From NCBI GenBank assembly GCA_017620655.1, contig JAGAUT010000001.1:1-34682 (forward strand): 34,682 bases of DNA. Reading direction: 5' to 3'. The notes beneath the pieces were generated by a model, which was not told the DNA's origin, did no database searches, and worked only from the letters and a program-made list of their open reading frames with translations. Position 1 is the stretch's first letter. Every line of letters starts with the position of its first letter. A program made the position numbers and the translations under genes. Origin of the DNA: Clostridia bacterium. Lineage in GTDB: Bacteria > Bacillota > Clostridia > Oscillospirales > CAG-382. Positions 1-34,682 of the stretch are shown in pieces.

Positions 1-1795
1 CTGTATAATCGCCTGTGTAGGTATCACCGCAGTCACGGCAAGTATATACGGTATATCCCATAGAGGTGCAAGTCGGCGCTATTACCTTACTGTCATAGTG
101 ATGTCCTGTCGGAAGTTCCAAAACTGTATCACATACAGTACATCTTTGAGGCTCTGTGCAAGTTGCAGCAGCTCCGGGAGTGTGTCCGTTTGCGTTAGTT
201 GCCTTAATCATCTTTTCCGTACAGCCGTCATTTAAGCAGTGATACTCAATAACGCCCTCTGCATCGCAAGTGGAGTTGGTAACAGTATGTCCCTCGTCCC
301 ATTTGTGTCCCAAAGGCTCTGTATAATCACTTACATAATTGAGTCCGCACATTGTACAGGTAGAAGTGGTATAGCCTTTATCAAGGCAAGTCGGCTTTTT
401 CGTGATTTTCTCAAATGAATGAGAAATAATAGGTGTCATATCGGTAATATAGTTATCTCCGCACACCTCGCAGATATGTTCCATATAGCCTGTCATTCTG
501 CAAGTGGGATTGTGCTTTACTGTTTTGTAGCTGTGGGATGCAAGAGGAGTTGTTTCCTCATAGAAATCTCCGCAGTCGGAACACAGCCACAGTTTTAATC
601 CACCCTGCTTGCAAGTTGCTTCACGGATAGTAATTGACTTGTAGTTATGTCCTGTTGCCTGCGTGTAGTTCCTTTTCTCAAGTCTTCCACAGCCGTCACA
701 TTGCCAATGTTCATAACCTAAGTTTTCACAAGACGGCTTAATCGTTTCAACATATCTGTAATCGTGGCTGTGTTCTTCATTTGAGTTTGTCGGAGGAAGA
801 ATGATAATAGTATCATTTTCATCTTCCAATAGCCAAACATACGATACACCGTTTTCCGTCATGCTCTTTCCGTCATATTTATAATCAATTTCATAATATA
901 CGGGATAATATCCTGCTTCGGTATAGTTTGGTGCCGATGTTAATGTACAGCTGTTTGCGCTTGTGCCATAACGAATACTTGTGTGAACATCGCCTTCGGA
1001 AAGGTCTGAAACACTTACGGTATGAGGAGCACCGTCAACCGTTCCGTAATATGAACTTACAACACTTTTTGCTGTAATATATTCATTTGTCTCATATCCG
1101 CAATCATCACATCTCTCTGAAACATAGAAACGGTTGTTTCCAAGCTGAGCGTCTATAACCTCAATGAAGTTATGGGCTTCTCTTTTTTCTGTGGCTCTTG
1201 CCTTTGTTCCTTTGCAAAACTGACAATACTGACCTTTTTTCAAAACCGTTGTATGGTAAGTGTCGTTATACGGTTCGTATGTGGTGTTGTCAAAGTCAAG
1301 GAAAAAATCGTGGTCACAGCTATTTAAGCTATATACATTTCTGCTAAAGCAATATGAGTCAAAGCCATCAGCCGAATTGATTGTGCCGCATACCTGACAA
1401 ATAGATTTCGTCCAATGATAGGTGGTATAGGTTGCATCAATTCCCGGTCTTCCGTCATCAATATTTCCTTTTGTTACTCCGTCCGTCATCGTACCGTCAG
1501 AATACGCAACACCACGGTTTAGTGCTGTAGTGCCTGACTTGGTATATTCCGGCGTTCTGTAAGTCAGCATGATAGTATCTTTATTACACACAGGACACCA
1601 TAATGTCTCCTGCGTAATCGTTGCATTGAAATCAAGTTCATTTGTCCTGCCGTTTGAAGTAATCCAAACATCAGCCGGATCAATATATTCATTTACCTGT
1701 GCGGCAAATACACTCATCGGGGGGATTGCTCCGATTGTCATAACAACTGCCAACATCCCCGAAATTAAGGATTTAATTGAATGTTTTGTTTTCAT
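1..1795 (-). CDS. Large secreted Cys-repeat protein of integrative element (3' end outside window)
   Basis: The frame is open for 598 codons from ATG at 1795, preceded by GGAGG, and runs off the left edge. The N-terminus is a signal peptide: basic residues, a hydrophobic core at about 8-30, and a likely cut near VFA-A at 31/32, so export is expected. The first ~340 residues contain scattered CxxC pairs. From about residue 345 on (roughly bases 1-775) there are seven imperfect units of about 40 residues built as C-x(4-5)-G-Y-x(4)-C-xx-C-G followed by a GH or SH pair. These look like zinc-ribbon-type or disulfide repeats. No enzymatic motif was recognised. It is the last visible gene of the leftward element operon, 97 bases after the DUF3846 gene. 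An adhesin or surface role is inference; the missing C-terminus might show an anchor. Confidence 0.8.
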   Translation of the reverse strand, partial: MKTKHSIKSLISGMLAVVMTIGAIPPMSVFAAQVNEYIDPADVWITSNGRTNELDFNATITQETLWCPVCNKDTIMLTYRTPEYTKSGTTALNRGVAYSDGTMTDGVTKGNIDDGRPGIDATYTTYHWTKSICQVCGTINSADGFDSYCFSRNVYSLNSCDHDFFLDFDNTTYEPYNDTYHTTVLKKGQYCQFCKGTKARATEKREAHNFIEVIDAQLGNNRFYVSERCDDCGYETNEYITAKSVVSSYYGTVDGAPHTVSVSDLSEGDVHTSIRYGTSANSCTLTSAPNYTEAGYYPVYYEIDYKYDGKSMTENGVSYVWLLEDENDTIIILPPTNSNEEHSHDYRYVETIKPSCENLGYEHWQCDGCGRLEKRNYTQATGHNYKSITIREATCKQGGLKLWLCSDCGDFYEETTPLASHSYKTVKHNPTCRMTGYMEHICEVCGDNYITDMTPIISHSFEKITKKPTCLDKGYTTSTCTMCGLNYVSDYTEPLGHKWDEGHTVTNSTCDAEGVIEYHCLNDGCTEKMIKATNANGHTPGAAATCTEPQRCTVCDTVLELPTGHHYDSKVIAPTCTSMGYTVYTCRDCGDTYTGDYT

Positions 1796-1892
1796 GTTCT
1801 TTAACCTCCAGATTTTTCTTCGTATTTTCTTCTCGTCCCGGCAACTCACTAAGGTGGCTTGTACCTATAAATCAAATAATGCTTTATCATAA

Positions 1893-2504
1893 TCACAGCT
1901 CCTGTCCGTGTGTTTTCGTATCCGTCTTTTTATTTAAGTCATCTTTCTTCGGCTCAATGGGTATAGCCATAATGCCTTTTCCCATTTTTAAAAATGCTTC
2001 GGGATTCTTAAACATTTTTTCAAACTTTGCTCTGTGCTCAGGTTGTAAAGAAATAAAATTCTCGTCCCCCAAACCGCAGACAAAGAATGTCCCGGCTATA
2101 ATATCAAGCATTTTGCCGTTTTCATCTTTTACAGCCCGATTCAGTTCTGAACCGTTAATTTTTCCTTCCTCATTGCATACAATCGCAACAGGCTCTTCAA
2201 AAAAATATGCTGCCTGAATGTTACCGCCTACAATATTCTGCATAGAAGAAAGTCCTGCTTCGATAGTGGTCATTTTTGCATATTGACCGGGTTCTACAAG
2301 CAGGACTTCCAATTCATTCGTTTTTTCAATTTCTTTGCCGTTATCGGATTCATATTCAACGCCTACAAAGTTTTCACTGTCTAAGATAATATCGGCATCC
2401 TTCCACATATCTTCAACCATCTGTATGGCATCATCTTTTGAATCAGCTTCTACAACTACCGATTTTTGAAGTGTCTCGGTAATTGTTACTTCAAACTCCT
2501 TCAT
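1893..2504 (-). CDS. DpnD/PcfM-like + DUF3846 fusion protein
   Basis: 203 aa. Residues 1 to about 52 (MKEFEVTITETL, then a VEADSKDDA segment) match the DpnD/PcfM family, small proteins seen in conjugative plasmids and elements. Residues ~64-150 (LLVEPG start, GSELNRAV, then an IAGTFFVCG core) match DUF3846, a family common in clostridial integrative elements and phages. The tail is charged. No biochemical function is established for either part; a regulatory or anti-restriction role is only a guess. The ATG at 2504 lies inside the end of the upstream 53-aa gene (14-base overlap), which points to translational coupling. Family assignment is from recalled motifs. Confidence 0.85.
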   Translation of the reverse strand: MKEFEVTITETLQKSVVVEADSKDDAIQMVEDMWKDADIILDSENFVGVEYESDNGKEIEKTNELEVLLVEPGQYAKMTTIEAGLSSMQNIVGGNIQAAYFFEEPVAIVCNEEGKINGSELNRAVKDENGKMLDIIAGTFFVCGLGDENFISLQPEHRAKFEKMFKNPEAFLKMGKGIMAIPIEPKKDDLNKKTDTKTHGQEL

Positions 2505-2652
2505 CGTTATTCACCTCACCTTCTTCAATGGGAGAGAAGAATGGACAGCTCTTACCGTTATGGTATTGTAAATACGGGCACACCTCACTTTTCGGATCAA
2601 GCTTATAGCTCTCCGCTCCTGTTTTACATTTGGGACATAATTGTTTGCTCAT
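2491..2652 (-). CDS. 53-aa Cys-rich small protein
   Basis: A short ORF from ATG 2652 to TGA 2491. It begins MSKQLCPKCKTG and carries a second Cys segment, VCPYL...NGKSCPFF, so four cysteines plus a His could bind one zinc. The ribosome binding site GAGGAG lies in the last codons of parB, whose stop is only 4 bases upstream. Its own end overlaps the DpnD/DUF3846 start by 14 bases, so the three genes are packed as one translation unit. It is too short for a standard gene-length cutoff, but spacing, RBS and composition support it. Function unknown; a zinc-ribbon accessory protein of the element is inference. Confidence 0.7.
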   Translation of the reverse strand: MSKQLCPKCKTGAESYKLDPKSEVCPYLQYHNGKSCPFFSPIEEGEVNNDEGV

Positions 2653-2656
2653 GTGT

Positions 2657-3538
2657 TTAGCTCCTCTCTGTATTCCTTTTCTTTGTTCTGTTTTTTAACC
2701 AATTGTCCAAAAGCTTCAAAATCGTGTCTTTCATTTGGCTGGGTGTAAATGAACGCGGGAAATATTTTTTTATTTCGTCAGGTTCTATTGTTATTTTATC
2801 AAGGTCGCTTTTCTTCTCCTCCGACATAATCTCCCGCATAGCTTCGACAGTGCATTTGCCGCTTTTGCTTAATTTTTTTATACGCTGCGCTTGGGATAAT
2901 GACGGTGCGTTTTGCGAATATTCCATCGCATCTAAAAATCCCTGCTGTTCTTCTTGCGAAAGGCTCGCAAGCTCCACGGCAGGGGTAAATGAGATTTCCT
3001 TGCTATCAACCTTGTCTAAGAGTGCCGGTTCGAGGCTTGCAAGACGGATATACCTTTCGATATTTCTGACACTTTCGCCTGTATCTTGTGATAGTTTTTC
3101 AACTGTCCACGACTTTCCGCCATTTTGGCGGAAAGTTAAATCGTCTCGTTTTCCTTGATGTTTTAGGGCTTCCATTTTCATTTTGTACGCAAGCGCACGT
3201 TCACTCGGCAGTATATTTTCCCTTTGCAGATTGCTGTCCACCATAAAGATTACCGCTTCATCGTCCGTAAGTTCTTTTACAATAACGGGCATTGTTTCAA
3301 GTCCTGCTGCTTCACAGGCGTACAGTCTGCGATGCCCGGATATTATCTCATAACCTCCGCTCGGATCAGGACGAACGACGGCAGGGGATAGCACTCCGAC
3401 TTGTGAAATACTGTCTATTGTCTGTTGCATAAGCTCATCATCTAATACCTTAAACGGATGATTTTTGAATGGATGCAACTCTGTCAGCTTTATTTCCACA
3501 ACTTGATTGGAATCCAGCTGTTTTTTCTTTGTAGACAT
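2657..3538 (-). CDS. parB: ParB/Spo0J-family partition protein of integrative element
   Basis: 293 aa. The N-terminal ParB domain (about 14-110) includes the nucleotide-binding signature GGYEIISGHRRLYAC at 61-75, followed by the NLQREN box. A helix-turn-helix region (about 144-168, WTVEKLSQDTGESVRNIERY) should bind a parS-like site. The C-terminal part is charged and element-specific. ParB proteins act as CTP-dependent DNA clamps in segregation. In integrative elements they may stabilise the circular form or regulate genes. No ParA is adjacent in the window; it may lie to the left or act in trans. It is embedded in the leftward element operon. The chromosomal Spo0J is normally next to Soj near the origin, which is not the case here. 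Confidence 0.9.
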   Translation of the reverse strand: MSTKKKQLDSNQVVEIKLTELHPFKNHPFKVLDDELMQQTIDSISQVGVLSPAVVRPDPSGGYEIISGHRRLYACEAAGLETMPVIVKELTDDEAVIFMVDSNLQRENILPSERALAYKMKMEALKHQGKRDDLTFRQNGGKSWTVEKLSQDTGESVRNIERYIRLASLEPALLDKVDSKEISFTPAVELASLSQEEQQGFLDAMEYSQNAPSLSQAQRIKKLSKSGKCTVEAMREIMSEEKKSDLDKITIEPDEIKKYFPRSFTPSQMKDTILKLLDNWLKNRTKKRNTERS

Positions 3539-3576
3539 TTATATCACCTCCGTTTCACTTGAGATATAGCCTATTT

Positions 3577-3699
3577 TTATTGAAATTTACTGTTTATGTT
3601 ACCTGCGGCTTTATCTGCGCGTCCCGCAGCAACACAACAGCATACGGTTATTGCTCCCACTATAGCGCCTATTGTAAACGCAGTAATTATTCCAATCAT
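3577..3699 (-). CDS. DUF3789-like membrane micro-protein (40 aa)
   Basis: A 40-residue ORF with ATG at 3699 and TAA at 3577. Residues 2-24 form one transmembrane helix rich in Gly/Ile/Ala, ending in a Cys-Cys-Cys cluster, followed by AAGRADKAAGN. This matches my memory of DUF3789, a very short family found in clostridial conjugative elements directly after the DUF6017 gene. The start sits 2 bases after the stop of the upstream gene, with GGAGGGAGG as ribosome binding site inside that gene's end, so translation is coupled. Role unknown. Confidence 0.75.
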   Translation of the reverse strand: MIGIITAFTIGAIVGAITVCCCVAAGRADKAAGNINSKFQ

Positions 3700-3701
3700 T
3701 C

Positions 3702-4574
3702 TTACCGCCTCCCTCCGTTGCCGTATAAATCGTTTCTCACCATATTCGACAGGTTTGTTTCCGCCGTTGCGGGTATATTGAACAGCGAAGTTATCAGATA
3801 GGCTTTTGTATTGCGGATTTTTTCATTGCGCCGCGAAAATTCAAGCATAAAAGCCTCTAACCTGCTGTAATCAATTTCAAGAAATCTCTGCCGTACAAGC
3901 TCAGTCGGGTACTGCTTTTTCTCTATGGTGTAGTACGGGGTGTCTATCGTAAGTACCTCCGCCATTACGGAAACTATTTCATCAATAACCGCCTTGTCAT
4001 AGCTGTAAACAAGAGTGTCGTATTCAATATTATTTTTAATACGCTCTGTGTTTTTGCTGTATCTATCTATCCATCGAATTTCTTGGGCTTGCTCTCTTTG
4101 ATTGATGGATGGATATTTAATTAAATCAGTATTTATTTTTTCTTTATTTGTTATCTCTATATTTAATTGCGTTGGATTTTCCGATGTCGGGTTATCCGTA
4201 ATCGGGTTATCCGACATTGGATTTTCCGAACACGGGTTTTCCAATATCGGCTGCTCCGTGATTGGATTTTCCAAACGCGGCTGCGGCTGCTCGTAAATTG
4301 TATATTCTATCGCTGCCATTTTGCCAAACTCGTCACGCCCCTGTTTTCGAGTAATATATCCGGCTTCTTCAAGCTCCAAAACTGCCGTCCGTATTGCATC
4401 AATCTTTTCCTTATTGATACGAGCAAGACCTTTTAGGGTGTAGTCCCAATCGTCAGGCAATGATAACATCTGCGACAAAAGTCCTTTTGCTTTCAAGGAC
4501 AAATCCTTGTTACGCAGATGATGATTTGACATAACCGTGTAATTTTTGTTTTTCTCAATTCTGAATACTGACAT
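3702..4574 (-). CDS. Replisome-organizer-like winged-helix protein with DUF6017 C-terminus
   Basis: 290 aa from ATG 4574. This start is preferred over one 36 bases upstream because AGGAGG lies 7 bases before it and the protein then begins MSVFRIEKNKNYTVM, typical for the family. Residues 1-90 form a winged-helix replication-initiator-like domain (SLKAKGLLSQMLSLPDDWDY; then TAVLELEEAGYITR). Residues 102-136 are seven pentapeptide units of the form [E/D][N/Q]Pxx, a flexible linker. The C-terminal part (about 160-285) matches DUF6017. Such proteins open the replication/transfer region of clostridial integrative elements and are thought to help replication of the excised circle (inference). The 79-aa gene upstream overlaps its start by 20 bases. 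Confidence 0.85.
   Translation of the reverse strand: MSVFRIEKNKNYTVMSNHHLRNKDLSLKAKGLLSQMLSLPDDWDYTLKGLARINKEKIDAIRTAVLELEEAGYITRKQGRDEFGKMAAIEYTIYEQPQPRLENPITEQPILENPCSENPMSDNPITDNPTSENPTQLNIEITNKEKINTDLIKYPSINQREQAQEIRWIDRYSKNTERIKNNIEYDTLVYSYDKAVIDEIVSVMAEVLTIDTPYYTIEKKQYPTELVRQRFLEIDYSRLEAFMLEFSRRNEKIRNTKAYLITSLFNIPATAETNLSNMVRNDLYGNGGRR
4167..4271 (-). repeat. 15-base tandem repeat coding for [E/D][N/Q]Pxx pentapeptides
   Basis: Seven imperfect 15-base units lie in frame inside the DUF6017 gene and encode ENPIT, EQPIL, ENPCS, ENPMS, DNPIT, DNPTS and ENPTQ. The first, second and third positions are nearly fixed and the last two vary. Such linkers change copy number by slippage. Seen directly; function inferred. 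Confidence 0.85.
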
Positions 4575-4794
4575 CGTAAACCTCCTTTCCTCGATGCTTT
4601 TTCTTTCCATCTCGTTCCCGCTCTAATTTTCTAAACAGTTTATGACCGTCTGTATTTGTTAAACAAGCGAACCACTCTGAGAGAAAAAAACATTTAATTT
4701 CGTTTCTGTCCGATACGGATTTTGACCGTCTGTAATCTTTTGCTGCTTGAACAATAATTGCATCGGCAAGCAGTTCATAATTTTTATCGTACAT
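4555..4794 (-). CDS. 79-aa element protein, first gene of the element operon
   Basis: ATG 4794 is preceded by GGAGG at a 6-base distance. The protein begins MYDKNYELLADAIIVQAAKDYRR and has a central FFLSEW-FACLT-D segment, then a basic tail (RERDGKKKHRG). I recall similar unnamed small proteins just upstream of DUF6017 genes in clostridial integrative elements, but cannot name a family. It is predicted soluble and mostly helical. The last 20 bases overlap the next gene's start. It is the rightmost convincing gene of the element block and probably the first of the leftward transcript. Confidence 0.7.
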   Translation of the reverse strand: MYDKNYELLADAIIVQAAKDYRRSKSVSDRNEIKCFFLSEWFACLTNTDGHKLFRKLERERDGKKKHRGKEVYDVSIQN

Positions 4795-4828
4795 TTTTTA
4801 CCTCCGTCCCGAAATCGGGCAACAAAAA

Positions 4829-4869
4829 AGCGTGTCCACATTAGCTCGCAATGAGCAAAGAAACACGCT
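4829..4869. other. Stem-loop in element operon leader
   Basis: AGCGTGT (4829-4835) pairs with ACACGCT (4863-4869), and an inner GCTC/GAGC pair stacks in the loop. On the minus strand it lies about 35 bases upstream of the 79-aa gene's start, so it would fold in the 5' leader. No U-run follows, so it is not a standard terminator. Confidence 0.5.
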
Positions 4870-5026
4870 TGTGAAATATGGCTATTAAGTTTTGAAAATA
4901 TCAGCTCCGGGGATTTATGCTTTAAAATCAATTTAATTTTATCAAATTCGGTCAAACTGTTTCAGAGTCGCTAAACAGAAAAAATTCAACCTGAAAAAGT
5001 GAAAATTACGACCGAAAATCAACTGA

Positions 5027-5120
5027 ATTTTCACCCCGAATTTATCCCTTTTTGGTCCTAAAAGGGTATTTTCACCCCGATTTATCCCCTATAAATTGGT
5101 ACAAATTGGGTTAAAATTGG
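5027..5120. repeat. Iteron-like direct repeats next to replication gene
   Basis: Two copies of a 21-22 base repeat, ATTTTCACCCCGA(A)TTTATCCC, lie at 5027-5048 and 5068-5088. Three copies of AAATTGG follow at 5093-5099, 5103-5109 and 5114-5120, spaced 10-11 bases, one helical turn. The whole 4970-5150 stretch is AT-rich and gene-free. Phased repeats beside an initiator-like gene resemble a replication origin or a control region. Seen directly; function inferred. Confidence 0.5.
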
Positions 5121-5158
5121 TCAAATCTTGTCAAACTCATCAAAGAAATTTAGGCATT

Positions 5159-5202
5159 AAAAAACCCCGAAAACCGCATAACAGCGTGGTTTTTCGGGGT
5201 TT
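5159..5202 (-). terminator. Rho-independent terminator of rplM-rpsI
   Basis: On the minus strand, CCCCGAAAAACC, a short loop, GGTTTTCGGGG and a run of T's follow 13 bases after the rpsI stop. The stem has 11-12 pairs with a one-base bulge. This is a standard intrinsic terminator for the ribosomal operon. Confidence 0.85.
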
Positions 5203-5214
5203 GTAATCGAGATT

Positions 5215-5616
5215 TTATCTCTTTGAGAACTGCGGTGCACGACGTGCTGCCTTGAGACCGTACTTCTTTCTTTCCTTCATTATGGGGTCTCTTGTTAAGA
5301 AGCCTGCCTTCTTGAGGGCTGCTCTATAGTTAGGATCAGCCTGAAGAAGTGCTCTTGCAACACCGTGACGGATAGCACCAGCCTGACCTGCAACGCCGCC
5401 GCCTGCTACTGTACAAACGATATCAAATGTACCTTCTGTCTTAGTAACGCCGAAGGGCTGACGAACGATGAGCTTTAATGTTTCAAGACCGAAATAGTCG
5501 TCGATATCTCTGCCGTTGATTGTGATAACGCCCTTACCTGCGAAGAGACGTACACGAGCTACGGAGCTCTTTCTTCTACCTGTGCCGTAGAAATAAGGTT
5601 TTGCACTTGTATACAT
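5215..5616 (-). CDS. rpsI: 30S ribosomal protein S9
   Basis: 133 aa from ATG 5616, chosen because AAAGGAG lies 8 bases upstream and the product then starts [22 protein letters not shown] like other clostridial S9 proteins; ATGs at 5622 and 5634 are less likely. Diagnostic parts are [14 protein letters not shown] near the N-terminus, the Gly-rich [14 protein letters not shown] segment, and the basic C-terminus ending in APQFSKR, which reaches the ribosomal P site. It lies 20 bases downstream of rplM in the usual rplM-rpsI order. Its 3' end faces the integrative element; the 3' end of rpsI is a known integration target for some streptococcal elements. Confidence 0.98.
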
Positions 5617-5636
5617 TGTCATTACTCCTTTCACTC

Positions 5637-6062
5637 TTAGTCAAGAACAATAGGCTGCTGAGCCGCATTGTTATGTTCGCTGCCTGCGTATACCTTAAGT
5701 CTTGTAAGACTCTTGGCACCGATGCTGTTCTTGGGAAGCATGCCCTTTACTGCGAGCATGATAGCCTGTTCGGGGTTCTTTTCCATAAGCTCTCTGTAGC
5801 TTACTTCCTTGAGACCGCCGATCCAGCCGGAATGATGACGATAATACTTATTATCGAGCTTGTTACCTGTGAGAACTGCCTTTGAAGCATTGATAACGAT
5901 TACAAATTCGCCGCAGTCAACATGAGGTGTGAACTCAGGTCTGTGCTTTCCGCGAAGGATATCAGCAACCTTAACTGCTGTCTTACCGAGGGGCTTATCA
6001 GCCGCGTCGATAACATACCACTTGCGTTCTACTTCATTAGCTTTTGCCATAAATGTAGACAT
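5637..6062 (-). CDS. rplM: 50S ribosomal protein L13
   Basis: 141 aa from ATG 6062, with GGAGG 8 bases upstream; an in-frame ATG 15 bases earlier lacks a good site. L13 signatures are [26 protein letters not shown], the [16 protein letters not shown] core, the [14 protein letters not shown] segment and AVKGMLPKN near the end. Length is normal for the family. It binds 23S rRNA early in 50S assembly. It is first in the rplM-rpsI operon, behind a strong promoter at 6108-6135. I do not see a clear L13 leader structure in the 40-base leader. Confidence 0.98.
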
Positions 6063-6107
6063 AATTGTTTCCTCCAAATTTTTCTTAATCTTTTTTTGAC
6101 CTCATTT

Positions 6108-6135
6108 ATTATAACAGAATAAAAAGATTTGTCAA
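6108..6135 (-). promoter_or_regulatory. Strong housekeeping promoter of rplM-rpsI
   Basis: On the minus strand, TTGACA (6130-6135), a 16-base spacer and TATAAT (6108-6113): both hexamers match the consensus. Transcription should start near 6101, about 40 bases before rplM. Confidence 0.85.
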
Positions 6136-6380
6136 CACCTTTTTTCGAAATTTCAATAATTTAATTAATTATCTCGTTATTTTAAAGCATTTCTCGTTTA
6201 TTCTCTCGTTTTCTAATTAGCGATTTACTGATAATTTTTAAAAAAACAACGTTGTTTTCTCCTGAATTCGTTTTTTTACTTCCATTTCCTATTTTAATCT
6301 TCAAAACATAAAGTGTTTTCAAAGCTGATATAAAACAGTTGTCATCAGTTGTTATAGTATAAATTTAAGTCAAATTCATC
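6136..6380. other. AT-rich intergenic stretch between rplM and coaW
   Basis: No gene is visible in this stretch. It holds three TCTCGTT motifs (6172-6178, 6192-6198, 6204-6210) and a perfect 16-base palindrome, AAAACAACGTTGTTTT, at 6243-6258. It separates two divergent transcripts. The palindrome could be an operator, but nothing ties it to a regulator. Confidence 0.5.
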
Positions 6381-6409
6381 TTGATTTATGTACATTTCTG
6401 TGCTAGAAT
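6381..6409 (+). promoter_or_regulatory. Probable promoter of coaW
   Basis: TTGATT (6381-6386), a 17-base spacer and TAGAAT (6404-6409). Transcription would start near 6416, leaving a leader of about 30 bases. This rules out the longer ORF start at 6388. Confidence 0.6.
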
Positions 6410-6447
6410 ATAATAAATTACATACTTTTGTGTATGGAGATGAAAAT

Positions 6448-7257
6448 ATGAGCAAAATTATTGGAATAGATGTCGGCGGAAGTACAACAAAGATTGTTGG
6501 CTTTGACGGCAACAAAATGATTTCTCCCTTATTTGTAAAAGCAAGCGACCAGTTAGCGTCCGTCTACGGTGCTTTCGGAAAATTTACGGACACAAATTCT
6601 ATAAGTTTAAAGGATATCAGCAAGGTTATGATGACCGGAGTCGGTTCATCTTTTTTTGCAGACGAGCTTTACGGTATAGATGCAGAGCACGTTTCGGAAT
6701 TTGAATGTGTCGGCAGAGGCGGACTATATCTTTCGGGGCTTGACAAAGCAATCATCGTCAGCATGGGAACCGGTACTTCCATAGTTCATGCCGAGAAAAA
6801 CGGCAAGATTGATTACATGGGCGGTACAGGTGTAGGCGGCGGTACTGTAATGGGTCTTGCAAAAAAGATGCTTGGTATTTCAGACATAATGAGTCTTATA
6901 GATGTTGCGTCGGAGGGAAATCTTGAAAACATTGACCTTACTATTGCTGACATCACAAAAAATGATATCGGTCTTGAAAGCCACATGACGGCGGCTAATT
7001 TCGGAAAAGTTAGCGATATCGCCACAAAAGGCGACTTAGCACTCGGACTTATCAACATGGTTTTTGAATCTGTCGGTATGCTTGCTGTTTTTGCCGCAAG
7101 AAGCAAGAACATTAAAGATGTTATTCTTACAGGAAATCTCGTCAGACTTCCTCAGGCAAAGGGAATTGCACAGACCTTTTCTACCCTTTTCAATCTCAAT
7201 TTCTCAATTCCGGAAAACGCTGAATTTGCTACGGCAATCGGGGCAGCTCTTCGTTAA
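6448..7257 (+). CDS. coaW: Type II pantothenate kinase
   Basis: 269 aa from ATG 6448, with GGAG 8 bases upstream. It phosphorylates pantothenate with ATP, the first step of coenzyme A synthesis. The N-terminal phosphate-1 motif is IGIDVGGSTTKIVGF. A MGTGTSIVHAEK segment and the Gly-rich MGGTGVGGGTVMGL segment follow, and a DVILTGNLVRLP stretch closes the ASKHA fold. Length is close to the ~267 aa of Staphylococcus CoaW. This type is usually not feedback-inhibited by CoA (family knowledge). It is monocistronic, followed by a hairpin at 7250-7276. Confidence 0.9.
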   Translation: MSKIIGIDVGGSTTKIVGFDGNKMISPLFVKASDQLASVYGAFGKFTDTNSISLKDISKVMMTGVGSSFFADELYGIDAEHVSEFECVGRGGLYLSGLDKAIIVSMGTGTSIVHAEKNGKIDYMGGTGVGGGTVMGLAKKMLGISDIMSLIDVASEGNLENIDLTIADITKNDIGLESHMTAANFGKVSDIATKGDLALGLINMVFESVGMLAVFAARSKNIKDVILTGNLVRLPQAKGIAQTFSTLFNLNFSIPENAEFATAIGAALR

Positions 7258-7276
7258 AAACTGTGTTTTTAACGAA
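7250..7276 (+). terminator. Hairpin overlapping the coaW stop codon
   Basis: TTCGTTAAAAA-CTGTG-TTTTTAACGAA is a perfect 11-base stem covering the TAA stop. No long U-run follows beyond the stem itself, so termination is plausible but not certain. A second weaker hairpin (ATGAAAACC / GGTTTTCTTCAT) lies at about 7313-7338. Confidence 0.45.
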
Positions 7277-7384
7277 AATGAGGAATTAAGGGTGAGGAAT
7301 TAGAAATGATGGATGAAAACCTAATGGTTTTCTTCATTTAAATTACTTGTATTTAATTTTTAAGATAAAGAAAGGAAATTTACT

Positions 7385-8560
7385 ATGGAACAGGTACGTT
7401 TTGGCATTATCGGCGTAGGCAACATGGGTACAATCCATTCAACCTACATCAACGCTGGCGAAATTGAAGGTGCAGTCCTCAGCGCAGTATGCGACCTCAA
7501 AGAAGAAAGAAGAAACTGGGCAAAGGAAAATCTCGCAGAGAGTGTTAAGATTTTTACAGACTACAAGGAAATGATCGGCAGCGGTCTTTGCGATGCAATC
7601 ATCGTTGCAGTCCCCCACTACGACCATCCCCGTATTTGTATCGAATGTCTCGAAGCCGGCATCAACGTAATTTCCGAAAAGCCTATCGGTGTTTACACAA
7701 AGCAGGCAGAAGAACTCATTGCTTATGCTGAAAAGAGTGACAAGCTCTTTGGTCTTATGTTTAACCAGAGAACAAATCCCATGTACAGAAAAGCAAAGCA
7801 GATGGTTGAAAACGGCGAACTCGGCGAGCTTAAGAGATGTGTTTGGATTATCACCGACTGGTACAGAACACAGAACTACTACGATTCAGGCGACTGGAGA
7901 GCTACATGGTCAGGTGAAGGCGGCGGCGTTATCATGAACCAGTGTCCTCACCAGCTCGACCTCTGGCAGTGGATTTTCGGTCTGCCTACAAAGATTTACG
8001 CAAAGTGCTACGAAGGCAAGTACCACAACATTGAAGTTGAAGACGATGTGAGTGCCATTTCCGAATATGCAAACGGTGCGACAGGCGCATTTATCACAAC
8101 AACAGGCGAAGCTCCCGGCACAAACAGACTTGAAATCACAGGCGACAAGGGCAAGCTTGTTATCGAAGGAAACAGCATGAAGTTCACAAAGCTCGAAAAT
8201 GCCGAAAGAGAATGGTGCTTCAATGAAAAGGTTGGCGGTTTTGAAAAGCCAAAGGCAGAAACAATTGACGTTGACTACTCAGACTGCGACACAATGAAGC
8301 CTCAGCACAAGGGTATTACGCAGAACTTTACAGATGCTATCCTCAAGGGCACACCTCTCATGGCTCCCGGCAAGGAAGGTATCAACGGACTCAGAATCGC
8401 AAATGCCATGTTCCTCTCAAGCTGGCTCGGCAAGGAAGTTGAACTTCCCGTTGACGGCGACCTCTTCTACAAGATGCTTCAGGACAAGATTGCAAACTCC
8501 ACATACGTTAAGAGTGTCAAGGAACAGACAGCAAATCTTGACGGTACATACGGCAACTGA
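7385..8560 (+). CDS. Gfo/Idh/MocA family oxidoreductase
   Basis: 391 aa, RBS AAAGGAAA 6-7 bases before ATG. The N-terminal Rossmann fold has GIIGVGNMG at 7-15, and the family's catalytic-lysine motif is EKP at 98-100. The C-terminal substrate domain has the GGGVIMNQCPHQLDLWQWIFG segment with the conserved His. Such enzymes oxidise or reduce sugar or inositol hydroxyls with NAD(P); some use transient oxidation to cleave glycosides. The exact substrate cannot be read from sequence. The TGA stop overlaps the ATG of the downstream glycosidase by one base, so both are made together, which suggests work on the same oligosaccharide or its product. Cytoplasmic, with no signal peptide. Confidence 0.9.
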   Translation: MEQVRFGIIGVGNMGTIHSTYINAGEIEGAVLSAVCDLKEERRNWAKENLAESVKIFTDYKEMIGSGLCDAIIVAVPHYDHPRICIECLEAGINVISEKPIGVYTKQAEELIAYAEKSDKLFGLMFNQRTNPMYRKAKQMVENGELGELKRCVWIITDWYRTQNYYDSGDWRATWSGEGGGVIMNQCPHQLDLWQWIFGLPTKIYAKCYEGKYHNIEVEDDVSAISEYANGATGAFITTTGEAPGTNRLEITGDKGKLVIEGNSMKFTKLENAEREWCFNEKVGGFEKPKAETIDVDYSDCDTMKPQHKGITQNFTDAILKGTPLMAPGKEGINGLRIANAMFLSSWLGKEVELPVDGDLFYKMLQDKIANSTYVKSVKEQTANLDGTYGN

Positions 8561-9426
8561 TGAAGCTCTGTGATATTCACATAAGAGACCCGTATATCCT
8601 GCTTGACGGCGGAAAGTACTACTTATATGGCACACGTTTTAACGGCGAAAAGGGAACATATCCGCAAGAGTCGGAGGGCACTGACGTTTATGTGAGTGAG
8701 GATTTGGAAGACTTTTCACAGCCGATTCCCATTTTCCGACGTGATGACTCATTTTGGGGCACGCATCATTTCTGGGCACCCGAGGTTCACAAATTTGGCG
8801 GTAAATTCTACATGTTTGTGACTGTTGCATCAAAGACACGAAACCGCGGTGTTCAGATACTCGTTTCCGACACGCCCGACGGCACATTTATGCCTGTAAT
8901 CAACGATGCAGTAACACCTTCCGAATGGGAATGTCTTGATGGAACGCTTTACGTCGAGGACGGTATTCCGTACATGGTCTTCTGCCACGAATGGTCGCAA
9001 ATTGGCGACGGTGAGATGTGTTTGATTGAGTTATCGGAGGATTTGTCAAAGGCTGTAAGCGAGCCTGCAACGCTTTTCAAAGCGTCAGACCCTTCATGGG
9101 CGACAGGTTTTACCGATACAGGTGACAAATATGTTACAGACGGTCCGTTTTTCTACACAAATTCACAAGGCAGGCTTCTCATGATATGGTCGAGCATTGC
9201 TGACGGCAAGTATGTGGAGGCTGTTTCCTACTCCGAAAGCGGCATCAAAGGTCCGTGGAAGCACTATGACGAGCTTCTTTACAAAGAAGACGGCGGTCAC
9301 GGTATGCTGTTCGAAAGCAAGGACGGACAACTGATGTTTACCATGCACTACCCAAACACCAACGATTTGGAAAGACCGGTTATAGTAAAAGTAAAAGAGC
9401 AAAACGGAACAATTGTAATTGAATAA
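8560..9426 (+). CDS. GH43-type (five-bladed propeller) glycoside hydrolase, cytoplasmic
   Basis: 288 aa, no signal peptide. GH43 features in order: IRDPYIL with general base D10, the WAPE motif at 72-75, a likely pKa-modulating D127 in ECLDGTLY, VTDGPFF at 192-198, and the GGHGML box at 246-251 with the conserved His. At the general-acid site many GH43 enzymes have Glu before GP; here it is D194. Family members are mainly alpha-L-arabinosidases and beta-xylosidases, so an intracellular exo-enzyme on a short pentose-containing oligosaccharide is the best guess. It is translationally coupled to the upstream oxidoreductase. The short length means a single catalytic domain with no C-terminal beta-sandwich. 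Confidence 0.85.
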   Translation: MKLCDIHIRDPYILLDGGKYYLYGTRFNGEKGTYPQESEGTDVYVSEDLEDFSQPIPIFRRDDSFWGTHHFWAPEVHKFGGKFYMFVTVASKTRNRGVQILVSDTPDGTFMPVINDAVTPSEWECLDGTLYVEDGIPYMVFCHEWSQIGDGEMCLIELSEDLSKAVSEPATLFKASDPSWATGFTDTGDKYVTDGPFFYTNSQGRLLMIWSSIADGKYVEAVSYSESGIKGPWKHYDELLYKEDGGHGMLFESKDGQLMFTMHYPNTNDLERPVIVKVKEQNGTIVIE

Positions 9427-9432
9427 AGAATC

Positions 9433-9464
9433 AGAGGACATCCATTTTGGACGTCCTCTTTTTT
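9433..9464. terminator. Terminator between convergent genes
   Basis: AGAGGAC-x-TCC, ATTTT loop, GGA-x-GTCCTCT and six T's. It follows the GH43 stop on the plus strand and sits just after the stop of the convergent dehydrogenase on the minus strand, so it may serve both. Confidence 0.8.
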
Positions 9465-9466
9465 CA

Positions 9467-10480
9467 TTATGAATTAGACATTTGAGCTGCTCTCTCTCTG
9501 GTTATTTCATCTTTGGAAAGCAAATCAATACCGTCATCGACAAATGCTTTACTTTCTATAAGCAAGTTCTTTGTAATAACCTTTCTCAAATTTATTGTAG
9601 GACCGCCTCTGTGAGGCATAAGAAGAACATTTGGGAGAGTCAGCAACACATCATCCTTATCAATCGGCTCTTTTTCCAGCACATCAAGCATTGCATTAAA
9701 ATCACCGTTTACCAGATGTCGTGTAAGGGCTTGCTGATCAACAACGCCGCCGCGCGAAGTATTAACAAACAAGCTATCCTTTTTCAGCAAAGAAAGCAGT
9801 TTGTCATCAATCAGGTGGTGAGTTTTTGCATTTAGGGGTGTATGCACAGAAACTATGTCACATGTAGAAAATATCTCCTCCATGGAAGCCTGGCGGAAAT
9901 TGTATTTTTCCTGATCCTCTTTTGGAATATCCACAATATCATACACAAGAAGCTCTACATTAAACGGCTGCAGTTTTTTTACAAGATGCTTTGCAATTGC
10001 ACCGTAGCTGATAAGTCCGACTTTTTTATATATAAGGCTGTCCGACCAATCGTTTCCACCTGCCCATATTCCCTCTTTCATAAGTTGTGTACTGTAATGA
10101 GGTATCATACGAAGAGATGAAAGCATATATGCAATCGTACCCTCGGCAACAGATTCAGCAAAGTAATCGTTACCGCAGATAACCCTTATTCCCCTATCCC
10201 ACATTTCTTCGGAAACAAAGGGCACTACGGTTCCCGCAACATGAGTGAGAAGTTTAAGCTTTGGAGCACAGTCAAGAATATCTTTATCAAGTCTTGGTGA
10301 GCCCCAGCATGTAACATAAACATCACAGTCAGCTATGTTCTTTTTAATATCCTCGACACTCATAGGTGTGTCTGCATCATTCCAAACAATTTCGCCGAGG
10401 GATTCGGCAAGTTCAATATTCTCCTTCGAGAAAAAAGTATCGAACATTTGATTTTTGGGCAATGTAACAAGTGCTTTCAT
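9467..10480 (-). CDS. D-isomer-specific 2-hydroxyacid dehydrogenase
   Basis: 337 aa. It interconverts a 2-keto acid and a D-2-hydroxy acid using NAD(P)H. The cofactor site GLISYGAIAK departs from the usual GxGxxG (a Ser/Tyr replaces the second Gly region), so binding may be atypical. The catalytic triad is present in order: Arg in NTSRGG, Glu in VLEKEP, His in MPHRGG. The N-terminal half has the flavodoxin-like substrate domain (CWGSPRLDKDIL). It is last in the four-gene operon, 14 bases after the lyase gene. In that context it would reduce the keto acid released by the lyase (inference). Confidence 0.88.
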   Translation of the reverse strand: MKALVTLPKNQMFDTFFSKENIELAESLGEIVWNDADTPMSVEDIKKNIADCDVYVTCWGSPRLDKDILDCAPKLKLLTHVAGTVVPFVSEEMWDRGIRVICGNDYFAESVAEGTIAYMLSSLRMIPHYSTQLMKEGIWAGGNDWSDSLIYKKVGLISYGAIAKHLVKKLQPFNVELLVYDIVDIPKEDQEKYNFRQASMEEIFSTCDIVSVHTPLNAKTHHLIDDKLLSLLKKDSLFVNTSRGGVVDQQALTRHLVNGDFNAMLDVLEKEPIDKDDVLLTLPNVLLMPHRGGPTINLRKVITKNLLIESKAFVDDGIDLLSKDEITRERAAQMSNS

Positions 10481-10494
10481 TTTACTGCCACCTT

Positions 10495-11556
10495 TTATTT
10501 CCAGTTTTCGATATTGTTCTTAACAAACTCATCGTCATTAAGATGAGGATAAGCATCATGTATTCTTGTAATTTCGTCTGCCTGTCCTTCAGAGAGAACT
10601 TCATCGGGATTCAAGCACCAGATGCCATTCATAAGTCCCTGACGACGAAGTACCTCGTGAACACCGGGAATACAGCCTGCAAACTTGTGAGCAGGGTCAA
10701 AGAATGCGGCGTTGCAGTCGGTAACCTGTGCTGCAAGTGTAAGAAGTGAAGCATCAATTTTGTCCTGCTTCTTTGCTTCCATAAGCATTTTGAACATTTT
10801 AACTACGTTTTCGCTCCAAAGTGTCCAGTGACCGAGAAGGCCGCCTCTGAAGCCGTTTACAATCTTTGAACCGTCTTCTTTAGTAAATTCGTAGTTTGTA
10901 AGAAGGTCAACAACAATGTTGTCGTCGTTACCTGTGTAGAGTGCGATTTCGTCTTTTCTCGATGAGAAGGAAGCGGCACGTACTACGTCAAGTGTCTGAT
11001 ATCTGTTAAAGGGAGCCGCCTTGATAGCAACTACATTATCTACTTCACAAAGCTTTGTCCAGTAGTCATATGTGAAAGCTCTGCCGCCGACTCTTTCCTG
11101 AAGATAGAAGCCGATTACGGGCATTTCTTTAGCTACTGCCTTAGTTCTTTCAATCATGTAGTCCTCAGGTCTGTCGTTAAGTCCGCCGGGGCTGAGAAGC
11201 ACTGCATCATAGCCGAGAGCTTTAGCCTTCTTTGCTTCGGAAACAGCCTGCTCTGTAGGGCCGCATACACCTGCAACACGAACTACAACTTTGCCTGTCT
11301 TTTCTTCGTAGGCATCGATTTCTTCCTTAACGATGTTTAAGATTCTGTCGTAAAGATTATATTCGGGAAGTCTGATTTCAAACTGAGTTGTATGTACAGC
11401 CGTTGCAATACCGCCGACATTACTGTTAAGGTAGTATCTCATTAAAAGTCTCTGACCGTCTTCGTCAAAGTTTCTGTTTTCGTCAAGTGCCAAAGGTGTT
11501 GCAGGGATAACAGTACCTGCATGAAGTATTTCAAGCGCTTTTGTATGTCTGTCCAT
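10495..11556 (-). CDS. Dihydrodipicolinate synthase / N-acetylneuraminate lyase family protein
   Basis: 353 aa, longer than the ~290 aa of DapA or NanA. TIM-barrel class I aldolase signs: VIPATPLALD at the start, a GGIATAVHTTQF segment where these enzymes bind the keto-acid carboxylate, Tyr in IGFYLQ (about 151), and the Schiff-base lysine K179 in VVAIKAAPF. Members cleave or form a C-C bond next to pyruvate-like keto acids, or dehydrate sugar acids. The C-terminal extension is helical and includes the HKFAGCIPG region. The start overlaps the upstream stop (TAATG). It is probably the lyase of a catabolic route feeding the downstream 2-hydroxyacid dehydrogenase. Not lysine biosynthesis, given the context. 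Confidence 0.87.
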   Translation of the reverse strand: MDRHTKALEILHAGTVIPATPLALDENRNFDEDGQRLLMRYYLNSNVGGIATAVHTTQFEIRLPEYNLYDRILNIVKEEIDAYEEKTGKVVVRVAGVCGPTEQAVSEAKKAKALGYDAVLLSPGGLNDRPEDYMIERTKAVAKEMPVIGFYLQERVGGRAFTYDYWTKLCEVDNVVAIKAAPFNRYQTLDVVRAASFSSRKDEIALYTGNDDNIVVDLLTNYEFTKEDGSKIVNGFRGGLLGHWTLWSENVVKMFKMLMEAKKQDKIDASLLTLAAQVTDCNAAFFDPAHKFAGCIPGVHEVLRRQGLMNGIWCLNPDEVLSEGQADEITRIHDAYPHLNDDEFVKNNIENWK

Positions 11557-12572
11557 TAATAAGACCCCTTTCTTTCTTCAAAGTGTGTAGGCTTGCCGAG
11601 ACCTCTGCCGCCGTCAAGAATCCATTCTGCCTGCCACTTGATAAGTGTGTTGGCAGAAACAGAAGGATAACCGAAGGTTTCCATTGCCTTGCCTGCATCG
11701 TTGAGGTACGCATCGTTGCCTTCTTCACCTTCAAATATAGGTTCCTTGCCGAGAATTTCGCCAAGCATCTTTGCTGCTTTCTTGATGGAAATTGTTTCGG
11801 GACCTGTGATGTTCATAACATTTACGGGACATGTTGCATGGAGAAGACCGCGGATTGCATATTCGTTTGCACTGCCCTGCCAGATGCAGTTGAGTACGGG
11901 AGTTGCAAGACGGATAGGTGTTCCGTTCATGATGTTGTTTGCCATATCGTAAAGTACACCGTAACGAAGGTCAACGGCAAAATTGAGTCTGTACATGAAA
12001 ATCTTAGTACCGTAGGTGTTTGCGGCATATTCAAATGCGCGTTCTCTCGCAAGCACGCTCATGGGGTATTCGCCGATAGGACCAACCTTGTCCTCTTCTG
12101 TGCATCCACCCGAAGCAAGAGGAACAATGGGATAAATGTTGCCGGATGAGAATACAACCATGTTGGAATCCTTGAACTTTTCGCAGACAAAAGCGGGAAG
12201 TGTAGCATTGAGTGACCATGTTTTCCATTCTTCGCCGTCTGTACCGAATTTACGACCTGCCATGTAGATGATGTTCTTCACTTCGGGAAGAGCACGAAGC
12301 TGTTCGAGATTGAGAAGGTCGCAGGAAATGATATCAACGCCTTTTTCTGTAAGATAGTTCTTTGCAAAGTCGTCAGAGAATCTGGAAACTGCTATTACTT
12401 TTTTATCAATACCTGCCGCTTTAATTGCATTCTTTGCAAGTACGCAAAGAGTCCAGCCCATTTTGCCGCCGGCACCGAGTACCATAATGTCGCCGTCGAT
12501 TTTCTTGATGTCATCGATAAGTGCCTGAGTAGGCTGGGTCAATAAGTCATTAAGTCTTTCTTCTGTCCACAT
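11556..12572 (-). CDS. NAD-dependent epimerase/dehydratase-like (extended SDR) with altered active site
   Basis: 338 aa. A Rossmann motif, VLGAGGKMG (31-39), an IIYMAGRKFG segment and FSSGNIYP with Ser142/143 place it in the extended SDR family. The usual YxxxK is replaced: Tyr169 is followed by PMSV, so the catalytic Lys is Val173. The following RERAFEYAANTYG helix is as expected. Family members epimerise, dehydrate or oxidise nucleotide sugars or free sugars; lacking the Lys, this one may use a different mechanism or not be catalytic. It lies 4 bases after the M20 gene and overlaps the lyase start by one base. Confidence 0.82.
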   Translation of the reverse strand: MWTEERLNDLLTQPTQALIDDIKKIDGDIMVLGAGGKMGWTLCVLAKNAIKAAGIDKKVIAVSRFSDDFAKNYLTEKGVDIISCDLLNLEQLRALPEVKNIIYMAGRKFGTDGEEWKTWSLNATLPAFVCEKFKDSNMVVFSSGNIYPIVPLASGGCTEEDKVGPIGEYPMSVLARERAFEYAANTYGTKIFMYRLNFAVDLRYGVLYDMANNIMNGTPIRLATPVLNCIWQGSANEYAIRGLLHATCPVNVMNITGPETISIKKAAKMLGEILGKEPIFEGEEGNDAYLNDAGKAMETFGYPSVSANTLIKWQAEWILDGGRGLGKPTHFEERKGSY

Positions 12573-12576
12573 AGAT

Positions 12577-13869
12577 TTATCCCTCCAAAAGTTTTATATA
12601 TTCTTCTTTAGTCATCAAAGATTTGAAATTCTTCTTGATTTCTTTTCCGAGCTTTGCATCGTTTTCAAGGAGTCTTACTGCCGTCAGTGCCATAAGCTTT
12701 GCAGGAAGAACGTATGCCGTATAGTCATCGCTGACACAAAACTCTTTTGCATGAAGCTGTCCCGTAAAACCGCCGACCATGGGCTGAATTGTAGGAAGCA
12801 GATAACTTACGTCTCCGATGTCGGATGAGCCTGTCATGTTGATATCGTGACGAATAGCTTCCTTGTCCATGAATTCTTCCGAAACGGATTCAAATACTTT
12901 TCCCAGCTCCTTACTCTGATTGAAAGGTTGATAGCCGACAATTGTTTCTATATCAACCTCAGCGCCCACCATCATCGCCGCGCCCTTAATTGCCGCATCA
13001 ACATCATCTGATGCCTTCATCATGGCAGGAGTGTTATTGGCTCTTACCTGGCATTCAAGCGTGACCTTGTCGGGTACAACGTTTACAACATCGCCGCCGC
13101 TTGTCACAATAAAGTGAACCTTGATATTATCTTCTTCTCTGAATCTTTCGCGGCATGTGTGTATACCGAGGATTGCAAGAGCCGCCGCATTCAGTGCATT
13201 AACACCGTCATAAGGCTTTGCGGCGTGAACGCTTTTGCCATGGAAGGTTATGCTCTTCATGACAAAACCCACACTGTTTGCATCAAGACACACAAGCTTT
13301 TCAGGTGCCTCGGGTCTTGCATGAACCATAATTGCCGCATCAACATCATCAAATTCGCCTTCATATATAAGCTGCTGCTTGCCGCCGAAAAACTTGATTT
13401 TTCCGTCATCGCGAAGACTCTTTCTGTAATCAAGCTCGATATATTCTTCTGCCGGGGTTGCCATAAAGGTGATACTGCCGCAAAGGTCACTTATAATACC
13501 GCTTTGTGCAAGACCCATTGCCGCACCTAACATATTTGCAATCTGCACATTATGTCCGCAGGCATGAGCAGCGTGGTTTTCGGCATTGGCATGAGGATGC
13601 TCACCGCACACAATGCTGTCAAGCTCACCGATAATGCATACATTGAAACCGTTATTATTACCGAGCGTTGCTTTTAAACCTGTATAAGCAATATCATCCT
13701 TGACGTCAAGACCAAGCTCATTGAAGCAATCTTTCACAAGAGCAGATGTTTCAAACTCTCTGTATCCGAGTTCGGGATTTGAAAGCACTTTCTTTCCAAT
13801 CCCGATTATCTTTTCTGCGTTATTATCAATTGAGTCAAGAACCTTTTTTTCAAATTCTGTAAAAGCCAT
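12577..13869 (-). CDS. M20 family amidohydrolase / deacylase
   Basis: 430 aa from ATG 13869 (GAGGTG upstream), six codons shorter than the longest frame. Metal-site features of M20D enzymes: GELDSIVCGEHP, AHACGHN at about 101-107, ATPAEEYIE with the catalytic Glu, the MVHARPE segment, and a dimerisation domain with GKSVHAA. These dinuclear enzymes remove N-acyl groups or cleave small amide bonds (N-acetyl amino acids, aminobenzoyl-glutamate, hippurate). It is first in the operon, read from the promoter at 13899-13927, divergent from the AraC regulator. The exact substrate is unknown; initial deacylation for the pathway is inference. Confidence 0.9.
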   Translation of the reverse strand: MAFTEFEKKVLDSIDNNAEKIIGIGKKVLSNPELGYREFETSALVKDCFNELGLDVKDDIAYTGLKATLGNNNGFNVCIIGELDSIVCGEHPHANAENHAAHACGHNVQIANMLGAAMGLAQSGIISDLCGSITFMATPAEEYIELDYRKSLRDDGKIKFFGGKQQLIYEGEFDDVDAAIMVHARPEAPEKLVCLDANSVGFVMKSITFHGKSVHAAKPYDGVNALNAAALAILGIHTCRERFREEDNIKVHFIVTSGGDVVNVVPDKVTLECQVRANNTPAMMKASDDVDAAIKGAAMMVGAEVDIETIVGYQPFNQSKELGKVFESVSEEFMDKEAIRHDINMTGSSDIGDVSYLLPTIQPMVGGFTGQLHAKEFCVSDDYTAYVLPAKLMALTAVRLLENDAKLGKEIKKNFKSLMTKEEYIKLLEG

Positions 13870-13898
13870 ATTTACACCTCGCCTCATTTGTTAACTAC

Positions 13899-13927
13899 AT
13901 TTTACTACAAACTTATAAATTTGCCAA
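13899..13927 (-). promoter_or_regulatory. Promoter of M20-SDR-lyase-dehydrogenase operon
   Basis: On the minus strand, TTGGCA (13922-13927), a 17-base spacer and TAAAAT (13899-13904). Transcription would start about 20-25 bases before the chosen M20 start at 13869. Confidence 0.75.
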
Positions 13928-13933
13928 TAGTTA

Positions 13934-13963
13934 TTTCGCTCATTTTATATAATTTTTCGCTCA
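13934..13963. promoter_or_regulatory. Tandem half-sites, candidate AraC-type operator
   Basis: TTTCGCTCA occurs twice in the same orientation, at 13934-13942 and 13955-13963. The 21-base spacing is two helical turns, as for AraC/XylS tandem sites. It lies just upstream of the -35 of the catabolic operon and just before the -35 of the regulator, between the two divergent promoters. Seen directly; binding is inferred. Confidence 0.6.
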
Positions 13964-13968
13964 CTCTG

Positions 13969-13997
13969 TTGACATCAATCACTATATTTGGTAAAAT
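13969..13997 (+). promoter_or_regulatory. Promoter of AraC-family regulator
   Basis: TTGACA (13969-13974), a 17-base spacer and TAAAAT (13992-13997), about 34 bases before the regulator's ATG. Confidence 0.8.
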
Positions 13998-14030
13998 CAC
14001 ATCATAATTGATGAAAGGAATAAATCATTT

Positions 14031-14834
14031 ATGACAAATTTAGAAAACACGGATTTTTTCACAAACAATCCTATCACCGAATTTATTGGTGCCGGTTTTG
14101 AAAAATACAGACCCCATTGGCAGTGGCAAAGGAATCTTAACAACGCATCTCTGTATTTCATTGCAGACGGAAGTCTTAAATTCAGCATGAAAGACAGAAC
14201 ATTCACTGCCACAAAACATGATGTCATATTCCTTAAAAGCAGCGACTTTGCGACTATCAGCAATACCGACGACACATACAGCAGTTTATACTACATAGCA
14301 TTTAATTTTGATGAAAACACCGGTTTATTATCAGATACGGTATTTTCAGACACAGGATACCGACACCTGTTCAAGGATATTCTTGACTCACATCTTTCAA
14401 AGGCGCCCTACAGCAGTCTCAGGATACTTCAGCTTTTTTCAAAGCTTATATACAGTCTTTCGATTGACTGTTTAAGCAAAAAGGAAGATTATTTGCTGAC
14501 ATCCAGAATCAATTCGGCTGCAGAGTATATAAACATCAATTATTATAAAAATATATGTATTGAGGATTTGTGCAAAATTTCAGGCTACTCACCTGCCCAT
14601 CTGAGGCGTCTGTTTATAAAGACATACGGAGTTTCACCGAGAGATTATATTCTGGGAAAGAGAATCGAAATGGCAAAGGAAATGCTGTTTGATATTCCCG
14701 AAAAAACAATAGATGAGATTTCGGATCTTCTCGGCATTGGTTCCAGCTCATATTTCTGCAAGCTTTTTAAAAACAAAACCGGTTTTTCTCCCAATGAATA
14801 CAAGAAAAAGCACAAGTCCGCAGTTAAATTTTAA
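14031..14834 (+). CDS. AraC-family transcriptional regulator (catabolic operon)
   Basis: 267 aa. The N-terminal half (about 1-150) is a cupin-like sensing domain (SLYFIADGSLKFSMKDR, HDVIFLKSSD). The C-terminal ~100 residues hold the two helix-turn-helix motifs: ICIEDLCKISGYSPAHLRRLF and TIDEISDLLGIGSSSYFCKLF, followed by GFSPNEYKK. It is divergent from the M20-led operon with a 161-base shared region containing tandem 21-base-spaced repeats, so it probably activates that operon on binding a small sugar-like ligand. The gene downstream (CapA-like) has its own promoter. Confidence 0.92.
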   Translation: MTNLENTDFFTNNPITEFIGAGFEKYRPHWQWQRNLNNASLYFIADGSLKFSMKDRTFTATKHDVIFLKSSDFATISNTDDTYSSLYYIAFNFDENTGLLSDTVFSDTGYRHLFKDILDSHLSKAPYSSLRILQLFSKLIYSLSIDCLSKKEDYLLTSRINSAAEYININYYKNICIEDLCKISGYSPAHLRRLFIKTYGVSPRDYILGKRIEMAKEMLFDIPEKTIDEISDLLGIGSSSYFCKLFKNKTGFSPNEYKKKHKSAVKF

Positions 14835-14872
14835 ATTTGTTGAAAAATATACCGTTTATTTTTCGCAAACGA

Positions 14873-14901
14873 TTGATTTTTATAACAGCGAGTGATATAA
14901 T
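14873..14901 (+). promoter_or_regulatory. Promoter of the CapA-led envelope operon
   Basis: TTGATT (14873-14878), a 17-base spacer and TATAAT (14896-14901), about 32 bases before the predicted transcript's first ATG at 14941. Confidence 0.75.
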
Positions 14902-14940
14902 TTACTCGGTTAACTAATTCTCTTGAAGGTTGGATGAGTT

Positions 14941-16176
14941 ATGAAAAGAATATACTCTGTAATTTCAGCAATACTGCTGATATTTATACTGAACGGCTGC
15001 ATAGGCAATTCAACCGATTTAAAAACGGAGTCCGACGAAAGCAAGCCAATTGAAAAAGATATTGAAGCAACAGAAACCGTCGAAATACCCGAACCCGAAA
15101 TAATAGAGTACCGGACAAGCTTCCTCGGCTGCGGCGACAACATAATTTACGGCACAAAAGGTGCAAGGCAGAATGCTGTTGAAGGCGGACGCTCACTCAA
15201 CTATAAGCCTTATTATGACGGTGTTTCCGATTTGATTGAAAATGCTGACATTTCCTTTATAAATCAGGAAACGCTGATGTGCGGTGAGGGATACAGTCTT
15301 AGCTACTATCCCATGTTCAACTCACCTCAGGATGTGGGGCACGATCTTGTTGAAATGGGATTCGATGTCGTTAACATTTCGAACAATCACATGCTCGACA
15401 AGGGTGCTGACGGTCTTGACAAAACCATTAAATTCTGGAAAAGCATGGATACGCTTATGATAGGCGGATACGAAAATGCCGAAGATTATGATACTGTCAG
15501 ATACATCGAAAAGAACGGTATTAAAATTGCATTTCTTTCCTACACATATGCAACAAACGGTATTGTGAAAAATGCTTCCTCCCCCATTGTTATTCCATAT
15601 ATAAACGACGAGGACATTATCCGTCAGGCAGCCATTGCAAATGAAAATGCTGACCTTGTTTTCGTTTCCGTTCACTGGGGCGATGAGGGTTCTTTTACTC
15701 CAAACGATGAACAGATAAGAGTTGCACAATTATTTGCCGACTGCGGTGTTGATGCAATTATCGGGCATCACCCTCATGTCATTCAACCCGTAGAATGGAT
15801 ATATGGAAAGAACGACAACAAGACTCTTTGTGTATATTCCCTTGGAAACTTCATGGCACAGCAAGACCGTGATTACAACATGGTCGGCGGTATGATTTCT
15901 TTTGACATTGTTCATTCGAGTGTATCTGAGCCTCATCTTGAAAATGTTATATTTATTCCCACAATGTTTCATTTCGGAGGAAACTTTCTTGGAAACAATG
16001 TCATGCCCTTTGAAGAATACACTCCGGAGCTTGCTGCAGTTCATGGTGTCAGGATGTACTACGGAAATCACATGTCCTACGACACACTTCTCGGATATAT
16101 CAAAAACACTGTAAGTGCCGAGTTTTTACCCGACTTCTACAGAGAAAACACAGATAAATCACACATCGAACAATAA
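14941..16176 (+). CDS. CapA/PgsA-family lipoprotein
   Basis: 411 aa. The lipobox LNGC with Cys20 follows a hydrophobic leader, so it should be a membrane-anchored lipoprotein with a Glu/Pro-rich spacer at about 25-55. The calcineurin-like fold of the PGA_cap family has all expected motifs: LGCGDNIIYG, INQETLMCG, ISNNHMLDKG, SVHWGDEGS, IGHHPHVIQP, YSLGNFMA. In Bacillus, CapA/PgsA works in poly-gamma-glutamate export or attachment. No capB/C synthetase genes are near, so a different envelope polymer is possible, and metal-dependent phosphoesterase activity is conceivable. First gene of the operon with the GT2-GtrA protein. Confidence 0.9.
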   Translation: MKRIYSVISAILLIFILNGCIGNSTDLKTESDESKPIEKDIEATETVEIPEPEIIEYRTSFLGCGDNIIYGTKGARQNAVEGGRSLNYKPYYDGVSDLIENADISFINQETLMCGEGYSLSYYPMFNSPQDVGHDLVEMGFDVVNISNNHMLDKGADGLDKTIKFWKSMDTLMIGGYENAEDYDTVRYIEKNGIKIAFLSYTYATNGIVKNASSPIVIPYINDEDIIRQAAIANENADLVFVSVHWGDEGSFTPNDEQIRVAQLFADCGVDAIIGHHPHVIQPVEWIYGKNDNKTLCVYSLGNFMAQQDRDYNMVGGMISFDIVHSSVSEPHLENVIFIPTMFHFGGNFLGNNVMPFEEYTPELAAVHGVRMYYGNHMSYDTLLGYIKNTVSAEFLPDFYRENTDKSHIEQ

Positions 16177-16202
16177 AATCCTACGAAAAAGAGATGATTT
16201 AA

Positions 16203-17237
16203 GTGAAAAATGTAAGTATTATCATTCCGTCGCTGGATCCCGATGAAAAGCTCTCGGGAGTTATTGAAGCCGTCAGAAGTGTCGGCTTTTGCGACATTAT
16301 TCTTGTGGATGACGGAAGCAAAGCAGAAAACAAAAAATTCTTTCCTTCGGGCGACGACATCACGTTATTGACTCACGAAAAAAATTACGGAAAAGGACAG
16401 GCATTAAAAACGGCACTCAAATATGTTATTGAAAACAGACCCGAAACAATCGGTGTAATAACCTGCGACGGAGACGGTCAGCATCTGGCAAAAGATGTTC
16501 TTGCAGTCGGTAAAAAAATGGCAGAGTGCGGAAAGTTTATTTTGTGCGTCCGTGATTTTTCACTTCCCGATGTGCCACCAAAAAGCAGAATAGGCAACAG
16601 AATCAGTTCTGCTGCCCTCGCCATATGCTGCGGCTCATACATAAGCGACACGCAAACGGGTCTGAGAGCCATCCCTGCCTCTCTTCTCAAACCAATGTCA
16701 GAAATTGAAGGGTCGCGTTTTGAATATGAGACAAACGTACTTTTAGAGCTTCGCAACATGAAGGCTCAGTACGATGAAGTGAAGATTGAAACGGTCTACC
16801 TCAACGAAAACAAGGGCACCCATTTTCACCCTGTCAAAGATACAATCAGAATATTCTCTCAGATTATAAAGTATCTCATATCATCCCTTGCGGCTTTTGC
16901 AACAGACATTATTCTATTCATTATCTGCAACAAGCTTTTACTGCTCGGGGTTATGTTATCGACAGTTATTGCCAGAATTATTTCATCGGCTGTTAACTTC
17001 ACTCTTAACAAAAAGGTTGTGTTTCACAGTCACGGCAATTCCATCAAGGCATTAATGAAATACTACGCTCTTGCAATACCTGTAATGCTGATATCGGCAT
17101 TCGGAGTAAAAGGCTTATGCCTTCTTCTTTCCGTTCCGGATAATTCGATCATAATTACTCTGATAAAGGTAATCGTTGATTTTATACTATTTATTCTTAA
17201 CTACAACCTTCAAAAAAAGTGGATATTCAAAAAGTAA
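16203..17237 (+). CDS. GT2 glycosyltransferase fused to GtrA-like membrane domain
   Basis: 344 aa, read from GTG 16203, with GAGATGAT upstream. Residues 1 to about 215 are a family 2, DPM1-like glycosyltransferase: SIIIPSLDPDEKL, IILVDDGS, the nucleotide/metal motif TCDGDGQH, and TGLRAIP. From about 222 there are four hydrophobic segments of a GtrA domain ending in NYNLQKKWIFKK. Such fusions are thought to make polyprenyl-phosphate sugars and move them across the membrane for wall polymer or protein glycosylation. It lies 26 bases downstream of the capA-like gene and 21 upstream of the phosphodiester glycosidase gene. Confidence 0.9.
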   Translation: MKNVSIIIPSLDPDEKLSGVIEAVRSVGFCDIILVDDGSKAENKKFFPSGDDITLLTHEKNYGKGQALKTALKYVIENRPETIGVITCDGDGQHLAKDVLAVGKKMAECGKFILCVRDFSLPDVPPKSRIGNRISSAALAICCGSYISDTQTGLRAIPASLLKPMSEIEGSRFEYETNVLLELRNMKAQYDEVKIETVYLNENKGTHFHPVKDTIRIFSQIIKYLISSLAAFATDIILFIICNKLLLLGVMLSTVIARIISSAVNFTLNKKVVFHSHGNSIKALMKYYALAIPVMLISAFGVKGLCLLLSVPDNSIIITLIKVIVDFILFILNYNLQKKWIFKK

Positions 17238-17258
17238 TCCATCCGAAAGGACATTATC

Positions 17259-18452
17259 ATGGCATCGCATTTCAAAGACGGCAAAAAGTTAAAGCCGTTT
17301 GTCAGCAGAGCTGACAGAATTAAGATAAAAGAAAACGCTAAATACAGAATTTCCGCAAAAACGATCATCGGAAGAAGTTTACTTGTCTTTTTCACGTTGA
17401 TTATATGTTTATTGATTCTCCTGTTTTCTTCTTTGTATGTAGTGGTCAACGGAGAATGCACACCGCTTCGCGACAGGCTTGTCCTGTCTGCCATGCAGGC
17501 AAGTGCAACAAAGTGGCTTCCCTCACTGTTTATGCCAAAGCAAACGGTTGATGAAATTGTCAAGGCAAGTTATGTTGTAAACACGGATGTCATTTCACTT
17601 GACGAATATACAGCATCACTTAACCAAAAGGACGAAAAGGTAATTGATAAGTGGGAAAATGCTATCGACGGCATTCTGTTTGAAACAGTCAAGGGCAGTA
17701 CATTTACGGGATACGTTCTTCTTGTCAAGGATCCGTCAAGGCTTTTTGTGGGAACCTCCAGCGATTTCACAAAAGACATACCCGGAAAAAACATTTTTGA
17801 CATTGCAAAAAAAGAGGATGCAATTGCTGTAATAAATGCAGGAGAATTTTCCGACCCGGGCGGACAAGGAACGGGCAATAATCCCATGGGCGTTACCTTC
17901 TCAAAGGGAAAATGCGTCTGGAACGACACATATAAGAGAACCTTCATCGGATTTGACAAAGACAACAGGCTTATTGTAACAGAGCCCATGACAAAAGCTC
18001 GTGCAGAACAGCTAAACATCAGGGACGGCGTCAGCTTCCAGAACGGAAACACTCTGATCACCAACGAAAACGGCAGTATATCCATACATTATGCCGACAA
18101 CAACACAGGAACCGCTCAGAGAACTGCCATTGGACAGGCAGCAGACGGTACGGTTATTCTTCTTGTCACAGACGGAAGAAGTGCCAGCAGTCTTGGGGCA
18201 ACAAAGAATGATGTTATCGACGTAATGATAGATTACGGTGCCGTAACGGCAGGCATGCTTGACGGCGGTTCTTCAAGCCTTATGTATTACGAAGACTATT
18301 TTACAAAGTACAGCTACGACGAAAGCACCCTTGATCAGTATCAGAAAAGGGGTCTTATCAACAAGTACAAGGCTTTTACGACACCAAGGCGTATGCCGAC
18401 ATACTTCTGCGTTGCAAGACCAGACAGCAGCTCAATTGAAAGTCAGGACTAA
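17259..18452 (+). CDS. Membrane-anchored phosphodiester glycosidase family protein
   Basis: 397 aa. A short basic cytoplasmic tail (1-36), one membrane helix (about 38-62), then an extracellular domain. Residues ~150-390 match the NAGPA family (phosphodiester glycosidase, also called the exopolysaccharide biosynthesis protein domain): INAGEFSDPGG, NNPMGVTFSKG, TAIGQAADGTVILLVTDGR, and the signature MLDGGSSSLMYY. The human homologue uncovers mannose-6-phosphate; bacterial members act on wall or exopolysaccharide phosphodiesters. Placement beside a polyprenyl-sugar GT and CapA suggests modification of a phosphate-linked surface glycan (inference). Confidence 0.9.
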   Translation: MASHFKDGKKLKPFVSRADRIKIKENAKYRISAKTIIGRSLLVFFTLIICLLILLFSSLYVVVNGECTPLRDRLVLSAMQASATKWLPSLFMPKQTVDEIVKASYVVNTDVISLDEYTASLNQKDEKVIDKWENAIDGILFETVKGSTFTGYVLLVKDPSRLFVGTSSDFTKDIPGKNIFDIAKKEDAIAVINAGEFSDPGGQGTGNNPMGVTFSKGKCVWNDTYKRTFIGFDKDNRLIVTEPMTKARAEQLNIRDGVSFQNGNTLITNENGSISIHYADNNTGTAQRTAIGQAADGTVILLVTDGRSASSLGATKNDVIDVMIDYGAVTAGMLDGGSSSLMYYEDYFTKYSYDESTLDQYQKRGLINKYKAFTTPRRMPTYFCVARPDSSSIESQD

Positions 18453-18455
18453 CAT

Positions 18456-19505
18456 ATGAAAAATACAAACACCAAAAAGCTTGGGCTTTTTTACAAAATA
18501 TACTTTATTGCAATTTCAGTTTTCCTGATGCTGACAGTACTGTTCTTATTCATATTGAATGGGAATATCAGCGAATACAATAAAGGCATCCCTGAAACCG
18601 TTTCAGAGAATTTCTTTAAAAGCACCTTCCTTGAACTTGATGCCGACACTATTATTGAAATGTCAAAAACAAAGCCTTCCGAGTTTGAAACAAGGAAGGA
18701 CATCAAAGACTTCATCGAAAGAATTATGTCCTCAGGGCTTACTTATACAAGTATTTCATCCGACACAGAGGATAAAAAATATATTGTAAAGTCAGGAGAA
18801 TTCAAGTGTGCTTCTTTCACGCTCTCCATGGATGAAAACGGCGACTACTATCCGTCTTCCCTTTCGCTTCATCTTCCGAAAGAAAATTCAAGGACATACA
18901 AGATACTTGACTCAAGCAAACTTTACATTAACGGCGTTGAAGTCAGCAACAATTACAAAACATCTGAAGAAAAACACGAGAATGCAAAATATCTCCCGGA
19001 AAATGTAACGGCTCCGCAGTGGGTCACATACACAATTGACGGTCTTACAAAGGAACCCGATGTTTACATTACAGACAGAAACGGTAACAGACCAAATCTG
19101 TTGGATAACGAAGGTATTCTTTATGAAGAAATCATATATGATGCAGAAGAAAGTGAAATAACTGACAAAATCTTAGCCGGGGCAAAACAATACGCAATTT
19201 GCATGCAGGATGATGCGCCGAAATCCACCGTATACCCTTACTTTGAAAAAGGAACGGATTTATACAACAGCATTCGTTCCGTTGAAAACTCGTTTGTATG
19301 GGAGCATTCCGGATATGCAATTGAAGATGAAAAAATCAGCGAGTTTTTCAGATACGATGAAAACACGGTATCTTTAAGGGTATCCTTCACACACGTACTG
19401 AAAAAGCATGGACAGGCAGATTACAGAGATATTACAGACATTACATATTTTGCAAGAAATATTGACGGTCAATATATGATTTTTGCCCGCCACAACAACA
19501 TATAA
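18456..19505 (+). CDS. Unrecognised membrane-anchored extracellular protein
   Basis: 349 aa, starting 3 bases after the preceding stop. It has one N-terminal membrane helix (about 13-35, FYKIYFIAISVFLMLTVLF) and otherwise a soluble acidic extracellular part. I recognise no family. A ~100-residue segment with TLSMDENGDYYP followed by SSKLYINGVEVSN looks beta-rich, and the region near WEHSGYAIEDEKISEFFRYDENT through TYFARNIDGQYMI resembles NTF2-like SH3/TcaA-type extracytoplasmic folds, but this is weak. It ends the envelope operon before a strong terminator. Likely a partner of the upstream phosphodiester glycosidase. Confidence 0.8.
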   Translation: MKNTNTKKLGLFYKIYFIAISVFLMLTVLFLFILNGNISEYNKGIPETVSENFFKSTFLELDADTIIEMSKTKPSEFETRKDIKDFIERIMSSGLTYTSISSDTEDKKYIVKSGEFKCASFTLSMDENGDYYPSSLSLHLPKENSRTYKILDSSKLYINGVEVSNNYKTSEEKHENAKYLPENVTAPQWVTYTIDGLTKEPDVYITDRNGNRPNLLDNEGILYEEIIYDAEESEITDKILAGAKQYAICMQDDAPKSTVYPYFEKGTDLYNSIRSVENSFVWEHSGYAIEDEKISEFFRYDENTVSLRVSFTHVLKKHGQADYRDITDITYFARNIDGQYMIFARHNNI

Positions 19506-19506
19506 G

Positions 19507-19535
19507 AAAAAGCACCTCATGTCGAGGTGCTTTTT
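19507..19535. terminator. Bidirectional terminator
   Basis: AAAAGCACCTC, ATGTC-containing loop, GAGGTGCTTTTT. It lies right after the envelope operon's stop and 7 bases beyond the stop of the convergent YegP-like gene; A- and T-runs on both sides suit either direction. Confidence 0.9.
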
Positions 19536-19541
19536 AATGTA

Positions 19542-19904
19542 CTATTCTTCGATTTCGGCGTCGGGTGCGTTCTTCTTTACACTTTCGATACCGTTAAGAC
19601 ATCCTGCCTTTGCGGAATATCCTTCGGAAGCAGCAACAATCTGGCCGTTCTTAGCTTTGAGGCGGAATCTGAATTCGCCTGCCTTATCTTCATAAAGCTC
19701 AAACTTGGGATGCTTTACTTCTTCATAACCCTCAACTGTCTGATCTTCAACATTACCCACACAGCTGTTTTTTACGCTTTCAATACCGTTGAGGCATGCA
19801 GCCTTGGATTCATAAACTTCGCTGGTTGCGATTACCTGTCCGTTTCCGGCAACAAGGTTGAACTTAATTCCCGATGCTGTTTCTTTTACTACAAACTTTG
19901 CCAT
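19542..19904 (-). CDS. YegP-like DUF1508 tandem-repeat protein
   Basis: 120 aa, RBS AAAGGAAG before ATG 19904. It consists of two DUF1508 units (about 1-58 and 66-113). Each has a KF-LVAGNGQVIATSE or RFRLKAKNGQIVAASEGY strand pair followed by K-x-CLNGIESVK. The matching halves show internal duplication, as in E. coli YegP. Family function is not established; small beta-rich fold, cytoplasmic. Monogenic, convergent with the envelope operon. Confidence 0.92.
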   Translation of the reverse strand: MAKFVVKETASGIKFNLVAGNGQVIATSEVYESKAACLNGIESVKNSCVGNVEDQTVEGYEEVKHPKFELYEDKAGEFRFRLKAKNGQIVAASEGYSAKAGCLNGIESVKKNAPDAEIEE

Positions 19905-20002
19905 AATATGTACTTCCTTTCTAATCGGCTTTTCCGATTTAATTTATACAACTTAATCCTGTCACAATTCAGATTCGTATCAATATATTTAATATGTTAT
20001 CA

Positions 20003-20031
20003 TTGACTTTAACAGAATAGGATGATAAAAT
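20003..20031 (+). promoter_or_regulatory. Promoter of malQ
   Basis: TTGACT (20003-20008), a 17-base spacer and TAAAAT (20026-20031). The transcript would start near 20038, after the ATG at 20022, so translation must start at 20058. Confidence 0.8.
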
Positions 20032-20057
20032 ATCATTTGGAAAGACAGGTGATATTT

Positions 20058-21485
20058 ATGGCACGAAAAAGTGGCGTTTTAATGCACATTTCATCTCTGT
20101 TCGGCGATTACGGAACAGGTTCATTCGGAAAAAACGCAGAGTACTTTGTCGATTTCCTCTCAGATTGCGGATTCTCCGTATGGCAGGTTCTTCCATTCAA
20201 CATGGTTGACGAGCACAATTCTCCGTACAAATCATATTCCTCTTTCAGCGGAAACCCATATTTTGTTGATTTGGAAACTCTTTACAACGACGGACTTCTT
20301 ACAAATGAGGAGCTTAACTCTGCAAGACAGCAAAGTCCGTGGCTATGCGAATTTAACATATTATCTGAGGAGCGCTTTTCATTATTGAAAAAGGCTTCGG
20401 AAAGAGTTGAAAACAAAAGAGAAATATCAAAGTTTATCAAGAGTAATCCATACATTGCATCATTCTGCGAGTTCATGGCACTTAAAGACGCAAACGACGG
20501 AAAAGAATGGCAAAAGTGGACCGTTAAGAAATATGACAAGAGTGTACATTTTGCATGGCAGTTTATTCAGTATGAGTTTTTCACTCAGTGGGCAAAGATA
20601 AAAAAATATGCCAATGACAAAGGGATAATGATAATCGGAGATGTACCCATTTATGTTTCCGAAGACAGTTCCGACGTATGGGCAAACACAAAAGAATTCC
20701 AGCTTGACAGTGACGGACATCCCATGAATATTGCAGGCGTACCACCCGACTACTTCTGCGAAGACGGTCAGCTTTGGGGAAATCCGCTATACGACTGGTC
20801 TGAAATGAAAAAGAACGGCTACAAATGGTGGTGTGACAGAATCAAGCACATGTCACTTCTCTTTGACGGCGTAAGAATAGATCATTTCAGAGGGATTGAA
20901 TCATACTGGTCTGTTCCTGCAACGGCAAAAACGGCAAAAGACGGAAAATGGGTCAAGGGTCCCGGTATGTCGCTTATCAAAGCAATAAAGGAAGCGGCGG
21001 GCAAAACCATGATTATCGCAGAAGACCTCGGAGACATCACTCCTGCGGTTAACAAGCTCGTTAAAAACAGCGGTTTTCCAGGAATGCGTGTTTTCCAGTT
21101 CGGTTTTCTCTCAGATGGAGAAAGCACACACATGCCTCACAATTATACCGACAACTGCATAGCCTACACAGGCACCCACGACAACAACACGCTTCTTGGA
21201 TACCTCTGGGAGCTTGACGATTCAACAAGAGAAAAAATGCTTTTCTACTGTAATCATAGCGGTGATTGGAAAACAGGGTGCGAAAGCATTATCAAAACAA
21301 TGCTGGCTTCCCACGCAGATACAATTATAATGCCAATTCAGGATTTACTTGGATTCGGTGCTGACACAAGAATCAACACTCCGGGCAGGGCTGATGGCAA
21401 CTGGGCATACAGAATCACAAAAGAACAGCTCGATTCTATTGACAGGAAACATTTCAAATTCTTGAACAAAATGTATTACAGGTAA
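20058..21485 (+). CDS. malQ: 4-alpha-glucanotransferase (amylomaltase, GH77)
   Basis: 475 aa from ATG 20058 (AGGTGA upstream). It transfers alpha-1,4-glucan segments between maltooligosaccharides or to glucose. The start, RKSGVLMHISSLFGDYGTGSFG, is typical of GH77. Catalytic residues are visible: nucleophile D275 in VRIDHFRG, acid/base E322 in IIAEDLG, and D375 in GTHDNNT. NTPGRADGNWAYR near the C-terminus also fits. Length matches the short clostridial and plant-type enzymes rather than the 690-aa E. coli MalQ. It stands alone here with its own promoter and terminator; the glycogen or maltodextrin partners are elsewhere. Confidence 0.95.
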   Translation: MARKSGVLMHISSLFGDYGTGSFGKNAEYFVDFLSDCGFSVWQVLPFNMVDEHNSPYKSYSSFSGNPYFVDLETLYNDGLLTNEELNSARQQSPWLCEFNILSEERFSLLKKASERVENKREISKFIKSNPYIASFCEFMALKDANDGKEWQKWTVKKYDKSVHFAWQFIQYEFFTQWAKIKKYANDKGIMIIGDVPIYVSEDSSDVWANTKEFQLDSDGHPMNIAGVPPDYFCEDGQLWGNPLYDWSEMKKNGYKWWCDRIKHMSLLFDGVRIDHFRGIESYWSVPATAKTAKDGKWVKGPGMSLIKAIKEAAGKTMIIAEDLGDITPAVNKLVKNSGFPGMRVFQFGFLSDGESTHMPHNYTDNCIAYTGTHDNNTLLGYLWELDDSTREKMLFYCNHSGDWKTGCESIIKTMLASHADTIIMPIQDLLGFGADTRINTPGRADGNWAYRITKEQLDSIDRKHFKFLNKMYYR

Positions 21486-21489
21486 CATT

Positions 21490-21520
21490 AAAGCCTCGGC
21501 AAAAGCCGAGGCTTTATTTT
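21490..21520 (+). terminator. malQ terminator
   Basis: AAAGCCTCGGC, AAAA loop, GCCGAGGCTTT and more T's; an 11-base perfect stem starting 5 bases after the stop. Confidence 0.92.
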
Positions 21521-21528
21521 ATATTCTG

Positions 21529-22215
21529 TTACTGGCCGTATACATTATCAACCGTAATACCTTTGATATGTCTTGCATCATTGACAATTTCAAACTGAGG
21601 ACAACAAAGTTCTCCTTCCTCACCCCAGAAAGAAACAACAGTTATTGCGGTAAACTGAGGGCAGATAGCTTTTGACACAAAGGGCATGGGCAGATTGAAT
21701 ATATGAGAAAGTGCAGCAGTAGACGAACCGCCATGGCTTGCAAGAAGCACATTTTTATATGGCTGACTGCCAACTCTGTAGAATTCACCGTCACGGGTAA
21801 AGCCGAGTTCTGCAAGCAATTTATCAATTCCGACACCTACTGCCAGAGAGCGGTCTGTTGTAAAGGAAGTATTGAACGGGTCTTCAAGCGGCCATGTGGG
21901 AGACATCAGGCTCTGTCCCCTCTGCACCATACGCATTGAAAGAGTCCACGGATCATAACCGTTTTCGCCTTTATTACTTCCGGCAGGTCCCCATCCGATT
22001 TCTCTCATGAAGTCGAGCTTTTCAACCTCCATATTTCTTCCATCGGCTATATGAAGAGCTGTTTCATATGCTCTGCCGCAAGAAGAAGCATAAAACTTAT
22101 CAATATTTTCTTCTTTCAATCTTTCGGCACAAGCTTCAGCTTGTTTATGACCAAGTTCGGTAAGGCAGTCGTTTTTATAATCGGGGTGTCCGTGGCGGAC
22201 AAGAATAAGTCTCAT
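21529..22215 (-). CDS. Histidine phosphatase (phosphoglycerate-mutase-like) family protein
   Basis: 228 aa. N-terminal LILVRHGHP supplies the phospho-accepting His8 and Arg7; the second His is in LLASHGGSS. LTELGHKQAEACAERL and FYASSCGRAYETA (second Arg/catalytic region) follow the family pattern. An insertion of about 50 residues (WGPAGSNKGENGYDPW to EDPFNTSF) makes it longer than GpmB-type proteins and probably forms a substrate lid. Substrate unknown; sugar phosphates or phosphoglycerate analogues are usual. Monocistronic, promoter at 22297-22326. Confidence 0.9.
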   Translation of the reverse strand: MRLILVRHGHPDYKNDCLTELGHKQAEACAERLKEENIDKFYASSCGRAYETALHIADGRNMEVEKLDFMREIGWGPAGSNKGENGYDPWTLSMRMVQRGQSLMSPTWPLEDPFNTSFTTDRSLAVGVGIDKLLAELGFTRDGEFYRVGSQPYKNVLLASHGGSSTAALSHIFNLPMPFVSKAICPQFTAITVVSFWGEEGELCCPQFEIVNDARHIKGITVDNVYGQ

Positions 22216-22296
22216 AAAGTCACCATTTTATCAAAACGCAATTTTGGGACACGAGAAAAACATTTTTTGTCAATCTCTATATGCCCCAACATGTTA

Positions 22297-22326
22297 ATAA
22301 TATCACAATGAGATATGGTTTGTCAA
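22297..22326 (-). promoter_or_regulatory. Promoter of histidine phosphatase gene
   Basis: On the minus strand, TTGACA (22321-22326), an 18-base spacer and TATTAT (22297-22302). The leader is about 75 bases. Confidence 0.65.
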
Positions 22327-22400
22327 TAGTTTATTGTGCATTTACAACAAGTTCTCCCTATTATACAAAAAGTTATTGTAAACTTTGACTATTTTACCGC

Positions 22401-22430
22401 TTGATTTTCCCTGTATTCCTATGTTACAAT
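22401..22430 (+). promoter_or_regulatory. Promoter of the micro-ORF repeat locus
   Basis: TTGATT (22401-22406), an 18-base spacer and TACAAT (22425-22430). The predicted start near 22437 falls directly before the first repeat unit, so the whole array would be transcribed. Confidence 0.65.
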
Positions 22431-22437
22431 ATAGGCG

Positions 22438-22672
22438 AGGAAAGGAAGGTACACTCCAATGAACAAATAGCTTTCCAAAAAATTAAGGAAAAGGTATAGT
22501 CCAATGAACGAGTAGCTTTAATCTAATTTCAGAAGAAAAGGTACGGTCCAATGAACGGTTAATATTTTCCAAGAGTTTTTTAGAAAAGGGTTTGGTACAA
22601 TGGCAATGTTTAAATTCCTACCCAAAAAAGAAATCTGAGAAAGAAAGGTACAGTCCAATGAGAAAGTAACCT
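22438..22672 (+). repeat. Five-unit array of ribosome-binding-site plus micro-ORF
   Basis: Five imperfect units share a core close to AAAGGTACAGTCCAATGAAC. Their ATGs are at 22459, 22504, 22551, 22600 and 22658 (spacing 45, 47, 49, 58). Each has AAGG or AAAGG about 9 bases before ATG, a workable ribosome binding site. Four units open a three-codon ORF: Met-Asn-Lys-stop (22459-22470), Met-Asn-Glu-stop (22504-22515), Met-Asn-Gly-stop (22551-22562), Met-Arg-Lys-stop (22658-22669). The fourth unit in order (22600-22638) encodes MAMFKFLPKKEI. The stop codons differ (TAG, TAG, TAA, TGA, TAA) while the RBS-ATG part is kept, which suggests selection on initiation rather than on the peptide. I know no family with this layout. 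Confidence 0.75.
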
Positions 22673-22805
22673 TCCCCCGATAATTATTTCGGACACATAC
22701 CGGTGAACATTCAAAGTGAACAGTTAAAATCTGACACGGCGGTGTAACGCATAACATATATATTATTCTTTTTAGTGTTCCGGTTGATGATTTAAAGGTT
22801 TGTGA
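22673..22805 (+). ncRNA. Putative structured RNA segment after the micro-ORF array
   Basis: Several possible stems follow the array: CCGA/TCGG (22676-22691), ACACGGCGGTGT (22734-22745), and a longer-range pairing of ACCGGTGAACA (22699-22709) with TGTTCCGGT (22776-22784) that encloses the second stem. No protein-coding signal is visible. The array plus this segment would form one transcript from the 22401 promoter. RNA class not recognised. Confidence 0.35.
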
Positions 22806-22880
22806 ATGAGTAGTTATTGGACAGCCCCTCATCTGATGCATAAGAAAAAATGCAGGATAAAACACACATTACAATTTAAT
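22806..22880 (+). CDS. Possible 24-aa ORF with its own RBS
   Basis: AAAGG lies 7 bases before ATG 22806, giving MSSYWTAPHL followed by a basic stretch and the TAA at 22878-22880. The RBS layout resembles the repeats upstream. Coding status is unproven; it may be a sixth, longer unit of the same locus. Confidence 0.25.
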
Positions 22881-23061
22881 ATTTATTTAAAAGCTAAGAA
22901 ACAAACAGCAAATTGAAGTATTTATTATAATAATTCACAAAGTAACTTGTAAGTAACTTAAGAAAGTTTTGTAGTTTGATACCCCTAAAGAAGATATTCG
23001 GTGTGTTTTAAGAATTGCATTGACGGTTGCACAGGTAGATTTGAAAGGAGAAGTTAATAAA

Positions 23062-23094
23062 ATGACATTAGATTTCAAGAGTGAACAGAAGTGA
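23062..23094 (+). CDS. Possible 10-aa peptide ending at a hairpin
   Basis: AAGGAG at 23045-23050 and ATG at 23062 give MTLDFKSEQK. Its TGA stop lies inside the left arm of the strong hairpin at 23089-23134, so ribosomes ending here would touch that hairpin. This resembles a leader-peptide layout. The 11-base RBS spacing is somewhat long. Confidence 0.35.
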   Translation: MTLDFKSEQK

Positions 23095-23153
23095 CCCTCG
23101 GTTGTGTGTAAAGAAACATGACTGAGGGTCACTTCCATTTATTCTCTTTTTTT
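23089..23153 (+). terminator. Long hairpin with U-rich tail ending the micro-ORF locus
   Basis: AAGTGACCCTCGGT (23089-23102) pairs with ACTGAGGGTCACTT (23121-23134) through 14 pairs including one G-U, with an 18-base loop. A T-run at 23147-23153 follows 12 bases later. It probably ends the transcript from 22401, just before the next promoter at 23175. Confidence 0.65.
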
Positions 23154-23174
23154 ATGTCCGTTTTTACTTTTCTA

Positions 23175-23203
23175 TTGACCTATGTCTTTCAAAATGGTAT
23201 AAT
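23175..23203 (+). promoter_or_regulatory. Promoter of DUF554 gene
   Basis: TTGACC (23175-23180), a 17-base spacer and TATAAT (23198-23203), about 31 bases before the ATG. Confidence 0.85.
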
Positions 23204-23234
23204 GCAGTGAATTCATTTTGAAAGAGGTATTTAA

Positions 23235-23948
23235 ATGCCCGGACTCGGAACTGTTATAAATGCCGCTGCAATAATTTTGGGCGGTCTTATAGGCTTATTC
23301 TTCGGGAAACTGATGAAAGATAAAATGCGGGATTCTCTATGCAAAGCCTGCGGTATATGCGTCTTGTTTATCGGTCTTGCAGGTGCTCTTGACGGCATGC
23401 TTGAACTTTCGGAAAGTGACATTGTAAGCGGAAAATCAATGCTTTTAATCGGCTGCATCGCCATTGGAACTTTAATTGGAGAAATCATAAATCTCGAAGA
23501 CAGATTCGAAACTTTTGGCGAATGGCTGAAAAACAAAACAGGAAACTCCGGAGACAAACTGTTTGTAGAGGGTTTTGTCAATGCTTCACTCACTGTATGC
23601 ATCGGAGCAATGGCAATCGTCGGCTCCATTCAGGACGGCATTTTAGGTGACATTTCTATTCTTGTTACAAAGGCAATCCTCGACTTTATAATAATTCTTA
23701 TTATGGCAGGTTCTCAAGGTGTCGGGTGTGTCTTCTCTGCCCTACCCGTTGCAATACTTCAGGGATCGGTTACTGTATTATCAACACTTATAAAGCCTAT
23801 AATGACTGCCGCTGCATTATCGAATCTTTCCCTTATAGGTTCTGTGCTAATTTTCTGTGTCGGTATAAACCTTGTATTCGGCAAAAAAATAAGGGTTGCC
23901 AATCTTTTACCGTCAGTTATCATCGCTGTAATTGCCGCTTTTATTTGA
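23235..23948 (+). CDS. DUF554 family membrane protein
   Basis: 237 aa with about seven hydrophobic segments. DUF554 signs are the start PGLGTVINAAAIILGGLIGLFFGK, the GTLIGEIINLEDR loop, FVNASLTVCIGAMAIVGSIQDG, and a FSALPVAILQG segment near the middle. RBS AGAGG sits before ATG 23235. The family (E. coli YqgA, Bacillus YdfK) is an uncharacterised inner-membrane protein, sometimes proposed to be a small-molecule transporter. Own promoter; terminator shared with the convergent AraC gene. Confidence 0.93.
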   Translation: MPGLGTVINAAAIILGGLIGLFFGKLMKDKMRDSLCKACGICVLFIGLAGALDGMLELSESDIVSGKSMLLIGCIAIGTLIGEIINLEDRFETFGEWLKNKTGNSGDKLFVEGFVNASLTVCIGAMAIVGSIQDGILGDISILVTKAILDFIIILIMAGSQGVGCVFSALPVAILQGSVTVLSTLIKPIMTAAALSNLSLIGSVLIFCVGINLVFGKKIRVANLLPSVIIAVIAAFI

Positions 23949-23954
23949 ACATAA

Positions 23955-23980
23955 AAAACCGCCGACGGCGGTTTTATTTT
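23955..23980. terminator. Bidirectional terminator between DUF554 and AraC genes
   Basis: AAAACCGCC-GAC-GGCGGTTTT with T's on the plus strand and a T-run (complement of 23953-23958) on the minus strand; a 9-base GC-rich stem. Confidence 0.9.
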
Positions 23981-24834
23981 TTATTGCCTGCTTTTTGAAA
24001 CTGCTGCAAATATTGTCTTGGAGATATTCCGTAATGCTCTCTGAATGACTTACTGAATGCATATATACTTGAATAATTCATAACCTCTGCAATACGGGAC
24101 ATTGTCATTTTTTTCTCTGCAATAAGAATTCTTGCCGTTTCAAGGCGTTTTACCCTGTAATAATATGACAAAGAAACGGTTGTGGTTTTTTTGAACAGTG
24201 CCGAAAGATAGCTGTAATTATATCCGAGATCTGAAGCCATCTCATTGAGGCTTGTTAAAGAATACAGATGTGTATCTATATAGCTCATCATTTTATGACA
24301 TAGTTCAGAGCTGCTTTGATTTATGGGACTACCGGCGATTTCTTCCGACTTCATAGTTCTCAGGATATAAACGACAATCTGATTACAAAGAGCCGAAAGA
24401 AGCTCATTGGAAAAGGGTTTGGTATTCTGGCTTTGGCTGTCAAACTCTTCAAGAATGCAGTCAATTATATCTATAGCTTTTTCACTGTGAATCACTCTGG
24501 AATAAGGAGAAATATTTTTAGACCACACCTTATTAAGCTCCTCAGCGAATTTAAAGGAGTTGACAGAAAAGGTAATAAAGTCATAAGAAAGCGGGTTATC
24601 CGCATCGGATTCAACCCTGTGAATGTCAAAGGGAAATGAAACATACACGTCGCCTTTTTTGACTTCCATCGGAACATTTCCTGTATACATCCTGCCACTC
24701 CCGCATGTAATGACGGAAATCTCATAGACTCCCCCATGCATGTGTTCAACAATTGATGCGCCCTTTCCTGATCTTCCAAGATATATCAGAGAAATATCAT
24801 CAAGATATAAAGGCCTGTTTTCAAAGGAAATCAT
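23974..24834 (-). CDS. AraC-family transcriptional regulator
   Basis: 286 aa from ATG 24834 (GGGGTGA upstream); an earlier in-frame ATG at 24849 lies at or before the predicted transcription start. The N-terminal cupin domain has the pattern IVEHMHGGVYEISVITCGSG and KKGDVYVSFPFDIHRV. The two C-terminal helix-turn-helix motifs are SLNEMASDLGYNYSYLSALF and TMSRIAEVMNYSSIYAFSKSF, with GISPRQYLQQ after. Its target is not evident: the neighbours are a DUF554 gene and a GtrA gene, and no divergent sugar operon is adjacent. Confidence 0.92.
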   Translation of the reverse strand: MISFENRPLYLDDISLIYLGRSGKGASIVEHMHGGVYEISVITCGSGRMYTGNVPMEVKKGDVYVSFPFDIHRVESDADNPLSYDFITFSVNSFKFAEELNKVWSKNISPYSRVIHSEKAIDIIDCILEEFDSQSQNTKPFSNELLSALCNQIVVYILRTMKSEEIAGSPINQSSSELCHKMMSYIDTHLYSLTSLNEMASDLGYNYSYLSALFKKTTTVSLSYYYRVKRLETARILIAEKKMTMSRIAEVMNYSSIYAFSKSFREHYGISPRQYLQQFQKAGNKK

Positions 24835-24853
24835 ACAATCACCCCACAACAGA

Positions 24854-24882
24854 ATTATATCCCGGTTCTTTCATTATGTCAA
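24854..24882 (-). promoter_or_regulatory. Promoter of AraC gene
   Basis: On the minus strand, TTGACA (24877-24882), a 17-base spacer and TATAAT (24854-24859). It is a consensus promoter with a leader of only about 12 bases to the chosen ATG. Confidence 0.85.
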
Positions 24883-24959
24883 CTAAAAAAACAAAATATT
24901 TACGAAAATAGCTATCAATAACGCTCAAGCACCAAAAATGAGGACAACTTTTGCGACTT

Positions 24960-25364
24960 CTATTTATCTAATCTAGTATTCTCCTGATTTCTGTAAATTA
25001 CAAACTTACTGAATAGAAATTCAAGAACAAAATTCGAAAGCATTGTTACAATTAAAACCACATAGTCATTGATACCGCCGCCTTCGGCAACATGACCGAG
25101 ATAGGTAGACACAGGAGTAAACACGGCATAAAATCCGAACAGCTTTGCCATTGCTGAAGGAACATTAACGGCAGACTTGAAAGTATAACGTCTGTTAAAG
25201 GTAAAGTTCCACACTATTGAAAGAATAAGCGAGATAAGATACGACGGCCAATAAGGCATTTTAAAAACTTCTTCAAACAACGCAAAAGAGCCTGCCTGTA
25301 TTATACCTGCAGAAACAGAAAAAAGGGTAAATTTAATCATTTGTGAAACAGAGTTCTTATTCAC
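24960..25364 (-). CDS. GtrA family membrane protein
   Basis: 134 aa from GTG 25364, with GAGGTGA upstream. It has four transmembrane helices. GtrA features are MIKFTLFSVSAGIIQAGSF at the start, WPSYLISLILSIVWNFTFNRRYTF in the middle and NFVLEFLFSKFVIYR near the end. The family is thought to move polyprenyl-phosphate-linked sugars across the membrane. It is a stand-alone version of the domain fused to the GT2 at 16203-17237. Own promoter at 25396-25424. Confidence 0.93.
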   Translation of the reverse strand: MNKNSVSQMIKFTLFSVSAGIIQAGSFALFEEVFKMPYWPSYLISLILSIVWNFTFNRRYTFKSAVNVPSAMAKLFGFYAVFTPVSTYLGHVAEGGGINDYVVLIVTMLSNFVLEFLFSKFVIYRNQENTRLDK

Positions 25365-25395
25365 AACTTTTCACCTCGTAAAGTTTTATAGTCTT

Positions 25396-25424
25396 ATTAT
25401 AACAGCAATTATTATAACTTTCAA
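25396..25424 (-). promoter_or_regulatory. Promoter of GtrA gene
   Basis: On the minus strand, TTGAAA (25419-25424), a 17-base spacer and TATAAT (25396-25401). Confidence 0.75.
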
Positions 25425-25425
25425 T

Positions 25426-25454
25426 ACAAAAAACCGCTCATAACAGAGCGGTTT
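25426..25454 (-). terminator. Terminator of the sugar operon
   Basis: On the minus strand, AAACCGCTC, TGTTAT loop, GAGCGGTTT and more T's, 8 bases after the Gfo/Idh/MocA stop; a 9-base stem. Confidence 0.9.
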
Positions 25455-25461
25455 ATATTTA

Positions 25462-26493
25462 TCAGTTGATTTTTCCTCCTCCGCCGGTATAAACAGCATC
25501 AATAATCTTCTGAACTGAAAGCGTGTTTCTGCCGTTTACGGGAGGCTCGGTGTCATTGATAACTGCATTTGCAAAGGCATCAATTTCCTTTGTGTACATG
25601 TTGCCGAAATCAACCTTGAGTTCAATAGGCTCAACCGTGATTCTCGACTGTTTGGCGTCATAGCCTGTATCTTCGGGACAGGCAAGAATCTTAACATTGC
25701 CGCCTTCTTCCTGACCGAGTGTACCCACAGCAATAATGCTGCCCTTTGTACCATAAAATTCAAGAGGGTTGTTTGCGGCAGAGTCGGGAATGTTGAAGTT
25801 TACGTCAACAATGCCGAGAGCACCGCCCGACATTCTCATTACCATTGCCGTCGAGTCGTCTACGTTATAATTAAAGGTCTGAGTAGCAGAGAAGCCCGTA
25901 ACCTCTACTGCCTGAAGGCCTGAAATGTACTGTAAAAGGTCAATGCAGTGAACACCGAGGTCAACAAATGCACCGCCGCCCGAAAGCTTCTTGTCCTGAC
26001 GCCATGCACCCTCAATGTCGGGATACCAGCAGGTAAACTGAGCACGCATGGATACAATGTCGCCGATTGTGCCTTTTGCGATTATTTCCTTAATCGCCTG
26101 ATGATAGGCATGGTATCTCATCATAAAGCCGACACCAAGCTTCACACCGTTTTCTTCACAAGCCTGTATGATTTCAAGGCTTTCTTCTGTTGTAAGACCG
26201 AGAGGCTTTTCAAGAAGAATATGCTTTTTTGCCTTTGCCGCTGCCAGTGCCTGCTCTTTGTGGCAGAACACGGGAGATGCGATGTATACGCAGTCAACTT
26301 CGGGCATGGCAAGAATTTCATTATAATCGGTGGTAGCAAATTTTGCACCGTACTTGTCACGACAAGCCTCGGCAGCCTTGGGATTTGCGTCCATTACGGC
26401 ATAACATTCGCTTGTTTCCGATAACATCATGCCGGGTAAAGTTCTTCTGTCGGCAATGCCGCCGCAACCGATTATACCCCATTTGAGTTTCAT
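25462..26493 (-). CDS. Gfo/Idh/MocA family oxidoreductase (sugar operon)
   Basis: 343 aa from ATG 26493, chosen because AAGGAG precedes it and the protein then begins MKLKWGIIGCGGIA; the frame is open 12 codons further up without a good site. Rossmann motif at 7-14, EKP at 95-97, and GGGAFVDLGVHCIDLL with the conserved His in the second domain. NAD(P)-dependent oxidation or reduction of a sugar or inositol ring hydroxyl is expected. It is last in the six-gene minus-strand locus. Next to a DegT aminotransferase, as here, such enzymes form keto-sugar/amino-sugar pairs (NtdA/NtdC in kanosamine synthesis, inosamine metabolism), so interconversion of an amine and a keto group on the ring is plausible. 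Confidence 0.9.
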   Translation of the reverse strand: MKLKWGIIGCGGIADRRTLPGMMLSETSECYAVMDANPKAAEACRDKYGAKFATTDYNEILAMPEVDCVYIASPVFCHKEQALAAAKAKKHILLEKPLGLTTEESLEIIQACEENGVKLGVGFMMRYHAYHQAIKEIIAKGTIGDIVSMRAQFTCWYPDIEGAWRQDKKLSGGGAFVDLGVHCIDLLQYISGLQAVEVTGFSATQTFNYNVDDSTAMVMRMSGGALGIVDVNFNIPDSAANNPLEFYGTKGSIIAVGTLGQEEGGNVKILACPEDTGYDAKQSRITVEPIELKVDFGNMYTKEIDAFANAVINDTEPPVNGRNTLSVQKIIDAVYTGGGGKIN

Positions 26494-26541
26494 AGTTTGT
26501 CTCCTTATCTGTCTAATGACTAACATCAAATCATCGCCGAG

Positions 26542-26570
26542 TTTGACCGCTTTGATTTATGGCGGTCAAA
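26542..26570. other. Intercistronic hairpin
   Basis: TTTGACCGC (26542-26550) pairs with GCGGTCAAA (26562-26570). A second stem, CGGTGT/ACACCG, follows at 26571-26592. They lie in the 135-base gap between the aminotransferase and oxidoreductase genes and could reduce read-through or protect the upstream mRNA. Confidence 0.5.
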
Positions 26571-26628
26571 CGGTGTTTGTTAAGCGACACCGAAAGCTCC
26601 GGCTTCGTCTGAAACACCCCGTGAATTG

Positions 26629-27936
26629 TCAGCGGCGACTCGCCGCCTGCATTTCAGAAACGCTTGCAAGAACTGCATCAGCCATATATTCGAGCTGTTC
26701 GTCGGAAAGTCCGTAAAGAGGAAGATGTGTAAATCTCTTGTAGAATACTTCTTCGCAGTTGGGACAGGTCTTTGCGATTTCGTCGCTGTTGTAACCCATG
26801 TCCTGTACAACCTTGAATCTGTAAAGAGGACCGAAGTGTGCAATCTGTGTAACACCCTTTTCTTCGAGCTTCTTCTTGAGTACCTGAACGTCACCGCCTG
26901 CTTTTGCAGGGTCAATCTGAAGAAGATAGAGGTGGAAGGTAGGCTTAATGTCGTCATTACCCAAATCCTGAGGAATGATTGCATCGTTTTCCGCAAATCT
27001 CTTTGTAAGATATTCGGCAGCCTTTCTTCTCTTTTCGATAATTTCTTCGTTTCTTGCTACCTGAAGTTTAAGACCGAGACCCTGAATTTCTGTTGTGGAG
27101 TAGTTACCTGCAACGAAGGGTGCTTCTTTACCCTGAATGGGTGTGATGTTGTAGAGCCAGTCCTTGATGGGGCAAGTAAAGTCAAGACCTAAGAATCTTG
27201 CTCTCTTCATTTCACCTGCAAAGCCGGGTACGTTTGTTGTAACAATACCGCCTTCACCGAAGGAAGTGATGTTCTTAACTTCGTGCATACTGAATGCCGC
27301 AAAGTCGCCGATTGTACCGACTTTTCTGCCCTTATACATTGCACCGAATGCGTGAGCCGCATCTTCAAGCACAAGAATGTTATGCTTCTTTGCAAGCTCC
27401 ATGATAGGATCAAGGTCAACAGGGTATCCGCCGATATGTACGGGAACAATCATCTTTGTCTTATCGGTAATCTTTCTTGCAACATCCGCAGGGTCCATGT
27501 TGATTGTCTTGGGGTCAACGTCTGCAAAAACGAGCTTACAGCCGATAGCAAGAGGATATGCCATGGTAGCAACGAATGTGATTGCAGGAACGATAACTTC
27601 GTCACCTGCCTTGAGGTTTGCGTACTGATAAGCGATTTCAAAGCCTGCTGTTGCATTTGTTACGAAGGCGCAGGAATCTGTGCCGAGGTATTCGTTACAA
27701 GCTGCCTCTGCCGCTTCAACATTTGAACCGAGTGAGAGCTTTCCGGGAGGTGTTGCAAGTGCTTCAAGCTTCTTTACCTGTTCCCAGACTGCCTTCATTG
27801 CATCATCGTATTCCTTGCCTTCGCCCTGCATGAGGAAAGCAATAATTTCCATAAGGTCGTGTACGTTGTAGTTTTCGCCTACTGCCGCCCATGGAACACG
27901 GGTAGCACCTGTGTTATATCTGAAATCTGTTCCCAT
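26629..27936 (-). CDS. DegT/DnrJ/EryC1/StrS family aminotransferase
   Basis: 435 aa, RBS AAAGGAAA before ATG 27936. It is a PLP-dependent sugar aminotransferase: FVTNATAGFEIA binds the phosphate, EDAAHAFGA at 191-199 holds the PLP-stacking Asp/His, and the Schiff-base lysine is K221 in FSMHEVKNITSFGEGG. The C-terminal YKRFTHLPLYGLSDEQLEYM is typical. Family enzymes add an amino group to a keto-sugar from Glu/Gln, or run in reverse in catabolism. It is longer than the common ~370-400 aa because of an N-terminal extension. It lies between two hairpin or repeat regions and next to the Gfo/Idh/MocA gene. Confidence 0.92.
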   Translation of the reverse strand: MGTDFRYNTGATRVPWAAVGENYNVHDLMEIIAFLMQGEGKEYDDAMKAVWEQVKKLEALATPPGKLSLGSNVEAAEAACNEYLGTDSCAFVTNATAGFEIAYQYANLKAGDEVIVPAITFVATMAYPLAIGCKLVFADVDPKTINMDPADVARKITDKTKMIVPVHIGGYPVDLDPIMELAKKHNILVLEDAAHAFGAMYKGRKVGTIGDFAAFSMHEVKNITSFGEGGIVTTNVPGFAGEMKRARFLGLDFTCPIKDWLYNITPIQGKEAPFVAGNYSTTEIQGLGLKLQVARNEEIIEKRRKAAEYLTKRFAENDAIIPQDLGNDDIKPTFHLYLLQIDPAKAGGDVQVLKKKLEEKGVTQIAHFGPLYRFKVVQDMGYNSDEIAKTCPNCEEVFYKRFTHLPLYGLSDEQLEYMADAVLASVSEMQAASRR

Positions 27937-27968
27937 AATAGTGTTTCCTTTCGAGTTGTTGTATTTAT

Positions 27969-28077
27969 GGCTTCCCCTTTTCAGGGGGAGCTGTCACCAC
28001 AAGGTGACTGAGGAGGTACAATGCACCTGTGTCAACCTCATCCGTCACTTCGTGACACCTTCCCCAACGGGGAAGGC
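27969..28077. mobile_element. MITE-like inverted repeat, copy 1
   Basis: The left arm (27969-28017: GGCTTCCCC, GGGGGAGCTGTCA, TGACTGAGGAGG) and the right arm (28033-28077: CAACCTCATCCGTCA, TGACACCTTCCCC, GGGGAAGGC) are roughly reverse complements. Each folds into small hairpins. The element fills the gap between the NagB-like and DegT genes. Arms of the same kind occur at 29103-29230. No coding capacity, so a non-autonomous element. Confidence 0.75.
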
Positions 28078-28098
28078 TTTTAAAGCTGAAAAGCTAAA

Positions 28099-29034
28099 TC
28101 AGTTGCACTCAGCAACAAGCGGACCTTTAAGCTCCTTGAGATAGAAGAGTCTGCCGGGAAGAGTTGGCATGAATGTTGATGTGATATTCATGTCGGGACC
28201 GTAGTGGAGGGTAGTAAGGAAGCTCATGCCCTGCCACTGCATTCCTCTGCCGAGTACGCCGTCACAGCCGCCGATGATGTAGTCAGCCTGAAGGAAAAGA
28301 CCGGGGCCTATGGTATTTGCACGGCAAGGAACAAGTGTTGTTCTGGATTTGAAGGATGTAAGTGCGTTCTGTTCGATTGTAAGGGGATGAAGCTTTGCGC
28401 CGATTCTGTAAGGTGCCTTCTTCCAGTCTTCAACCGACGCATATTCATCGGCAAACTGGGGTTCCCAGAATGCGATGTGGCACATTCTGCCGATACCGAA
28501 TACGAGTACGAGCTTAGCACCTTCTGCCTTGAGTGCGGCGATCTTGGAAGGATATGTAGGAAGGTTATCCTTTGTTGCAAAGTTACGCTGGGATTCGGGG
28601 ACAGTCTTATTAATCTTGTTGAAGAACGCTTCTTTCATGGAGTATTCAAAGGATGCGGGGTTGTCGTTGGAAAGTGTGTTGCCGTCGGCATCTGCCCATT
28701 CGTCCATGTTGAAGGTATAAACGTGGGAGCAGTCAACGTCCCATTCATTGAGGAAGTAGGATGCCCACTTGTACATACCCATGGGACCTACGGGAAGAAT
28801 GATAGCGAGCTTTTCGCCCTTGTCCTTTGCTTCCTTGATTTTGAGAGCGATTTCGTGACCCATGAGTGTGTCAAATTCATAGATGTTGTCGCATTCTACG
28901 GGACTGAAGTCCTTGTGCCAGAAATCTTCACGAGCAACGCCCTTATCAAGGCATTCGTCGATTTTCTTCATGTCCCATCCTTTGGGGTAGAAGCCTTCAA
29001 GAAGGCTGCCGTTTACTGTTGATAAAAAGTCCAT
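28099..29034 (-). CDS. NagB-like (glucosamine-6-phosphate isomerase/deaminase superfamily) protein
   Basis: 311 aa, RBS AAGGAG before ATG 29034. TFNMDEW at 107-113 matches the NagB TFNMDEY with its catalytic Asp72. The second active-site loop is altered: [13 protein letters not shown] (180-192) aligns with GxGxDGHIAFNEP, so the position of NagB Asp141 is Met184 and Asn is Trp190, while His186 and Glu191 remain. It is longer than NagB (266 aa) and lacks an obvious allosteric tail match. It is therefore probably a deaminating or non-deaminating isomerase on a different amino sugar. It sits between MITE-like repeats and directly after the aldolase gene in the operon. Confidence 0.82.
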
Positions 29035-29102
29035 GGTGTTTCTCCTTATTTAATGTAATGTTGTAATTATTTGTCTAGTTTTTTCTTTACTTCCTCATTT
29101 GT

Positions 29103-29230
29103 CAAACCTCATCCGTCAAAATCAAAGATTTTGCCACCTTCCCCAGAGGGGAAGGCGTTTGATAGATGCAGTAATTTAAGGCTTCCCCGTCTACGGGGGA
29201 GCTGTCAGCGAAGGCTGACTGAGGAGGTTG
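29103..29230. mobile_element. MITE-like inverted repeat, copy 2
   Basis: The arms are in the opposite order to copy 1: CAAACCTCATCCGTC to GGGGAAGGC (29103-29156), then GGCTTCCCC, GGGGGAGCTGTCA, TGACTGAGGAGGTTG (29180-29230). It fills the gap between the aldolase and NagB-like genes. The two copies flank the NagB-like gene at a distance of about 1 kb. Confidence 0.75.
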
Positions 29231-29251
29231 ATCGAGAAGGCTGCTCTCTAA

Positions 29252-30091
29252 TCACGCCTTGCCCGAACTGCCGAAGAGTCTCATCTTGCCCTTAACGACT
29301 TCCTGAACGGTTGCCTTTGCGACCATTGTGGCAAGCTCAAAGCCAGTGTCCTGCTCATATGCCGCATTGAAAGCCTTAAGACCTGCTATGCACATTTCAG
29401 TACAGATATTTACCTTTCTGATACCGTTCTTGATTGTGTTTCTGAAGTCTTCGTCAGAAAGACCCGAACCGCCGTGAAGTACAAGAGGCTTTTCGGAAAT
29501 CTTGTATATGTCAGCAAGTCTCTGAATGTCAAGCTTAGGCTTTGTCTTGTACTTGCCGTGTGCCGTACCAATAGCAACCGCAAGAGCATCAATGTCGGCG
29601 CGTCTTATAAAGTCGTTGACCTGTTCTACGTTAGTGTACATTTCTTCGTGTCCGTCATCAGTACCGCCTTCACCGCCGCCGACGTGACCAAGCTCTGCTT
29701 CAACACTGCAACCGAGAGCGTGTGCAACCTTTGAAATTTCGCGTGTGTTTGCGATGTTTTCTTCGTAAGGAAGTGCAGAGCCGTCATACATTACGGATGT
29801 AAAGCCCGCCTTGATTGCACCGAGGATTTTCTTGTAGTCTGTGCCGTGGTCAAAGTGAAGACAAACGGGCACCTTTGCATCCTTTGCAATCTTGTTCATG
29901 ATAATCTGTGCATAGTCAAAAGGAATGAAAGGAAGGTGAACTTCGGCAACACCCAGAATAACAGGAGAGTTTTCCTGCTCTGCTGCCTCGATTATACCTC
30001 TTGCCATTTCAAGATTCAACATATTGAAAAGTCCGACACCGTATTTTCTCTGTTCGGCGTCCTTTAATATTTCTTCTAAAGTTACTAACAT
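29252..30091 (-). CDS. Class II (zinc) ketose-bisphosphate aldolase, FbaA/KbaY type
   Basis: 279 aa, GGAGGAAG before ATG 30091. It should split a ketohexose 1,6-bisphosphate into glycerone phosphate and glyceraldehyde 3-phosphate. Active-site motifs in order: LHFDHG with catalytic D81 and zinc His82, EAELGHVGG (131-139), GTAHG with zinc His178, HGGSG with zinc His206, and KVNICTE phosphate-binding region at 226-232. It is close in length to KbaY/GatY (tagatose-bisphosphate aldolase, ~284 aa) and to short FbaA. Overlap of 7 bases with the PfkB kinase gene supports the same pathway, with that kinase making the substrate. Confidence 0.93.
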   Translation of the reverse strand: MLVTLEEILKDAEQRKYGVGLFNMLNLEMARGIIEAAEQENSPVILGVAEVHLPFIPFDYAQIIMNKIAKDAKVPVCLHFDHGTDYKKILGAIKAGFTSVMYDGSALPYEENIANTREISKVAHALGCSVEAELGHVGGGEGGTDDGHEEMYTNVEQVNDFIRRADIDALAVAIGTAHGKYKTKPKLDIQRLADIYKISEKPLVLHGGSGLSDEDFRNTIKNGIRKVNICTEMCIAGLKAFNAAYEQDTGFELATMVAKATVQEVVKGKMRLFGSSGKA

Positions 30092-31035
30092 TTTGTTTCT
30101 TCCTCCAGGAATTTTAATGTTTCTTCATAGGATTTAGTGCATGTGGTCGCACCCTTTGCCATGGTGCAAAGACCGCCTGTGGCATTTGCCACCATCATGC
30201 ACTCATGTGGGTCAACGTCTCTTGCAAATGCTGCAAGAAAGCCTGAGCAGAAGCTGTCGCCGGCACCCGTTGTGTCAACAGGCTTCTGTCTGCCGACAAT
30301 TGGGTATATGTTTCCTTTTTCTTCACCCGAAAGACGAAGGAAACTACCCTTGCTTCCAAGCTTTATAATAACATTTTTGACACCCTTACTCATGAATACA
30401 TCGGCGATTCTTTCAGGGTCTGTTTCACCGCCTGCAAGCTGAACCGCCTCATCAATACTCGGCATAAAGAAGTCGAGATGAGGCAAACAGCAATCAAGCA
30501 CCTTTCCCCACTGCCCTTTTGCATCCCAGCACACGTCAAGGAATGTGGTTTTTCCTTTTTCCTTGCACTTCTTCAAGAACTCAGCCGTCTCAGCACCGTC
30601 AAATGTGTTCATGAGGAATGAACCTGTTACAAAAACAAGGTCACATTCGTCAATTACTTCAAAATCAATGTCGCTCTCAGAAAAAACGGCGTTTGTGCCG
30701 ACACAGTGTAAAAATGAACGCTCGCCCGAGCTTTCGGAAAGAACAACCGATGCCGAAGTCTGTACGGTATCGTCTTCTTTGAGTGCTCTTGTATCAACGC
30801 CTGCCTTATTTAAGCAGTCACGAAGATACATTCCGAACATGTCAGAGCCGACCTTACCCACAATCTTTGCATCAACACCCATTTTTGTAAGGTTGATGGA
30901 AGCCGTCATGGCATTTCCGCCGCTGTGAACGGTTATCGCATTAACCTGTGATAACATTCCTCTTTCGGGAACGCTGTCAACGGGACTTGCCATAACGTCG
31001 GCGACTAAGATTCCTACACACGCTACCTTTTTCAT
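30085..31035 (-). CDS. PfkB family carbohydrate kinase
   Basis: 316 aa from ATG 31035, which overlaps the upstream stop (TAATG); a longer in-frame start inside the deacetylase gene is unlikely. PfkB signs are the start ACVGILVADV, the substrate-binding VHSGGNAMTASINLTKMG, the GKVGSDMFG box, and the DTTGAGDSFCSGF anion-hole/catalytic Asp motif near the C-terminus. Members phosphorylate sugars or sugar phosphates with ATP. Next to a class II aldolase the product is probably a ketohexose bisphosphate or a 1-phosphate. Substrate (fructose-, tagatose-, or another ketose 6-phosphate) is not readable from sequence. Confidence 0.92.
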   Translation of the reverse strand: MKKVACVGILVADVMASPVDSVPERGMLSQVNAITVHSGGNAMTASINLTKMGVDAKIVGKVGSDMFGMYLRDCLNKAGVDTRALKEDDTVQTSASVVLSESSGERSFLHCVGTNAVFSESDIDFEVIDECDLVFVTGSFLMNTFDGAETAEFLKKCKEKGKTTFLDVCWDAKGQWGKVLDCCLPHLDFFMPSIDEAVQLAGGETDPERIADVFMSKGVKNVIIKLGSKGSFLRLSGEEKGNIYPIVGRQKPVDTTGAGDSFCSGFLAAFARDVDPHECMMVANATGGLCTMAKGATTCTKSYEETLKFLEEETKC

Positions 31036-31739
31036 TAGGGCAACAACCTCCGTGTTACGGGCTTGGGATATACCATGCACTGGCTGAAGGCTTCGGCGTA
31101 CTTTGCACCGCACTGGTATCCTCTGTATTTTGAAATTGTCTTTACCATGTCGGCAAAGTCAATGTTGTCGTGTTCTCTCATCCACTTGAGCTGGCTTACA
31201 TGACATTCAAGCATTTCGAGCTTTAAGTCGATTTCATCCGTGATATCAACATATTCTGTGGGAAGAAATTCGTTGCCGCCGAGATTGTCCATGTAATAAA
31301 TGGGAGTAACCTTCGTTGCACCCGGAACTGCTGTCATGTAATGGGGACAGCTTGCGGTAAATGCCGCATCAAATACAAGATTGCTGACTGCAACATGGTC
31401 GGGCATGTAGTCGTTAGGTGCATGGGTTATGATAAAATCGGGGTTTGCTTCTCTGATTATATCAACAACCCTGTCTCTGTGCTCCTTGTTCTGATGATAA
31501 ACAACAAGGTCGCCGATGTCGCAGGTTACTACCTTTATGCCTGCAAGGGAACCTGCCTTTTTTGCTTCTTCAATACGAATTTTGCGAAGCTCCTCGGGTT
31601 GTATTACAACATGACCCATGTCGCCGTTGCAGACATGGCAAACAGTTACGTTGTCGCCGCGCTTTACACATTTTGCCAAAGTTCCGGCACAATTGATTTC
31701 TATGTCATCGGGATGACAGCCGATAGCTAATACATTCAT
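31035..31739 (-). CDS. PIG-L/LmbE family deacetylase
   Basis: 234 aa, RBS GGAGG 8 bases before ATG 31739. Zinc-dependent de-N-acetylase signature HPDD (9-12), with a second metal ligand region HAPNDYMPDH (106-115). Family enzymes remove acetyl from N-acetylglucosamine conjugates (PI-linked, inositol-linked MshB, malate-linked BshB, chitobiose). It is first in the operon and would deacetylate the entering sugar, giving an amine for the NagB-like enzyme (inference). No signal peptide, so it acts in the cytoplasm. The partner genes for bacillithiol or mycothiol synthesis are absent. Confidence 0.92.
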   Translation of the reverse strand: MNVLAIGCHPDDIEINCAGTLAKCVKRGDNVTVCHVCNGDMGHVVIQPEELRKIRIEEAKKAGSLAGIKVVTCDIGDLVVYHQNKEHRDRVVDIIREANPDFIITHAPNDYMPDHVAVSNLVFDAAFTASCPHYMTAVPGATKVTPIYYMDNLGGNEFLPTEYVDITDEIDLKLEMLECHVSQLKWMREHDNIDFADMVKTISKYRGYQCGAKYAEAFSQCMVYPKPVTRRLLP

Positions 31740-31760
31740 TTGCTTTTCCTCCTTGGATTA

Positions 31761-31789
31761 TTGACTTTTATACATATATATGATACAAT
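31761..31789 (+). promoter_or_regulatory. Promoter of AraC gene, divergent from sugar operon
   Basis: TTGACT (31761-31766), a 17-base spacer and TACAAT (31784-31789). It rules out translation from the ATG at 31740. No clear consensus promoter was found for the divergent operon, as expected for an AraC-activated one. Confidence 0.75.
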
Positions 31790-31865
31790 ATTTTCGCTGA
31801 TTTGTATTTATCACACATTACATATTATTTATCATTTATTCCACAAGGTGAAGGAGGCAAGTGTT

Positions 31866-32753
31866 TTGGAATTTGAAATTCGCCCGGTAAAACGGGACAT
31901 TATTATAGACGGCTTCAACAGCATATATTACTTTGAATTCGGTAAGGACTTTGCACATGCACCCGAAAAACACAACTTTTGGGAAATGGTCTACATAGAC
32001 AGTGGAGATGTTATTGCCATCACAGACGGTCTTGGACGACCTTTAAATCAGGGGCAGGTAATCTTTCACAGACCCATGGAAATCCACGCCCATGTTTCTA
32101 ACAAATTAGTACCGAACAACATGCTTGTCGTTTCCTTTACTACTCAAAGTCCTGCCATGGAATATTTTGACAAGAAGGTATTCAGCCTTGACAAAACAGG
32201 AAAAACTTTACTAACGCTTTTTATCAATGAAGCAAAAAATGCTTTAGGCGAAATACCCAGCGAATACTCAGACAAGAATCCGCTTGATTTTTCAAACGCA
32301 CCATTCGGGTCTTTTCAGCTTCTCGAGTGCTATCTGACCGAATTATTGCTCGTTCTGTCACGACTTGACGCGGACAGATCCAACAGAGTAAAGTCTACCG
32401 AGAATGCGAGAATTCTTGCACAAAGTTCAATTACAGAGTTAATTGTTGCTTATCTTAAAGACAACATTTATGGAACGCTCACGCTTTCTGATATTTGCAA
32501 AACATTTTTTATGGGCAAAAGCAAGCTTTGCAAATTATTTGATGACTACATTGGCGAAGGTCCCATCGAGTATTACTCAAATCTGAAAATTGCTGAAGCA
32601 AAAAAGCTGCTTTTGAAAGAGGAGTTAACGGTCAGCAGTATCTCCGATATGTTAGGTTATTCATCAATTCACAACTTTTCAAGAGCTTTCAAAAAAGCAG
32701 TCGGCTTCTCCCCTGCCGTTTACAGAAAAAGAATTAATCATTCTGAAATATAA
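31866..32753 (+). CDS. AraC-family transcriptional regulator (sugar operon)
   Basis: 295 aa, start taken as TTG 31866 because AAGGAGG lies 8 bases upstream and the frame's ATG at 31740 precedes the promoter. N-terminal cupin-like domain: EKHNFWEMVYIDSGD, RPMEIHAHVSNK with metal/sugar-site-like His residues. C-terminal DNA-binding motifs: TLSDICKTFFMGKSKLCKLF and TVSSISDMLGYSSIHNFSRAF followed by GFSPAVYRK. It probably controls the divergent PIG-L-led operon; the shared region is 126 bases. Confidence 0.9.
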   Translation: MEFEIRPVKRDIIIDGFNSIYYFEFGKDFAHAPEKHNFWEMVYIDSGDVIAITDGLGRPLNQGQVIFHRPMEIHAHVSNKLVPNNMLVVSFTTQSPAMEYFDKKVFSLDKTGKTLLTLFINEAKNALGEIPSEYSDKNPLDFSNAPFGSFQLLECYLTELLLVLSRLDADRSNRVKSTENARILAQSSITELIVAYLKDNIYGTLTLSDICKTFFMGKSKLCKLFDDYIGEGPIEYYSNLKIAEAKKLLLKEELTVSSISDMLGYSSIHNFSRAFKKAVGFSPAVYRKRINHSEI

Positions 32754-32761
32754 CAAACACA

Positions 32762-32790
32762 AATCCCCTGCGGTTGCAGGGGATTCTTTT
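32762..32790. terminator. Terminator between AraC and amidohydrolase genes
   Basis: AATCCCCTGC, GGTT loop, GCAGGGGATT then CTTTT; a 10-base perfect stem between two convergent genes. Confidence 0.9.
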
Positions 32791-33589
32791 ATATTGAGAG
32801 CAGTTTCATTGCATTTTCATAATAAATTTTGACAAGAGTTTTATCCGAAAGACCGAGAGCTTCAAGCTTTGCTCTTGAATGGCTTGCCCTTGCCCACGGC
32901 ATATCGCTTCCGAAAAGGATATGGTCGATGCCTACGTTATCAATAAGTCTTTTTGCAGAGTCGTTATTGATAATTGAAACGGTATTGATAATGGATGTAT
33001 CGAGGTACATATTATCGTGGTATTTATATACATCTGCACCCTCTTCCCACATATCATAGCCGCCCATATGAGCGAAAACAAAGGTGGTTTTCGGGAAAAG
33101 CTCGCAAAGTTTATTCAGTCTTTCGGGGTCTGAGTGGAAAGGTGCTTTAAAGCCCACATCGCCGCCTGCGTGGAAGGTGACAATCATACCGAGCTCTCCG
33201 CACTTTTCATAGGTCGGAAACACCCTTTCATCCATAACATCAAACCACTGATATTCGGGGTGGAATTTAATGCCTTTAATTCCCGCCGCATGAAGTCTTT
33301 CAACTTCGGAAATTGAAGTTTCGCTACCGGGGTAAACAGAGCCAAAGGGAACAATTCTCGGGTTAGAAAGAAGGGATATTGCAAAGTTATTTACATTTGT
33401 TTCCTGAGTGGGTTTTGTTGCAATATTGAGGACAACAGAGATATCAACATCGTCCTCATCCATTATCTCTATAAGGTCAGCCACTTTACCTTTAGCATAG
33501 GGAGAGATTCCTCCTGCCTGCGAAAGCGATGCTATCGCCCTTTCTGCAAGGGCATCGGGAAAGGCATGACTGTGAAAATCTATCAGCAT
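32789..33589 (-). CDS. Metal-dependent amidohydrolase (Amidohydro_2 type)
   Basis: 266 aa, AAAGGAAG before ATG 33589. TIM-barrel amidohydrolase: DFHSHAFP supplies H6 and H8, GIKFHPEYQ and VTFHAGGDVG supply further His ligands, and FGSDMPW near residue 230 gives the catalytic Asp. The subfamily includes ACMSD-like decarboxylases and 2-pyrone or lactone hydrolases, so a hydrolase or decarboxylase on a small acid is possible; substrate unknown. Its start is 4 bases from the stop of the small membrane protein gene upstream, so they are co-translated. Confidence 0.88.
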   Translation of the reverse strand: MLIDFHSHAFPDALAERAIASLSQAGGISPYAKGKVADLIEIMDEDDVDISVVLNIATKPTQETNVNNFAISLLSNPRIVPFGSVYPGSETSISEVERLHAAGIKGIKFHPEYQWFDVMDERVFPTYEKCGELGMIVTFHAGGDVGFKAPFHSDPERLNKLCELFPKTTFVFAHMGGYDMWEEGADVYKYHDNMYLDTSIINTVSIINNDSAKRLIDNVGIDHILFGSDMPWARASHSRAKLEALGLSDKTLVKIYYENAMKLLSI

Positions 33590-33592
33590 TTT

Positions 33593-34144
33593 TTACTTCC
33601 TTTCGGTTAGAGCTGAACGGTTATAGAACTTTATGGCACCGTTAAGCTTTGGGCATGAGCTGAAAACAATTGCTGTTTTTGAGTTTTTACCGCCGTCAGC
33701 TTTTGTATAAAGGCAATACATATATTCGCTCTTTCTAGGTGCAGCAAAAATCACCCTATCGGCGCCGAGGCGTTCAATCTGAAAGTCTTTAAAGCTATCA
33801 ACCGGAAAAATTCTATCGGCATCTGCTACCCTTACGGTTATGAGTTTTTTTCTCCACTTTTTTCCATAGATTACATCAACTGACATTTCACCCATGGCAA
33901 CCGAATATTCAAACTCCCTTTTTGAAAATCTGAACACCATAACTTCAAAAGCACATATAAGTACAAACCAAACGGCAAACACCTGCGGAATAAACGACAG
34001 GAGCTGAAAAAGTAAAACGAGCAGAAGAATTCCCACCAAAATCGATGCTATTCTCAGCATTATTATTTTTTTACCTGCAAAACCGGGAACAAGATATTCG
34101 CAAAATCCCGGGCTGAAGCCTTCAGAACTATTGGCTTTGTTCAT
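33593..34144 (-). CDS. Small membrane protein, DUF6106-like
   Basis: 183 aa from ATG 34144 (AGGTGA 5 bases upstream; a GTG three codons earlier is less likely). Two adjacent hydrophobic helices (about 28-70) are followed by a soluble domain with FEYSVAMGEMSVDVIYGKKWRKKLITV. This pattern resembles DUF6106, an uncharacterised clostridial family, by memory only. The end of the gene carries the ribosome binding site of the amidohydrolase. Function unknown. Confidence 0.75.
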   Translation of the reverse strand: MNKANSSEGFSPGFCEYLVPGFAGKKIIMLRIASILVGILLLVLLFQLLSFIPQVFAVWFVLICAFEVMVFRFSKREFEYSVAMGEMSVDVIYGKKWRKKLITVRVADADRIFPVDSFKDFQIERLGADRVIFAAPRKSEYMYCLYTKADGGKNSKTAIVFSSCPKLNGAIKFYNRSALTERK

Positions 34145-34153
34145 AAAACTCAC

Positions 34154-34361
34154 CTATTTCTACAATTTATTCTACTCTACTCTTTTATTTTTAACTGCAA
34201 TTATACAAAAATCAAGATAATTGTTAAAATATAGTCTCTGTCCGAGATAAGTATTGGTGAACAAAAAATATACATTTCGACTGATGAATATGCATAAACG
34301 GATTTTTCACTAACATAAAAATCTATATTCCCTTACAAAAATGATTTTGTGGGGGTACTTT
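34154..34361. other. Intergenic stretch before transposase
   Basis: AT-rich, no gene. It contains a short hairpin (ACAAAA/TTTTGT, 34335-34350) just before the transposase's GGGGG ribosome binding site. The left end of an insertion sequence should lie here, but the matching right end is outside the window, so the boundary cannot be fixed. Confidence 0.4.
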
Positions 34362-34682
34362 ATGTCTAATTTCCGTTTCGATTACAATGATATTCATAAA
34401 CAAGTTGCTATTGCTGATTTATCAGACGAACAAATCCAAGAGTTGTTTACTCTTCTGCAAACAAAGAGAAGTGCAAAACCTCAACTGACAAGAGAGGAAA
34501 AGGCATTTTTCCAATGTTGCAGAGAGCATAGAAGTTATGCCAACAACAAAGACACTAATGCTGTTGTTTGCCCTCATTGTGGCTCTGTTAAGTCTATCAA
34601 GCACGGCACAAGAAACGGCAGACAGAGATATTTCTGCAAAGATTGTCACAAGACCTTCGGTGATACCAACGGTACAGTTGCA
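34362..34682 (+). CDS. Zinc-ribbon transposase, N-terminal part (IS1595-like)
   Basis: 107 codons are visible from ATG 34362 and the frame is still open at the window end. After a helical N-terminus (LSDEQIQELFTLLQTKRSAKP, then LTREEKAFFQCCREH) comes a zinc ribbon: CPHC at 70-73 and CKDC at 92-95, with GTRNGRQRYFCKDCHKTF typical of IS1/IS1595-type transposases. The DDE catalytic domain lies beyond the window. RBS GGGGG is 6 bases upstream. It is probably an intact insertion sequence start, but completeness cannot be judged. Confidence 0.85.
   Translation, partial: MSNFRFDYNDIHKQVAIADLSDEQIQELFTLLQTKRSAKPQLTREEKAFFQCCREHRSYANNKDTNAVVCPHCGSVKSIKHGTRNGRQRYFCKDCHKTFGDTNGTVA

Follow-up and report, generated by a model that had tools for sequence, protein, structure and literature searches.

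A previously uncatalogued family of free-standing RNA genes in Clostridia with minigenes at the 5' end and a stop codon inside the terminator

The window of this study is a stretch of 34,682 nucleotides from a Clostridia bacterium, and the question that it raises is what occupies the approximately 1 kb without a normal gene (about 22216 to 23234) that separates a histidine-phosphatase gene on the minus strand (21529-22215) from a DUF554 gene on the plus strand (23235-23948). A preliminary description, made from the letters of this stretch, had proposed a structured locus with short ORFs that follows an array, in which a ribosome on the last ORF would affect the folding of a terminal hairpin, as in leader-peptide control. 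The absence of a normal gene was borne out, and the structured RNA locus with its short ORFs is real: the arrangement in which a stop codon lies within the terminal stem is kept in about 100 relatives. The limits first given were too narrow, as the conserved unit begins about 400 bp further upstream and includes the array.

The locus is one copy of a previously uncatalogued family of free-standing RNA genes that is spread through Clostridia, and in the window the conserved RNA gene spans approximately 22265 to 23152. Comparison of the relatives establishes the architecture of this gene and makes us highly confident that it is a free-standing, conserved RNA gene with translated ends. Both ends of the RNA, with minigenes at the 5' side and an ORF that stops inside the terminator at the 3' side, look designed for ribosome occupancy. 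Elsewhere in the window, positions 4172 to 4280 hold a tandem repeat with a period of 45 nt and a sub-period of 15 nt, composed of TCGGGTTATCCGAAA-like units.

Distribution of the RNA gene

When 60 related genomes were searched at the DNA level, the element had clear relatives within its own genus and family. Eight sequences served to build a covariance model of its final 96 nt (R1), which matched 73 of the 394 genomes of the order, in many cases with several hits in one genome, and a refined model built from 83 members and used with a stricter threshold (R2) matched at least 69 of the 394 genomes of the order and at least 12 of 245 genomes from elsewhere in the class; these counts are lower limits because scoring covered no more than about 10-17 candidates in each genome, and the E-values of the searches are rough. 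The first model gave no convincing match in a wider sample of the phylum, and its weak matches outside the class, some of them within protein genes, were discarded as chance-like. About 100 members were identified with the covariance models, which favor sequences like those that built them, and all of these members belong to Clostridia. A DNA pattern retrieved at least 118 stretches, all of them from Clostridia; the named genomes that contain them are mostly metagenome-assembled genomes of gut or rumen Clostridia (Oscillospiraceae, Faecousia, and others). The pattern had zero matches among 2.9 million viral contigs; BLAST against phage and plasmid records found no element. The distribution is patchy, with up to four copies per genome, and in L056, L083, L095, L138, L169, and L183 copies of the RNA gene are arranged head to tail about 440-530 bp apart, each tandem copy being a complete promoter-to-terminator unit. 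Most of the genomes are metagenome drafts and the sequences are related, so that all of these counts differ from counts of independent events. One of our sets, genome_contigs, was picked by a pattern in which part of the terminal ORF is prescribed, and the codon statistics are therefore limited to the covariance-model set; the minigene and promoter statistics use both sets, the pattern having left those regions untouched.

When the window and the other scanned loci were compared with the 4227 families of Rfam 15, at gathering as well as relaxed thresholds, the element gave nothing beyond sub-threshold chance matches, and the sole matches to reach the gathering score, a T-box and tRNAs, lay elsewhere in the fetched loci. 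The covariance models found no match to OLE, ROOL, GOLLD, or raiA, the RNAs with which the preliminary description had proposed a comparison. The terminal peptides were not mentioned in the publications that a literature search returned.

Terminal ORF and terminator hairpin

As first described, a 10-aa ORF, MTLDFKSEQK, is present on the plus strand at 23062-23094 behind the Shine-Dalgarno site AAGGAG (23045-23050), and its stop codon falls in the left arm of a hairpin. The TGA sits four bases into this arm, and the hairpin (plus strand, 23088-23135) comprises 20 consecutive pairs rather than the 14 originally counted, followed by a U-rich tract at 23136-23155. The fold of 126 nt has a free energy of -49.7 kcal/mol, which corresponds to z = -7.7 relative to dinucleotide shuffles. 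The covariation that the preliminary description had suggested looking for among aligned homologues is strong in this stem: in 83 sequences, whose alignment was fitted to the structure, 97% of the cells are paired and 20 of 20 pairs have changed on both sides, a level reached by none of 500 shuffles and not approached by any slid version of the stem, and a plain MAFFT alignment of eight sequences, which was not structure-fitted, agrees. Across the family, 88 of 95 members have a U-run after the stem, and the median stem energy is -31 kcal/mol.

The terminal ORFs form an M(x)L[D/E]xK family of 7 to 11 aa that ends with TAA (45), TGA (43), or TAG (9). The stop codon starts within the left arm in 86 of the 95 distinct members and lies at most two bases from the arm in the other 9. 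Two candidate readings of this region were rejected: a SECIS-like interpretation of the TGA and its hairpin, because other members have TAA or TAG in its position, and GUAAAGAA as a fixed functional loop, which is kept in only part of the family.

The leucine of the terminal ORF is spelled TTA, TTG, CTG, CTA, CTC, or CTT across the family, and synonymous codons are also used for lysine (AAG/AAA) and aspartate (GAT/GAC). One-base differences at the L, D, and K codons amount to 2009 synonymous versus 842 non-synonymous, at positions where only 4 of the 24 possible changes are synonymous and among sequence pairs that are not independent. By every comparative sign, this ORF of about nine codons is translated. 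Since the L-D/E start is conserved, the peptide itself may have a role of its own. Given that the stop-in-stem arrangement is kept in about 100 relatives, translation and folding of the hairpin very probably interfere with each other by design; this part of the first description stands.

Control region, minigenes, and RNA body

The region that can be aligned across families covers about 200 bp ahead of the first minigene (22265-22458 in the window; alignment of 27 sequences). A sequence-only model of this control region (R3), which scores 112.6 bits at this site of the window, recovers members already known from their 3' ends together with a previously missed one in G090; the latter encodes MEPTFAAE followed by a TAG within the base of its terminator stem, and provides an out-of-sample check. 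Matches below about 45 bits resemble A+T-rich background and were discarded.

The predicted promoter of the RNA lies on the plus strand at 22401-22430, with a -35 element TTGATT (22401-22406), a spacer of 18, and a -10 element TACAAT (22425-22430); its homologues show TTGCAA or TTGAAA, a spacer of 17, and TATAAT. A divergent sigma-A promoter is predicted on the minus strand at 22297-22326 (TTGACA at 22326-22321 and TATTAT at 22302-22297), from which transcription would start near 22289. Among 98 good-scoring members, the divergent promoter is found 110-165 bp from the -10 of the plus strand in 84 and precisely 132-134 bp from it in 53; as judged from these spacings, the smaller groups near 123 and 143-145 bp are one helical turn less and one more than approximately 133 bp. 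The predicted divergent transcript (minus strand, 22250-22289) begins with GTTGGGG in the window, where its terminator hairpin is weak, and with GTTGGG in most members. A hairpin and a U-run directly follow its start in 57 of 86 members, versus 26% in shuffles under the same loose criterion, which predicts a divergent RNA of about 30 nt. Between both promoters, at 22340-22400 in the window and also in relatives, there are A+T-rich palindromes such as TTTTGTACAAAA that resemble regulator sites, and L034 has a Rex-like TTGTGAAGTTTTCACAA.

The array that precedes the structured region proved to be a set of minigenes, each consisting of an ATG, two codons, and a stop, together with one longer unit, and a Shine-Dalgarno site is located before each of them. 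On the plus strand of the window these are MNK (22459-22470), MNE (22504-22515), MNG (22551-22562), the longer unit MAMFKFLPKKEI (22600-22638), and MRK (22658-22669), and G002 and G003 retain the first one. In 66 of 73 members, only one or two codons follow the ATG of the first ORF downstream of the promoter, versus 12.7% expected from shuffled sequence. Our promoter picker preferred GG...CC-ATG contexts, so the conservation of the CC is partly selected for, and the position of the stop played no part in the choice. A clear minigene is absent in 3 of 76 members and also in the G090 member. As the codons vary (MYR, MNR, MRK, MKT, MGN), it is the shortness of the minigene and not its peptide that is conserved; what we find is a strong Shine-Dalgarno site before a very short ORF under selection, as expected of a bacterial minigene. 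Most members carry a single minigene, and arrays occur in the genus of the window (up to five), in L036, and in L038. The longer unit is an ORF of 12-13 aa that ends in KEI and a stop, with the related ORFs MVKIISLLKRKEI and MARTKFLPKKEI in G002 and G003, and for this reason it may be one more ORF that this genus translates.

The RNA body is poorly conserved and has little conserved fold, and pairing between the 5' and 3' modules gave no signal across members. The long-range pairing ACCGG-AACA/TGTT-CCGGT of the preliminary description can be read in the letters (22699-22709 and 22776-22784), but the two closest homologues do not retain it. The separate 24-aa ORF with an AAAGG site was likewise not confirmed: the ORF at 22806-22916 has 36 aa and is not conserved, and the only ORF of 24 aa is a TTG-start extension of the terminal ORF (23020-23094). 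A possible long-range helix on the plus strand joins TAAAACACAC (22858-22867) and GTGTGTTTTA (23001-23010), which are complementary at 10 of 10 positions and show one compensatory change in G002. An internal motif, ACACGGCGGTGTAACGC...ATATAT (plus strand, 22734-22763), is common to one subfamily, and its core CGGCGGTG is found in 17 of 81 nonredundant members. In the window and in these 17 relatives, the motif ACACGGCGGUG includes GGCGGUGU, which we take to be complementary to the universally conserved stretch ACACCGCC of the 16S rRNA decoding site; the match may be due to chance.

Possible function and relation to known systems

What the RNA does, including its ribosome occupancy, sensing, and output, we infer from this architecture. 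The leader-peptide control first suggested would make the element an attenuator of the gene that follows it, a reading that accords with a translated short ORF whose stop codon lies within the left arm of an intrinsic terminator and with the position of the DUF554 gene of the window, downstream on the same strand. However, across copies no gene family recurs among the neighbors: the downstream genes share no common family, and 83 of 144 (58%) are convergent with the RNA while 61 are co-directional. G002 has the same upstream neighbor as the window but carries its DUF554 gene elsewhere, DUF554 orthologues occur without the element in G001, G002, G003, and G007, and the DUF554 gene of the window has a predicted promoter of its own (TTGACC at 23175 and TATAAT at 23198). 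Antiterminator pairing was not detected either, as pairing with a member's own arms was not superior to pairing with arms exchanged among members, and the ORF has no run of regulatory codons. Because neighbors differ and most downstream genes oppose the RNA, control of DUF554 by a leader peptide is unsupported, and we regard an attenuator of the downstream gene as highly improbable.

The reading that we prefer, with a probability of roughly 0.4, is that of a free-standing RNA with a translation-sensing 3' end and with minigenes that hold ribosomes at its 5' end. Ribosomes would load, stop, and reload on the minigenes and stay out of the RNA body, and their recycling would protect the 5' end against nucleases. 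At the other end, a ribosome finishing the last ORF would cover or open the left arm, so that translation and folding of the hairpin would be mutually exclusive: when translation is slack, the hairpin would fold and the RNA would be terminated and protected, and when ribosomes finish the ORF, the hairpin would be disturbed, with read-through or loss of 3' protection as the result. The amount or the form of the RNA could then report translation activity, and its candidate outputs in trans are the RNA body, the MLDxK peptide, and the capture of ribosomes. In E. coli, termination is almost entirely lost when a stop codon lies a few bases ahead of the terminator, an effect mediated by the ribosome (PMC4824070), and axe-txe has a two-codon minigene that increases expression in cis, possibly because it protects the RNA (PMC8708949); these precedents favor a 5' end held by minigenes and a 3' fold that depends on translation. 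Terminators that lie no more than 100 bp into a coding region are reported to work efficiently in E. coli (PMC4824070), which weakens translation-coupled read-through for an ORF of nine codons. Translation sensing must also contend with the lack of a conserved downstream gene that would gain from read-through, with the undetected antiterminator pairing, and with the members that have no clear minigene.

A rather less likely, though possible, alternative is a dual-function small RNA, in which the minigenes would be only 5' stabilizers, the body or the MLDxK peptide would regulate targets in trans, and the stop codon would overlap the terminator only because the 3' end is tightly packed. The comparative evidence for a free-standing RNA with its own promoter, terminator, and translated short ORF agrees with such an RNA, as do the tandem copies, which resemble sibling sRNAs, the N-terminal L-D/E kept through synonymous change, and the internal motif kept in one subfamily. 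The body, however, is poorly conserved, there is no known target, and the stop is held at the base of the stem in nearly all 95 members despite varying ORF length and stop codon, a constraint that exceeds the needs of packing. This same constraint, like the conserved start of the peptide, would be left unexplained if the element were a ribosome sponge, that is, a strongly expressed RNA that takes up ribosomes or initiation factors and lowers translation when induced. The strong Shine-Dalgarno sites, the free codon content of the minigenes, and the arrays of up to five in the genus of the window suit a sponge, but most members have a single minigene and a large abundance of the RNA would be required, which makes it improbable. 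The patchy distribution, the several copies per genome with varying neighbors, and the tandem copies that share everything from promoter to terminator would also be expected of a selfish or mobile cassette, bounded by terminators and spreading as a unit. We consider such a cassette quite improbable, as the element is absent from the viral contigs, phages, and plasmids searched, the window genome and G002 have their upstream neighbor in common, and neither terminal repeats nor target duplication were noticed on informal reading of the sequences.

With translation sensing as the preferred reading, we tentatively propose a new class of RNA that would be defined by its ribosome-loading sites and not by its fold, combining 5' minigenes, a 3' ORF embedded in the terminator, and phased divergent promoters, and that might act as a sensor or regulator of translation. 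With this family, gut Clostridia gain a widespread RNA gene that was not catalogued before. The family also constitutes a natural, repeated experiment on the role of two-codon minigenes without a following protein gene and on the effect of a stop codon held inside a terminator; with more than 100 natural variants, both questions are directly testable.

Among known systems, the fthC motif has a stop codon in its stem P2 (PMC11109978). Like the element, leader-peptide attenuators (trpL, the ilvB uORF, and the fthC motif) have a short translated ORF that overlaps a hairpin near an intrinsic terminator, but they have one conserved gene downstream and regulatory codons or an antiterminator, neither of which was found in the element, whose neighbors vary. 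OLE, ROOL, GOLLD, and raiA are, as the element is, intergenic RNAs of several hundred nucleotides from Firmicutes; the element differs from them in having mRNA-like ends and little conserved fold in its body, in addition to matching none of their covariance models. SgrS/SgrT and RNAIII are dual-function small RNAs, free-standing and with a short ORF and their own terminator, features that the element shares, whereas its several ORFs, two-codon minigenes, stop inside the terminator, and phased divergent promoter set it apart from these RNAs, as does the lack of a known target. Finally, the bacterial minigenes that have been reviewed, namely axe-txe mg2, EHEC LEE1 and LEE4, and B. subtilis ycbK (PMC8708949), resemble those of the element in having, close to the 5' end, a strong Shine-Dalgarno site, an ATG, one or a few codons, and a stop, with a proposed role in RNA protection or in the tuning of translation in cis. 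Those minigenes precede a protein gene, whereas the minigenes of the element are followed by none, are conserved throughout a family, and can form arrays.
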